From Streptomyces humicola (GTDB taxonomy: Bacteria; Actinomycetota; Actinomycetes; Streptomycetales; Streptomycetaceae), in NCBI RefSeq assembly GCF_024436035.1, contig NZ_JANFNG010000043.1, positions 1 to 48,323 of the forward strand: a DNA stretch of 48,323 nt. Direction: 5' to 3'. Both the position numbers and the translations under genes were made by a program. How positions within the stretch are numbered: the first letter of the stretch is position 1; each line of letters opens with the position of its first letter. This document shows, piece after piece, positions 1 through 48,323 of this stretch. A model generated the notes under the pieces. That model was not told the DNA's origin. It was given only the letters and a program-made list of their open reading frames with translations, and ran no database searches.

Positions 1-226
1 GAGCGCTACCGCACCCGCGCTGGCGTCGAGGGCAGCATCTCCCAGGCCAAGGCGCACCGGCGCGCGCCGCACCCGCTACCGAAGCCTCCCCAAAACCGCT
101 CTGGGCCACATCCTGACGGCCGCTGCCCTCAACCTCTACCGCCTCGACGCCTGGTGGACCGGCACCCCGCTCGGCACAACCCACGTCTCCCACTACGAAC
201 AGCTCGCCCTCACGTCAGCGGCATGA
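1..226 (+). pseudogene. C-terminal relic of an IS1182/DDE-type transposase
   Basis: The window opens inside a transposase tail. Bases 1 to about 55 read ERYRTRAGVEGSISQA in frame 1; from base 74 the match continues in frame 2 as TALGHILTAAALNLYRLDAWW and ends at the TGA at 224-226. The motif around GVEG.ISQA followed by an 'AAALN..RLDAWW' end is what I know from actinobacterial IS1182-like DDE transposases. The frame change, with a small deletion near bases 55-74, shows the copy is dead even if its 5' part lies outside the window. No terminal inverted repeat was identified downstream. The family name is from recall, so the IS group is less certain than the transposase call. Confidence 0.7.
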
Positions 227-350
227 GCCCGACCATTAGGTCACATCGGCCAACAAGGTCTTACAGGGATCAATGTGTGGACAGCCCTATTCCGGGCGAG
301 CGAAGGATAGGTATCGGCCTTGGCCTCCCTGGGGCCAGGACCAGAGGGTG

Positions 351-1316
351 TCACGCCTCGATCCGTCCGAGGCGCACCGAGCTCGGATGGCGCTTTCGCC
401 ACCGTGCGTACGCCGGGGAGGCGGCACATGTGGCCAGATAGCCCTCGCCGACCCTACGGAGGATGTCGTCGCCTTGTGCGGCCAGCGGGCCGTCACGGTG
501 CCAGGCCAGCACATGGCGGTACCAGAGTGGATCCCCGGCGAGAGGGCGGACCGCCACTCCGGGCACCTCGATGAAGGTCGCCTGGCAGAGACTGACGGCC
601 AGACCCGTCCGTACGATCTCGATCAGCTGACGGCCTTCCGCCTCGTAGGGGGTGCGGGGCTGACGGTCCATCAGGGAGAAGACGGAGGCCCAGTACTCCC
701 GGGTGCGGTCACTGTCCGGGTGAGGCATGGCCCAGTCGTCCTCGACGAGCTCGGCCAGGGTCGCCTCTTCTCGTCCGGCCAGCGGGTGGCCGGCTGGTAG
801 CAGAGCGAAGACCGGCTCGGTGACGACCGGATGCAGGACGACTCCGTCGCGAGGCGAGAGCTCCTTGCCGGGGTTGTCGCCGAGGACGGCCGCGTCCAGA
901 CGTCCTGCGACGAGGTCGTCGAGGAGTGGCGTGGCGGAGTACTGGCACCGGGCCGTCACCTCCGCCCCGGGGATCAACTCCCGTACTGCCACGATGAGAT
1001 CGGCCAGGAGCGGGGCGCCCACCGATCCGACGCGGATGCGATCGTGTGCCATGGCGGCGCGGGCGGTGTCGGCCAGCAGGCCGTCGATCCCTGGCAGGAT
1101 GGCCCGGGCCCGGGACAGCACCAGCTCGCCGAACGCGGTCGGCACGGCACCGGCCTGCCCACGATCGAAGATCGACCCGCCCAGCATGGCCTCGATGCGC
1201 CGCAGCTGGGCGCTGAGTCCGGGCTGGGTCATGCGCAGCGATGCGGCGGCCCGGGTAAGACTTCCGGCGTCCGCGATCGCGCAGATCACTCGCAAGTGCC
1301 GTACCTCCAGATTCAT
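351..1316 (-). CDS. LysR-family transcriptional regulator
   Basis: A full-length 321-residue LysR-type regulator. The N-terminal winged helix-turn-helix lies at about residues 4-62, with the recognition region AGSLTRAAASLRMTQPGLSA at 17-36 followed by the usual QLRRIE linker helix. The rest fits the periplasmic-binding-protein-like effector domain (about 90-300). The ATG at 1316 gives the classical LysR N-terminus. It is divergent from the oxidoreductase/ALDH relic at 1474, and the 157-nt gap holds two copies of the TGTGA-N4-TCACA-like motif. A decayed paralogue lies at 10462-11306. No LysR-type T-N11-A palindrome like those at 10447 and 28387 was found in front of this gene, so its target is unknown. 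Regulation of the neighbouring amino-acid or peptide genes is inferred from position only. Confidence 0.93.
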   Translation of the reverse strand: MNLEVRHLRVICAIADAGSLTRAAASLRMTQPGLSAQLRRIEAMLGGSIFDRGQAGAVPTAFGELVLSRARAILPGIDGLLADTARAAMAHDRIRVGSVGAPLLADLIVAVRELIPGAEVTARCQYSATPLLDDLVAGRLDAAVLGDNPGKELSPRDGVVLHPVVTEPVFALLPAGHPLAGREEATLAELVEDDWAMPHPDSDRTREYWASVFSLMDRQPRTPYEAEGRQLIEIVRTGLAVSLCQATFIEVPGVAVRPLAGDPLWYRHVLAWHRDGPLAAQGDDILRRVGEGYLATCAASPAYARWRKRHPSSVRLGRIEA

Positions 1317-1364
1317 GGCGCGGATAGTAGGGCGGAGCAGGAGCTTTCGAACAGCGCCGGGACA

Positions 1365-1378
1365 TGTGAAATGTCACA
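1365..1378. promoter_or_regulatory. Putative GntR operator, site A
   Basis: TGTGAAATGTCACA is an inverted repeat (TGTGA-N4-TCACA) in the LysR/relic divergent gap. It is the exact reverse complement of site D at 10380-10393 in front of the peptide-transporter lipoprotein gene. The nearest candidate binder is the FCD-type GntR regulator at 1984; FadR-subfamily operators are often short palindromes of this kind. Confidence 0.5.
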
Positions 1379-1455
1379 CGTGATCTGGCTAGTGCGAGGT
1401 GGCTGTCGGGGCCGACCGGGCTGATCTCGGCAGACTCTTGGCAGCGGCTGTGCAG

Positions 1456-1469
1456 TGTGAAATATTACT
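1456..1469. promoter_or_regulatory. Putative GntR operator, site B (degenerate)
   Basis: TGTGAAATATTACT matches site A at 11 of 14 positions and ends four bases before the ATG (1474) of the oxidoreductase relic, where a bound repressor would block expression. No Shine-Dalgarno sequence separates it from that ATG, so the original transcript may have been leaderless. Confidence 0.35.
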
Positions 1470-1473
1470 GTGA

Positions 1474-1942
1474 ATGTCCACAAGAAACTCCTCGGACGCC
1501 ATCGTCGTCGGCGCAGGTGTGGTCGGTGCGGCCTGCGCCTACTACGCTGCGCAGGCCGGTCTTTCGGTCACCGTGGTCGACCGCGGTCCGATCGCCGGCG
1601 GGACCACCGGTGCGGGCGAGGGGGTGGAAAAGGTCCCGTCGGACCACCGGCTACTGCGGGAGGAGGTCTTCGGCCCGATCGCCGCCGTGCTGTCCGCGGA
1701 CGACCTGGCCCACGCCGTACGGATCACCAACTGCGTCCCCTACGGCCTGGTCACCTCGGCCCACACGGCCGGCCTCGACGCGGTACCTCGAAGCCGGCGC
1801 ACAGTCCACCGGCGTCGACTTCCACCTGCCCTTCGGCGGCACCAAGGCATCCAGCCACGGCTCGAGGGAACAGGGCAGAGAGGCCCTGGATTTCTACACC
1901 ACGAGCCGGACGTACACACTGGCGCCCGCGAAAACAACGTGA
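1474..1942 (+). pseudogene. Deletion relic: FAD oxidoreductase N-terminus joined to aldehyde dehydrogenase C-terminus
   Basis: Residues 1 to about 53 are an FAD-binding start (GAGVVGAACA dinucleotide fold, then GGTTGAGEG) very like the oxidoreductase at 32469 (GAGIVGAACA, GGTTSHGEG). Directly after this the sequence becomes the C-terminal third of an aldehyde dehydrogenase: REEVFGPIAAVLSADDLAHA in the same frame to about 1782, then, after a frameshift, GVDFHLPFGGTKASSHG and the end SRTYTLAPAKTT with a stop at 1940-1942. The ALDH tail resembles alpha-ketoglutarate semialdehyde dehydrogenases. The first and last steps of a hydroxyproline-type pathway therefore appear fused by loss of everything between them. 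The open frame from 1474 runs into the downstream GntR gene, but that gene has its own ribosome-binding site. No enzyme activity is expected. Confidence 0.8.
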
Positions 1943-1951
1943 CATTGTACG
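1938..1951. promoter_or_regulatory. Putative GntR operator, site C (degenerate), in front of the GntR gene
   Basis: CGTGACATTGTACG shares about 10 of 14 positions with TGTGACATTTCACA (site D) and lies 32 bases upstream of the GntR start codon, a position that would suit autoregulation. It overlaps the last codon and stop of the ALDH relic. Confidence 0.3.
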
Positions 1952-1983
1952 CTGGTGCTCCGGTTAGGCACGGAGGGAACACC

Positions 1984-2703
1984 ATGGGGCAGATGACATC
2001 GCGCAAGCTCATCACCGCCGGGGAGCGGCTGCGCGACCAGGTCGCCCATGCCCTGCGAGCTGCCCTCATCTCGGGTGAATTGCGCCCCGGCCAGGTCTAC
2101 TCCGCGCCGGGGCTCGCCGAGGAGTTCGGCATCTCGGCGACACCCGTGCGCGAGGCGATGCTCGACCTGGCCCGCGAGGGCCTGGTCGAGCCCGTCCGTA
2201 ACAAGGGCTTCCGGGTCACCGAGGTCAACGAGCGCGACCTCGACCAGTACACTGAGATCCGCACCCTCATCGAGGTCCCCATGGTGGGCCGGATCACGAA
2301 GACCGCGTCCCGCGAGGATCTCGAAGCGCTGCGCCCGATCGCCGAGGAGATCGTGCGCGCCGCACGCGAACACGACCTCATCGGCTATCTGGAGGCCGAC
2401 CGCCGGTTCCACCTCTCCCTGCTTGCGCTCTCCGGCAACAACCGCCTCGTCGAGACCGTCGGCGACCTGCGCAAGCGCTCCCGCCTGTACGGCCTGACCG
2501 CCCTGGACTCGCGCGGCGAACTGATCCCGTCGGCCGAGGAACACCTGGAACTGCTGGACCTGATGCTGGCCGGCGAAGCCAAAGCGGCCCAGAAGTGCAT
2601 GACTAGGCACCTGGGCCATGTGCGCTCACTGTGGGCCAAGGGCGAGAGCGAGGAAGGGTCGGCCAAGCACACGCCAAAGAAGAAGTTGGACGCGGCGTGC
2701 TGA
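1984..2703 (+). CDS. GntR-family (FadR/FCD subfamily) transcriptional regulator
   Basis: A 239-residue regulator. The GntR winged helix occupies about residues 9-75 (LRAALISGELRPGQVYS, then EEFGISATPVREAMLDLARE). It is followed by an all-helical FCD domain at about 85-220, with the ligand/metal-site pattern D..FH...L..L..N at 'DRRFHLSLLALSGN' and a later H. The ATG at 1984 is chosen because GGAGGG at 1972-1977 sits six bases upstream; the longer open frame from 1474 is only read-through from a relic. FCD regulators commonly sense acids or amino-acid breakdown products. Three motif copies flank this locus (sites A-C) and an exact copy lies in front of the peptide transporter (site D), so it may control both. 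The C-terminus is lysine-rich. Confidence 0.93.
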   Translation: MGQMTSRKLITAGERLRDQVAHALRAALISGELRPGQVYSAPGLAEEFGISATPVREAMLDLAREGLVEPVRNKGFRVTEVNERDLDQYTEIRTLIEVPMVGRITKTASREDLEALRPIAEEIVRAAREHDLIGYLEADRRFHLSLLALSGNNRLVETVGDLRKRSRLYGLTALDSRGELIPSAEEHLELLDLMLAGEAKAAQKCMTRHLGHVRSLWAKGESEEGSAKHTPKKKLDAAC

Positions 2704-3004
2704 GATGTGGGCTGCGCCCATGACCGAGCCGACGCCAAAATTTTCCCTTCAGGTCCCGAGAGCCCACCTTCGAGCAGGAATACTCACTGCATCTATGCGG
2801 ACGTGAGGCGAGGAATCCCTGCCATCGCAAGGACGCGCGCTCCGGGGCCTGAGCTCCCTTCCAACCTCCATTTGAGGCGTTGAGACGCAGGGTGAGGCCA
2901 TTCCGCGCCGCGACCGTGTGCTTGGAAACTGCCCAGCCCGCCTCGCGCCGGTCGCGAGTGATCCTCGGGGGACCCGTAGGTGCCGCGCGAGGTGCGCGAC
3001 GCCA

Positions 3005-3604
3005 AATGCGCTTGCCGTTGGCGACGATGCCGGCGGTGTGGGGGTCGTACAGGTAGGTCGGGGAGAAACTGACCGCCTTCGCGGCCTTGTTGGCCACGAT
3101 GTAGAGCATGTCGTACTTGGAGAAGTTGACATACGGCTTCGCGGCCTCGACCGCCTCGCGCACATACAACTCGTGCTGCTGGAAGGTGATGCCACGCTGG
3201 AAGCCGTAGGTGGTGGAGTCCTGCGGCATACGCACCCAGCGCTTCAACGGGGTGATGTCGAGCTGGATTCGCCCGTAGGAGTCCTTGCGCATCCAGTCGG
3301 GCGCCCCGGCGAGTTCGTTGTAGTACGCGGCGGTGGAATCCGTGGCCTGTGCGTCGGGGAAATCGACGAACAGCATCAGCACGTGCTTGGTGCCGATGGG
3401 CCGCTGGAACTGGGTGTAGTCGGTGTTGTGCCCCTCATCGGTCCAGCCGGTCTTGCCGGGAAGGGCGCAGCCGGCGGCTGGGGCGGTGCTGCCGGTGGTC
3501 GGGAGGTGTGAGGCGGCAGCCGCCACCGGTATGGTCGCCATCAGGGGGATGAGCACGCTCAGAGCAACACCGAGCGGACGAACCTTGCGTCTGATCTTGG
3601 ACAT
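3005..3604 (-). pseudogene. Truncated secreted M6-family metalloprotease
   Basis: The first 200 or so codons encode a Sec-type signal peptide (MSKIRRKVRPLGVALSV, hydrophobic core, AAAA cleavage region) and the N-terminal part of an M6-type protease. It aligns with the intact gene at 11407-12666: both share TG(Y/W)TDEG, LFVDFPDA, YYN(E/Q)L, a W(M)...SYG stretch and YDM(L/F)YIV. Similarity stops at GIVANGKRIW near 3005, before the zinc motif HETGH, so the product cannot be catalytic. The open frame drifts on as unrelated sequence to 2603, antisense to the GntR gene. It starts only 39 nt after the stop of the prolyl-aminopeptidase gene, with AAGGAGAG just ahead of its ATG, so it was probably the last gene of the peptide-transport operon. 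Confidence 0.8.
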
Positions 3605-3643
3605 ATCTCTCCTTGCATTTCTTCTTGCGGTGGCTCCCGAACG

Positions 3644-4924
3644 TCAGGCCCGTCCGGCGGCCATGTCCATCAGGCGGTCCAGAACGCGGTCACTTGAGGC
3701 GGTGACCCCGTCGTGCTCCCACTCGTTGGTGACCCAAGCGCGCAACCCACCGACCGAGCGTGCGGTCTGCAACGACAGGTCCGCGTCCACGTACATGTCG
3801 TCGTGGTAGATCACCGCAGCCACCGGGACGCGGTTGGCCGCCAGCTTCGGCAGGTCGTAGAGCGCGGGCCAGTCGGACCGCTCGGCCAGCAACTCGACCG
3901 CCCCCGCAAAAGGGCGGAGCCCCGCGATCTCCCCGAACATCCAGGGGTAGAACATCTCACCGGTGAACAGCAACGGGTCGGCGTCCTCGTCGAACTCCGG
4001 AAAAGCGTCCATAACGCGGGCGGCTGCCCAGTCGGTGGACTTGTCTCCCTGCCCGAAGATGGATTCCTGCAAGACGACGAAAAGCGGGTTGTCGGCGAAG
4101 GCCGTCAGGTTCATCACTTGGTACAGGAACGTCGCCGAAAGCTCGCCTTCAGGGCCGATGGCCTCGTCCAGCAGCCAGTGCAGGCGTTCAAAGCCGTCGC
4201 CCATGCCCAGCATCAGGCCCAACGTGCGAAACCGGCGCACGGTGAGCTGGTCGCCGTCGGGCAGATGGACGGTCTGCCGGTCGAGCAGGTCGGCGATCCG
4301 CCGGACCAGCTGACGGTCACCGGGGTAGCGGTCATAGTAGGCGGTCACTTTGTCGCTGACCCGCGGATAGGTCGCGGCGTACACGGCGTCGGCGGTGGCG
4401 TCCAGTCCGGGCAGACCGCCGGTGATGTAGCAGGCACGCAGCCCATCAGGGGCCTGGGAGAGATACGTCAAGGTGATGAAGCCGCCGTAGCTCTGGCCGA
4501 GCGTCTCCCACGGCTCGTCTCCACACAACTGATGCCGAATCAGTTCCGCGTCCGCGGTGATCGAGTCGGCGCGGAAGAAGGAGAGATAGTCGGCCAGCTC
4601 CCGGGCGGAGGAGAACCGCTCGGCCGACCGCGAGGTCACCGGGGTGCTTCGACCGGTGCCCCGCTGATCCAGCAGCAGCACCCGGTGGGTGGTGAGGGCA
4701 CGGGCCAGCCAGCCGGAGGTGGCGTTCAACGGCCGCGGCGACTTGCCTCCCGGTCCGCCCTGAAGGTAGAGCAGCCAGGGCAGCTTCTGTCCGGCCAGAG
4801 CCGGGTCGACGAGCTCGCGCGCGAACACCTGAATCGAGGGGCGGGCCGGATCGGCATGGTCGAGCGGCACGGTGAAGGCATGATCGGTCACCGCGAGACC
4901 AGGCAGGCGGTAGGTGCGGGTCAT
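3644..4924 (-). CDS. pip: Alpha/beta hydrolase, prolyl aminopeptidase (S33)-like
   Basis: A 426-residue cytoplasmic hydrolase of the proline iminopeptidase type, which removes N-terminal proline (in some members also hydroxyproline) from peptides. Visible marks are the oxyanion-hole motif QGGPGG at residues 55-60, LLLDQRGTGRS at about 83-93, the nucleophile elbow GQSYGG with Ser145, and a C-terminal EWEHDG holding the likely catalytic His. The length matches the roughly 430-residue actinobacterial form with a large cap domain. The ATG at 4924 overlaps the stop of the upstream ATPase gene as ATGA; the longer frame to 5056 lies inside that ATPase and is rejected. Its place at the end of a peptide-import operon suggests it trims imported peptides. 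Exact substrate preference cannot be read from the sequence. Confidence 0.9.
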   Translation of the reverse strand: MTRTYRLPGLAVTDHAFTVPLDHADPARPSIQVFARELVDPALAGQKLPWLLYLQGGPGGKSPRPLNATSGWLARALTTHRVLLLDQRGTGRSTPVTSRSAERFSSARELADYLSFFRADSITADAELIRHQLCGDEPWETLGQSYGGFITLTYLSQAPDGLRACYITGGLPGLDATADAVYAATYPRVSDKVTAYYDRYPGDRQLVRRIADLLDRQTVHLPDGDQLTVRRFRTLGLMLGMGDGFERLHWLLDEAIGPEGELSATFLYQVMNLTAFADNPLFVVLQESIFGQGDKSTDWAAARVMDAFPEFDEDADPLLFTGEMFYPWMFGEIAGLRPFAGAVELLAERSDWPALYDLPKLAANRVPVAAVIYHDDMYVDADLSLQTARSVGGLRAWVTNEWEHDGVTASSDRVLDRLMDMAAGRA

Positions 4925-5907
4925 GGGGTCCCTTCGACGGTAAGCGGCTCGGGAAAGTGGCAGGCGACCTCCTGGCCCGGAGCGATCAACCGCAGTGCGG
5001 GCCGCTCGGCGGTGCAGATCTCGGCCGCCTTGGGACAGCGGGTGCGGAACGGGCATCCGGTCGGTGGATTCAGGGGACTGGGCAGGTCGCCTCGGAGCAC
5101 GATGCGCTCGCGGGCTCGCTCGGCGTCCGGGTCCGGCAGCGGCACGGCCGACAGCAGGGCGTGCGTGTAGGGATGCGCGGCGTGGGCGAAGAGCGCGTCA
5201 CGATCGGCCGCTTCCACGACGGTGCCCAGGTACATGACGACGATGCGGGTGCTGATCTGACGGACTGCGCCGAGGTCGTGGGCGATGAACACGTAGGCGA
5301 GCCGGTATTCGTCCTGCAGGTCCTTGAGCAGGTTGAGGATCTGAGCCTGCACAGAGACGTCGAGAGCGGAGACGGGTTCGTCGCAGACAACGAGCTTCGG
5401 TCGCAGGGCCAGTGCCCGGGCGATGCCGATGCGCTGTGCCTGGCCTCCGGAGAACTCGTGTGGGTAGCGGGCGGCGTGCTCTGGCCGCAGTCCGACCCGC
5501 TCCAGCAGGTGCTCCACCGGCTCGTCAGGGGCCAGCCCTTGGTAGCGGAATGGAGCGGTCAGGATCTGCCGGACCGTCTTGCGGGGGTTCAGCGATGAGA
5601 AGGGATCCTGGAAGATCATCTGGAGGTCGCGGCGGACCGTACGTATCGCCGCCTCGTCCAGCTTGTGCAGTTCCCGGCCGGCCACGCGGATGGTGCCGGA
5701 GGTCGGCTCGATCAACCGGGTTATCAGACGGGCGACCGTCGACTTGCCGCAGCCGGACTCGCCGACCACGCCGAGCGTCTCCCCGGGCTCCACCCGCAGT
5801 GATACACCGTCAACGGCCGTGACGTATCCGGCCAGCCGCCGGGTCAGTCCATGCCGCACCGGGAAGCGCTTGACCAGGTCCTGGACTTCGAGCAACGGCG
5901 CATTCAC
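4921..5907 (-). CDS. Peptide ABC transporter ATP-binding protein (DppF/OppF type)
   Basis: A 328-residue ATPase that, with its partner at 5904, would power peptide uptake. Walker A GESGCGKST is at residues 49-57, the Q-loop follows at IFQDPFSSLNPRKT, the signature is SGGQAQR, Walker B is LVVCDEPVSALD, and the switch histidine lies in FIAHDLGAV. The C-terminus has the cysteine-bearing oligopeptide domain CPFRTRCPKAAEIC typical of DppD/DppF proteins. It overlaps the upstream ATPase stop and the downstream hydrolase start by four bases each, so the operon is translationally coupled. Opp and Dpp systems cannot be separated reliably from sequence; a di- or oligopeptide substrate is a family-based call. 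Confidence 0.95.
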   Translation of the reverse strand: MNAPLLEVQDLVKRFPVRHGLTRRLAGYVTAVDGVSLRVEPGETLGVVGESGCGKSTVARLITRLIEPTSGTIRVAGRELHKLDEAAIRTVRRDLQMIFQDPFSSLNPRKTVRQILTAPFRYQGLAPDEPVEHLLERVGLRPEHAARYPHEFSGGQAQRIGIARALALRPKLVVCDEPVSALDVSVQAQILNLLKDLQDEYRLAYVFIAHDLGAVRQISTRIVVMYLGTVVEAADRDALFAHAAHPYTHALLSAVPLPDPDAERARERIVLRGDLPSPLNPPTGCPFRTRCPKAAEICTAERPALRLIAPGQEVACHFPEPLTVEGTP

Positions 5908-6755
5908 GGCGTCACCTCCGGTGTCTCGAGCGATGCCTGTTCCTCGACCGGTGCCTGCAAGGTGGGCAGACGGAGAGGCAGCGCGCCGTCGACGCGGGGC
6001 ACGCAGGCGAGGAGGCCCTTGGTGTAGGCGTCCCGGGGGCGATAGAACACCTCACGGACCGCGCCGCGCTCGACCGCACGGCCGCGGTACATGACGACGA
6101 CGTCATCAGCGAGTCCGGCGATCACACCCATGTCGTGGGTGATGAGCATGATCGCTGTGCCGGACCGCTCGCGCAGCCCCTGCAGCAGGTCCAGGATCTG
6201 GGCCTGCACGGTCACGTCGAGCGCGGTGGTCGGCTCGTCCGCGATGAGCAGGTCGGGCTCCAGGCAGAGTGCCATGGCGATCATCACCCGCTGCCGCATG
6301 CCACCGGAGAACTCGTGCGGATATGCGCGGGCGCGCCGGTCGGGCTCGGGGATGCCGACCTCGTCGAGCATGCGCACCGCGACGTGGTGGGCCTCGCGGC
6401 GTCCCGCCCGGCGGTGCGCCCGGTAGGCCTCGGCTATCTGGAAGCCGACCGGGTAGTAGGGGTTGAGGCAGGACAGTGGGTCCTGGAAGATCATCGCGAT
6501 GCGGTTCCCGCGGATCCTGCGCAGTGCGCGCTGGCCCAAGCCCGTCAGGTCCTGCCCGGCGAATCGGATCTCCCCGGTGACACGGGCGTCGGGTAGCAGG
6601 CCCATGACCGCCAGGCTCGTGACGGACTTCCCGCTTCCGGACTCCCCGACCACGCCAAGAACAGCGCCCGCGTCGAGCTCCAGGTCGAGTCCGTCCACCG
6701 CGCGTACACCGGAGCGGAATTCAACGCTCAGACCGCGTACTGACAACAGAGTCAT
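5904..6755 (-). CDS. Peptide ABC transporter ATP-binding protein (DppD/OppD type)
   Basis: A 283-residue ATPase with Walker A GESGSGKS at residues 37-44, Q-loop [13 protein letters not shown], signature SGGMRQR, Walker [13 protein letters not shown] and ITHDMGV. It is about 40 residues shorter than usual DppD proteins because the C-terminal cysteine-rich oligopeptide domain is missing: the protein ends in an acidic/proline-rich tail soon after [10 protein letters not shown]. The partner ATPase keeps that domain, so the pair may be asymmetric. The ATG at 6755 overlaps the permease stop as ATGA. It functions with the permeases at 6752-8685 and the lipoprotein at 8682-10361. Confidence 0.95.
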
Positions 6756-7744
6756 CCCACGGCCCTCACTCTCGGGTCCAGAACCGCGTAGACCAGGTCC
6801 ACCACGAGGTTGGCCAGGACCACGAAGCCCGCGGCGAACAGGGTTACTCCGAGGATCACCGGCTGGTCGGCGCTGTTGATCGCATCGGCGGCGAGCTTGC
6901 CCACGCCGGGCAGGCCGAACACCGACTCGGTGATGAGCGCGCCGCCCAGCAGTGCGCCGAGGTCCATCCCGAAAATCGTCACGATGGGCATGAGCGCCGG
7001 ACGAAGTGCATGCCGACGCAGCACGGTCGGCTCTGGCAGACCCTTGGCGCGTGCGGTGCGCACGTAGTTCTGGCCCAGGCTGTCGAGCATCTCACTGCGG
7101 GTGATCCTGGCGTAGACCCCCGCGTAGAGCATCGCGAGCGTGATCCACGGCATGACCAGCGATTCGGCCCGGCCGACGGGATCGCTGGTGAGCGGGACCG
7201 CCTGCGGGTAGGGCAGCAGCCCGAGCTTGACCACCAGTAGGTACTGCAGTACCAGGGCGGTGAAGTAGATCGGCAGCGAGACGCCGCCGAGGGCGGCCAC
7301 CATGGCGGCTCGGTCCCACAGACTGCCGCGCCGCAGCGCGGACACCACGCCGGCCGTGACACCCACGGCCAGCCACAGCACCGCGGCGCCCACCGCGATC
7401 GAGATGCTGACCGGGAGCCGATCCGTGAGCAGTGTCCAGACGGGCTGGTCGGTCTGGAAGCTGAAGCCGAGACAGGGGAACGGGCATCTGACGGCTTGCG
7501 CTCCGGTGCCGTAGCTTCGGCCGGCCACGATGCCGACGAGATAGTCACGGAACTGCACGGGCGGCGAGTGGTTCAGCCCGAGGGTCGTGCGGATCTCGGC
7601 AATCCGCTCGGGGCTGCAGGCCTTGCCGCAGGCCGCTTGGGCCGGGTCGGCCGGCATCACGTAGAAGATGGTGAAGGTGGCCGCGCAGATCACGAGGAGG
7701 ATCGCCGCTGTCGCGGTCAGCCTGCGAAGCATATAGAGAATCAT
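6752..7744 (-). CDS. Peptide ABC transporter permease (DppB/OppB type)
   Basis: A 330-residue membrane protein with an N-terminal transmembrane segment (LRRLTATAAILLVICAATFT), a roughly 90-residue extracytoplasmic loop typical of DppB, and five further hydrophobic segments. The cytoplasmic EAA-type loop SLGQNYVRTARAKGLPE couples to the ATPases. The start at ATG 7744 is used because it gives the classical MLRRL-type N-terminus and overlaps the upstream permease stop as ATGA; the longer open frame to 8131 lies inside the other permease gene. An extended loop with RCPFPCLGFSFQTDQP contains two cysteines that could form a disulphide outside the cell. Confidence 0.95.
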   Translation of the reverse strand: MILYMLRRLTATAAILLVICAATFTIFYVMPADPAQAACGKACSPERIAEIRTTLGLNHSPPVQFRDYLVGIVAGRSYGTGAQAVRCPFPCLGFSFQTDQPVWTLLTDRLPVSISIAVGAAVLWLAVGVTAGVVSALRRGSLWDRAAMVAALGGVSLPIYFTALVLQYLLVVKLGLLPYPQAVPLTSDPVGRAESLVMPWITLAMLYAGVYARITRSEMLDSLGQNYVRTARAKGLPEPTVLRRHALRPALMPIVTIFGMDLGALLGGALITESVFGLPGVGKLAADAINSADQPVILGVTLFAAGFVVLANLVVDLVYAVLDPRVRAVG

Positions 7745-8685
7745 CGTCGCTGGCTCCGTGGATCGAGCACATCCCGTATGGCGTCGCCCAGTACGTTGAA
7801 CGCGAGAACGCTGACGAACAAACAGGCGCCGGGGATGAGGAAGTAGACGGGGTCGGCGGCGTACCAGGGCACCGCGGAGGCAATCATCTGGCCCCACGAC
7901 GGGGTGGGCGGGCGCACGCCGATGCCGAGGAACGACAGGCCAGCCTCGGTGGCGATGTAGCTGGGGATGGACATGGTCGCCACCACCAGAACCGGTCCGC
8001 TCAGGTTGGGCAACACCTCTCGCAGCAGCAGTGCCCGCCGGGAGGCGCCGAGGACCCGGGCGGCAGCCACGAACTCCCCTCTGGCCAGGACCATCGCTTG
8101 ACTGCGAACGATCCTTCCGACATACGGCCAACCGAAGAAGCCGAGCACGACCACGAGGAGCAGTTCCCTGTTCACGCCGGGCGCTGCGGAGATCAGCGCG
8201 ATCATGAAGATGAGGCTGGGAAAGGACAGCAGCAGGTCCATCAGTCGGCCGACGACCGCGTCGGCCCAGCCGCCGAAGAATCCGGCGGCAAGGCCGAGCG
8301 TCGTTCCCAGCACCAGGGACAGGCCGGTGGCGAGGACGGCGATCAGTAGCGAGACCCGGGCACCGTAGACGACACGGGCGAGGATGTCTCGGCCGCTACC
8401 TGGCTCGACTCCCAGGAGGTGCTTGGCGCTGATGCCCCCTGCGGCCCCGCGAGGCAGTCCGCCGAGCGCCGGGTCCACTGCTTCGCTGTGGAATTGGGTC
8501 GGCGAGGTGCCGGTGGCCAAGGTGATCAGCGGAGCCATGAGTGCGATCAGCACCAAGATCGCCACCACGGTCAATGCGGCAGCCGCCGAGGGTTGTTTCA
8601 GCAGCCTCCGCAACGCGGATACCTCTTGCCGTCCGACACTCCGCGTCGCGCCGGACGGCACCGAGGTGGTCAGTGCGGTGGTCAC
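7741..8685 (-). CDS. Peptide ABC transporter permease (DppC/OppC type)
   Basis: A 314-residue permease. A cytoplasmic N-terminus of about 35 residues precedes the first membrane segment (AAALTVVAILVLIALMAPLI). Then comes the DppC signature region HLLGVEPGSGRDILARVVYG, four or five more membrane segments and the EAA loop EFVAAARVLGASRRALLLRE. GTG at 8685 is taken as the start because it overlaps the lipoprotein stop as GTGA, like all the other joints of this operon; upstream residues in the longer frame are antisense-type arginine-rich noise. It pairs with the DppB-type permease to form the translocation pore. Confidence 0.94.
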   Translation of the reverse strand: MTTALTTSVPSGATRSVGRQEVSALRRLLKQPSAAAALTVVAILVLIALMAPLITLATGTSPTQFHSEAVDPALGGLPRGAAGGISAKHLLGVEPGSGRDILARVVYGARVSLLIAVLATGLSLVLGTTLGLAAGFFGGWADAVVGRLMDLLLSFPSLIFMIALISAAPGVNRELLLVVVLGFFGWPYVGRIVRSQAMVLARGEFVAAARVLGASRRALLLREVLPNLSGPVLVVATMSIPSYIATEAGLSFLGIGVRPPTPSWGQMIASAVPWYAADPVYFLIPGACLFVSVLAFNVLGDAIRDVLDPRSQRR

Positions 8686-10361
8686 TTGCGCAGCCCCAGA
8701 GAGACGAGATCGAGTCGGCCGACGTACGCGATGTGCCCGTAGGCGCCCGTGACGTGAGGCCCGATCAGGATCGCTGCCTTGTCCCACAAGAACGGTACGA
8801 CGGGGGCGTCCTGCATGATCTCCTTGGCCAGCTGGCCGTAGGCGGTTGCGGCGGCGGCAGGGTCGGTCATCTTGGCGATCTGGTCCAGCCGGGTGTTGAC
8901 CTTGTCGGAGTTGTACTGCGAGTAGTTGTTGTTGCCTTGGGCGGTGATCTGCCGTCCGTCGAACACGATCGGCAGGTAGGTGGAGGCGCCAGGCCAGTCC
9001 GGCGTCCAGCCGGCGATCACCAGGTCATGCTCCTGGGAGGTGTTCCCTACGGTGCTGTAGAACGCCGATGTGGCGATCGCGTTGATGTTCACCTTGATCC
9101 CGGCCTGGCCCAGGGATGCTTGCACCGCCTGGGCCTGCGCCTCGCCCGTCGGCGTTGCCGGAGCGTCGAGCGTGAGGCTCAGCCCCGAGGCATGGCCTGC
9201 CTCGGCGAGCAGCGCCTTGGCCTTGGCGGGATCCCCCTTTTCGCCGGGGCTCGGGTAGGGGTCGTCGGGCACGAAGCCGGGTGTCGAGGGCGGAAGCAAC
9301 GTGGTGGCGATGTCTCCGGCGATCGGGCCGCCGCGAGCGGTGCGCAGCGCGTCCTTGTCCAGCGCGTATTCGATCGCCTGCCGTACCCTGACGTCGTTCA
9401 GCGGCTTGTGCGTGGTGTTGATGCTGATGAAGCGGGTGTTGATCGATTCGCCGATGACCAGACGCTGGCGTACTGCCGGGTTGGCCATCACCGGACCGAC
9501 GGAGGCCGGGCCGATCGGCTCGAACGCGACCGCGTCGGCGTCCTGCCCCTGACCGGCGATGAGCCGCTGGTCGACCACCGCGGGATCCAGGTTGAGATCG
9601 ATCACGATCTTGTCTGGAAGGGCTTTGCGCACGGAGTCGGTGGCCGCACTCCAGTAAGGGTTGCGGACCAGCGTGAGCGCCTTGTGGGGTTCGAAGCTGG
9701 CGATCTTGTACGGTCCGGAGGAGAAAGGCCTGGCGTCGTAGCCGACGCCGGTGTCCTTGTCCGGAGGTACCGGGGCGAACATGGGCAAGGACACCGCTGA
9801 ACCGAAGTCCGCCACAGGCCGGTTGAGTTTGAAGACGATGGTCTTGTAGTCAGGGGTCTCGATGGATGCAAGTCCGGTCTTGTCCTTGTAGGGACCCTTG
9901 TATGCGTTGCCTCCGGCCAGCCACATGCGAGCGTAAGGCGGCCCTTCGGGCAGTTCGGCGGCGAACGTCCGCTCAACGCCGTACTTGATGTCTTCACTGG
10001 TGATGGGACGGCCGTCCTCGAATCTGACGCCGGGCTTGAGCGTGAAGGTCCAGGTCCGGGCCCCGTCGCTCGGGCGGCCGGTGTCTGTAGCGAGGTCCGG
10101 CACGATCTTACCGCCGGCCTCACCGGGTGCCGCCGCGTACGTTGTCAGCGTCCGGTAGATGAGCCGACTCACATCTTCCGACGAGGTGACGTAGTTGCGG
10201 GCCGGGTCGAGGTGTTCCAGGTCAATGCTTGACAGCACGTACAGGGTGCCGCCCTTCTCCGCACTCCCACCATGGCCGCCATTGTCTGCTCCCCCGCAAC
10301 CGGCAATGGCGACGAGCCCAAGGGCCGCCATCATGAACAGCCCGACTCGTCTTGTTCTCAC
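8682..10361 (-). CDS. Peptide ABC transporter substrate-binding lipoprotein (family 5)
   Basis: A 559-residue SBP_bac_5-type protein, first gene of the operon. The signal peptide ends in the lipobox LVAIAGC, so Cys22 is the lipidated residue anchoring it outside the membrane. The mature part carries the family pattern around LEHLDPARNYVTSSEDVSRL, TFTLKPGVRFEDGRPITSED and VRQAIEYALDKDAL. The GTG at 10361 is preceded by an AAGGGAG-like ribosome-binding site. This protein decides what the system imports: peptides are the default for the family, but nickel, opine or sugar ligands also occur. Upstream lie a 14-bp inverted repeat (site D) and a LysR-type palindrome. Confidence 0.95.
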   Translation of the reverse strand: MRTRRVGLFMMAALGLVAIAGCGGADNGGHGGSAEKGGTLYVLSSIDLEHLDPARNYVTSSEDVSRLIYRTLTTYAAAPGEAGGKIVPDLATDTGRPSDGARTWTFTLKPGVRFEDGRPITSEDIKYGVERTFAAELPEGPPYARMWLAGGNAYKGPYKDKTGLASIETPDYKTIVFKLNRPVADFGSAVSLPMFAPVPPDKDTGVGYDARPFSSGPYKIASFEPHKALTLVRNPYWSAATDSVRKALPDKIVIDLNLDPAVVDQRLIAGQGQDADAVAFEPIGPASVGPVMANPAVRQRLVIGESINTRFISINTTHKPLNDVRVRQAIEYALDKDALRTARGGPIAGDIATTLLPPSTPGFVPDDPYPSPGEKGDPAKAKALLAEAGHASGLSLTLDAPATPTGEAQAQAVQASLGQAGIKVNINAIATSAFYSTVGNTSQEHDLVIAGWTPDWPGASTYLPIVFDGRQITAQGNNNYSQYNSDKVNTRLDQIAKMTDPAAAATAYGQLAKEIMQDAPVVPFLWDKAAILIGPHVTGAYGHIAYVGRLDLVSLGLRK

Positions 10362-10379
10362 AATGGACTCCCTTTGTGA

Positions 10380-10393
10380 TGTGACATTTCACA
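10380..10393. promoter_or_regulatory. Putative GntR operator, site D, in front of the peptide-transporter operon
   Basis: TGTGACATTTCACA, a perfect 5-4-5 inverted repeat, starts 19 bases upstream of the GTG of the lipoprotein gene. Its exact reverse complement is site A at 1365-1378, nine kilobases away. This exact 14-bp match links the transporter operon to the LysR/GntR locus. Confidence 0.55.
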
Positions 10394-10446
10394 AATTTGA
10401 AATAAGGCTGGCCGGTATCTGCCCTCTTCAGGTAGCTCCCAGATCC

Positions 10447-10465
10447 CCATAACGTGCGGTTATGG
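10447..10465. promoter_or_regulatory. LysR-type T-N11-A palindrome between the transporter operon and the decayed LysR gene
   Basis: CCATAAC-N5-GTTATGG is a perfect 7-5-7 inverted repeat and contains the T-N11-A layout expected of LysR binding sites. It overlaps the ATG (10462) of the LysR pseudogene and lies about 85 bases upstream of the divergent lipoprotein gene, the classical arrangement for a LysR protein controlling itself and its divergent target. The same arms recur at 28387-28405. Confidence 0.6.
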
Positions 10466-11306
10466 GCTTGAAGTACGGCACCTTCGGATCGTCTGGCCTT
10501 CGCCGAGACCGGGAGCCTGACCCGCGCCGCCGCCACACTGCGGCTGACCCTGCCGGGCCTCAGCGCCCAGCTGAGAAGGATCGAAATGGCGCTCGGCGGG
10601 GACTTGTTCGAGCGGATGCCATCAAGGGTGGCCCCTGTGGCGCTCGGAGAGGTGGTGGCTCTCCCATCCCGCTCGTCGACGACACCGACCACGGCCGCCT
10701 CGAGTGGGCCGCGGTCGGCGGCAGTCCCGGTTACGAGCTCGCGGCCCGGCCCGGCGTCGTTCTCCAGCCCATTGCGACCGAGCCGGTCTTCGTGGTGTTG
10801 CCCGCAACCTTGGCGGCACTGGAGGAGCTTGCGCTGGATGATCTCGTGGACGTGGACGTGGACGTGGACGTGGACGTGGACGTGGACGTGGACGTGGACT
10901 GGGCCGCCCCTCGCCCCGACAACGACCGGTCCCGTAAGTACTGGGCCACGACCCTCCTGCTTACCGGCCGCCCGATACGCAACGTCCACGAGGCGGAAGG
11001 CCGGCTGCTCGTGGAGATGGTCCGAAGCGGCCACGCGATGGGTTTGTGCCAAGCCGCCTTCGATGAAGTCCCGGGCAAGGCATCGCCGTACGCCCGATTG
11101 CCGGCAACCCCCTGTGGTATCGGCACCTGCTCGCCTGGCATCACGAGGGCCCGCTCGCACCGATGTGCTCGTCGCTCCTGCACTACGCCGCCGAGGCGTA
11201 CCAGACGGCCTCGGCCCGCAGCCCGGTCCACCAACGCCGGCTGGAACGCCTACCGTCCGAATCGCCGCCTTCAAGGGCTGGAATTGCCCGGCCCGCTGCC
11301 ACGTAG
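10462..11306 (+). pseudogene. Decayed LysR-family regulator (paralogue of the gene at 351-1316)
   Basis: Three frames are needed to read this gene. From about 10494, one frame gives LAFAETGSLTRAAATLRL, the HTH, up to SRVAPVALGEVV. A second frame gives ATEPVFVVLPATL, then a (VD)9 run, then DWAAPRPDNDRSRKYW and EAEGRLLVEMVRSGHAMGLC. A third gives GIAVRPIAGNPLWYRHLLAW and ends at TAG 11304-11306. Each block aligns in order with the intact LysR protein at 351-1316 (for example TEPVFALLP, DDWAMPHPDSDRTREYW, AVRPLAGDPLWYRHVLAW). Some 60-70 residues of the effector domain are also missing between the first and second blocks. The product is certainly broken, so the divergent transporter has lost its likely original regulator. 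Confidence 0.88.
10846..10899 (+). repeat. Nine tandem GTGGAC hexamers
   Basis: Nine perfect copies of GTGGAC (54 nt) encode (Val-Asp)9 in the decayed LysR gene. The intact paralogue has only VEDDW at this place, so a short VD/ED seed seems to have expanded by slippage. Because the unit is six bases the expansion itself keeps the frame. Confidence 0.97.
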
Positions 11307-11337
11307 ACGGCCCGAACCCCGCCCGGCCAACGGCCGT

Positions 11338-11377
11338 GGGCGGTGTGGTCGACGCATGCGCGCCGACCACACCGCCC
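11338..11377. terminator. Bidirectional stem-loop terminator
   Basis: A perfect 14-bp stem (GGGCGGTGTGGTCG paired with CGACCACACCGCCC) around a 12-base loop. It sits between the convergent LysR pseudogene and the M6 protease gene and can serve both. There is no long U-tract, as is usual in streptomycetes. Confidence 0.75.
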
Positions 11378-11406
11378 CAGGATTCAGAACCTCCCGTGTT
11401 TCAAGA

Positions 11407-12666
11407 TCACATGGATGTATCCACCGTGTCACCGTTCGAGTCGGAGAGGCCGCTCACTACGGAGATGGTGACATTGGTGCTGGAATCGGTGAAGGTCTGA
11501 CCGGGCTGCCAGGTGTCCATGTCCAGCGCACTGCAGCCCGAGGGGGGCGCTGCGGCGTTGGGGTTGGCCACCACCTGGATCGGCCCGTTGCCGGTGGTAA
11601 CGGACCAGTCGACCTTGTAGATGAGTACGCCTGTGGAGCAGAGGCTGGGGTCGTTCAAGGCCGACCTGCGCGACTCGACGACGTAGGCGGAGGTTGAACC
11701 GGTCTTGAGCACCACGATCCGCCATCGGCCACTGACCGGTGCGTACTCGACCGGGTTCAAGGGGGTGCGCAGCGATGTGCCTGGCGTGGTCATGCAGGAG
11801 ACCTCGCTGTCATTGGTCCAGCCGAGCTTCCAGGACTGCCAGCCGAAGTACTGGTTCCCCGGCCCGCCGATATTGCCCATGATGTCCCAGCCGCCGACGT
11901 ACTGGTGCGTGTCGCCGGTGAAGGAGTACAGGTCGGGCAGACCGAAGGTGTGACCGGTCTCGTGGTCGGCGATGTGGTAGCCCCACGGCCCCCAGATGTC
12001 CTGACCGAACGTGACGGCCCATTTGACGGTCGTGCCGTTGACGACCACGCCGGGGTTACCGGAGTTCCAGATGTAGGTGGGCGAGTTGTTGATCGCGGTC
12101 GCGTTCTTGGTCGGCACGATGTAGAACATGTCGTACTGGGAGAGGTCGACACCGGCGATTGCGGCGGCTGTGGTCGCGTCCAGCACGTATTGCTGTTGGC
12201 TGGCGTAGGGCGGAGTTCCGGGCCAACCGTAGGAGGTGGAGTTCGACGGCATGTGCAGCCACTGGTTGAGCGGGGCCCGGATGTTGAGCCAGGTGTGGCC
12301 GTAGGAGGCGTTCCACATCCAGTTGGCGGCAGGCGAAAGCTGGTTGTAGTAGTCGGCGAGATTCCCGGTGCCCACGGCGTCCGGAAAGTCGACGTACAGC
12401 ATGCCCACCCGAATGGTCTTCGAGGTCGCCGTCCCGGTGGGGCCGAAGGGCACCTGGAACCGATTGGGGTCGCTGGCGATGTTGTTCTGCTGGCCTTCAT
12501 CGGTGTAGCCGGTCGTCCCTGTGAGTGAACACGCAGACGTGCTCCCGTTGTACGCATGGGCGGGGTTGGCAGGGACGATGACCAGGGCGAACAGAGCAAG
12601 CAGGGCGGATAGGACCAGTAGGGGCGCGGTGTGCAGCCGGCGTCCCGCGCTGACTGGGAAGCTCAT
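11407..12666 (-). CDS. Secreted M6-family metalloprotease
   Basis: A 419-residue exported protease. A signal peptide covers about residues 1-38 (hydrophobic core LLVLSALLALFALVIV, cleavage near AHA). The catalytic zinc site HETGH is at 235-239 followed by Asp245 (HETGHTFGLPD), and the Met-turn-like WDIMG is at 260-264, all as in the immune-inhibitor-A/M6 group. The C-terminal 120 residues form a beta-rich accessory region. ATG 12666 is preceded by AGGAGAACTCCC-type sequence. It stands alone, with a strong terminator behind it, and resembles the truncated protease at 3005-3604. M6 enzymes degrade extracellular proteins; whether this one acts on collagen-like substrates is unknown. Confidence 0.92.
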   Translation of the reverse strand: MSFPVSAGRRLHTAPLLVLSALLALFALVIVPANPAHAYNGSTSACSLTGTTGYTDEGQQNNIASDPNRFQVPFGPTGTATSKTIRVGMLYVDFPDAVGTGNLADYYNQLSPAANWMWNASYGHTWLNIRAPLNQWLHMPSNSTSYGWPGTPPYASQQQYVLDATTAAAIAGVDLSQYDMFYIVPTKNATAINNSPTYIWNSGNPGVVVNGTTVKWAVTFGQDIWGPWGYHIADHETGHTFGLPDLYSFTGDTHQYVGGWDIMGNIGGPGNQYFGWQSWKLGWTNDSEVSCMTTPGTSLRTPLNPVEYAPVSGRWRIVVLKTGSTSAYVVESRRSALNDPSLCSTGVLIYKVDWSVTTGNGPIQVVANPNAAAPPSGCSALDMDTWQPGQTFTDSSTNVTISVVSGLSDSNGDTVDTSM

Positions 12667-13763
12667 GGGAGTTCTCCTGAATGCAGGGATGGATCCGGGC
12701 TTCGGGCCCCGGCGGCTGCGATTACCTAGCTCGCAGCCGTTGTGAAGTGGCGCGGTTGAGGGCTCGCCGGGGAGCTCCCAACTGGCCTTGACAGCACACC
12801 GGACACGGAAAATTTCGCCCTCCGGATCAGGTGCGCGACCGGACGCCTCCCCGAAGGTCCCGGGCGAGTACTGCCCGGGAGCGGCGGCTCACGCGGGGAG
12901 GCAGGTTAGTGGGGGTTACCGGCTATGTTTCAGTGCCAGGGCCTGTTGTGAAAGCGTCACGACGTGGATGCCTTCACCATCTCGGATCGGCTCGCGGAGC
13001 AGCTCTACGCGTTGCGAGCCGTGCTTGGTCGGGGCTGGTAGTTGTGAAGCGGAGCGCTGCGTAACCGTCATGCCTAATAGCGTCTTCGATAGCCTCCTGC
13101 ACGGATGGCTGGAAGCGGGAGGATTTCATACCTGTCCGCCGATCACAGCCCTCGAGAGGGATGAGGCTCAGGCGCCCAAGACAGGACCCCGTTGTCCCTC
13201 GCCCTCGTTGGTCGCCGTCACTCAGGCGCGTAGCGTGCCGACCGTGTGGTGTGCGATGACAGGACGGCTCTCCACCCACCGTCGTGGTGGATCGCCGCGG
13301 CCGCCGCCGGGTACCTGGCAGCCACCGTCGGCGGATTGCGGCTTGTCCACACTGCCGCCAGTAGGACTGGCTCGTTCTATTCGGCCAATAGTGCCGATAC
13401 ACCAGCACTTCCGGGAGCTCTCACTTCCTCATAACAGTGCATTATGTACCTGCGCTTCCCCTCGTAGCGTGGAGACCGCGTATCGGGTGAGGTCAGGGAT
13501 CAACTTGCCGCTAAGTCCGAGGTGTGTGTTGTTGCCGCACCTGAATGAGCGGCAGCGGCGTCTGCGTCCGAGACCCCAGCCCACCCCCTGACCGCGCGCA
13601 CGTGTTTGCACACCGACTGCCGCACTCGGGCCGATCTTCCCGGCGGATTCACCGCTAGAGCCTTGACCGGTACACGGCGATCATAGAACCTTAGGCCACT
13701 CGTCGCGCCGCCACAGGGTGGTGGCACGACCGCGTTCCGAAGCGGAGCGCGGGAGGAGGTCGA
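12667..13763. other. About 1.1 kb without a convincing gene; small relics
   Basis: Long open frames here (for example 12788-13591 plus and 12974-13408 minus) are rich in Arg, Pro and Ser and match nothing I recognise, so I treat them as chance. Two hints of former genes remain. Bases 13526-13564 read VLLPHLNERQRRL, which resembles the start of ISAzo13-type transposases. Bases 12961-13041 read DVDAFTISDRLAEQLYALRA and stop at TAG, of unknown origin. A LysR-like palindrome lies at 13430-13446. Confidence 0.5.
13430..13446. promoter_or_regulatory. Possible LysR-type palindrome, orphan
   Basis: CATAAC-N5-ATTATG, a near-perfect inverted repeat with T-N11-A spacing, resembles the palindromes at 10447 and 28387 (same 5-base spacer, ATAAC left arm). 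No recognisable gene starts beside it. Confidence 0.35.
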
Positions 13764-14786
13764 GTGGCCGTGAGCCAGCCCGCACAACAGCACGCCCGAA
13801 GACCTTCGATGGCGGCATCGTTCGCGGCCGCCGACAATCGCGCGGTGTTTCCCGCTCCCCGACGCCGCTCCCGGGCACTGGAGGCAGTGCTGCGCTCGGG
13901 ACCGTTCGACGTCGCGCTGCATCTGGCGATCGCGGAGTCAGGGCTGAGCCTGGAAAGCCTGCGCCGGAGGCTGGGCGCGCAGGGCATCCAAGTGGGCCTG
14001 TCCACGCTCAGTTACTGGCAGCGCGGGACGCGCAGGCCGGAGCGCGCAGAGTCGCTGCGCGCAGTGTGCGCGATGGAGGACCTGCTGGGGTTGCCCCGCG
14101 CCAGCCTGATGACCCTGCTCGGCCCGCCCCGTCCGCGCGGCAGGTGGTGTGGGGCCAAAGGGAAGGTGCTGAGCTTCGACGACATGATCGACCGAGAGCG
14201 TGGGCTGTCGACCGTACTCATGGATCTAGACGCGACGGCCAACAGCAAACTCGAACACATCAGCATGCAGGGCGACCGGTGGATGCGCACGGACCGCTCC
14301 TGGTCGGTCGAACGGATCCGGCGTGTCGTCGCGCCCCTTGTCGCCGGAGTAGACCGCTTCATCGCCATCAGCGTGCCGGACGTTCCAGGCGAAAGGCCGC
14401 CCACCATCCGACCGCTCTACGGCTGTCGGCTGGGCCGCGTACGCAATGATCCGGACAGCGGACTGCACGCCGCGGAACTGCTCTTCGACGCCCGACTCCG
14501 GGTGGGCCAGGCCCACGTCTTCGACTACGAATACCGTGGAGGCGACGGAACTTGCGGCGTGGCCGAATATCTCTACCTCTCGCGTCAGCCGCTGCGGGAG
14601 CTGGTGCTGCGCGTTCACTTCAAACTGGCCGCACTGCCGGTGCGCTGCTATCACGTCCGACGACGCCGGCATGACGAGGAACACCGCGAGATCGCCGAAC
14701 TGCAGCCAGGCGCCGGTGGCGCGATCCATCTGGTATCGCTCGACTGCCGGCCCGGAATCGAAGGACTCCACTGGGAGTGGGACTGA
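13764..14786 (+). CDS. Helix-turn-helix domain protein of unknown role
   Basis: A 340-residue cytoplasmic protein with no signal peptide. Residues about 55-95 look like an XRE-type helix-turn-helix (IAESGLSLESLRRRLGAQ, then STLSYWQRGTRRPERAESLR), of the sort used to choose when to bind DNA in actinobacterial regulators. The remaining 230 residues, including a cysteine- and tyrosine-containing middle (FDYEYRGGDGTCGVAEYLYL) and the end LHWEWD, are not recognisable to me. GTG 13764 is used, with AGGAGG at 13754-13759; GTG 13770, two codons on, has better spacing and is an alternative. It is monocistronic by position. I have seen similar Streptomyces proteins annotated only as HTH-domain hypothetical proteins. 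Confidence 0.75.
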   Translation: MAVSQPAQQHARRPSMAASFAAADNRAVFPAPRRRSRALEAVLRSGPFDVALHLAIAESGLSLESLRRRLGAQGIQVGLSTLSYWQRGTRRPERAESLRAVCAMEDLLGLPRASLMTLLGPPRPRGRWCGAKGKVLSFDDMIDRERGLSTVLMDLDATANSKLEHISMQGDRWMRTDRSWSVERIRRVVAPLVAGVDRFIAISVPDVPGERPPTIRPLYGCRLGRVRNDPDSGLHAAELLFDARLRVGQAHVFDYEYRGGDGTCGVAEYLYLSRQPLRELVLRVHFKLAALPVRCYHVRRRRHDEEHREIAELQPGAGGAIHLVSLDCRPGIEGLHWEWD

Positions 14787-15145
14787 CCCGGACCGCACGG
14801 CCCGTCACGAGAATTTACGAGCCCCGCACACGGCCCGGCCACACCGCAGCGGCGCCGGGGAAAACTGTGAAACTGCGAACCTTCACGGAATGACATTCCG
14901 TTGATCTGCAGCCGTCGAGGCCCATGACTGGCCCTACCGCAGCTCGATGCCTCCCGAGAGGCCGCTGGTCCAGTTGCGCTTCACAGAGTTTCCAGCAGCA
15001 GAAGCATGGCCGTTGTCTCCGCGCCGGGACAGACAGCAGCATGCTACGCGATCAGCTCGAATGGACGGCAGCCCGCCTCAGAACGGGAGCACCCCGCCCG
15101 CTCCGTGACGGATGCCACAGTCCCGCAGACCGGAAAGGGTTTCAC
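14787..15145. other. Intergenic region, 359 nt, no gene seen
   Basis: An in-frame upstream extension of the next gene (to ATG 14924) is possible on paper, but it lacks protein-like composition and would place a signal peptide in the middle of the product. I see no RNA gene or clear promoter here. Confidence 0.5.
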
Positions 15146-16153
15146 TTGACCACCACACCTCGCCGAATCCGCCGTGGCATACGACGGATCGTCGCCATGG
15201 TCGGTACGGGTGCCACAGTGCTCCTGTTCGCCACCTTGACGGCAGGCCCGGCACACGCCGGGACCGAGCACACCCAGACTCCCGCCACGGCGCACGGCCG
15301 CACTGTGACCGTGCACCTGGACGGCAAGACGTTCGACGTCCAGCTGAACCGCCCCACCGGGGTTGTCCCCATGCGCGAACGGCACGCAGGGGCGCACTCC
15401 GCCTCGAGCGACGACACTTCCGCGACGGTCTACCCGCCCGTCACGCAGACCAGCGGACTGCAATACGGCGGCGGCCCACTCGAGACCACCCCGGTGATCT
15501 ACCTCGACTTCTGGGGCAGCCAGTGGGACGGCGACTCCAACGGCGTCCAGAGCTACATGCAGAGCCTCTTCAACGGCCTCGGGGCGCAGGGCGACACCTG
15601 GTCGACGGTCACCAGCCAGTACACCGACAGCAACGGCAACGCCCCGACCTTCAACGGCGCGGTCCTCGGCGGAACATGGGTCGACAACTCCTCCGCGGCC
15701 CCGTCCAACGCCCAGCAGCAGGACATCGCTGCCGAGGCTGACAACGCGGCGCAGCACTTCGGCGTCTCCGGCCCGAACGTCGACATCTTCGTGATGAGCC
15801 CGAGCGGCACCCAACCGGACGGATTCCCCAACGCCGGCTTCTGCGCCTGGCACGACTGGAACGGCAACGTCGCCTACACCAACATGCCGTACGTGCTCGA
15901 CGCCGGCTCAAGCTGCGGCGCCAACTCCGTCCAGAACCAGCTCGACGGCTTCAGCATCGTCGGCGGGCACGAGTACGCCGAAGCGGTGACCGACCCCGAG
16001 CCCTCCAGCGGCTGGGTCGACTCCAACAGTGAAGAAATCGGTGACCTGTGCGCCTGGGACAACGACCAGACGGTCAACTTCTCCACCGGCACCTTCGCCA
16101 TGCAGCCGCTCTACAGCAACAATGACAACGGTTGCGTCTTCTCGTCTCAATAA
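15146..16153 (+). CDS. Secreted putative zincin-like protein (HEYAE motif)
   Basis: A 335-residue exported protein when started at TTG 15146, which follows GGAAAGGG at 15132-15139 and puts a twin-arginine-like or Sec signal (RRIRRGIRRIVAMVG, hydrophobic core, AHA cleavage at about residue 38) at the N-terminus. The mature part has YLDFWGSQW at 119-127, and then GGHEYAEAVTDP with HEYAE at 275-279 and EIGDLCAW at 297-304. The HE..E...(T/S)(D/N)P...EIGDLC pattern recalls plant EXORDIUM/phosphate-induced (Phi_1) proteins and some secreted bacterial peptidase-like proteins, so metal-dependent hydrolysis is possible but unproven. Three cysteines, in FCAW, SSCG and DLCAW, could give disulphides. A strong terminator follows. 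Confidence 0.8.
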   Translation: MTTTPRRIRRGIRRIVAMVGTGATVLLFATLTAGPAHAGTEHTQTPATAHGRTVTVHLDGKTFDVQLNRPTGVVPMRERHAGAHSASSDDTSATVYPPVTQTSGLQYGGGPLETTPVIYLDFWGSQWDGDSNGVQSYMQSLFNGLGAQGDTWSTVTSQYTDSNGNAPTFNGAVLGGTWVDNSSAAPSNAQQQDIAAEADNAAQHFGVSGPNVDIFVMSPSGTQPDGFPNAGFCAWHDWNGNVAYTNMPYVLDAGSSCGANSVQNQLDGFSIVGGHEYAEAVTDPEPSSGWVDSNSEEIGDLCAWDNDQTVNFSTGTFAMQPLYSNNDNGCVFSSQ

Positions 16154-16175
16154 ACAATCCTCTGCTTCGCGATCC

Positions 16176-16210
16176 GAGGTTCCTCCCGGCTCCCCGCCGG
16201 GAGGGACCTC
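16176..16210 (+). terminator. Stem-loop terminator after the zincin-like gene
   Basis: A stem of 15 Watson-Crick pairs plus one T-G pair, built from GAGGT-T-CCTCCCGGC and its complement GCCGGGAGG-G-ACCTC around a 5-base loop, 22 bases after the stop codon. It also faces the convergent cellulase-like pseudogene. Confidence 0.75.
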
Positions 16211-16336
16211 CCCACGCTTCATCCGCCGAGGACCGGCCCGCCGAGCTTCCGAAGGCCGTCCGGGAGCAACTCGCCGACACGTTCACCGACCGGACACCCA
16301 CGAGCCTTCAGTTGTCCGGCGGGCAAACGCGCAGGG

Positions 16337-17612
16337 TCAGGAGTGTGGCGGCACGGAATGCGAGACCCGAGGGCTGGTGATGCGGGCGTTCATGCGGCGC
16401 ATCCAATCCCCGTCGGTGTGCCACATGGGATGGTGGGGGGCGGCGTGGCCCCGCAAGCCCGCGCGAAGGCACCGGTCTACTGCGAACTCGACGATGTTCT
16501 TGCCCACCGCGTCCTCTTCGAATCGGGTCAGGCGGGGCGTGTACCCCACGACGCCTTCACCGAGGACGGCGGGTACCGCACGCCGTCGAGCGTAGTCAGC
16601 GACGGAGTCCGTCCATTTGGTCAACGTGTCGCGCATGGAACCTTAATGGGCAGAGTAGTGATCGTACAGCCACTGGTCCCAGCGGTCGGGGTTCACCCAG
16701 TCGTGGGTGTAGAACAGTTCGCGGGGTATGCCGGTTGCGGCCAGTTGCCAGGGCTGGTCCGGATGGTAGGTGTCGAAGTCCGGCGCGTCACGCCGCAGCA
16801 TGGACGCGAGGTCGGGCGTGGGCCAGGTCGGGTTCTTCGGCCGTTCTGGGTACCGTGTCCCAGTCCTACGGCCTCGTACAGCGCTCCGAGTACGCCATAG
16901 ACGTAGAAGTGGAAGTGCGCGACCTGTCCATCCGGGAGGTCGCCAAGTTCCTCCGGCCAGGTTTCGCCGAGCGAGTAGGTGGCCGGGATGTGGGGATGCC
17001 GAGCCTTCAGCAGGTCCATGGCACGGGTCAGGGGCCGGAACAGTCGCCCGTAGTGGCTTGCAACTTCGTTGTGTACCTCGACGTAGGCGATGCGGTCGGC
17101 CAGTCCGTGGTCAGAGAGGAAGTCCAGGAGGTCTGCCATAGCCTGAGCCATCACTTCGGATCGTTCGAGGGTGGGTACGGCGGCCAGGGCGCGGTGCCAG
17201 AGGTCGGTGTCCGCGAAGCACGGCGATTGCTGGTATTCCCAGGAGGACACAATGAGCCGGCAGTTGTGGCGGCGTGCTGCTTCAAACAGCTCCAGGAGGC
17301 GTCGACGGCCATCCAATCGGTAGCTGCCGCGTACGTCGTACCAGCGCGTGCGCTGGCCGAAGTCCTTGCCGAGACCTCGGATGCAGATGGCGTCCGGGTC
17401 CTGGACCCGTCCCGAGAAGAGCAGGAAGGGCATGGCGCAGGTGCGGACGGTGTTGAAGCCGTGGTCCACCGCCTCCGCGAAGGACTGGTCGAGTCGGCGA
17501 ATGGCTCTCCGGGGCCGGCCTGCGTGTACCAGCTGAAGTCCCACAGCGTGATGGCGAGCCCCTCGGAAGGATGCTCGAAGGTTCCGCCTGAGGCGGGCAT
17601 GGGAGGGGTCAT
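16337..17612 (-). pseudogene. Cellulase-like (GH-A clan) glycosidase, frameshifted
   Basis: Reading needs several frames. The start at ATG 17612 gives EGLAITLWDFSWYTQAGPGE. Near 17508 the frame changes to DQSFAEAVDHGFNTVRTCAM, which continues through the acid/base motif YVEVHNEVASHY and HFHFYVYGVLGALYEAVGLG. Near 16860 it changes again to LRRDAPDFDTYHPDQPWQLA and THDWVNPDRWDQWLYDHYSAH. An in-frame TAA then interrupts before MRDTLTKW, AVPAVLGEGVVGYTP (probable nucleophile Glu) and HHPMWHTDGDW. So at least two frameshifts and one nonsense codon break a protein of about 420 residues. It resembles the sugar-binding cellulase-like family often encoded beside sugar-acid genes. Its start lies 57 nt after the stop of the kinase::SMP-30 chimera, suggesting one former operon. 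Confidence 0.8.
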
Positions 17613-17669
17613 GGGTCACCTGTGTCTGGGAGTCGGAGACAGTGCAGATGGGGGAGCGAGGTGGTGTGG

Positions 17670-18785
17670 TCACCGGATTCGGGCGGCGCCGGCGGGAACG
17701 CCCGCGACTTGGGAGCGATGCACGAGCGTGCGCCCGTCCCAGGGGGAGGCGTAGGCCAGTTGGTAGGTGGCGGTGGTGATGAACAGGTCTGTGCCGTGTG
17801 GCCCGCCGAAGGCGCAGGAGGTGGGCTGCGTCGCCGGAAGCGGGAGCGTTTGGACCAGCTGTCCGTCCGGGCTGTACCGGCGTAGCCGCGCTGCGCCCCA
17901 TTCGGAGGACCACAGGTGGCCGTGCGTTTCGACGGCCATGCCGTCGGGGGCGCCGTCCTGCGGGCCGAGTTCGGCGAAAAGATGGGCTGGGCCAAGCGCG
18001 CCGGCCAGCGTGTCGTAGTCGTAGGCGAAGATCTGGCGGCGGGCGCTGTCGGCGAGGTACATGACCGAGCCGTCCGGGGAGAACACCGGGCCGTTGGGGA
18101 TGGTGAGCCCGTCCAAAATCCGCTCGACGGAGCCGTCGATGTCGACCCGGTACAGCGCCCCGGCGCCCGGCGTGCCGTCGTAGGCCATGGACCCGGCGAG
18201 GAAGCGCCCGCGTGGGTCCGCACATCCGTCATTCATGCGCATGCGGGTCCGCGCGCCGTCTTCGGGACGGGCCAACCAATCGAGGTGTCCGTCCTCGTCG
18301 AGCAGGGCGATCCCGGTGCCGCAGGCGGCGACCCAGCCGGGGTCTTCCGCACGAGGGGGCCTGACGCCGAGCGCAGCAGTGATGCCGGAGGTGTGTACCA
18401 CCTTGGGGGAACGTACCAGCGCGGGCGCGAGGTCGGCTGCTCGGAGTCGGGAGCCGGCCGAGCCGGACCGGTAGTAGTTGACGCGCGTGAGCGCGGCGGT
18501 ACGTGGCAGGCGTATCAAAAGGCCGGTCGGCGCGTCGGGGTCGGTGACCACGGCGCGGGTGTCAACCCCCGATCCGCGCAGTGCAGACAGCACCAGTGTT
18601 CCGGCGTCATCGGCGCCGATCCGGCCGCACCAGGCAGTGTCGTGGCCGAGCCGGGCTGCGCCGATCGCCACGGTGGCCTCGGCCCCGGCGATGGATGAAC
18701 GCAGCTGTCCGCCAAGGCGAAGCGGTCCGGGATCTTCCTGCCGGAGGGCGAGCATGGTCTCACCAAAGGTGAGCAGATCGGTCAC
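17670..18785 (-). pseudogene. In-frame chimera: KDG kinase N-terminus fused to SMP-30/gluconolactonase C-terminus
   Basis: A single open frame of 371 codons joins parts of two enzymes. Residues 1-140 are the start of a PfkB sugar kinase of the 2-keto-3-deoxygluconate type (LLTFGETMLALRQEDPGPL, GGQ..SIAGAEATVAIGAARLG, VNYYRSGSAGSRL). From about residue 148 it is an SMP-30/gluconolactonase propeller (RMRMNDGCADPRGRFLAGSM, GLTIPNGPVFSPDGSVMYLA, APDGMAVETHGHLWSSEWGA, SCAFGGP). The kinase lacks its C-terminal GAGD catalytic segment, and the lactonase lacks the first blade with its metal-binding glutamate, so neither activity is expected. GTG 18785 overlaps the aldolase stop as GTGA. The junction keeps the frame, so a stable fusion protein could still be made. 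Confidence 0.82.
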
Positions 18786-19486
18786 GGCAGCTCTCCGATG
18801 GTGTCCAGGAAGGTGGCGGCGCGAGTCCTCAGCGCGGTAAGCGAGCCGCCACTCGCGGCGTCGCCGACCAGAGGCGATCCGACTCCGACCGCGAGGGCGC
18901 CGGCGGCGAGCATCGTTCTGGCTTCTTGGTGGCCGATACCGCCAACGGGGACGAACGGAACGTCGGGGAACGGCTGCCGGAGGGCTCTCAGATAGTCGGC
19001 ACCGCCGAGCGACGCGGGAAACAGCTTGATTGCCGCTGCTCCCGCCGAACGGGCGCATGCCACCTCGCTCGGTGTCAGTGCTCCGGCGACCACGGGCAAC
19101 CCCAGGGAGGCAGCCGCCGCGACCCCGGGGCCGAACCCCGGAGTGACCGCGAAGTGGGCGCCCGCGCTATGGGCATCGGCGGCGTCGGCCGCGCTGAGTA
19201 CGGTTCCGGCTCCGATGAGTGCGGCCCGCCCGATCTCGCGCACCACCGCCGCGAGCACTTCCTGGGCCTGTTCGCTGGTAAGCGAGACCTCGACCAAGCG
19301 CACGCCACATTCCACGAGGGTCACGACGGTACGGACGGCGGCCCCTGGGTCGTCGCCGCGGACGGTGGCCAATAGCCGCTGCTGTCGCAGCGAGGAGAGG
19401 AGCTCAAGGGTTGTCAACGCATCATTCCTGGCGACCGCTCCGGCCAACGGCGTACCCACCGCGGGCACTGCCCCCGTCGCGGTCAT
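18782..19486 (-). CDS. 2-keto-3-deoxy-6-phosphogluconate aldolase family protein
   Basis: A 234-residue KDPG/KHG-type class I aldolase, which splits 2-keto-3-deoxy sugar-acid phosphates into pyruvate and an aldehyde. From ATG 19486, the phosphate/carboxylate Arg43 lies in ATVRG, the general acid/base Glu66 in LVEVSLT, a GAGTVLSA loop is at 92-99 and the Schiff-base Lys154 is in AAAIKLFPAS; GGIG follows. The length fits the family if an N-terminal tail of about 20 residues is allowed, and the true start may be a little further in. It is the only intact enzyme of this sugar-acid locus. Just upstream (19487-19570, minus) another frame reads AEEKFPLAAEGTQPCGFVSR and stops next to this start, probably the tail of a lost upstream gene. 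Confidence 0.88.
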   Translation of the reverse strand: MTATGAVPAVGTPLAGAVARNDALTTLELLSSLRQQRLLATVRGDDPGAAVRTVVTLVECGVRLVEVSLTSEQAQEVLAAVVREIGRAALIGAGTVLSAADAADAHSAGAHFAVTPGFGPGVAAAASLGLPVVAGALTPSEVACARSAGAAAIKLFPASLGGADYLRALRQPFPDVPFVPVGGIGHQEARTMLAAGALAVGVGSPLVGDAASGGSLTALRTRAATFLDTIGELP

Positions 19487-19616
19487 CGACGCAGGAACCT
19501 GGAGACGAAGCCGCAGGGTTGGGTGCCTTCGGCTGCGAGCGGAAACTTCTCCTCGGCGAAGTCGTCGGAGGTTCGCGGTCTGCAGTGCCACGGTGCCAGG
19601 CCAGTCCTCCCTAGCC

Positions 19617-21710
19617 TCAGCAGTCGTCAACGAGGAACTGCTCGCACCAGATGGTCTTGCCGCTGCGGGTATGCCGCGTGCCCCACCGTTGTGTGAGCTG
19701 GGCGACCAGGAGGAGCCCGCGTCCTCCCTCGTCGCAGATCCGTGCTCGGCGCATGTGCGGGGCCGTGATGCTGGAGTCGGATACCTCGCAGATAAGTGTT
19801 CTGTCCCGGATCAACCGGAGCTGGATGGGTGGGTGGGCGTAGCGGATCGCGTTGGTGACGAGCTCGCTCACCACCAGTTCGGTCACGTCAACTTCGTCGC
19901 GCAGTTCCCATTCAGCTAGCTGCTGAGCGGCCCAGGCGCGGGCATCGGCTACGACCGCTGGATCAACCGGGATGTCCCGGACGCGAACGCGGTTGCTTGT
20001 CATGGTGCGCGTGCGAGCTATGAGCAGGGTCACGTCGTCGGAGGAGTGCTCAGGAAGCACGCTTTCGATGATCCTGTCGCACAACACGTCTGGGGACACT
20101 GAAGTTTGGGCCAGCGCAGAACGCAGCCGTTCGAGTCCGTCATCGATGTCGCGTTCGCGAGTGGTGATCAGCCCATCGGTATAGAGGGCTATGAAGCTTC
20201 CTTTGGCTAGTTCGATTTCGGCCGACTCGAACGGAAGACTGCCAAGTCCAAGTGGTGGGCCTTCGGGCAACTGGAGGTACTCGGCTGTGCCGTCTGGGGC
20301 GACAATCACCGGTGGTGGATGCCCGGCGCGGGCTACGGAGAAGCGACGGGAGACCGGATCATAGATGCCATACGTGCACGTGGCGCCGAGCTCTGCGGCA
20401 TCGACATGGGCGTCGTCTTCGGCAGCGAGGCATGAGACGAGGTCATCGAGGTGGGTCAGGAGTTCGTCCGGGGGCAGGTCGACGTCGGCGAGGGTACGTA
20501 CCGCGGTGCGGAGCCGGCCCATGGACGCGGCCGCGCTGATGCCGTGACCAACGACGTCGCCGACCACCAGCGCAACGCGGGCGCCTGACAGCGGGATGAC
20601 GTCAAACCAGTCGCCGCCGGCACCGGTCCCGCCACCCGCGGGGAAGTACCGAGAGGCGATGTCGACGGCCAGCTGCGGAGGCATCCGGCGGGGGAGAAGA
20701 CTGCGCTGAAGCGTGAGGGCGGCGGTGCGCTCCCGAGTGAAGCGTCGAGCGTTGTCCAGGCAGACCGCGGCAAGCGCGACCAGCTCCTCAGCGAGCAAAC
20801 GGTCGCCATCAGTGAAGGGCTCGGTGGTGCGTCTGAAGAATATGGTGACGCCCAGGACTGCGCCGCGGGCGCAAATAGGCACGGGCATGATCGACTGGAA
20901 CTTGTAGGTGCGGAAGCGCTCAGCCCGCACGGGGTCGATGGCCAGCCACGACTGGATGGTGGGATCAGGAGCGCTGTACACGGCCGATTGTCCGGTAGCC
21001 ATGCAGCGGACAGCCGGTGACTGGGGAGGGTAGAAATCCACTTCCCCCGGTAGGCGGACGGCCTCGGGCGCTCCCTCAAGGATGGATTGGTTGGCCATGC
21101 GGCGCAGTGCCACGCTTCCGGTGAAGGCGCTGGGCTCGTCGCCGTTGAGCACGGTGTCCAGGAGGTCGACGGTAATCCAGTCGCACAGTCGGGGAACGGC
21201 GGTGTCAGCGAGCTCCTGAGCGGTACGCATCAGGTCGAGGGTGGTGCCGATGTGAGTGCTGGCCCGGTTGTGCAGAGCCAGACGCTCCCGTGCACGGTAC
21301 TGCTCGGTCACGTCGTCCACTGCCGTGCATACGGCGAAGACCTGCCCTCGCTGATCGCGCAGAGGAGAGGCTGAGACAGCGAAGATGCGGTCATGGCCCG
21401 GATCGACGGCCGTGCGCCCAACAACCTCTACAACCTCTGCGGTCGGGACCGGCTCACCGATGGCGAGTGCCTGGCGCATGCAATCTTCCCAGGCTGCGAC
21501 ATCAGGCCCATAGATCATCTCTGACAAGCGCGGCCCCCGGGCGTCTGTCTGCGACGGTCGCCCGATGAGGCGGGCCATCGCGGCATTCTCCCGTACGCAA
21601 TGCAGATCGGCGTCGTACACCGCCAATGGCATCGGTGAGTGGCTGAACAGCCAGTCCAACAGTGCCTGCTCCTCTTCGCAGGACAGGAGCCGACGGGGCA
21701 TTGCCGTCAT
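19617..21710 (-). CDS. PAS-GAF-SpoIIE phosphatase with C-terminal anti-sigma-type kinase domain
   Basis: A 697-residue cytoplasmic signalling protein. In order: PAS (about 20-125, PMPLAVYDADLHCVRENAAM), GAF (about 145-320, SIMPVPICARGAVLGVTIFF), a PP2C/SpoIIE phosphatase (about 345-560, with GGDWFDV, VGDVVGHG and IALYTDGL metal-binding aspartates) and an RsbW-like HATPase (about 575-690, with N-box ELVVSELVTNAIRYA and CDEGGRGLLLV). Proteins of this build control anti-sigma/anti-anti-sigma partner switching in streptomycetes: the phosphatase activates an anti-sigma antagonist, the kinase domain reverses or binds. No sigma factor or STAS partner lies in this window. It appears monocistronic. 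Confidence 0.94.
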   Translation of the reverse strand: MTAMPRRLLSCEEEQALLDWLFSHSPMPLAVYDADLHCVRENAAMARLIGRPSQTDARGPRLSEMIYGPDVAAWEDCMRQALAIGEPVPTAEVVEVVGRTAVDPGHDRIFAVSASPLRDQRGQVFAVCTAVDDVTEQYRARERLALHNRASTHIGTTLDLMRTAQELADTAVPRLCDWITVDLLDTVLNGDEPSAFTGSVALRRMANQSILEGAPEAVRLPGEVDFYPPQSPAVRCMATGQSAVYSAPDPTIQSWLAIDPVRAERFRTYKFQSIMPVPICARGAVLGVTIFFRRTTEPFTDGDRLLAEELVALAAVCLDNARRFTRERTAALTLQRSLLPRRMPPQLAVDIASRYFPAGGGTGAGGDWFDVIPLSGARVALVVGDVVGHGISAAASMGRLRTAVRTLADVDLPPDELLTHLDDLVSCLAAEDDAHVDAAELGATCTYGIYDPVSRRFSVARAGHPPPVIVAPDGTAEYLQLPEGPPLGLGSLPFESAEIELAKGSFIALYTDGLITTRERDIDDGLERLRSALAQTSVSPDVLCDRIIESVLPEHSSDDVTLLIARTRTMTSNRVRVRDIPVDPAVVADARAWAAQQLAEWELRDEVDVTELVVSELVTNAIRYAHPPIQLRLIRDRTLICEVSDSSITAPHMRRARICDEGGRGLLLVAQLTQRWGTRHTRSGKTIWCEQFLVDDC

Positions 21711-22472
21711 CAGCGGTCACCGCCCGGACCACACGGCGGGATGATCCACTCATTGATCATGACGGCCCCGCGAATCCTATGAAGCCGGGCCGATATCCGC
21801 ATGTGCGTGTGGACACGTGGGAACCCATATCGCCTCGTTTCACTGCGGGCAGTCATGTTCCCACCTCTGGGCTGGCGCCAAGAGACTAAGAATAAGAATG
21901 CCTCCCGAAAACGACGGATTCAACCAGATCAGCGGTTGATTCTCTTCGCTGGCGACATGCCGCCGCTGTGGGCGTGGCGCGACGGGTGACCGGGTGACCG
22001 GGTGGCCGGGCTCGGCAAGCCGCCGCCCGATTGCGCCGCTGAGCTACTCCCCGTCACGTCGAGATCAACGCCGTCCTTCACTAGCCGCGATCCCTTTCGA
22101 CCACTCCCGTTGATCATCCGGGGCCACAGTGACATGTGGGCATGGCCCACAGCAGGCCGATTACTCTATGGAAGTTCGCAGAAACCAACGGTTAAGGGGG
22201 TCTGCGCATCTCAGAAGAGTGGTTTCCCCAGCCCATCGACGAGAGAGTGTAGACGCCATCTTCCCCTACCTGATCCCCTACCCGGGCTGCCTTGATCTGC
22301 GACAGGCCCCACGAGAGGGGACCTGGTCGCCGGCGGAGAAGCCGCGGGCCGTCCGCAGCTCGACGCCGGCCGTGAGGTCGGCACCACCGCGGGTTTCTCT
22401 GCCGGGCTCGAAATACACCCCAGGAGTGGCGTCTGATGCGTCTTGAAGGACCTCGCACAACGGCAACGAAGA
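21711..22472. other. Intergenic region, 762 nt, no gene seen
   Basis: No open frame here has recognisable protein character. A short imperfect tandem repeat (three GGTGACCGG-like units) occurs at about 21986-22012. A minus-strand stretch near 22310-22440 reads ETRGGADLTAGVELRTARGF, which looks protein-like but has no start, and I could not assign it; it may be a gene remnant. Confidence 0.45.
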
Positions 22473-24077
22473 TCAGCGCGGCCTGACGGCAGGCGGGGGA
22501 GCACCGCTGCCAGGATCGGGATCTGCCTCAGGAGAGTGGCCACACCGGTCCGCTTGCGGCCACTGAGCGAACCCCCCGTCGCCGCACTCCACCAGAATCC
22601 GATTGCCAAGTGCGAACACACCGCGCGGACGCAGCCCGATCAGACTTGCGGTCGAGTATGCGGTACTCAGAGCATTCAAGTCGTGGACGATGCCGATCCT
22701 GAACAGCGAACGAGTCTCCGCGATGGCTTCGTGATCACCCGCGCGAATAACGACGCGCAGTTTGGGAGTGACGGCTCGTGCTGCTACGGACACGGCGATG
22801 TTGTCCAGGTCGTTCGAGGCGACGGCAGCCATCGCCTGCGCGTGCTGAAGGCTGAGTTTGCGCAGCACGAACTTGTCGGTCGCGTCGGCGACTACTACGG
22901 GTACGCCGAGTGCCCTGGCCAGGCGGAGGTTAGGGGCGGTCGGATCCCGCTCGACCGCCACGACGCCTATGCCTAGAGCCTGCAGTTCAGTGCATAGCCT
23001 CAGTCCTACCTGTCCGAGCCCTACGACGACCACGTGGCCGGCTCGCGGCACTGTCCGGGCCCCTACGATGCTGAGGGGGCGTGGGGCCAGCAGACGGTCG
23101 ACCATACCCGCTGTGAAGACGGCTGTGAAGACAACGGTGACGAGCATCGCGGCAGCGGAGAACATCATGTACGCGTTGGAACCATGTCCCGATGCGGGGC
23201 CGACCGCAGATACCGTTCGCGCTGCTTCGAACAATGCCTCGACCGGCGGCCGGCGGCGGAGAGCCACGGACCAGACAAAGTCCGCCAGGAGTACTGCGAG
23301 AAGTCCAGCCAGACCGGTTAGCATGATCCTTGAGCTGCCGTCGTGTGGTCGGAGCTGTCCTCGGATTCTCCCCATCCGCGCCCTGTATCGCAGCGAGCGC
23401 GGCACCCGATACGGCTCGAGGCTCACGACCCCAGCATTCCAGCGAGCGCCGACATCGCCTGCGGGCGTCCGGGTGAGTGCGAGTAGGTCGGGCTGGAGGC
23501 AGGCAGCCAAGAGGGCCGGCGCGGCAACGTCCGCCGGGGATGTGACCCGGCAGTTGGAGACCACGCGTTCCAACTGCTCTGCGACCGTTCTATCAAAGAT
23601 GGCCACTACGAGTGCAACGTTGGGATAGATGTGCTCAACCGCGAGCGCGTAACGCAGGGACCGGACGTCATCATCGAGCAGGATTGCCACGCCTGCTACC
23701 GGACGGCCCAACGCCCGGCGAAGGTCTTCGTCCGTGGGTTGAGCCAGGTGACGCACACGATGCCCTGCCGATTGCAAGGAGCCGCAGACCCTGCGTGCCA
23801 TGTCGCTGCCGATCACGACGAAGTAGTCCCCTACTAGCGGGCCGTCGCTGAGCGAGGTGGCGACCGACCCTTGGAGGCTCTCTTCCGCAGGAGCAGCACG
23901 AGAATGATCAGGGTGCGACGTTGCAGTCAGTGGAACGGTAGAGGCGCAGGCCGACCCACCGGAGGATTCACTGCCTGCTACGGCGGATGATGGGGAGGGC
24001 GTGCGAGCGCCGATGTTGTGTCTGGCGTTTGGACTGCGGGGGGAGTCGACATAACCGACGTTGCCCGTCTTCCCCAC
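22473..24077 (-). CDS. TrkA-N/RCK potassium-channel-like membrane protein
   Basis: A 534-residue protein with two NAD-binding RCK/TrkA-N regions. The first, at about 80-200, begins GDYFVVIGSDMARRVCGSL. A middle part holds two membrane segments (about 250-270, IMLTGLAGLLAVLLADFVW; about 300-325, AAAMLVTVVFTAVFTAGMV). The second RCK domain, from about 345, has the dinucleotide fold VVVVGLGQVGLRLC and acidic partner VVAVERD. This layout, RCK-TM-TM-RCK, is found in actinobacterial potassium channel/CASTOR-like proteins. No canonical selectivity filter (TVGYG) is visible between the two helices; TVSAVGPASG occupies that place, so ion selectivity is uncertain. The first 75 residues are low-complexity Ser/Pro/Ala. 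No neighbour shares its operon. Confidence 0.85.
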   Translation of the reverse strand: MGKTGNVGYVDSPRSPNARHNIGARTPSPSSAVAGSESSGGSACASTVPLTATSHPDHSRAAPAEESLQGSVATSLSDGPLVGDYFVVIGSDMARRVCGSLQSAGHRVRHLAQPTDEDLRRALGRPVAGVAILLDDDVRSLRYALAVEHIYPNVALVVAIFDRTVAEQLERVVSNCRVTSPADVAAPALLAACLQPDLLALTRTPAGDVGARWNAGVVSLEPYRVPRSLRYRARMGRIRGQLRPHDGSSRIMLTGLAGLLAVLLADFVWSVALRRRPPVEALFEAARTVSAVGPASGHGSNAYMMFSAAAMLVTVVFTAVFTAGMVDRLLAPRPLSIVGARTVPRAGHVVVVGLGQVGLRLCTELQALGIGVVAVERDPTAPNLRLARALGVPVVVADATDKFVLRKLSLQHAQAMAAVASNDLDNIAVSVAARAVTPKLRVVIRAGDHEAIAETRSLFRIGIVHDLNALSTAYSTASLIGLRPRGVFALGNRILVECGDGGFAQWPQADRCGHSPEADPDPGSGAPPPAVRPR

Positions 24078-24505
24078 TGGCTTTGCGCCTCCCTGGTTCT
24101 GTGCCTGCGAAGGTGATTTGATGGTAATCAGTATGTGAGTTTCCGTCAGCCTTGGCCCGTCAGCGCACGAGAGTTATGGCTGATCCCAGGGCCCTCGCAC
24201 ACGCGTCGTCAGCGCAGGTCGGCTCGCGCGTGGCTGCGGCGCAACATCTCGCGCTGCTGAACGTATCGCAGCCGGGAGGGTTGGTCCGCTGGCAAGGATG
24301 CTCCGAAGAGGCGCCAGGGATCGCCCAGCGCACCGAATTGCGTGCACGAGAAGGTAGAAGCGGGCGATGTTCGCACGGTCGCGGACTACTGATGGGCGGG
24401 TGTGCCTGGGCACCCGCCCCCGTGCTTCGGAGCCTCCATGGCCCAAGTGCACCGTGGACGCCGGGCCGCCGGCCCGAGATATGGCTCGGTCCGGCGGCGC
24501 ACGCG
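24078..24505. other. Intergenic region, 428 nt, holding a terminator only
   Basis: Between the convergently read end of the APC permease and the start of the RCK protein. Apart from the stem-loop at 24394-24419 I see no gene, repeat or recognisable RNA. Confidence 0.5.
24394..24419 (-). terminator. Stem-loop terminator of the APC permease gene
   Basis: GGGCGGGTG and CACCCGCCC form a 9-bp GC stem around an 8-base loop, about 90 bases past the permease stop on the minus strand. Confidence 0.6.
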
Positions 24506-26197
24506 TTACGTAGTGATCGCGACCGGGTGGCCAGGTACCTCGGTCAGGCCGGTCTCATCATTGCCCACAAGTCGGCTGACTTCACTGGCCGGGACCGCAA
24601 GGTTAACCGCCCAGAAGTAGATGACCAAGCTCACCGCGGAGACTACCAGCAGGTCCAGCAGGTTCGGCAGCACCGTCAGCTCGCCGCCACCGGAGCGGAA
24701 GCCACCGCTGTCGTAGTTGCCGAGGTAGCCGAGGAGCACGTTCGCTGCCAGCCACACTGGGACCCAGACAAAGCCTTTCCAGTCCGATGCACTTACCGGC
24801 GAGCGTTCATTTCTGAACAACTGAGTCGCCGCGAAGATCAGAAATCCCGCGCCAATCCCTGTCTCGATCTTCCAGGTTGTGTCGAAACCACCCCAGTAGA
24901 TGACCAGGTTCGCGGCGATGAAGCCGATCGGCGCGATCACTGCTGCACCCCTCAACCGGTACGGACGTTTCCGCTCCGGGTCCCGCCGGCGCAGCGCCGT
25001 CAGCGACACCGGGGCGAAGGCGTACATGATCGCGGTGGCAGATGTGATCAGGCCGACCAGGCTCTGCCAGCTTGGGAACGGCAGGAAGGCGACCTCCCCG
25101 ATAACGAAGGCAAGGATTACCCCCCAGACCGGGATGCCGCGGAGCGTGAGCCTGGCAGCGCCCTTCGGCAGGTCGCCGGCATGGCCTTGGGCGTAGGTGA
25201 AGCGAGAGGCGGTGCCCAGGTAGACCAGAGCAGTACCGGCTGGCGAGATGAGTGCGTCGGCGTACAGAATGTAGGCAAGCCAACCTGCGCCTGCCGCCGT
25301 GGCTAGGGTTGCGTACGGGCCGAAGGCGCCCTTGACCATTGGCTTGTCCCAACCATGCACGAGGTCGGCTGGGTTGAGCGAGCCGATAAACGCGACCTCC
25401 AGCAGGATGTACGTCAGCGCGCTGATGACCATGGCGATCAGGATCGCGCGGGAGATGTCTTTCTGCGGGTTGCGTGCCTCACCACCGAACTGTATGCACT
25501 GTTCGAAGCCCTGCGCGGCGAACACCACACCCGCTGGTAGTGCGGCGAAGACGCCCTGTGGGCCCTTGGCGAAGAAACCACCGCCCGCAGCAAAGTTGCC
25601 GGGGTGGAAGGAGAGCGTGAGCAGCACCACGATGGTAAGCAGTGGGATCGCCATCTTCCACATCACGGTGATCGAGTTGCTCTCGGACAGGAATCTGACG
25701 CCGACCAGATTGATCACTGTGAACAGCGCCATCAGTACCGTTCCCCAGAGCAATCCGCTGCTGGTCAACGTGGAGGTCTGCTGGTTCAACAGATGCAGGT
25801 GGGTGTTGGCCCAACCGATGTTGTCCAGGTAGGTCAGGCTCGCCTCTACCTCGACCGGCGCGAGCGTAACTGCCTGCAACCAGGCCGCCCAGCCAGCAGC
25901 GAAGCCTGCCAGTCGACCGAATGCGAAGGCGGGAAACCGTGCGGTGCCGCCGGCGACCGGGTAGGCCGTGCCGAGTTCGGCGTGGATCAGCGCGAGTACA
26001 CCGAGGATCGCGGTGGCCAGAAGCCAGGAAAGCAACGACGCAGGACCTGCATGTGTTGCCGCCTTGTACGCACCGAGCAGCCAGCCAGACCCGATGATCG
26101 AACCCAGCGAGATCATGGTCAGTCCGAACACCCCGACGGACCGGTGCAGCTTCGCTTGACGAGGGGCTGACATGCCGGAGTGTTTCACTTTTGTCAT
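24506..26197 (-). CDS. APC-superfamily amino-acid permease
   Basis: A 563-residue integral membrane protein with about 12 hydrophobic segments. TM1 carries the broken-helix substrate motif (MISLGSIIGSGWLLGAYKAA), and a later conserved block FAAQGFEQCIQFGGEARNPQ corresponds to the E-containing TM6 region of the APC family, followed by KDISRAI. It should import amino acids by proton or sodium coupling; the substrate is not predictable. ATG 26197 is set by AGGAGC five bases upstream. It is monocistronic, with a terminator behind it. It is the only clear single-amino-acid transporter in the window and lies 6 kb from the hydroxyproline operon, which has no transporter of its own, so hydroxyproline/proline uptake is one possible but unsupported role. 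Confidence 0.93.
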   Translation of the reverse strand: MTKVKHSGMSAPRQAKLHRSVGVFGLTMISLGSIIGSGWLLGAYKAATHAGPASLLSWLLATAILGVLALIHAELGTAYPVAGGTARFPAFAFGRLAGFAAGWAAWLQAVTLAPVEVEASLTYLDNIGWANTHLHLLNQQTSTLTSSGLLWGTVLMALFTVINLVGVRFLSESNSITVMWKMAIPLLTIVVLLTLSFHPGNFAAGGGFFAKGPQGVFAALPAGVVFAAQGFEQCIQFGGEARNPQKDISRAILIAMVISALTYILLEVAFIGSLNPADLVHGWDKPMVKGAFGPYATLATAAGAGWLAYILYADALISPAGTALVYLGTASRFTYAQGHAGDLPKGAARLTLRGIPVWGVILAFVIGEVAFLPFPSWQSLVGLITSATAIMYAFAPVSLTALRRRDPERKRPYRLRGAAVIAPIGFIAANLVIYWGGFDTTWKIETGIGAGFLIFAATQLFRNERSPVSASDWKGFVWVPVWLAANVLLGYLGNYDSGGFRSGGGELTVLPNLLDLLVVSAVSLVIYFWAVNLAVPASEVSRLVGNDETGLTEVPGHPVAITT

Positions 26198-26762
26198 GAT
26201 GTGCTCCTAGTTCAGTGATCAGTTCGGCGCCCCGGCTTGTGCCCACCTGTCACAGCTCGAAGTGAACCGGCGGGTGGCTGATGGTCCGAATCCGAGAGGG
26301 ACGGCCCCGTGTTGCGGTCAGGGGAGGAGTGAGGAGGGGGAGCTCCCTCCCGGGAGCCTCCGTCGTCGCATCCGCGGTCGGGTCGGAAGGATGATCCGCC
26401 GACAAGGGTGGGTTTGGCGTGGTAACTGCGTACGTGACTTGGACGGCAGCTCTTAGGCGTTCGGGCCGTCAGTGTGGAGGCTTTGGCGCCCGATCCTTCT
26501 CCCGGCCGCCGCCTCCCAACTCTCCCTGAAACCGGGTGAGGAGCGATATGGCGAGCAGAGTATGGCATGGCGGGCAGCAGTGCAATATGACATGGCGCAA
26601 TTCGTGGAGGCATCTTCTCGCGGCTCGCCACCTGGGACGGTGCCATGCGGGCGGACCGAGCCCCACCGTCGAGGCGATGGAACCGGAGGACAGAGAGATG
26701 CCCCTGAACTACTCCGTCGGCTCCTTGCGGCGAAGGGATTCCAAGGCTGGGCGGGGCGGGCT
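26198..26762. other. Intergenic region, 565 nt, no gene seen
   Basis: Upstream of the APC permease on one side and the cyclodeaminase pseudogene on the other. Frames on both strands are short and Arg/Pro-rich. It is GC-rich with several possible hairpins, but none fits an RNA family I can name with confidence. Confidence 0.45.
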
Positions 26763-27545
26763 GTGAGGGCCAGGCCGGGTTATACGCCACATTCGCTTAT
26801 CGACGCGGCCGCTGTGGAGGCGACGTTGCCGATCAAAGCGGCGATCAGAGCACTCCAGCAGGCACTGCGGGACGGGATCGATCCCGAGCAAGACCCTCTC
26901 CGCAGCGTGCTGCCGGTAGAGCACGGCCAGCTCTTGCTCATGCCCGCCCATGGGCGGGCGTACGCGGGGGTCAAGATCGCCAGCGTCGCACCAGGCAACC
27001 CGGCGCGGGGACTCCGCGCATCCAGGCGCACCATATGTTGTTCGAGGCCGAGACGCCGGCACCGGTCGCCCTGATTGACGGTATCGCGCTGACCAATATC
27101 CGCATCGCAGCAGCCTCCACTGCCGCGGCCGACTACCTCGCTCCTCGTAAAGCATCCCGGGGTTGGTGATCTTCGGTGGTGGTCCGCAAGCGCTCAGCCA
27201 CCTTCGGGCGCTCCGCGCTGTCCGTGCCATCAGCCACGTCACTGTTGTCGGCCGCAATCTCGCCCGCGCTCGGCAGCTCGTGGAGCACTTTCCGCGCACC
27301 AGCGGAGTACGCATGATGGCGGGGGCCGACGGCGGTGGCAGCAGCCGATCTGATCGCGTGCTGTACGACGGCCCGCACACCGTTGTTCGACGCAGCCCTG
27401 CTGTCGGCTCACAGCGCCGTGATCGCTGTCGGTTCACATGAACCAGACGCTCGGGAAGTCGATGCACACACCGTCTGTAGTTCCATCGTGGTTGTGGAGT
27501 CATGCGCCGTCGCCACTCGAGAGGCCGCCACGTCCGAGGTATCTG
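26763..27545 (+). pseudogene. Ornithine cyclodeaminase/mu-crystallin-family protein, frameshifted
   Basis: The protein is recoverable in pieces from changing frames: LIDAAAVEATLPIKAAIRAL, then VLPVEHGQLLLMPAHGRAYA and GVKIASVAPGNPARGL; after a shift ETPAPVALIDGIALTNIRIA; then a stop after YLAPRKASRGW; then the Rossmann fold VIFGGGPQALSHLRALRAV with HVTVVGRN; finally HSAVIAVGSHEPDAREVDA and VVVESCAVATREA. This is the whole order of the ornithine cyclodeaminase/ketimine reductase family up to about residue 245, where IS-like sequence begins. Family members include ornithine cyclodeaminases, alanine dehydrogenases and delta-1-pyrroline-2-carboxylate reductases of the 3-hydroxyproline route. At least three frame disruptions plus the IS relic make it non-functional. 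Confidence 0.8.
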
Positions 27546-27601
27546 GGCCGGAGAGCACGGCGTGGATCGTGAGATCGGCCGCTCTGAGCCAACCCCATCT
27601 G

Positions 27602-28250
27602 GGTGACCGGAGGTTCCCCGAAGCTTCCGGACAAGGACCCAATAGGGTTGCCCTGAAGAGGAAGAGGGAGAAGGCGCCACCGAGCAAGTACTCGCCGGAG
27701 TTCCGTGAGGAAGCTGTCCCAGATCGCGCTGAGGTCGAGCAAGACGATCTCGGAAGTTGCCCGAGAACTTGAACTGAACCCAGAGACACTTCGGGGCTGG
27801 GTGAAGAAGTACCAGAACAGCGGGAACCGTCGCCGAGAACGCGGAATTGTCGGTGAGCGAGCGGGCTCGTCTGAAGGAGCCCGAACGGCGCAACGTGAGC
27901 TTGAGATGGAAGTCGCCTTCCGGAAAAGAGCCACAGCGTACTTGGCGAAGGATCCCCAGCAGCGAGCAAGTACGAGTTCATCGATGAGATGCGACTCGGC
28001 ATGGTGGAGTACGCGTACAGCGTCGGGGTCATGTGCGACCGGCTCGGCGTGTCCAGAGCCGGCTACTACGACTGGCGATCCCGTCCGGAATCCGTGGCAA
28101 GAGGTGGTACTGGCGGTCTTCAGCCCGGGCGACACGGCGGGAGCTAGCCGCCCGGGCAGGAGAAGCGCAGGATGAAGCGCCTTGGATCGGCCCACTCCGA
28201 CCAACCTGGTGGAGCGGACTGCCGGGTTCGACGGGTCGTTCGTAATTCAA
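27602..28250 (+). pseudogene. IS3-like element relic (orfA and start of orfB)
   Basis: The orfA part reads SKYSPEFREEAV, then in another frame QIALRSSKTISEVARELELN and PETLRGWVKKYQ (helix-turn-helix of IS3 orfA), then ELEMEVAFRKRATAYLAKDP in yet another arrangement. The beginning of orfB follows as SKYEFIDEMRLGMVEYAYSV, GVMCDRLGVSRAGYYDWRSR, after which the integrase core is missing. The left end may be near TGACCGGAGG at 27602, because cyclodeaminase sequence stops just before it; the right end is not defined. No target duplication could be recognised. It interrupts or truncates the preceding cyclodeaminase gene. Confidence 0.8.
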
Positions 28251-28386
28251 CCACCAATCCCGCCAGACGCCGGTTGGCTATGGCTGGGCTGACCATGCTG
28301 TTCGGACGGCTACCCCTCCTTCCGCTTGGTGGTTGCCTTGGCAGAGCATCCCGCTTCAGGCATGTTGCCGGGGAGATCCCAAAACC

Positions 28387-28405
28387 CCATAACTAGCGGT
28401 TATGG
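28387..28405. promoter_or_regulatory. LysR-type T-N11-A palindrome, twin of the one at 10447
   Basis: CCATAAC-TAGCG-GTTATGG has the same two 7-base arms and the same 5-base spacing as the palindrome at 10447-10465 (spacer GTGCG there); three of the five spacer bases differ, while the final CG is shared. The nearest downstream gene is the secreted propeller protein at 28747. No LysR gene remains beside it. Confidence 0.55.
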
Positions 28406-28734
28406 CTGGACGCGTTGACCGTCCCTGGCCGACAAGCCGCGGGAGAGCGACCGGGGGATCGTCAGATCGGTTGACCGGGGCACGTGGAGACGTATTCGCG
28501 CAGTTCACAGGAACCGGGCTGATCCGGACTCGGGGGTATCTGCTCTCGACTGCCGGACGGCGGACGGCGACGTGTCCGGCCTGAGCGATGTTTGATTGGG
28601 ATAGCCGCGAGAGCGGTCCTTCGCCGACGCGAGCAAGTTGGGCCTGTACGAGCCACGGCTGATCCTCTACTCTTCACCGGCGTCCTGTGGTGGCGGGAGC
28701 ACCGCGCGACTTGGAAACGCGCTCACTCATGCCC

Positions 28735-28740
28735 AGGAGG
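28735..28740 (+). promoter_or_regulatory. Ribosome-binding site fixing the start of the beta-propeller gene
   Basis: AGGAGG six bases before ATG 28747. It rules out the longer frame from 28687 and places the signal peptide at the N-terminus. Confidence 0.8.
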
Positions 28741-28746
28741 CATTTG

Positions 28747-31320
28747 ATGCTCCAACGCCCCAGCCTGCTCGTGACTGTTCTGGCAGTCGCAGCAGTCCTA
28801 GCAGGCGGTCCAGCTGGTTTCGCTGCGCCGAAATCCGGCTTCCCGTCTGCCAACCGTCAACTGGCCGCGCTTGCCAGGAACGTGCATCACAACACCGCTG
28901 ACCGTATCAACCCCGCCGACGATGGCGGAGATCCGGACGACCCAGTCGCCGGAACGCTCCAGTTCGCCACTGCTCGAACCGCTCCGGCCAACGTCGTCTC
29001 TGGCGCCGCGCTCGCCGCCGGAGCGGCTGCCGGCGACCAACTGCCGGTTCGCGGAGGCACCTGGTCCGAGGTGACCAGCGGCCCGGCCAACAGCGAGACT
29101 CCCGGTTACGCTGACCCCTCCTACTCCGACTACGGCTCCGGATGGGGGCTGGTGACCGGGCGGGCATCCGCGCTCGTTACAGACGGTCCGTGGATCTACG
29201 CCGGCTTTGCTGATGGTGGCGTCTGGAGGTCCAGGGATGCCGGCAAGACCTGGACTCCGGGTTTCCAGAACAAGAGCACCGAATCAATCGGCTCACTGTG
29301 GATAAATCCGACAGACCATTCGTTGTGGGTCGGCACCGGCGAGGCTAACACGAGCGCGGACAACTACACCGGCCAGGGGGTATTCCGGTCGACCGACCAC
29401 GGCAGGACGTTCCAGCGGGTCGGTGGATCCGAGCTCCTGAACGCCCAGGTCGCCACGCTGACCACGAATGGCGCCTACGTGTTCGCGGCGACGAGCCATG
29501 GCCTATGGCGCCGTCCGCTGGCCGGTCGGTTGGACGCCCCCTGGCAACTGGTGCTCAGACCCGACCCCAATCCGGACAAGGACCCGACGCGCACCTCGAT
29601 CATCTCGAGCGTCACGGTCCGGCCAGGCAGCCATGGAAGCACCGTGCTGGCCGCGCTGGGATTCCGCAACGGCACACCGTACGACGGGTTCTACCTGTCC
29701 ACGAAGGGGGGTGCGCCGGGTACCTTCACACGGATCCAGCCGACGGGGCTGGACAACTCCGACATCGGCCGCACCAGCCTTGACTATGCGCCCGACGGCA
29801 GGTCCCTGTATGCCGTGATCGAGTCACCGGCCTACTACGCCGGCAAGCGTCCCTCGCCCATGCAGTCGACCTCCCTCAAGGGCGTGTACAAGTCGGCGAA
29901 CGGCGACCCGAACGGGCCGTGGACGCTCGTTGCCGACGCCAGCACGCTTGCCAAGTCCGGGTCCGCTGAGGAGTTCCCGTCCGGCTACGAGCCGGGCGTC
30001 GGCTCCTGGTACAACCAGTACGTCAAGGTGGACCCGCGCGACCCCAAGCACGTCTACGTCGGTCTGGAAGAGATCTACGAGACCCGCGACGGCGGGACGA
30101 CCTGGAAAACCATTGCGCCGTTCTGGAACTACACGCTGCCGTGTTACGGCACGGCCGCGGGGTGCCCGCCCACCGTCCACACTGACCAGCACGCCATCGC
30201 GATCAGTGGAGACGGAACCGTGTACGTCGGCAGCGACGGCGGGATCTGGTCCCGGCCGGCCTCCGACAGCACCGCGGTCGGCTGGAGCGACCTCAACGCG
30301 GGTCTGCACACGCTTCAGTACTTCTACATCGGCGCGGGACACGACCCCGCCGGGGGTACTGCGCTGTGGGGAGGCCTTCAGGACAACGGCAACACCGTGG
30401 TGCGCGGCAACTCCCACAACGTCATACAGGCAGTCGCCGGTGACGGGGGCGACGTCATTGTGGACCCGAGTAACGCCGACCGCGTGGCCCTCGAATACAC
30501 CTACGGCGACATCTCCGTGACCACCGCCGGTGGCCGCTCCGACGGTACGCAACAGGTGTTTCGGGAGATCAGCCCCAGCTGCCAGATCGCCTCACCCATC
30601 GCCGGATGTGATCCGAACATGCAGTTCATCGCTCCGTTCACGGCAGATAGAGCGAATCTGAACCGCTGGGTCATCGCGGGCCGGTATGTTTGGGAGACCC
30701 AGAATGGGTTCGACACGGTCTGTTCGAAGGCCGCTGCTGGCTGCGACTGGAAGATCGTCTACGATCTCGGCTCGACCGCCTCGACTACCGCGATAGAGGC
30801 GAACAAGGGCGTCGACTACGTCGGCTGGTGTGGGCCGTGCCTGCCGTCGGACGAGAACGGAGGCGGATTCAAGAGCGGCATCGCCACGAACTTCGGTGGC
30901 ACCTGGCACGCCATCACCGCTCCGAACCTGCCCAACCGCTACATCACGCGCTTGGTGAGCGACCCTGCTGATCCTGCACATGTCTACGCCGTGTACGGCG
31001 CGTACTCGCGCAAGTGGATACCCGGCGCCGGTGTCGGTCATGTCTTCGAGTCTCTGGATGGCGGGGCGACCTGGAAGGACATCAGCGGCAATCTGCCCGA
31101 CCTTCCGGCCGATTCCCTGGTCATCGCGAAAGGCCGGCTGGTCCTGGCTACCGACCACCTCGTGTACGTTGCGGACGTCAGGAACCCGACGCACTGGGCG
31201 CGGCTCGGCCGCGGTCTGCCCAGCTCGGTGGTGACCGACGTCACCCTCTTCCCATCGGGTGACACGGTGATCGCTGCCACGCACGGCCGTGGCCTGTGGA
31301 AGCTCGATCTCGGCAGGTGA
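28747..31320 (+). CDS. Secreted multi-blade beta-propeller protein (BNR/sortilin-like, GH74-like fold)
   Basis: An 857-residue exported protein. The signal peptide is MLQRPSLLVTVLAVAAVLAG with cleavage near GFAAP. The mature part contains repeated Asp-box/BNR-type motifs: GGVWRSRDAGKTWTPG, GVFRSTDHGRTFQRV, IYETRDGGTTWKTI, HVFESLDGGATWKDI, and a final THGRGLWKLDL, spread as in the double seven-bladed propellers of sortilin/xyloglucanase-like proteins. Such proteins are often annotated as glycosyl hydrolases, but I cannot point to catalytic aspartates, so binding or hydrolysis of an extracellular polymer are both possible. Cysteines cluster at 'PCYGTAAGCPP', 'SCQIASPIAGC' and 'WCGPC', probably disulphides. 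A perfect terminator follows the stop. Confidence 0.85.
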   Translation: MLQRPSLLVTVLAVAAVLAGGPAGFAAPKSGFPSANRQLAALARNVHHNTADRINPADDGGDPDDPVAGTLQFATARTAPANVVSGAALAAGAAAGDQLPVRGGTWSEVTSGPANSETPGYADPSYSDYGSGWGLVTGRASALVTDGPWIYAGFADGGVWRSRDAGKTWTPGFQNKSTESIGSLWINPTDHSLWVGTGEANTSADNYTGQGVFRSTDHGRTFQRVGGSELLNAQVATLTTNGAYVFAATSHGLWRRPLAGRLDAPWQLVLRPDPNPDKDPTRTSIISSVTVRPGSHGSTVLAALGFRNGTPYDGFYLSTKGGAPGTFTRIQPTGLDNSDIGRTSLDYAPDGRSLYAVIESPAYYAGKRPSPMQSTSLKGVYKSANGDPNGPWTLVADASTLAKSGSAEEFPSGYEPGVGSWYNQYVKVDPRDPKHVYVGLEEIYETRDGGTTWKTIAPFWNYTLPCYGTAAGCPPTVHTDQHAIAISGDGTVYVGSDGGIWSRPASDSTAVGWSDLNAGLHTLQYFYIGAGHDPAGGTALWGGLQDNGNTVVRGNSHNVIQAVAGDGGDVIVDPSNADRVALEYTYGDISVTTAGGRSDGTQQVFREISPSCQIASPIAGCDPNMQFIAPFTADRANLNRWVIAGRYVWETQNGFDTVCSKAAAGCDWKIVYDLGSTASTTAIEANKGVDYVGWCGPCLPSDENGGGFKSGIATNFGGTWHAITAPNLPNRYITRLVSDPADPAHVYAVYGAYSRKWIPGAGVGHVFESLDGGATWKDISGNLPDLPADSLVIAKGRLVLATDHLVYVADVRNPTHWARLGRGLPSSVVTDVTLFPSGDTVIAATHGRGLWKLDLGR

Positions 31321-31356
31321 TCCCGGCTGCCCGCGGATGCCGACGGGCAGCCAAGG

Positions 31357-31392
31357 GCCCCGGTGCGCGTCCGCGCGGACGCGCACCGGGGC
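31357..31392 (+). terminator. Strong stem-loop terminator after the beta-propeller gene
   Basis: A perfect 16-bp stem (GCCCCGGTGCGCGTCC with its complement) and a 4-base GCGC loop, 36 bases after the stop. It isolates the propeller gene from the hydroxyproline regulon. Confidence 0.85.
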
Positions 31393-31510
31393 TTCGCACC
31401 CACGGTTTCGCTCGGCGCCCGGGCCACAGGCGGGACAAGGTCGGCGCGAGATCGCCCTGGCTACCTCGTGCCGCGCTGGCAGGTCAAGTATCCGATCGCG
31501 CAACACACCC

Positions 31511-31526
31511 GTTCAAAGAAACGAAC
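31511..31526. promoter_or_regulatory. Putative XRE-cupin operator O1 (distal)
   Basis: GTTCAAAGAAACGAAC: GTTC and GAAC arms separated by eight bases, matching the spacing of O3 and O4. It lies about 255 bases upstream of the regulator start. Confidence 0.4.
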
Positions 31527-31704
31527 TGACAGGCAGTCGCGCACGGCGATCCCGAAACGTTGACCGGAGCCGAAAGAACTGACCCTTGGCAGCCGGCCGG
31601 GACAGCCGTAAGGCGTCCAGAGTCCGCCGCCGTCCAGTGAAGACGACGCTCGACCGACATCGCCGTCGCCACCGGGGCAGCCCGCGTGTCACGATGACCT
31701 CAGC

Positions 31705-31720
31705 GGTCGGTTTAACGAAC
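31705..31720. promoter_or_regulatory. Putative XRE-cupin operator O2 (imperfect)
   Basis: GGTCGGTTTAACGAAC fits the G.TCG..T.AA.CGAAC-like pattern of O3 with one mismatch in the left arm. It starts 34 bases before O3, close to three helical turns, so side-by-side binding is plausible. Confidence 0.4.
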
Positions 31721-31738
31721 GCGGGTCGCATCTAGCTC

Positions 31739-31754
31739 GTTCGATAAAGCGAAC
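31739..31754. promoter_or_regulatory. Putative XRE-cupin operator O3
   Basis: GTTCGATAAAGCGAAC, a 5-6-5 inverted repeat 26 bases before the regulator's GTG. It is the exact reverse complement of O4 at 32442, which stands in front of the catabolic operon. This is what an autoregulated repressor with one main target would show. Confidence 0.7.
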
Positions 31755-31780
31755 GGCTTTGGGTCTCGAAGGGGAGAGCG

Positions 31781-32410
31781 GTGGAGCACCAGGGCGAGTC
31801 GGTACGGGGCATGCTGGCGGAGAATCTCCGTCGGGCCAGGGTGCAGCGTGGGCTGTCGCTTTCGGAGCTGTCGCGGCAGTCGATGATCGGTAAGGCGACC
31901 TTGTCGCAGTTGGAGGCGGGTACGGGGAATCCGACGATCGAAACGGTGTTCAGTCTGTCGCGGGCACTGCAGATGCCGATCTCTGACCTGCTGGAACAGC
32001 GGCCGACCGGCGGTATGACTGTGGTGCGGGCGGCTGAGGCGGAGGTGCTCCGCGGTGAGGCGGTCGAGCTGCGCCCGCTGCGGCGCATCGAGTGCGGGAA
32101 CACCGTGTTCGAGGTCTACGACCAGCGGGTTCGGCCGGGGCGCAAGCAGGATTCGCTGGGTCATGTCGGCATCGAGCACACCATCGTGCAGGCCGGGGCC
32201 CTGGGTGTGGAGGTCGACGGCCGTCAGGTGGAGCTCGGTCCGGGTGACTATGTGGGGTTCGACGCGGCCTGCCCGCACAGTTACACGGCGGTGGACGGGC
32301 CGGTGTGGTCGGTGCTGCTGCTGCAGTACCGCGCCGATCAGCGGTCCAACGCAGCCCTGCCGCATCATCCGGGGGGCTCTTCCGCCGATCCCCTCAAGGG
32401 CGGCTGTTGA
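31781..32410 (+). CDS. XRE-family regulator with C-terminal cupin domain
   Basis: A 209-residue regulator. Residues about 12-65 are an XRE helix-turn-helix (LRRARVQRGLSLSELSRQSM, IGKATLSQLEAGTGNPTIET). Residues about 110-195 are a cupin-type barrel (GHVGIEHTIVQAGALGVEVD, ELGPGDYVGFDAACPHSYTA) that probably binds the inducer. GTG 31781 follows AAGGGGAG. It lies directly upstream of the hydroxyproline operon, and identical inverted repeats precede both its own gene and the operon, so it is the likely local repressor. The natural ligand may be hydroxyproline or a pathway intermediate; this is inference. Confidence 0.9.
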   Translation: MEHQGESVRGMLAENLRRARVQRGLSLSELSRQSMIGKATLSQLEAGTGNPTIETVFSLSRALQMPISDLLEQRPTGGMTVVRAAEAEVLRGEAVELRPLRRIECGNTVFEVYDQRVRPGRKQDSLGHVGIEHTIVQAGALGVEVDGRQVELGPGDYVGFDAACPHSYTAVDGPVWSVLLLQYRADQRSNAALPHHPGGSSADPLKGGC

Positions 32411-32441
32411 CATCTCTGACCTGCCGCCGTAGCCTCAGGTC

Positions 32442-32457
32442 GTTCGCTTTATCGAAC
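32442..32457. promoter_or_regulatory. Putative XRE-cupin operator O4, in front of the hydroxyproline operon
   Basis: GTTCGCTTTATCGAAC is the exact reverse complement of O3. It is immediately followed by AAGGAGG (32458-32464) and GTG 32469, so a bound protein would cover the start of the transcript or the ribosome-binding site. Confidence 0.7.
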
Positions 32458-32468
32458 AAGGAGGTTCT

Positions 32469-33677
32469 GTGTACGGAACGCGGGTCGTGGTGCTGGGGGC
32501 CGGGATCGTCGGTGCCGCATGCGCTCGCGAGCTGGCCGAGGCTGGGCTCGAGGTCACCGTCATCGAGCGTGACCGTCCCGCAGGTGGCACGACCTCACAT
32601 GGCGAAGGCAACGTCTTGGTCTCCGACAAGGGGCCGGGTCCCGAGCTGGCGTTGACGCTGCTGTCTATGCGCCTGTGGCCGCAGGTTCTCGCCGCGCTTG
32701 CCGACCGCGGCGCGGCCGACACTGCCGCGGTGGAGTGGGATCCCAAGGGTGGGATCGTCGTCGCCACGACCGAGGACGGTGCCGCCGAGCTGGACCGGTT
32801 CGCGGCAGCCCAGAGGGCTGCCGGGGTGCTGGTCGAGCGGCTGGACTCCGCGGCGTTGGCCGCGGCCGAGCCTCGGCTGACCCGGGAGGTCACTGCAGCC
32901 TTTCACTATTCCGGTGATGCCCAGGTCCAGCCAGCCGGCGCCGCGACGGCCTTGTTGTCGGCTGCGGTCGCGGCGGGGGCCACCGTCCGCACTGGTTGTG
33001 AGGTGCTGGGCGGGACGGTCCGCGGTGGCAGGCTGATCGGGGTGCGAACTTCAGCTGGAGCGCAGGACGCCGACATCGTGGTCAACGCGACAGGCCCGTG
33101 GTCCGGTGATGTATCGGCGCGGATCGGGGCGCCGATCGCGGTGCGCCCCCGTCGAGGTGAGGTCCTGGTGACCACGCCCATGCCGCCCACCGTCTTTCAC
33201 AAGGTCTACGGCGCGGACTATATAGCCGCGGTCGGCAGCGGTTCGGCCGCGCTGCAGACCTCGGCGGTGGTGGAGTCCACCCGTGCGGGAACCATTCTGC
33301 TCGGTTCCTCGCGCCGCCAGGTGGGGTTCGATGACCGGCTTCGCCCGCACGTGCTGTCCGCCATCGCCGTCAAGGCGCTTCGTCTGTTCCCGTGCCTTGC
33401 CGACACAGCGGTGATGCGTTGCTACGGCGGTTTCCGGCCCTACGTGGACGACCATCTGCCGGTGATGGGACCGGATCCGCGGCTGCCCGGGCTGTGGCAC
33501 GCGACCGGTCACGAGGGTGCCGGGATCGGCTTGTCCGTGGGCACCGCCAGGTTGCTGCGCCAGCTTGTCCTCGGTGAGACGCCGGACATTGACACCACCG
33601 CGTTTCGGGTCGACCGTCCGGCCGTGCTGGGCGCGTCCAACGCCACGACCACTCACAAGGAAAGGGGTCTGGCATGA
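32469..33677 (+). CDS. FAD-dependent amino-acid oxidoreductase, D-hydroxyproline dehydrogenase subunit
   Basis: A 402-residue DAO-family flavoprotein and first gene of the operon. The N-terminal dinucleotide fold is VVVLGAGIVGAACARELAEA with ERDRPAGGTT; the C-terminal FAD-binding end is ATGHEGAGIGLSVGTARL with FRPYVDDHLPVMGPD. GTG 32469 is set by AAGGAGG five bases upstream. In actinobacteria and proteobacteria a DAO-like subunit, a small 2Fe-2S protein and a second FAD/NAD subunit form a membrane-independent dehydrogenase that oxidises cis-4-hydroxy-D-proline to pyrroline-4-hydroxy-2-carboxylate. Exactly those three genes follow each other here (ATGA overlap with the next). It closely resembles the N-terminal relic at 1474. 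Sarcosine- or octopine/nopaline-oxidase-like complexes are the alternative, but the downstream enzymes favour hydroxyproline. Confidence 0.9.
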   Translation: MYGTRVVVLGAGIVGAACARELAEAGLEVTVIERDRPAGGTTSHGEGNVLVSDKGPGPELALTLLSMRLWPQVLAALADRGAADTAAVEWDPKGGIVVATTEDGAAELDRFAAAQRAAGVLVERLDSAALAAAEPRLTREVTAAFHYSGDAQVQPAGAATALLSAAVAAGATVRTGCEVLGGTVRGGRLIGVRTSAGAQDADIVVNATGPWSGDVSARIGAPIAVRPRRGEVLVTTPMPPTVFHKVYGADYIAAVGSGSAALQTSAVVESTRAGTILLGSSRRQVGFDDRLRPHVLSAIAVKALRLFPCLADTAVMRCYGGFRPYVDDHLPVMGPDPRLPGLWHATGHEGAGIGLSVGTARLLRQLVLGETPDIDTTAFRVDRPAVLGASNATTTHKERGLA

Positions 33678-33982
33678 GCCCTCATCTCGTCCCCGTCGAG
33701 CACGACAGCGTGGGCAGGAACGACCGACCGCTACAGATCACGGTGGACGGGGAGCCGGTGCCCGGGATCGTGGGGCAGAGCCTGGCCGGGGTCTTGCTCG
33801 CCGACGGGCGTCTTTCGTGGCGGCGCGGCCCGTCCGGCGCGCCGCGCGGGGTGTTCTGCGGGATCGGCGCCTGCTTCGACTGCCTGATCACGGTCAACGG
33901 CGTACGGGACGTCCGTGCCTGTCGACGGCGCGCCGCCGACGGCGACGTGGTGGAAACCCAACGTCGCGACGAGGAGCGTTGA
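33674..33982 (+). CDS. (2Fe-2S)-binding subunit of the D-hydroxyproline dehydrogenase
   Basis: A 102-residue ferredoxin-like protein. The N-terminal half has the beta-grasp start PLQITVDGEPVPGIVGQSLA. The cluster cysteines are visible in FCGIGACFDCLI and a fourth in RACRRRA, spaced C-x4-C-x2-C...C as in the sarcosine-oxidase-delta/HcnA-like small subunits. Its ATG overlaps the stop of the preceding gene (ATGA), and its own stop is followed one base later by the start of the large subunit. It should carry electrons between the two flavin subunits. Confidence 0.9.
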   Translation: MSPHLVPVEHDSVGRNDRPLQITVDGEPVPGIVGQSLAGVLLADGRLSWRRGPSGAPRGVFCGIGACFDCLITVNGVRDVRACRRRAADGDVVETQRRDEER

Positions 33983-33983
33983 G

Positions 33984-35435
33984 ATGGCGGTGCGTCAGGT
34001 AGCGGTCGTCGGAGCAGGTCCGGCGGGACTGGCGGCCGCAGAAGCGGCGCTGAGTGCCGGGGCCACGGTGACGGTGATCGAGTCGGCGGAGCAGCCCGGC
34101 GGGCAGTACCACCGCATGCTGCCTCGTGCCTACCAAGCCACTCATCCTCAGCGGCTGCAGCACCACTGGCGGGCCTTCGAGCGCCGCCGCCGCGCGCTGC
34201 TGCACCCGGATTGCACCTGGTGGCCGGAGTGCACGGTGTGGGCGCTCGAACAGGCCGAGCCGGGGATGCCGCCGCGGGTACACGTCCTTGACGGCTCTGT
34301 GGACGGCACCGGCAGGCCGCGCCGGGTCCTCGAGCCGGACGCGCTGGTGCTGGCCACTGGCGTACATGACCGGGTTCTCCCCTTCCCCGGCTGGGAGTTG
34401 CCGGGCGTATTCACCGCCGGCGCCGCCCAGGCCCTGGCGAAGGGCGAGCGGGTGGTGGTCGGCGACCGGGTGGTGATTGCGGGGACCGGCCCCTTCCTCC
34501 TGCCCGTTGCGGCCTCGCTCACCGAGGCCGGGGCCGGCGTGCTGGCCGTGCTGGAGGCCAATCGGCCGGCCACGGTGCTGCGGGGCTGGGCTTCCCGGCC
34601 GTGGGAACTGGCCGCGCAGGTCGGCAAGGCGGCCGAACTAGCCGAGTATGTCGTCGGCCAGGTGCGGCACAAGGTGCCTTACGCAATGGGGCAGGCCGTG
34701 ATCGAGGCGCGGGGCGACGGCCGGGTCGAGGAGGTGGTCATTGCCCGCGTCGACCCGGACTGGTCGGTGATCGCGGGCAGCGAACGCACCCTCGCCGTCG
34801 ACGCGCTCTGCGTCAGCCACGGATTCAGCCCCCAGCTCGAGCTGCCCATGGCGGCGGGCTGCGCGTTGACCGCCGCCGGGTTCGTCGAGGTGGACGAGGA
34901 CCAGAGGTGCAGCGCGCCCGGGGTGTACGCGGCGGGGGAGATCACCGGCATCGCGGGCGCACCGGCGGCCGTCGCGGAGGGTACGGTCGCCGGGTGGTTC
35001 GCGGCAGGCGGGGCCCCTGCCGCGGTCTCCGCGGCTCGGCGCCGGGCCGCGGCAGGGCGGGCCTTCGCACGGCGGCTGGCCCGCGCGCACCCGATTGGCA
35101 CCGCCTGGCCGGACTGGCTGCGGGAGCAGACCGTGGTCTGCCGTTGCGAGGAAACCACCTATGCCGCCCTGTGCCGTGCGGCCGGCGCCCCAACCCGGGA
35201 AGACCCGCGCGCCGTCAGGCTCGCTACGCGTGCCGGCCTCGGCCCTTGCCAGGCGCGCATCTGCGGCCAGACCGTCACGGAAATCACCGCCCGCGCGCGC
35301 GAACAAGCGGACGCACCACGGGCTGAGCCGCACCGCAGACCGATAGCCCAGCCGATACGTCTCGGCGAACTCGCGGCACCCGCCGCACAAGCCGGCCCGT
35401 CCGACAGGCCGAACATGAAGGAGAGCGAATCATGA
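33984..35435 (+). CDS. FAD/NAD(P)-binding subunit of the D-hydroxyproline dehydrogenase, with C-terminal 2Fe-2S motif
   Basis: A 483-residue flavoprotein. The first dinucleotide fold is VAVVGAGPAGLAAAEAALSA with E-rich partner VIESAEQPGGQYHRM, a second one near VVIAGTGPFLLPVAASLTEA, and the FAD-domain end APGVYAAGEITGIAGAPAA. The C-terminus has a Bfd/SoxA-like cluster site VVCRCEE...GLGPCQARIC. ATG 33984 is chosen over the longer frame from 33915 because GAGGAG precedes it and the fold then starts correctly. It belongs with the two preceding genes; HcnB-like or opine-oxidase-like large subunits have the same build. The C-terminal 45 residues are rich in Ala/Pro. The start of the next gene overlaps its stop as ATGA. 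Confidence 0.9.
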   Translation: MAVRQVAVVGAGPAGLAAAEAALSAGATVTVIESAEQPGGQYHRMLPRAYQATHPQRLQHHWRAFERRRRALLHPDCTWWPECTVWALEQAEPGMPPRVHVLDGSVDGTGRPRRVLEPDALVLATGVHDRVLPFPGWELPGVFTAGAAQALAKGERVVVGDRVVIAGTGPFLLPVAASLTEAGAGVLAVLEANRPATVLRGWASRPWELAAQVGKAAELAEYVVGQVRHKVPYAMGQAVIEARGDGRVEEVVIARVDPDWSVIAGSERTLAVDALCVSHGFSPQLELPMAAGCALTAAGFVEVDEDQRCSAPGVYAAGEITGIAGAPAAVAEGTVAGWFAAGGAPAAVSAARRRAAAGRAFARRLARAHPIGTAWPDWLREQTVVCRCEETTYAALCRAAGAPTREDPRAVRLATRAGLGPCQARICGQTVTEITARAREQADAPRAEPHRRPIAQPIRLGELAAPAAQAGPSDRPNMKESES

Positions 35436-36361
35436 ACCAGAAGTCCCGCGACACCGATCTGGGCGGCGTCGTCGTGGCCACTGCTCTGCCGTACCGCGAG
35501 GATCCCGCCGCGCCTGCGGGGCTCGCGGTGGACTACGACCGCTATGCCGAGCACTGCCGCTGGCTGGTGGACAACGGCTGCGACGGGGTCGGCCCCAACG
35601 GCTCGCTCGGCGAGTACTCCTCGCTCACCGACACCGAGCGGCGGGACGTGGCGCGCACCGCCATCGAGGCCGTGCGGGGTCTGGGCATCGTGGTCGTCGG
35701 CGTGCACGGCGTCGGAGCCCACCAGGCCAGGCACTGGGCGGAGGTGGCAGCCGAGGACGGGGCCGACGGGGTGCTGTGCCTGCCACCCACGATGTACCGG
35801 GCGAACCGCGGTGAGATCATCGAGCACTACGCGGCGGTCGCCTCGGTCGGCCTTCCGGTGATGGTCTACAACAACCCGATCGACACCAAGGTCGACCTGA
35901 CCCCCGACCTGCTCGCCGAGATCGCACAGATCGACAACGTGGTCGCGGTCAAGGAGTTCTCCGGTGACGTGCGGCGGGTGCTGGAGATCAGGGAGGCCGC
36001 GCCCGGCCTCGACGTGATCAGCGGTGCCGATGACGTGGTGCTGGAGAGTCTGCTGATGGGCGCGCGCGGATGGTTCGCCGGATTCCCCAATGTCTTCCCG
36101 GCCGAGTCCGCCCGGCTGTACGACCTCGCCACTGCAGGACGGCTCGCCGAGGCGCGGGAGCTGTACGCGTCGCTGGTCGCGGCCTTCCGCTGGGACTCCC
36201 GCACCGAGTTCGTGCAAGCGATCAAGCTGGGAATGGAACTCGTCGGACGCTACGGCGGCCCCTGCCGCCCACCGCGCGGTCCGCTGAGCCTTGAGCACGC
36301 CGAGCGGGTCCGGGCCGACATGGCCCGTGCCGTTGCAGCCGTCGAGAAGCTGGTCGTCTGA
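35432..36361 (+). CDS. DHDPS/NAL-family lyase, probable pyrroline-4-hydroxy-2-carboxylate deaminase
   Basis: A 309-residue class I aldolase-fold enzyme. Family marks are the substrate loop GPNGSLGEYSSLTDTERRDV (GxxG[S/T]xGE), the catalytic Tyr in PVMVYNNP and the Schiff-base Lys in VVAVKEFSGD, then the GADDVVLESLLMGARGWFAG block. In the hydroxyproline route a member of this family removes ammonia from the imine made by the dehydrogenase, giving alpha-ketoglutarate semialdehyde. Position between the dehydrogenase and the epimerase/ALDH genes supports that role over dihydrodipicolinate synthase. Its stop overlaps the epimerase start as TGATG. Confidence 0.88.
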   Translation: MNQKSRDTDLGGVVVATALPYREDPAAPAGLAVDYDRYAEHCRWLVDNGCDGVGPNGSLGEYSSLTDTERRDVARTAIEAVRGLGIVVVGVHGVGAHQARHWAEVAAEDGADGVLCLPPTMYRANRGEIIEHYAAVASVGLPVMVYNNPIDTKVDLTPDLLAEIAQIDNVVAVKEFSGDVRRVLEIREAAPGLDVISGADDVVLESLLMGARGWFAGFPNVFPAESARLYDLATAGRLAEARELYASLVAAFRWDSRTEFVQAIKLGMELVGRYGGPCRPPRGPLSLEHAERVRADMARAVAAVEKLVV

Positions 36362-37362
36362 TGCGCACCATCCGGGCCATCAGCGCTGTCGACTCGCACA
36401 CCGAGGGCATGCCCACCCGGGTGATCACCGGGGGAGTCGGCCCCATCCCAGGAGACAGCATGGCAGAGCGCCGACGGTACTTCGCCGAACACCTCGACGG
36501 TCTGCGGCGGTTCCTGGTCAACGAGCCTCGCGGCCACGCGGCGATGAGCGGCGCGATCCTCCAGCCGCCCACCCGGGACGACGCCGACTGGGGCGTGCTC
36601 TACATCGAGGTCAGCGGCCTGTTGCCGATGTGCGGGCACGGCACCATCGGTGTGGCGACGGTACTGGTGGAGACCGGTATGGTGCACGTCACCGAGCCCG
36701 AGACGGTCATCCGGCTGGACACACCCGCCGGGCTGGTAATCGCCAAGGTGGCCGTCCGCGACGGCGCCGCCGAGCACGTCACCCTGCGCAACGTGGACTC
36801 CTTCGCTGTCGCCCGCGACGCCACCGTGCGGGTGCCCGGCATCGGCACCGTTCGCTACGACCTGGCCTACGGCGGCAACTTCTACGCCATCGTCGAACTC
36901 GACACCATCGGGCTGCCGTTCGACCGTGGTCGCAAACAGGAAATCCTGGCGGCCGGGCTGGCCATCATGGAAGCCATCAACGAGCAGGACCGGCCCCGGC
37001 ACCCGGTCGATCCTCTCATCTCCGGCTGCAAGCACGTGCAACTGCTCGCACCCGGCTCCACCGGCCGCCACTCCCGCCACGCCATGGCGATCCACCCCGG
37101 CTGGTTCGACAGGTCGCCGTGCGGCACGGGCACCAGCGCACGCATGGCACAGCTGCACGCCCGCGGCGAACTGCCGCTGCACACCACGTTCGTCAACGAG
37201 TCCTTCATCGGCACCCGGTTCACCGGCCGTCTCGTCGGCGACACCACCGTCGGCGGAATCCCCGCGGTCATCCCCGAGATCACTGGAGGCGCCTGGATCA
37301 CCGGCATTGCCACCTACCTGCTCGACCCGACCGATCCCTTCCCCCACGGGTTCGCGCTGTAA
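36361..37362 (+). CDS. 4-hydroxyproline 2-epimerase (proline racemase superfamily)
   Basis: A 333-residue racemase-fold enzyme that interconverts trans-4-hydroxy-L-proline and cis-4-hydroxy-D-proline. Both catalytic cysteines are present: Cys in LLPMCGHGTIG and Cys in FDRSPCGTGTSARMA. The Cys/Cys pair points to a true epimerase or proline racemase; dehydratases of trans-3-hydroxyproline carry Thr in place of the second Cys. The start HTEGMPTRVI and the length match the family. Operon context decides for hydroxyproline over proline. The next gene follows after 43 nt. Confidence 0.93.
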   Translation: MRTIRAISAVDSHTEGMPTRVITGGVGPIPGDSMAERRRYFAEHLDGLRRFLVNEPRGHAAMSGAILQPPTRDDADWGVLYIEVSGLLPMCGHGTIGVATVLVETGMVHVTEPETVIRLDTPAGLVIAKVAVRDGAAEHVTLRNVDSFAVARDATVRVPGIGTVRYDLAYGGNFYAIVELDTIGLPFDRGRKQEILAAGLAIMEAINEQDRPRHPVDPLISGCKHVQLLAPGSTGRHSRHAMAIHPGWFDRSPCGTGTSARMAQLHARGELPLHTTFVNESFIGTRFTGRLVGDTTVGGIPAVIPEITGGAWITGIATYLLDPTDPFPHGFAL

Positions 37363-37405
37363 GCGGTCGAACCCCGACGACGGCGGTTGCCGCGAAAGGA
37401 CCGCA

Positions 37406-38857
37406 TTGACCACGACGCAGACCACTGACATCGAGCCGATCGTCGAGACGGCGGCCACCGCGTCCCACGCCTGGGCCGCCACGGCTCCGGCGGAGCGGGC
37501 CGTGGTGTTGTCGGCGATCGCCGACGCCCTCGACGCCGAAGAGGGGACGCTCGTCCCCCTGGCCGACGCCGAGACCCACCTGGGCCGGACGCGGCTCAGC
37601 GGCGAGTTGAGGCGCACCACTTTTCAACTCCGCTTCCTCGCCCAGACGGTGCGCCGCGCGGCCTTCTACGACGTACGCATCGACCGCGCCGACGAGACGT
37701 GGCCGCCGGGCCCCCGCCCTGAGCTGCGGCGATACCGCACCGCCATAGGCCCCGTCCTCGTCTTCGCCGCCAGCAACTTCCCGTTCGCGTTCAGCGTCGC
37801 GGGCGGGGACACCGCCTCGGCGTGGGCAGCCGGCTGCCCGGTCACGGTCAAGGCCCATCCCGGCCACCCGCGGCTCTCCAGGCACACCGCGCGCACTGTC
37901 AGCCGGGCCATCGCCGAGGTCGGCGCACCGGCCGGCCTGTTCAGCCTGATCGAGGGCGAACAGGCCGGGGTCCAAGCACTGCGACACCCGAGAATTCGTG
38001 CCGCGGCTTTCACCGGTTCCATCACCGGCGGCCTGACACTGGCACGCATCGCCGCCGAACGGCCGGAACCGATCCCGTTCTACGGCGAGCTGGGCAGCAT
38101 CAATCCCGTCGTGGTCACCCCCGGCGCTGCCCGGGCGAGGATCGAGGAAATCGCCCTCGGCTACGTGGCGTCACTGACCCAGGGCGCCGGACAGTTCTGC
38201 ACCAACCCCGGACTGCTGTTCGTGCCCGCAGACAGCCCACTCGCCGAACGCGTCGCGGAACTGCTGCACGAGGTGGCCGCCGCACCCATGCTCAACCAGC
38301 GCATCGCCGACGCCTACCTGGCCGTCGCGCACAAGCTCGCCACCCGCTCCGGAATGCAGAAACTCTGCTGGCCGCAGGATCCTGCCTCGCTCGCTCCGCG
38401 ACTGCTGCACACGACGCTGGAGGTGTTCCGGGCCGACCAGGAGGCCATGGCGGAAGAGTGCTTCGGCCCTCTCGGGGTGGTGGTGAGCTACGACAACCTC
38501 ACGGAGGTCACTGCCGGCATCGTTGCGCTGCCCGGTCAGCTCACCACCACCGTGCACGCCGAGGAGGACGAGGCACGCAGTAACCCAATCCTGGCCCTTC
38601 TCGCCGATGCCCTCACCGACCGCAGCGGCCGGGTCATCTGGGGTGGTTGGCCGACCGGTGTAGCTGTCACCCACGCCATGCACCACGGCGGCCCGTTCCC
38701 GGCGACCACAACACCTGCCGGCACATCGGTCGGCACAGCAGCCCTCGAACGCTTCCTACGCCCAGTGGCCTACCAATCCTGGCCACAGCACCTGCTGCCA
38801 CCACCACTGCGCGACGACAACCCATGGGGGATACCACAGCACAGAGACGACTCGTGA
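37406..38857 (+). CDS. Alpha-ketoglutarate semialdehyde (2,5-dioxovalerate) dehydrogenase
   Basis: A 483-residue aldehyde dehydrogenase, last step of the pathway, giving alpha-ketoglutarate. Visible residues: the oxyanion Asn in VLVFAASNFPFAFSVAGGDT, cofactor-binding Lys in CPVTVKAHPGHP, catalytic Glu in FYGELGSINPVVV and the nucleophile Cys in GAGQFCTNPGL, then EECFGPLGVVV. The end GVAVTHAMHHGGPFPATT is typical of the semialdehyde dehydrogenase subgroup. TTG 37406, behind GAAAGGA, is the most probable start; the open frame to 36926 only overlaps the epimerase gene. The ALDH tail in the relic at 1474-1942 is of a different subtype (PFGGTKASSHG), so that relic was not a simple copy of this gene. 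Confidence 0.92.
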   Translation: MTTTQTTDIEPIVETAATASHAWAATAPAERAVVLSAIADALDAEEGTLVPLADAETHLGRTRLSGELRRTTFQLRFLAQTVRRAAFYDVRIDRADETWPPGPRPELRRYRTAIGPVLVFAASNFPFAFSVAGGDTASAWAAGCPVTVKAHPGHPRLSRHTARTVSRAIAEVGAPAGLFSLIEGEQAGVQALRHPRIRAAAFTGSITGGLTLARIAAERPEPIPFYGELGSINPVVVTPGAARARIEEIALGYVASLTQGAGQFCTNPGLLFVPADSPLAERVAELLHEVAAAPMLNQRIADAYLAVAHKLATRSGMQKLCWPQDPASLAPRLLHTTLEVFRADQEAMAEECFGPLGVVVSYDNLTEVTAGIVALPGQLTTTVHAEEDEARSNPILALLADALTDRSGRVIWGGWPTGVAVTHAMHHGGPFPATTTPAGTSVGTAALERFLRPVAYQSWPQHLLPPPLRDDNPWGIPQHRDDS

Positions 38858-39087
38858 AACTCTCGGAATCTGGCCAGGCTACCGCCACCACCGACCGCTG
38901 GCGGGGAGGCCGGCGACGTCGGCCGCGTGTATCGCTTGGCCGTCGTCCGGGAGACCTGGATGCGCTCGGCGGTCCGTCGCAGAGGCGGCTGGCCAGGTGG
39001 TGGGTGGCCCAGGCGCGGGCGTCGGCTACCTGTCCCGGGTGAAAACTCCGGTTCGGGCTGTTGACCAGGACGTTTGTCTTGGCGTGG

Positions 39088-39892
39088 TCAGGCTGCTTGC
39101 TGGTACTCGTTGATGAGCCCGCCGAGTAGTTGGGTGCGGCGGATGCGACCGTCGAGCGGTATTACGGGGGCTGGCAGTCCGGACTCTGCGGCCTGGGGTG
39201 GTCGTTGATGAAGGGTTGGTGGGGGCGGTGCCGGTTGTAGTGGTCGGTGTAGGTGTCCAGGACGATGCGTAGGTGCCGCTCGTTCATGATGAGGATGCGG
39301 TCGGTGCACTCGCGGCGGACGGTGCCGACCCAGCGTTCCGCGAAGGCGTTTGCCTTCGGCGATCTCGGCGGGGAGAGGAGGACCTGCACTCCTGCCCCGG
39401 CGAGGACGGCGTCGAAGGCATGGGAGAACTTCCCGTCCCGGTCCCGCAGGAAGAACCTGAACCGATGGAGTTGGTCTTCGAGGTCCGTCATCAAGTTCCG
39501 CATTTGCTGGGTCACCCAGTCCCGGTTCGGGTGCGCGGTGACGCCCAGGATGTGCACTCGACGCGTGGAAACTTCCATGACGATCAGCACGCACAGGCTG
39601 CGGCAGAACGCGGTGTCGACATGGAAGAAGTCGCACGCCAGTAGCCCGGAGGCCTGGGTGTGTAGGAAGGAGGCCCAGGTGTCGCGCGCCCGCTGGGTTG
39701 CGGGCGGGATGTTGCCTTGCCGCAGTACCGCTCGGACGGTGGCGGCGGAGACGGTGATGCCCAACCGGGCAAGCTCCCCCTGCACCCGCCGGTGGCCCCA
39801 CAAGGGGTTCTCCCGCCCGAGACGTAGGATCAACTCTCGTGTCTCGTGCGGGATTGGCGGCCGACCGGGCCTGTTGTGCGGGTCTCCTGCAG
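39088..39892 (-). pseudogene. Integrase-core (rve) transposase, 5'-truncated and frameshifted
   Basis: The main open part reads GRENPLWGHRRVQGELARLG, then LACDFFHVDTAFCRSL (first Asp), RFFLRDRDGKFSHAF (second Asp), SPKANAFAERWVGTVRRECT (Glu) and YNRHRPHQ. Near 39180 a frameshift separates the conserved end VIPLDGRIRRTQLLGGLINE, which stops at 39088. In-frame sequence extends upstream to about 39890 (RPGRPPIPHETRELILRLG) and is then cut by the carboxypeptidase fragment, so the N-terminal part found in the copy at 44031-44794 is lost. IS3/IS481-like family; both relics lie on the same strand. Confidence 0.85.
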
Positions 39893-39895
39893 GGA

Positions 39896-40159
39896 AACGT
39901 CCTGATCAGGGGCACGAACCCGGGTTTTCACGGGACAGGCTACCGGTACATGTCGTGGACCAACACCAACAAGCTGCTCGGCAGCTACGCGGGCACCATG
40001 GGCATCAAGACCGGCTCGGGCCCTGCGGTCGGGTACTGCCTGGTCCTCGCCGCCGTCCGGGGTGGCAAGACGGTCATTGGCACTGTCGTCGCTTCCAGCT
40101 CCGAAAGCACTCGCACCGCGGATGCGGAGAAGCTGTTGGACTACGGGTTCAAGAAGTAG
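39896..40159 (+). pseudogene. C-terminal fragment of a D-alanyl-D-alanine carboxypeptidase
   Basis: Eighty-seven codons match the end of the penicillin-binding domain of secreted serine carboxypeptidases: YMSWTNTNKLLGSYAGTMGI, the KTG box in IKTGSGPAVGYCLVLAAV and the tail TRTADAEKLLDYGFKK. The SxxK and SxN motifs and the signal peptide are gone; the sequence begins abruptly at the truncated transposase, so an insertion followed by deletion probably removed the front half. A terminator-like hairpin follows. Confidence 0.8.
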
Positions 40160-40176
40160 CCGACCTCGGGCAGGGG

Positions 40177-40206
40177 GCCTGCCTGCGACCACGGCCGCGG
40201 GCAGGC
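40177..40206. terminator. Stem-loop terminator
   Basis: An 11-bp stem (GCCTGCCTGCG with CGCGGGCAGGC, one T-G pair) and 8-base loop, 18 bases after the carboxypeptidase fragment and 125 bases past the end of the GAF gene on the other strand. Confidence 0.65.
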
Positions 40207-40330
40207 ACTGCGGGCGCCGATGGGAGCCGCGATTACCAAGCCCCTGTTCCCTGGCGCAGGCGGCAGTCGTCAGTGGCCACGACCGATCGGTGCTGGCTTC
40301 GCCGCGTCATGTCGGCCGTACCCGGACCGC

Positions 40331-40960
40331 TCACTCAGGCATACTCCCCCCGGAGCGGTGCTCCGACCGCTGGATCCGTTCCATCAGCTGAGCGGCCATC
40401 GTCTTAATGGTCTCGAGCCCCTGCCGACCCCAGGGGCGCGGGTCCTGGTCCACCACGCAGATCGTGCCCAGCGCCATGCCCGTGCGGTCGATCAGCGGTG
40501 CCCCCAGGTAGGAATGGATGCCGATCGCGTCGATCACGTAGTTTCCGGCGAAGCGCGGAAAGTCGCGAACGTCCTCCAGCACCAGGGCCTTGCGCCGCCT
40601 GACCACGTGTGGGCAGAAACCCAGGTCGAGGTCGCGAGGCATCACTCGGCCCGGCACGGGGTCCGCGAGAAGGGGGGAGTCAAGCCGTACGGTTGTGTCG
40701 GAGGCAACGCTGTACAGCCCAGCAAAGTACTGGCGGTTCTCATCGAGGAAGAAGTTGACGCCCGCGTAGCAGCCCCCGGTCCGTCTGGCCAGTTCGCGCG
40801 CGAAGTCATCGAACTCCGGGACAGGCCTGTCGGTTATCCCCAGCTCCCGAAGCCGTTGAGCCCTGGCTCGTACCTCGAGGTCTTCGGGCGGCAGCAGCAG
40901 ATGACGCGTGGCGATCCCTCCCTCCGGACCGGGGGGTGGGTTATACGGCTGCGCTGTCAT
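40331..40960 (-). CDS. GAF-domain sensor protein at the end of the conservon
   Basis: A 209-residue cytoplasmic protein with one GAF domain (about 45-200): LARRTGGCYAGVNFFLDENR, GFCPHVVRRRKALVLEDVRD and SYLGAPLIDRTGMALGTICV. The pattern FCPHVV...L...D...NP-like and 'GTICVVD' is that of GAF proteins which bind a small ligand or haem in oxygen/redox sensing. It overlaps the GTPase gene by 20 nt and so is the fifth gene of the conservon operon; a GAF gene or cytochrome P450 often takes this place. Confidence 0.85.
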   Translation of the reverse strand: MTAQPYNPPPGPEGGIATRHLLLPPEDLEVRARAQRLRELGITDRPVPEFDDFARELARRTGGCYAGVNFFLDENRQYFAGLYSVASDTTVRLDSPLLADPVPGRVMPRDLDLGFCPHVVRRRKALVLEDVRDFPRFAGNYVIDAIGIHSYLGAPLIDRTGMALGTICVVDQDPRPWGRQGLETIKTMAAQLMERIQRSEHRSGGSMPE

Positions 40961-41546
40961 GGGAACTCCTTGAGGTGATCAGATGCTCCACTAGTGAAAG
41001 CAGGACCCGGACGCCGGAGCCGCGTACGCGGGCATCGCATAGCACCACGGGTACCTCTGGATCGAGGTCGAGCGCCGCCCGCACCTCGTCCGGTCGATAG
41101 CGGTGCGCCCCGTCGAACTCGTTGACCGCGACGAGGAACCTGATGCCGCGCCGTTCGAAGAAGTCCACCGACGCGAAGCTGTGCTCGAGTCGGCGGGTGT
41201 CGGCGAGCACCACCGCACCGAGCGCACCGGTCGACATCTCGTCCCACAGAAACCAGAAGCGCTCCTGGCCGGGCGCGCCGAACAGGTAGAGCACGTGGCG
41301 GGGACTGATGGTGATGCGGCCGAAGTCCATCGCGACCGTGGTGGTGGCCTTGTTCTCCACCCCGTCCAACTTGTCCGTGGCAGCGCTGACCTGGGTCAGC
41401 ATCTCTTCCGTGCTCAGCGGTTCAATCTCGCTGACCTCACCCACGAAGGTGGTCTTGCCCACCCCGAAACCGCCGGCGACCAAAATTTTGATCCCCATGG
41501 GAAGGGAGCCGCCGCCTTGCGGCTCAAAGGAGTTTGAGGAGCCCAT
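40941..41546 (-). CDS. cvnD: Conservon GTPase CvnD
   Basis: A 201-residue Ras-like GTPase. The P-loop GGFGVGKT is at residues 25-32, the G3 motif appears as LYLFGAPGQERF, and the G4 place reads NEFDGA instead of NKxD, as is common in CvnD proteins. ATG 41546 overlaps the CvnC gene by 23 nt; the longer frame to 41609 only re-reads CvnC. In Streptomyces, CvnA-D act together as a membrane-associated, G-protein-coupled-receptor-like complex affecting development and secondary metabolism. Confidence 0.92.
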   Translation of the reverse strand: MGSSNSFEPQGGGSLPMGIKILVAGGFGVGKTTFVGEVSEIEPLSTEEMLTQVSAATDKLDGVENKATTTVAMDFGRITISPRHVLYLFGAPGQERFWFLWDEMSTGALGAVVLADTRRLEHSFASVDFFERRGIRFLVAVNEFDGAHRYRPDEVRAALDLDPEVPVVLCDARVRGSGVRVLLSLVEHLITSRSSHDSAAV

Positions 41547-41907
41547 CCCGCACTGCCTCCAGTAGATCCAGATCGAGGGTAGAGTTCGGCCCGAACCGTG
41601 CACGGTCAAACGCCCGTGTGGCGACCGCGCGGCAGTCCACCAAGTCGGACAGCAGCACCTTGATCACTGTTGCCGGCAACCCCATATGCGCCGCAATCTC
41701 GGCCACGGTGACCGGCCGCTCACACAATACGAGCACATTGCTGTGGTCCAGGCCGAGTTCGCGCCGAGGCACGGCACCGGTGGCCGTCACCATGGTCATC
41801 AGGTCGAAGTGAGAAGTGGGTCTGGTACGTCCGTCGCTGACGGTGTATGGGCGGACCATCCGCCCGAGGGAGTCGTCGAGCAACGGTCCATCGGAGGCAT
41901 TCGGCAT
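41524..41907 (-). CDS. cvnC: Conservon protein CvnC (DUF742)
   Basis: A 127-residue DUF742 protein with the usual opening RMVRPYTVSDGRTRPTSHFD (VRPY...GRT.P), central LGLDHSNVLVLCERPVTVAE and the winged-helix-like LPATVIKVLLSDLVD. It lies between CvnB (3-nt gap) and CvnD (23-nt overlap). Its biochemical role is not known beyond partnering the other Cvn proteins. Confidence 0.92.
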   Translation of the reverse strand: MPNASDGPLLDDSLGRMVRPYTVSDGRTRPTSHFDLMTMVTATGAVPRRELGLDHSNVLVLCERPVTVAEIAAHMGLPATVIKVLLSDLVDCRAVATRAFDRARFGPNSTLDLDLLEAVRDGLLKLL

Positions 41908-41910
41908 CGC

Positions 41911-42306
41911 TCACTCCACTGGTTGACGATCCGGAGTCACCAGATGGGGACGGACGCTCTTGACCATCATCGCCATCTCGTATCCCACCACCGACGCATC
42001 CGCCTCGCGCCCGGCGAGCACCGCCAGCACGGCGCCGTGCCCGGCCGTGGAGACGAAGAGCAGCGAGTTGCTGAGTTCGACCACGACCTGCCGCACATCC
42101 CCGCCGTCGTCAAACCGTTTGCCGGCACTGCGAGCCAGTGAGTGCAGACCGCTGGCGAGGGCTGCCAGATGATCCGCTGTGGCGTTGTCATCCAGGCCGT
42201 ACGCGGCTTTCACCAGGCCATCCGAGGACAGCAGCAGCGCACTTCGCGTGTACCGGACCCGCTGCAAGAGTCCGCTCAGCAGCCATGAAAGGTCTTCGCT
42301 CACCAC
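41911..42306 (-). CDS. cvnB: Conservon roadblock/LC7 protein CvnB
   Basis: A 131-residue roadblock-fold protein: LSWLLSGLLQRVRYTRSALL, SSDGLVKAAYGL, then the long helix with LAALASGLHSLARSAG and VELSNSLLFVSTAGHGAVLA. Such proteins bind and probably stimulate the small GTPase (MglB-like role for CvnD). GTG 42306 is taken; GTG 42303 is equally possible. About 80 nt separate it from CvnA. Confidence 0.92.
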   Translation of the reverse strand: MVSEDLSWLLSGLLQRVRYTRSALLLSSDGLVKAAYGLDDNATADHLAALASGLHSLARSAGKRFDDGGDVRQVVVELSNSLLFVSTAGHGAVLAVLAGREADASVVGYEMAMMVKSVRPHLVTPDRQPVE

Positions 42307-42389
42307 GATCGAGTACTCCTCGTCGACGACATGAAACTGCTGTGGGGCCAGGCCCCGTGGGCTGCCCTCCGCCGGGGGCGGAGAGGTTC

Positions 42390-43955
42390 TCAGTTGTCTC
42401 CGGCGTCCTCAGCCAGGCGGAAACCCGCCTGGAAGGCAGCAATCAGACCTGGATCATGCTCGATCTCCTCCGGCGCCCCTGCGCTGTCGGAGGGCTGCCG
42501 CAGTTCCGGAACGAGGTGCTCCTGGCGGCGGCGCGTGGGCAACGCGGGACGCATGCCTTCCGGCGCCGCGATCTGAGGCGCGGGGGCCGTGCCGGACGGA
42601 CGAGGCGGCTCATCCGCAGGTGTCTTCGATTCCGGCGCGGTGTGCGTGCCAGGCCCGTACCTCGGAGAGGCCGCGATGTCGGCGTGCCCCTGCGGGCCGG
42701 GAGCGGTGGCACTCGACGGCTGCCGCGCCGAATCCGCTGGATCCGGTTGCTGACCCAGCAACTCGTTCGGCAGCACGAGCACCGCCTGGGTACCGCCGTA
42801 GATATTGCCCTCGAGCTGCACGACGATACCGTGCCGCCTGGCGAGAGCGGAGACCACATACAGACCGATCCGGCCGTCCCGGAGCAGCTCGCCGAGAGCG
42901 ATCCCATCAGGCGAGGCGAGCATCGCGTTGAGCTGGTTGCGCTCGGTGGGGCCCAGACCGAGACCGCGGTCCTCCACCTCGATCGCCAGCCCCGCGGTGA
43001 CAGGCTGAACGCGCAGCAGCACCACGGTATGTGGGGGAGAGAAGACCGTGGCGTTCTCCACCAGTTCCGCCACCAGGTGAACCACGTCGACGACCGCGTG
43101 CCCGGCAACCATCCCCTCAATGGGAGGAACCAGCTTGACCCGCGAATACTGGTCGATCTCGGCGACCGCCGATCGCAGCACATCGCTGATGCTGACCGGG
43201 CGGGTCCACTGCCGGTGGGAGACGGCACCGCCGAGCACGGACAGGTTCTCGGCGTACCGCCGCATTCGGGTAGCCAGATGGTCCACCTGGAACAGACCCC
43301 GAAGCAGGTCCGGGTCCTCGACCTCGTTTTCCAGGTCGTCCAACTGTCCGATCTCGCGGTGCACCAGGGACTCCAGCCTGTGGGCCAGATTGGCGAAGAC
43401 CTCGAACTGCTCACTGGGGCGTGCCTGTGCAGCGAGCTCCAGGACGGCCTCCTCGGCAGCGCGGTCCAGGGCCTCGATCTCATGTCCAAGCCGGTCCAGC
43501 GCGTCGTGCGCCGCCTGGGGCAGCGATTCCCGCTGACGCGGTTGCGGCAGGCGGCCGTCTGTGATCTGGCGGCGCAATTCGGCCAGTTCGGCTTGGCCGC
43601 GCGCTGCCAAGCCGCTTAGCTCCGCATAGCGGCCCGATATGGCCCGCGCCTGGGCGGATGAGTAGAACCCCGCGCCGACTAGGGTGGCGCAGACCAGCAG
43701 CAGCGTCGCCGCCAGCAGCGCCCCGGCGGCGTGCATGTCGACGCGGGCCGCACCCGCGGCGTACACCGCAATTAGGGCCGACGTCCCAGCGATGGCGATC
43801 ACCCCGGCGGGCAGCACCGCAAGAAGTACCATGCGGTGTTGAACCGCCCTGTTTTCCAAGCTGTATGACGGTGTGCCCGGATCGCGCCACGCCTGGCCGC
43901 CGACTGGCGCCGTCTTGTCGTGGGCGCCGACGGGCAGCATCGAAGGTTCGCGCAT
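42390..43955 (-). CDS. cvnA: Conservon sensor kinase-like protein CvnA (short sensor form)
   Basis: A 521-residue membrane-bound ATPase/kinase-like protein. Two membrane segments lie close together (about 45-65, MVLLAVLPAGVIAIAGTSAL, and about 80-105), leaving only a very short outside loop; larger CvnA proteins have an extended outside sensor between them. A helical linker follows, then the HATPase with N-box HLVAELVENATVFSPPHTVV, G1 VEDRGLGLG and GLYVVSALARRHGI. The last 140 residues are proline-rich and disordered. No phosphoacceptor H-box is obvious. ATG 43955 is preferred; the open frame to 44024 runs toward the transposase relic, which ends about 75 nt upstream, so the native promoter may have been altered. 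Confidence 0.9.
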   Translation of the reverse strand: MREPSMLPVGAHDKTAPVGGQAWRDPGTPSYSLENRAVQHRMVLLAVLPAGVIAIAGTSALIAVYAAGAARVDMHAAGALLAATLLLVCATLVGAGFYSSAQARAISGRYAELSGLAARGQAELAELRRQITDGRLPQPRQRESLPQAAHDALDRLGHEIEALDRAAEEAVLELAAQARPSEQFEVFANLAHRLESLVHREIGQLDDLENEVEDPDLLRGLFQVDHLATRMRRYAENLSVLGGAVSHRQWTRPVSISDVLRSAVAEIDQYSRVKLVPPIEGMVAGHAVVDVVHLVAELVENATVFSPPHTVVLLRVQPVTAGLAIEVEDRGLGLGPTERNQLNAMLASPDGIALGELLRDGRIGLYVVSALARRHGIVVQLEGNIYGGTQAVLVLPNELLGQQPDPADSARQPSSATAPGPQGHADIAASPRYGPGTHTAPESKTPADEPPRPSGTAPAPQIAAPEGMRPALPTRRRQEHLVPELRQPSDSAGAPEEIEHDPGLIAAFQAGFRLAEDAGDN

Positions 43956-44030
43956 CTCAGTCCCTGGTTGCGTCACGGTCGGCAGGCCGAAAGTCTGCGG
44001 CGCGCACGTTACCCCACACAGCACCGGGCG

Positions 44031-44794
44031 TCACGAGTCGGGGAACAGCTTGTAAGGCGGCCCGTGAACTTTGCATCCCGGTCGCGGACCAAGTGGGTGA
44101 ACTCGGTCGCCTTGTCGCCGAGTTGCCAGAGCAACTGGCGGGCCTGCTGGGTTGCCCAGGCGGCGGTGGGGTGGGCGGTGACGCCGAGGATGTGCACGGT
44201 GCGGATGCGGACCTCCATGACGAACAGGGCGTACAGGCGGTGCAGGCTGAGGGTGTCGAGGTGAAACAGGTCGGTGGCGAGGAGGCCGTGAGCCTGGGAC
44301 TTCCCGAACGCTGTCCACTCGCCGTGTGCGGTGAGGCGGCATGGGCGGGGCCGAGGTCGGCGCCGCGCAGGATGCGGCGGATGGTGGCCGGGCTGACCTT
44401 GTGCCCGAGGCGGCGGTGCTCACCGTGGACGCGCCGGAATCCCCCACCGGGGATTCTCGGTTCCGAGCCGGGTGATCAAATCGTGCAGTTCCTCGTGCAG
44501 GGGAGGTCGGCCCGGGGACAGGGGCTGAGTCCATTTGCTCTTGACTAATCGCTGGGGCCACGCGAGCGGGGTGCGCGGGGAGACGATCCGATGGCCACGC
44601 AGCGTCCGGGGGACGAGGCGAGCGAGGGCGGCGAGCAGTGCCCGGTCCGGCCAGGTCGGCATCGGGGCAGCGACCTGGCGGCGCAGGACCGCGACCTCGT
44701 GGCGCAAGATCAGTATTTCGACCTCATTCGCGGCGGACGATCGGCACAGCAGGACCAGCCACGCGAAGATCCGCGTGGTTACCAGGTAGAGCAT
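44031..44794 (-). pseudogene. Second integrase-core (rve) transposase relic
   Basis: Begins well at ATG 44794 with MLYLVTTRIFAWLVLLCRSS and NEVEILILRHEVAVLRRQVA, then LHEELHDLITRLGTENPRWG; frames change before [20 protein letters not shown] and again before [20 protein letters not shown] and [15 protein letters not shown], after which the gene stops short of the catalytic Glu region. The parts correspond to the relic at 39088-39892 ([22 protein letters not shown]), so both come from the same transposase family. It lies just upstream of cvnA in the same direction. Confidence 0.85.
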
Positions 44795-45241
44795 TCGTAC
44801 GAGCAGAACAACCGATGGTGCCGGATCGGCTCATCGGAGCGTCGTCCCAGGTCACCGGCTATGCGATCATTCTGAAGCGGTACGAGGGTCATTCCGCACA
44901 CTGGGACCGCTTCCGGCGCTTCGGAGTAGTACTGCTGGCGATTACGCGGCAGAGCGCATTCCGTGAAGCACCGCCGCCGACGCCTTACCTTCACGGACTT
45001 GCAGTCCATGCCGCAATCGCTCCGCACGCCTCGGGCCGACCGGATCCCTCGCTTCAGCTACGCTCGCCCACCGGTACTCATCCAGCTCATCCTCTTGCAA
45101 GGGCACCGGCGTGCCCGCAGGCGCCGTGCGGGCGTCGAAGGGGATTGTGATCCGGACTCAGAACAGGCACTGGACGTTGTCCCATAAGTGATCTTTATGT
45201 GGGGCGATCTCGGTGCGTCTGGTGTGATCACTGCGTCTGGC
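44795..45241. other. Intergenic region, 447 nt, no gene seen
   Basis: Open frames on both strands are short and without recognisable motifs. It separates the transposase relic from the response-regulator gene. Confidence 0.5.
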
Positions 45242-45838
45242 CTAATCAGCGGTGCAGTCGAGGTGGAGGGCGCCCACAGCCTGTCGCAGCTCGGCTGCCC
45301 GGTCGGCGAGCGCGGTGGCCTCGGCGTCACCGACACTGCGCAACTGCAGCTCGACACACGCGAGTTGTTCGGCGACCGTCGGCTTGCCGCTTTCTGTCAG
45401 CAGTCGGCGCAATTGCTCGGCCTGTGCGGCGAGTTGGCTCTTCTTGCGGTGGAGGTCGATGAAGACGTTGACCTTGGTACGAAGCAGCCAGGGGTCGAAT
45501 GGTTTGGTGAGGAAGTCGGCGGCGCCGATCGCGTATCCGCGGTAGATGTGGTCGGTGTCCACCTCGGCGCCTGTGAGCAGGATGATCGGCACATCCTTCG
45601 TCTGGTCCAGGCGTTTGATGTTGGCCGCGGTCTCGAAGCCGTCCATCCCCGGCATGAGCACGTCGAGCAGCACCAGCGCGAACTCCTCGCGCAGTAGGGC
45701 TTTCAGCGCCTCCTCTCCGGAGTGTGCTCGGACCAGACGCTGGTCGAGGGAGCTCAGTACGGCCTCGAGGGCGACCAGGTTCTCCTCCATGTCGTCGACG
45801 ATGAGGATGCCGACCTTGTCGGGCCCGGCGGTGCTCAT
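45242..45838 (-). CDS. Response regulator receiver protein with coiled-coil tail
   Basis: A 198-residue protein. The receiver domain (about 8-125) has the acidic pair DD15-16, phospho-acceptor Asp59 in LVLLDVLMPGMDG, the Thr in IILLTGAE and the Lys in FLTKPF. The rest is a helical, Gln/Leu-rich tail (HRKKSQLAAQAEQLRRLL) with no DNA-binding domain. Its ATG overlaps the stop of the hybrid kinase gene (ATGA), so the two are co-translated. Stand-alone receivers of this kind pass phosphate on or act by protein contact. Confidence 0.92.
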   Translation of the reverse strand: MSTAGPDKVGILIVDDMEENLVALEAVLSSLDQRLVRAHSGEEALKALLREEFALVLLDVLMPGMDGFETAANIKRLDQTKDVPIILLTGAEVDTDHIYRGYAIGAADFLTKPFDPWLLRTKVNVFIDLHRKKSQLAAQAEQLRRLLTESGKPTVAEQLACVELQLRSVGDAEATALADRAAELRQAVGALHLDCTAD

Positions 45839-48323
45839 GGGCCCTGCCCTGAGTCCGGTTCCTCTTGCGCGGACTCGTGATCCGGGTCGAGCAGGTCGTA
45901 GATGGCGGTGAGGAGTTGGTCCACGTCGACCGGCTTGGGGACGTAGTCGGAGGCGCCGCTCTCGATCGCCTTCTCCCGGTCACCGGGCATGGCCTTGGCC
46001 GTGAGGGCGATGATCGGCAGATCGGCGATGCGGGGGGTGCGGCGGATGGCCCGGATCGTCTGGTAGCCGTCCACCTCGGGCATCATGATATCCATCAGGA
46101 CCAGAGAGACGTCGGGACTGCGCTCGAGCAGCCCGATGCATTCGCGGCCGTTCTCCGCGTAGGCCACGGTGATGCCGACACGGCCCAGTACGTGGGTGAT
46201 GGCGAAGACGTTGCGGATGTCGTCGTCGACGATGAGGACGCGGCGTCCCGACAGCACTCGCCCGCGGCGGCCGGTCAGCCACTCCTTGAGCCGGGTCGTT
46301 TCCGGCCAGGTCTCGTCGCGGGACTCGGCGGTTCCCGGAACCCGCGCGGTGATCAAGGCGTCTGCGCCGCCGAAGAGTCCGCTGGGCACGTACTCGACCG
46401 ACGACGGTGGCGACGTCGTCGACGGTGACGCCGAGGTTTCGCGCGGCTCGGCGACCGGGGCAGGGGCCGTCGTACCCGCCGGGGCCGCGGCCTTCAGCGG
46501 CCCGGGGCTCGATGCGGGCAGCACGTCGGCGGAGCGTGAGGGGACGTAGAGGGTGAACCGGGAACCGACGCCCACCTCGCTCTCGGCGTCGATTCGGCCG
46601 CCAAGGAGCGTGGCGATCTCCCTGCTGATGGAGAGCCCGAGCCCGGTGCCGCCGTACTTGCGGTTGGTGGTGCCGTCGGACTGCTGGAATGCGTCGAAGA
46701 TGACGTCGAGCTTGTCGGGCGGGATGCCGATGCCGGTGTCCTGCACCGAGAAGGCGATGACGGAATCGGCGCCGCGTAGCGTCGGGTCCTCGAACTGCGT
46801 GGATGGCACGCACTCCACATGCAGTTCCACGCGGCCGGACGGGGTGAACTTCACGGCGTTGGAGAGCAGGTTGCGCAGGATCTGCTGGAGGCGCTGTTCG
46901 TCGGAGAACATCTCGCGCGGGACGTTCTCGCCCACCGTGACCTCGAAGGCCAGCCCCCGGTCGATGGTGAGCGGCCGGAAGGTGGCGTGCACATAGTCGA
47001 GCAGTTTGATCAGGGGAAGCGGCTTGGGGCGCACGTCCATCCGACCCGCCTCGATCTTCGACAGGTCCAGGACGTCGTTGATCAGCTGGAGCAGGTCGCG
47101 GCCGGAGCGGTGGATGGAGGCGGCGAATTGGACCTCCTGGTCGGACAACCGGTCCTGGGGGTTGTCGGCGAGGAGCTGGGCGAGGATCAGGAGGGAATTG
47201 AGGGGGGTGCGCAGCTCGTGAGACATGTTGGCCAGGAACTCGGATTTCGACTGCGACGCGGTCGCCAGCAGGGCCGCCTTCTCCTCCAGGGCGGCATTGG
47301 ACCGCTGCAGCTCGTTGGAGCGTTGGCGCAGTTCGGTGGTGAGGCGTTGCGACTCCGACAGCAGCGATTCGGTACGGGCGTTGGCGATGATGGTGTTGAT
47401 CGAGACGCCGATGGTGTTGGCGAACTGGTCGATGAAGGCGAGATGGACCTCGTTGAACTTGCTGAACGAGGCGAGTTCGATGACGCCCAGCACCTGGTCC
47501 TCGAAGAGGACCGGCAGGATGACGATATTCGCCGGCAGCGCGGCGCCGAGGCCTGAGCTGATGGTGATGTAGTCGCGCGGCACATCGGTGATGAGGACGC
47601 GCTTCTTCTCGAGGGCGGCCTGGGCCACCAGACCGCCTCCCGGTGTCCCGGACTCCAGTAGTTCTCCGTCCGGCTGTTCGGTGCCGTATCCGGCGATGAG
47701 CTTCAGTCCCTCACCGGGCTCGGCGCGCGCCTCAGCGAGGAAGAAAGCGCCGAATTGGGCGTTCACCAGCGGTGTGAGTTCGCGCAGGATCAGATCGGCG
47801 ACCTCGACGAGATCGCGGTGGCCCTGCATGAGGGCGGCGATCCGGGTGAGGTTGGACTCCAGCCAGTCCTTGGCGCGGGTGGTCTCGCGGAGGTTGGTCA
47901 CCATGAGGTTGATGTTGTTCTTCAGTTCGGCGACCTCGCCCTGCGCCTCCACGGCGATGGAGCCGGACATGTCCCCCTGGGCGACGGCGCTGGCCACCTC
48001 GGCGATCGCCCGGACCTGGGTGGTCAGGTTCAACGCGAGGTCATTGACGCTGGTCGTCAGCTGCTTCCACGTACCGTAGACGCCTTCGACACGGGCCTGG
48101 CCTCCGAGGCGACCCTCGGTGCCGACCTCGCGGGCGACGCGGGTCACCTCGGAGGAGAACGAGGAGAGCGTGTCGACCATGGTGTTGATCGTCGACTTCA
48201 GCTCCAGGATCTCGCCGCGCGCGTCGACGTCGATCTTCTTCGACAGGTCGCCGCGGGCGACGGCGGTCGCGATCTGGGCGATGTTGCGCACCTGGGAGGT
48301 GAGGTTCAGCGCCATGAAGTTGA
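45835..48323 (-). CDS. Multi-HAMP GAF hybrid histidine kinase (5' part outside the window)
   Basis: The reading frame stays open to the right edge, so at least 829 codons are visible and the true start lies beyond. From the N-side: at least two HAMP-type repeats ([40 protein letters not shown]), a GAF domain ([20 protein letters not shown] to [10 protein letters not shown]), a coiled coil, HisKA with the phospho-His in [13 protein letters not shown], HATPase ([37 protein letters not shown]), a disordered Pro/Ser/Ala linker, and a receiver domain ([15 protein letters not shown]) at the C-terminus. Actinobacterial proteins of this type carry many HAMP repeats and act as osmotic or stress sensors; the internal ATG at 48315 is not the start. 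Confidence 0.93.

Follow-up and report, generated by a model that had tools for sequence, protein, structure and literature searches.

Palindromes flanking an XRE-cupin regulator gene of Streptomyces humicola as predicted operators of a hydroxyproline-type operon

Two palindromes of 16 bases, both of the form GTTCG-N6-CGAAC, flank the gene for a regulator of the XRE-cupin type in Streptomyces humicola, and the second of them lies directly before a six-gene operon of the hydroxyproline type. Comparison with related loci makes it very probable that the two palindromes are operators of the adjacent regulator, through which it represses the operon and, probably, its own gene. Gene, operon and sites lie within one stretch of 48,323 nucleotides (the window, i.e., the whole of the DNA that was analysed). 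The first-pass annotation of the window had proposed a newly visible operator for this regulator family, and the proposal is supported, as a prediction, by the conservation of the sites and by the way in which they track with the regulator. The system is of a known kind and this member of it is apparently undescribed: no description of XRE-cupin control of hydroxyproline genes, or of this operator, was found in the open-licence PMC literature.

The regulator gene, the operon and the palindromes

The regulator has the two parts that define an XRE-cupin protein: an XRE helix-turn-helix at the N-terminus (HTH_3, residues 16-70, E 1.2e-13) and a cupin sensor domain at the C-terminus (Cupin_2, residues 115-170, E 2.2e-08). 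A structure model of modest confidence (mean pLDDT 73, pTM 0.47) has helices over residues 8-71, followed by strands. The Cupin_2 domain 6b8w matches this model with a TM score of 0.83 by target length, and 1y9q is a whole-chain relative by sequence (E 2.3e-14). The nearest kin of the regulator in the tree are from Actinomadura and Amycolatopsis, although the genome is that of a member of the Streptomycetaceae. A transposase gene with an integrase core (rve_3) lies just after the operon (39165-39833, minus strand), and open reading frames that by appearance may be pieces of transposases lie at about 27335-28200, a few kb before the regulator. These elements, together with tree kin outside the Streptomycetaceae, hint at lateral transfer.

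The six genes of the operon and the other features are listed in Table 1. Families of an epimerase, a dehydrogenase, a deaminase and a semialdehyde dehydrogenase co-occur in the operon (Pfam); the DAO, 2Fe-2S and Pyr_redox_2 proteins are likely to be subunits of one dehydrogenase, and the six families together make up what we take to be the trans-4-hydroxy-L-proline pathway. With the NCBIfam models, the epimerase-like protein scores 344.1 bits as a proline racemase (cutoff 556) and 338.4 bits as a 4-hydroxyproline epimerase (cutoff 376), i.e., below the cutoff in both cases. Near an amino-acid permease gene of the window (24506-26197, minus strand), no site of up to two mismatches occurs in 26101-26700.

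Table 1. Positions in the window of the regulator gene, the operon genes, the predicted operators and the promoter elements
Feature	Positions	Strand	Basis or remark
Weaker secondary operator (predicted), GGTCGGTTTAACGAAC	31705..31720	+	one arm mismatch; 34 bp before main regulator-side site
Weak -10-like TAGCTC (putative), abutting regulator-side operator	31733..31738	+	sequence read
Main regulator-side operator (predicted), GTTCGATAAAGCGAAC	31739..31754	+	exact dyad, conserved upstream
XRE-cupin regulator (HTH_3 + Cupin_2), 209 aa, GTG start, recognition-helix Gln43	31781..32410	+	Pfam
-35 hexamer TTGACA, overlapping regulator stop codon	32407..32412	+	sequence read
-10 hexamer TAGCCT, 17 bp after TTGACA	32430..32435	+	sequence read
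Main operon operator (predicted), GTTCGCTTTATCGAAC	32442..32457	+	expected transcription start; exact site 3' of regulator in 78/81 rows
Secondary operator (predicted), GTTCTGTGTACGGAAC	32464..32479	+	two arm mismatches; spans operon GTG start; 22 bp from main site
FAD-dependent amino-acid oxidoreductase (DAO), D-hydroxyproline dehydrogenase-like	32469..33677	+	Pfam DAO 4.2e-68
2Fe-2S protein (Fer2_4)	33674..33982	+	1.5e-21
Pyr_redox_2 oxidoreductase	33981..35435	+	2.1e-26
DHDPS-family enzyme, hydroxypyrroline-carboxylate deaminase-like	35432..36361	+	Pfam DHDPS 1.8e-49
Proline racemase superfamily, 4-hydroxyproline epimerase-like	36361..37362	+	Pfam Pro_racemase 3e-128
Aldehyde dehydrogenase, 2-oxoglutarate semialdehyde dehydrogenase-like; start unsettled	37379..38857	+	Pfam Aldedh 4.6e-36

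Direct reading of the letters confirms two exact sites on opposite strands, one before the regulator and one touching the Shine-Dalgarno sequence, as the first-pass annotation had described: the site before the regulator is the exact reverse complement of the site before the operon, which is followed directly by AAGGAGG (32458-32464) and then by the GTG start at 32469. The palindrome that spans this start codon was absent from the earlier list of sites. When up to two mismatches are allowed, 44 matches are obtained in the window and 32.6 +/- 6.2 in shuffled sequence; a count so near to chance means that loose matching carries little information.

Conservation, promoters and the proposed mechanism

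Conservation was assessed in 81 rows, i.e., the window and 80 orthologue loci picked by protein sequence alone (the best 80 of 224 matches). The rows span six genera in three families (Streptomyces, Kitasatospora, Streptacidiphilus, Actinomadura, Actinoallomurus and Amycolatopsis), and many of the loci are close kin, so the 81 rows are not independent events. A set of 21 orthologues (55-73% identity) from 200 genomes of the family partly overlaps the 80 loci, hence counts use only the 80 and the window. The upstream region was taken as the 300 bases before the regulator match; the downstream region ran from where that match ends up to the first gene of the operon, or over 350 bases in loci that lack this gene.

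The best upstream site has no arm mismatch in 34 rows, one in 46 and two in one; the best downstream site has none in 78, one in one and three in two. The motif, whose absence from orthologous operons the first-pass annotation had named as a ground for giving up the operator, is thus present there, within one mismatch upstream in 80 of 81 rows and exactly downstream in 78 of 81. The two rows with no downstream site within two mismatches are L081 and L089, the latter of which has a divergent operon with two exact sites in the shared region. G022, the most divergent orthologue beside an operon (55-58% identity), has a downstream site two mismatches away and none within two upstream. An unbiased scan for dyads (arms of five bases, spacers of 0-20) ranks GTTCG-N6-CGAAC first in both regions, with 34/81 and 78/81 rows, whereas the maximum that any dyad reaches in 20 mononucleotide shuffles is 6 upstream and 4 downstream.

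The consensus is C-GTTCG-N-TWWA-N-CGAAC-G. Position 7 is occupied by T and position 10 by A in 58/81 upstream and 74/79 downstream sites; the 16-base site is preceded by C in 65/81 and 76/79, respectively, and followed by G in 72/81 and 68/79. The centre tends to be TA(A/T)A upstream and T(T/A)TA at the operon, and the opposite orientation of the two sites is thus a weak conserved tendency.

Second sites of up to two mismatches were counted 37 times in the 81 rows at 22 or 23 bp after the main downstream site, and 34 times at 32-34 bp on either side of the best upstream site. The two weaker copies of the first-pass annotation fare differently in this respect. The copy at 31705 (plus strand) fits the recurrent second site about 33 bp away; the copy at 31511, GTTCAAAGAAACGAAC, has one mismatch among its ten arm bases but is unconserved, since a site of up to one mismatch 150-300 bp before the main upstream site occurs in 2/81 rows (the window and one other), and it is probably a chance match. 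In relatives, the second site at the start codon is GTTCGATGTACGGAAC or GGTCGATGAACCGAAC, and the third codon of the first operon gene is there the rare GGA or CGA. Codon 3 is GGA in 28/72 rows and CGA in 11/72 (gene starts were chosen by script and a few are doubtful), against 7.3% of glycine codons and 2.7% of CGN codons, respectively, in the same gene overall. GGA also stands at codon 3 in some loci that have no second site, so the rare codons were rejected as proof of a second operon site and are only suggestive of one.

In the window, TTGACA-N17-TAGCCT is followed by the operator from 32442, at the expected transcription start, and then by the Shine-Dalgarno sequence. The same arrangement recurs among relatives. 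TTGAC occurs within 45 bp before the downstream site in all 72 operon-linked rows and in 0/7 rows without the operon, and TAnnnT follows it at a spacer of 16-19 in 72/72. Where the regulator lies away from the operon (L056, L082, L091, L098, L104 and L108), a conserved downstream site is present without the TTGAC promoter. On the regulator side, TAnnnT within the 14 bp before the site is found in only 27/81 rows (in some Actinomadura rows TATAAT or TATACT stands against the operator), thus autorepression is less well supported, and rests more on the site than on the promoter.

In the mechanism that we infer, a dimer of the regulator would bind C-GTTCG-N-TWWA-N-CGAAC-G, with each helix-turn-helix reading one GTTCG arm. 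The operon site would cover the expected start just after TTGACA-N17-TAGCCT, and a dimer bound there would block RNA polymerase. The weaker second sites lie about two turns of the helix after the operon site and about three turns from the one at the regulator, and may make binding tighter; a pathway metabolite that binds the cupin domain would presumably release the regulator from the DNA. Possibly, the regulator binds these sites and activates the operon, as some regulators act both ways and the sites do not reveal the sign. This is unlikely: in every one of the 72 operon-linked rows the distance from the start of TTGAC to the main operon site is 27-40 bp (35-40 bp in 64 rows, 27-28 bp in 8), which places the site level with the -10 element or just beyond it, where repression is the likeliest mechanism. 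In addition, XRE-cupin factors of Pseudomonas aeruginosa are described as local repressors (PMC7901475).

Distribution of the dyad in genomes

In the genome of 7,069,061 bases, the exact dyad GTTCG-N6-CGAAC is found 26 times and the reversed pattern 6 times; the density of the dyad is about 0.18 per 48 kb, and the window has two. The TWWA-centred form, with up to one mismatch, is found at four places in the genome, three of them in the window, and its control at 0. The genome scan suggested in the first-pass annotation therefore finds the specific form to be rare, not common at random.

The one match to GTTCGNTWWANCGAAC within one mismatch elsewhere in the genome is GTTCGGTATACTGAAC (G000:C13:79631, L139:8632-8647), with an aldehyde dehydrogenase gene on one side and an IclR gene on the other, and near a gene for a 5-dehydro-4-deoxyglucarate dehydratase. 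IclR matches at E <= 1e-60 were obtained in 84 of 121 genomes searched. For the best 30 of these loci, a one-mismatch palindrome precedes the match by 79-107 bp in 27, a two-mismatch palindrome is present in 2 and there is none in 1 (L283), and the XRE-cupin orthologue is present in only 2 of the 30 genomes (G000 and G025). As relatives that lack the orthologue retain it next to their IclR gene, GTTCGGTATACTGAAC was rejected as part of the XRE-cupin regulon, and judging by this pattern it is probably the IclR gene's own operator.

Among 21 relatives that have an orthologue, 51 places match GTTCGNTWWANCGAAC within one mismatch, against 2 for the reversed control. Thirty-five are at the regulator, two are at an unlinked peptidase gene and 14 are elsewhere: nine of the form GTTCGGAAAACCGAAC, one IclR site and four others (the stray matches include G136:C23, G060:C334 and G025:C99:52993). 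GTTCGGAAAACCGAAC was rejected as a site of the regulator: the inspected case (G136:C4, L142:6232) lies inside a longer hairpin, GGGGTTCGG...CCGAACCCC, and no link to the regulator was seen.

The pathway and the regulator can be separated in the sample of 200 genomes of the family, for each of which 15 candidates were scored in the regulator search. Twenty-three genomes have an epimerase match at E <= 1e-165. The five epimerases of at least 78% identity (own genome included) all have a regulator orthologue beside the operon; the other 18 genomes, at 74-77%, include none of the 22 with a regulator match better than 1e-50. The control stretches were these 18 clusters and the clusters of 16 genomes in which the orthologue lies elsewhere (33 stretches of 16,001 bases and one of 10,952). 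In the fetched stretches, 0/34 of these hydroxyproline clusters without an adjacent orthologue have an exact dyad or a TWWA-form site within one mismatch. A 35th stretch, that of G022 (orthologue beside the operon, epimerase 72%), also has no such site, the best being two mismatches away. By sequence comparison, the dyad is found to track the regulator rather than the pathway.

These distributions also bear on whether another regulator with a similar palindrome, chiefly ClgR, binds the sites while the XRE-cupin gene is merely adjacent. ClgR recognises a palindromic form, GTTCGC-N4-GCGAAC. This form fits 0/81 upstream and 0/79 downstream sites, although G095 (an orthologue outside the 81) has GTTCGCTAAAGCGAAC, a full fit to it, and CGC is present on at least one arm in 40/81 upstream and 41/79 downstream sites. 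Thus, cross-binding by ClgR at some loci is possible. ClgR of Streptomyces, which regulates protease genes and shares with the regulator an XRE-type helix-turn-helix, is said to recognise GTTCGC-5N-GCG, i.e., the same GTTCG half-site (PMC9775585); the N5 form also has 0 fits, but it cannot fit GTTCG-N6-CGAAC by construction. The regulator itself scores weakly against the ClgR protein model (26.9 bits, below the cutoff of 170). Given that the sites accompany the XRE-cupin gene and are absent from the 34 comparable clusters, ClgR or a similar protein is very unlikely to be the main binder, and the adjacent regulator remains the preferred one. The LexA SOS box, tCGAAC-N4-GNNCGa (PMC9380542), is likewise a 16-bp palindrome of CGAAC and GTTCG letters, but with the arms in the opposite order to that read at both window sites.

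In 16 genomes of the Streptomycetaceae, the regulator lies away from the hydroxyproline cluster. In 13 of these it is directly divergent from a gene of the Xaa-Pro aminopeptidase type (AMP_N and Peptidase_M24 domains in the one copy tested), with a one-mismatch site between them; in the remaining three, the peptidase gene is 1.6 kb away (G113) or on another contig (G164 and G158, of which G158 is a fragment). Sites of up to two mismatches are present on both sides of the regulator in 15/16, and in G164 only upstream. Two one-mismatch sites, which begin at 175 and 102 bp, lie upstream of the peptidase gene of G164 on its other contig (G164:C16, L140:8802-8890); this would fit action of the regulator in trans. 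Among the 80 orthologue loci, 72 have a HypO-type gene, 7 have no such gene but have the peptidase gene beside the regulator, and 1 has neither. In the tree, 73 hydroxyproline-linked regulators form a group (support 89/93, not starred) that excludes the peptidase-linked ones, and G022 falls outside both.

The dyad in paralogues and the recognition helix

The dyad is also found upstream of related XRE-cupin genes and is thus not private to the regulator of the window. Seven XRE-cupin paralogues (L027-L033) are divergent from a gene judged by eye to be azlC-like, and six of them have two exact GTTCG-N6-CGAAC sites 48 bp apart; L031 has no exact site. There is no linkage in the genome of the window between the azlC gene (C22; Pfam AzlC 2.7e-34) and an XRE-cupin paralogue (C28), but each has sites at its 5' end (L217 and L218). 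Among 40 further paralogue upstream regions, hand-picked from more than 100 listed, 26 have the exact dyad, against none in 50 shuffles. A second dyad, CCGAC-N6-GTCGG, is present in 15/40 of these regions. It was rejected as a paralogue operator, as among 20 loci re-read its exact form occurs only in two that also bear the GTTCG dyad, and it may be coding sequence of a neighbouring gene.

Residue Q43 of the recognition helix is invariant in 22 aligned orthologues and presumably corresponds to Gln33 of the 434 repressor, a base-contacting residue with which it aligns. In a comparison of 28 paralogues (8 and 20 loci, L328-L347 with L027-L034), those with the recognition helix TLSQLE have the dyad in 12 of 13 cases, and it is present in 0/15 of those in which the position of Q43 is Gly or Glu; as the 20 were selected so as to contain every one of the 14 dyad-free members of the 40, plus 6 that have the dyad, this ratio is not a frequency, and by estimate the correlation rests on only about five clades.

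A perfect inverted repeat beside a Shine-Dalgarno sequence could form a short stem in the mRNA, and the palindromes could in principle be RNA hairpins or another structural element rather than protein sites. This is extremely improbable, as the same dyad precedes the regulator, an unlinked peptidase gene and paralogous regulators alike, and its presence correlates with a residue of the recognition helix; all of this favours sites for a protein.

Perhaps, GTTCG-N6-CGAAC is a shared operator frame of an actinobacterial XRE-cupin branch that includes regulators of hydroxyproline, Xaa-Pro peptidase and azlC-like genes and at least one more group. In this tentative wider reading, Gln43 would set the GTTCG arm, and the central six bases (TWWA here) and the spacing of the sites (22-23, about 33 or about 48 bp) would separate the paralogues. 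The regulator would have changed neighbours, between the hydroxyproline operon and the Xaa-Pro peptidase gene, and taken the operator along, so that both targets may answer one collagen-type peptide signal.

Known systems and significance

XRE-cupin factors of Pseudomonas (ErfA, PsdR, PauR and others) are described as local metabolic repressors with palindromic sites (PMC7901475). They resemble the regulator of the window in domain architecture, adjacent metabolic targets, palindromic sites and suspected autoregulation, and differ from it in that the latter belongs to an actinobacterial clade with a hydroxyproline-type operon. Two further hallmarks of the type are found in the window: metabolic targets beside the regulator, and a palindrome in its own promoter (poorly defined) as well as in that of the target. 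Three consensus sequences from Pseudomonas are termed quite different from each other, and the same paper makes no mention of hydroxyproline (PMC7901475). A survey of 2025 covered 27,732 proteins and arrived at 223 predicted clusters of XRE motifs; its main text contains neither GTTC nor CGAAC, and the motif of the window may be among its supplementary motifs (PMC12565409).

A repressor of hydroxyproline genes has been described in Streptomyces: HypR of Streptomyces coelicolor represses the L-hydroxyproline utilisation operon and has the motif CTNTGC(A/C)ATGTCAC (PMC6608401). HypR is a GntR-family protein, whereas the regulator of the window has HTH_3 and Cupin_2 domains, and there is no GntR family among its six Pfam hits. 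The present findings suggest a second, unrelated control of hydroxyproline breakdown in actinobacteria besides HypR. They provide a specific operator, open to testing, for a group of regulators in the Streptomycetaceae, Thermomonosporaceae and Pseudonocardiaceae, and the link between a helix residue and a half-site offers the start of a DNA-recognition code for XRE-cupin factors, for which few motifs have been defined. Together with its operator, the operon promoter could be put to use as a metabolite-responsive switch in actinobacteria when the inducer has been identified.
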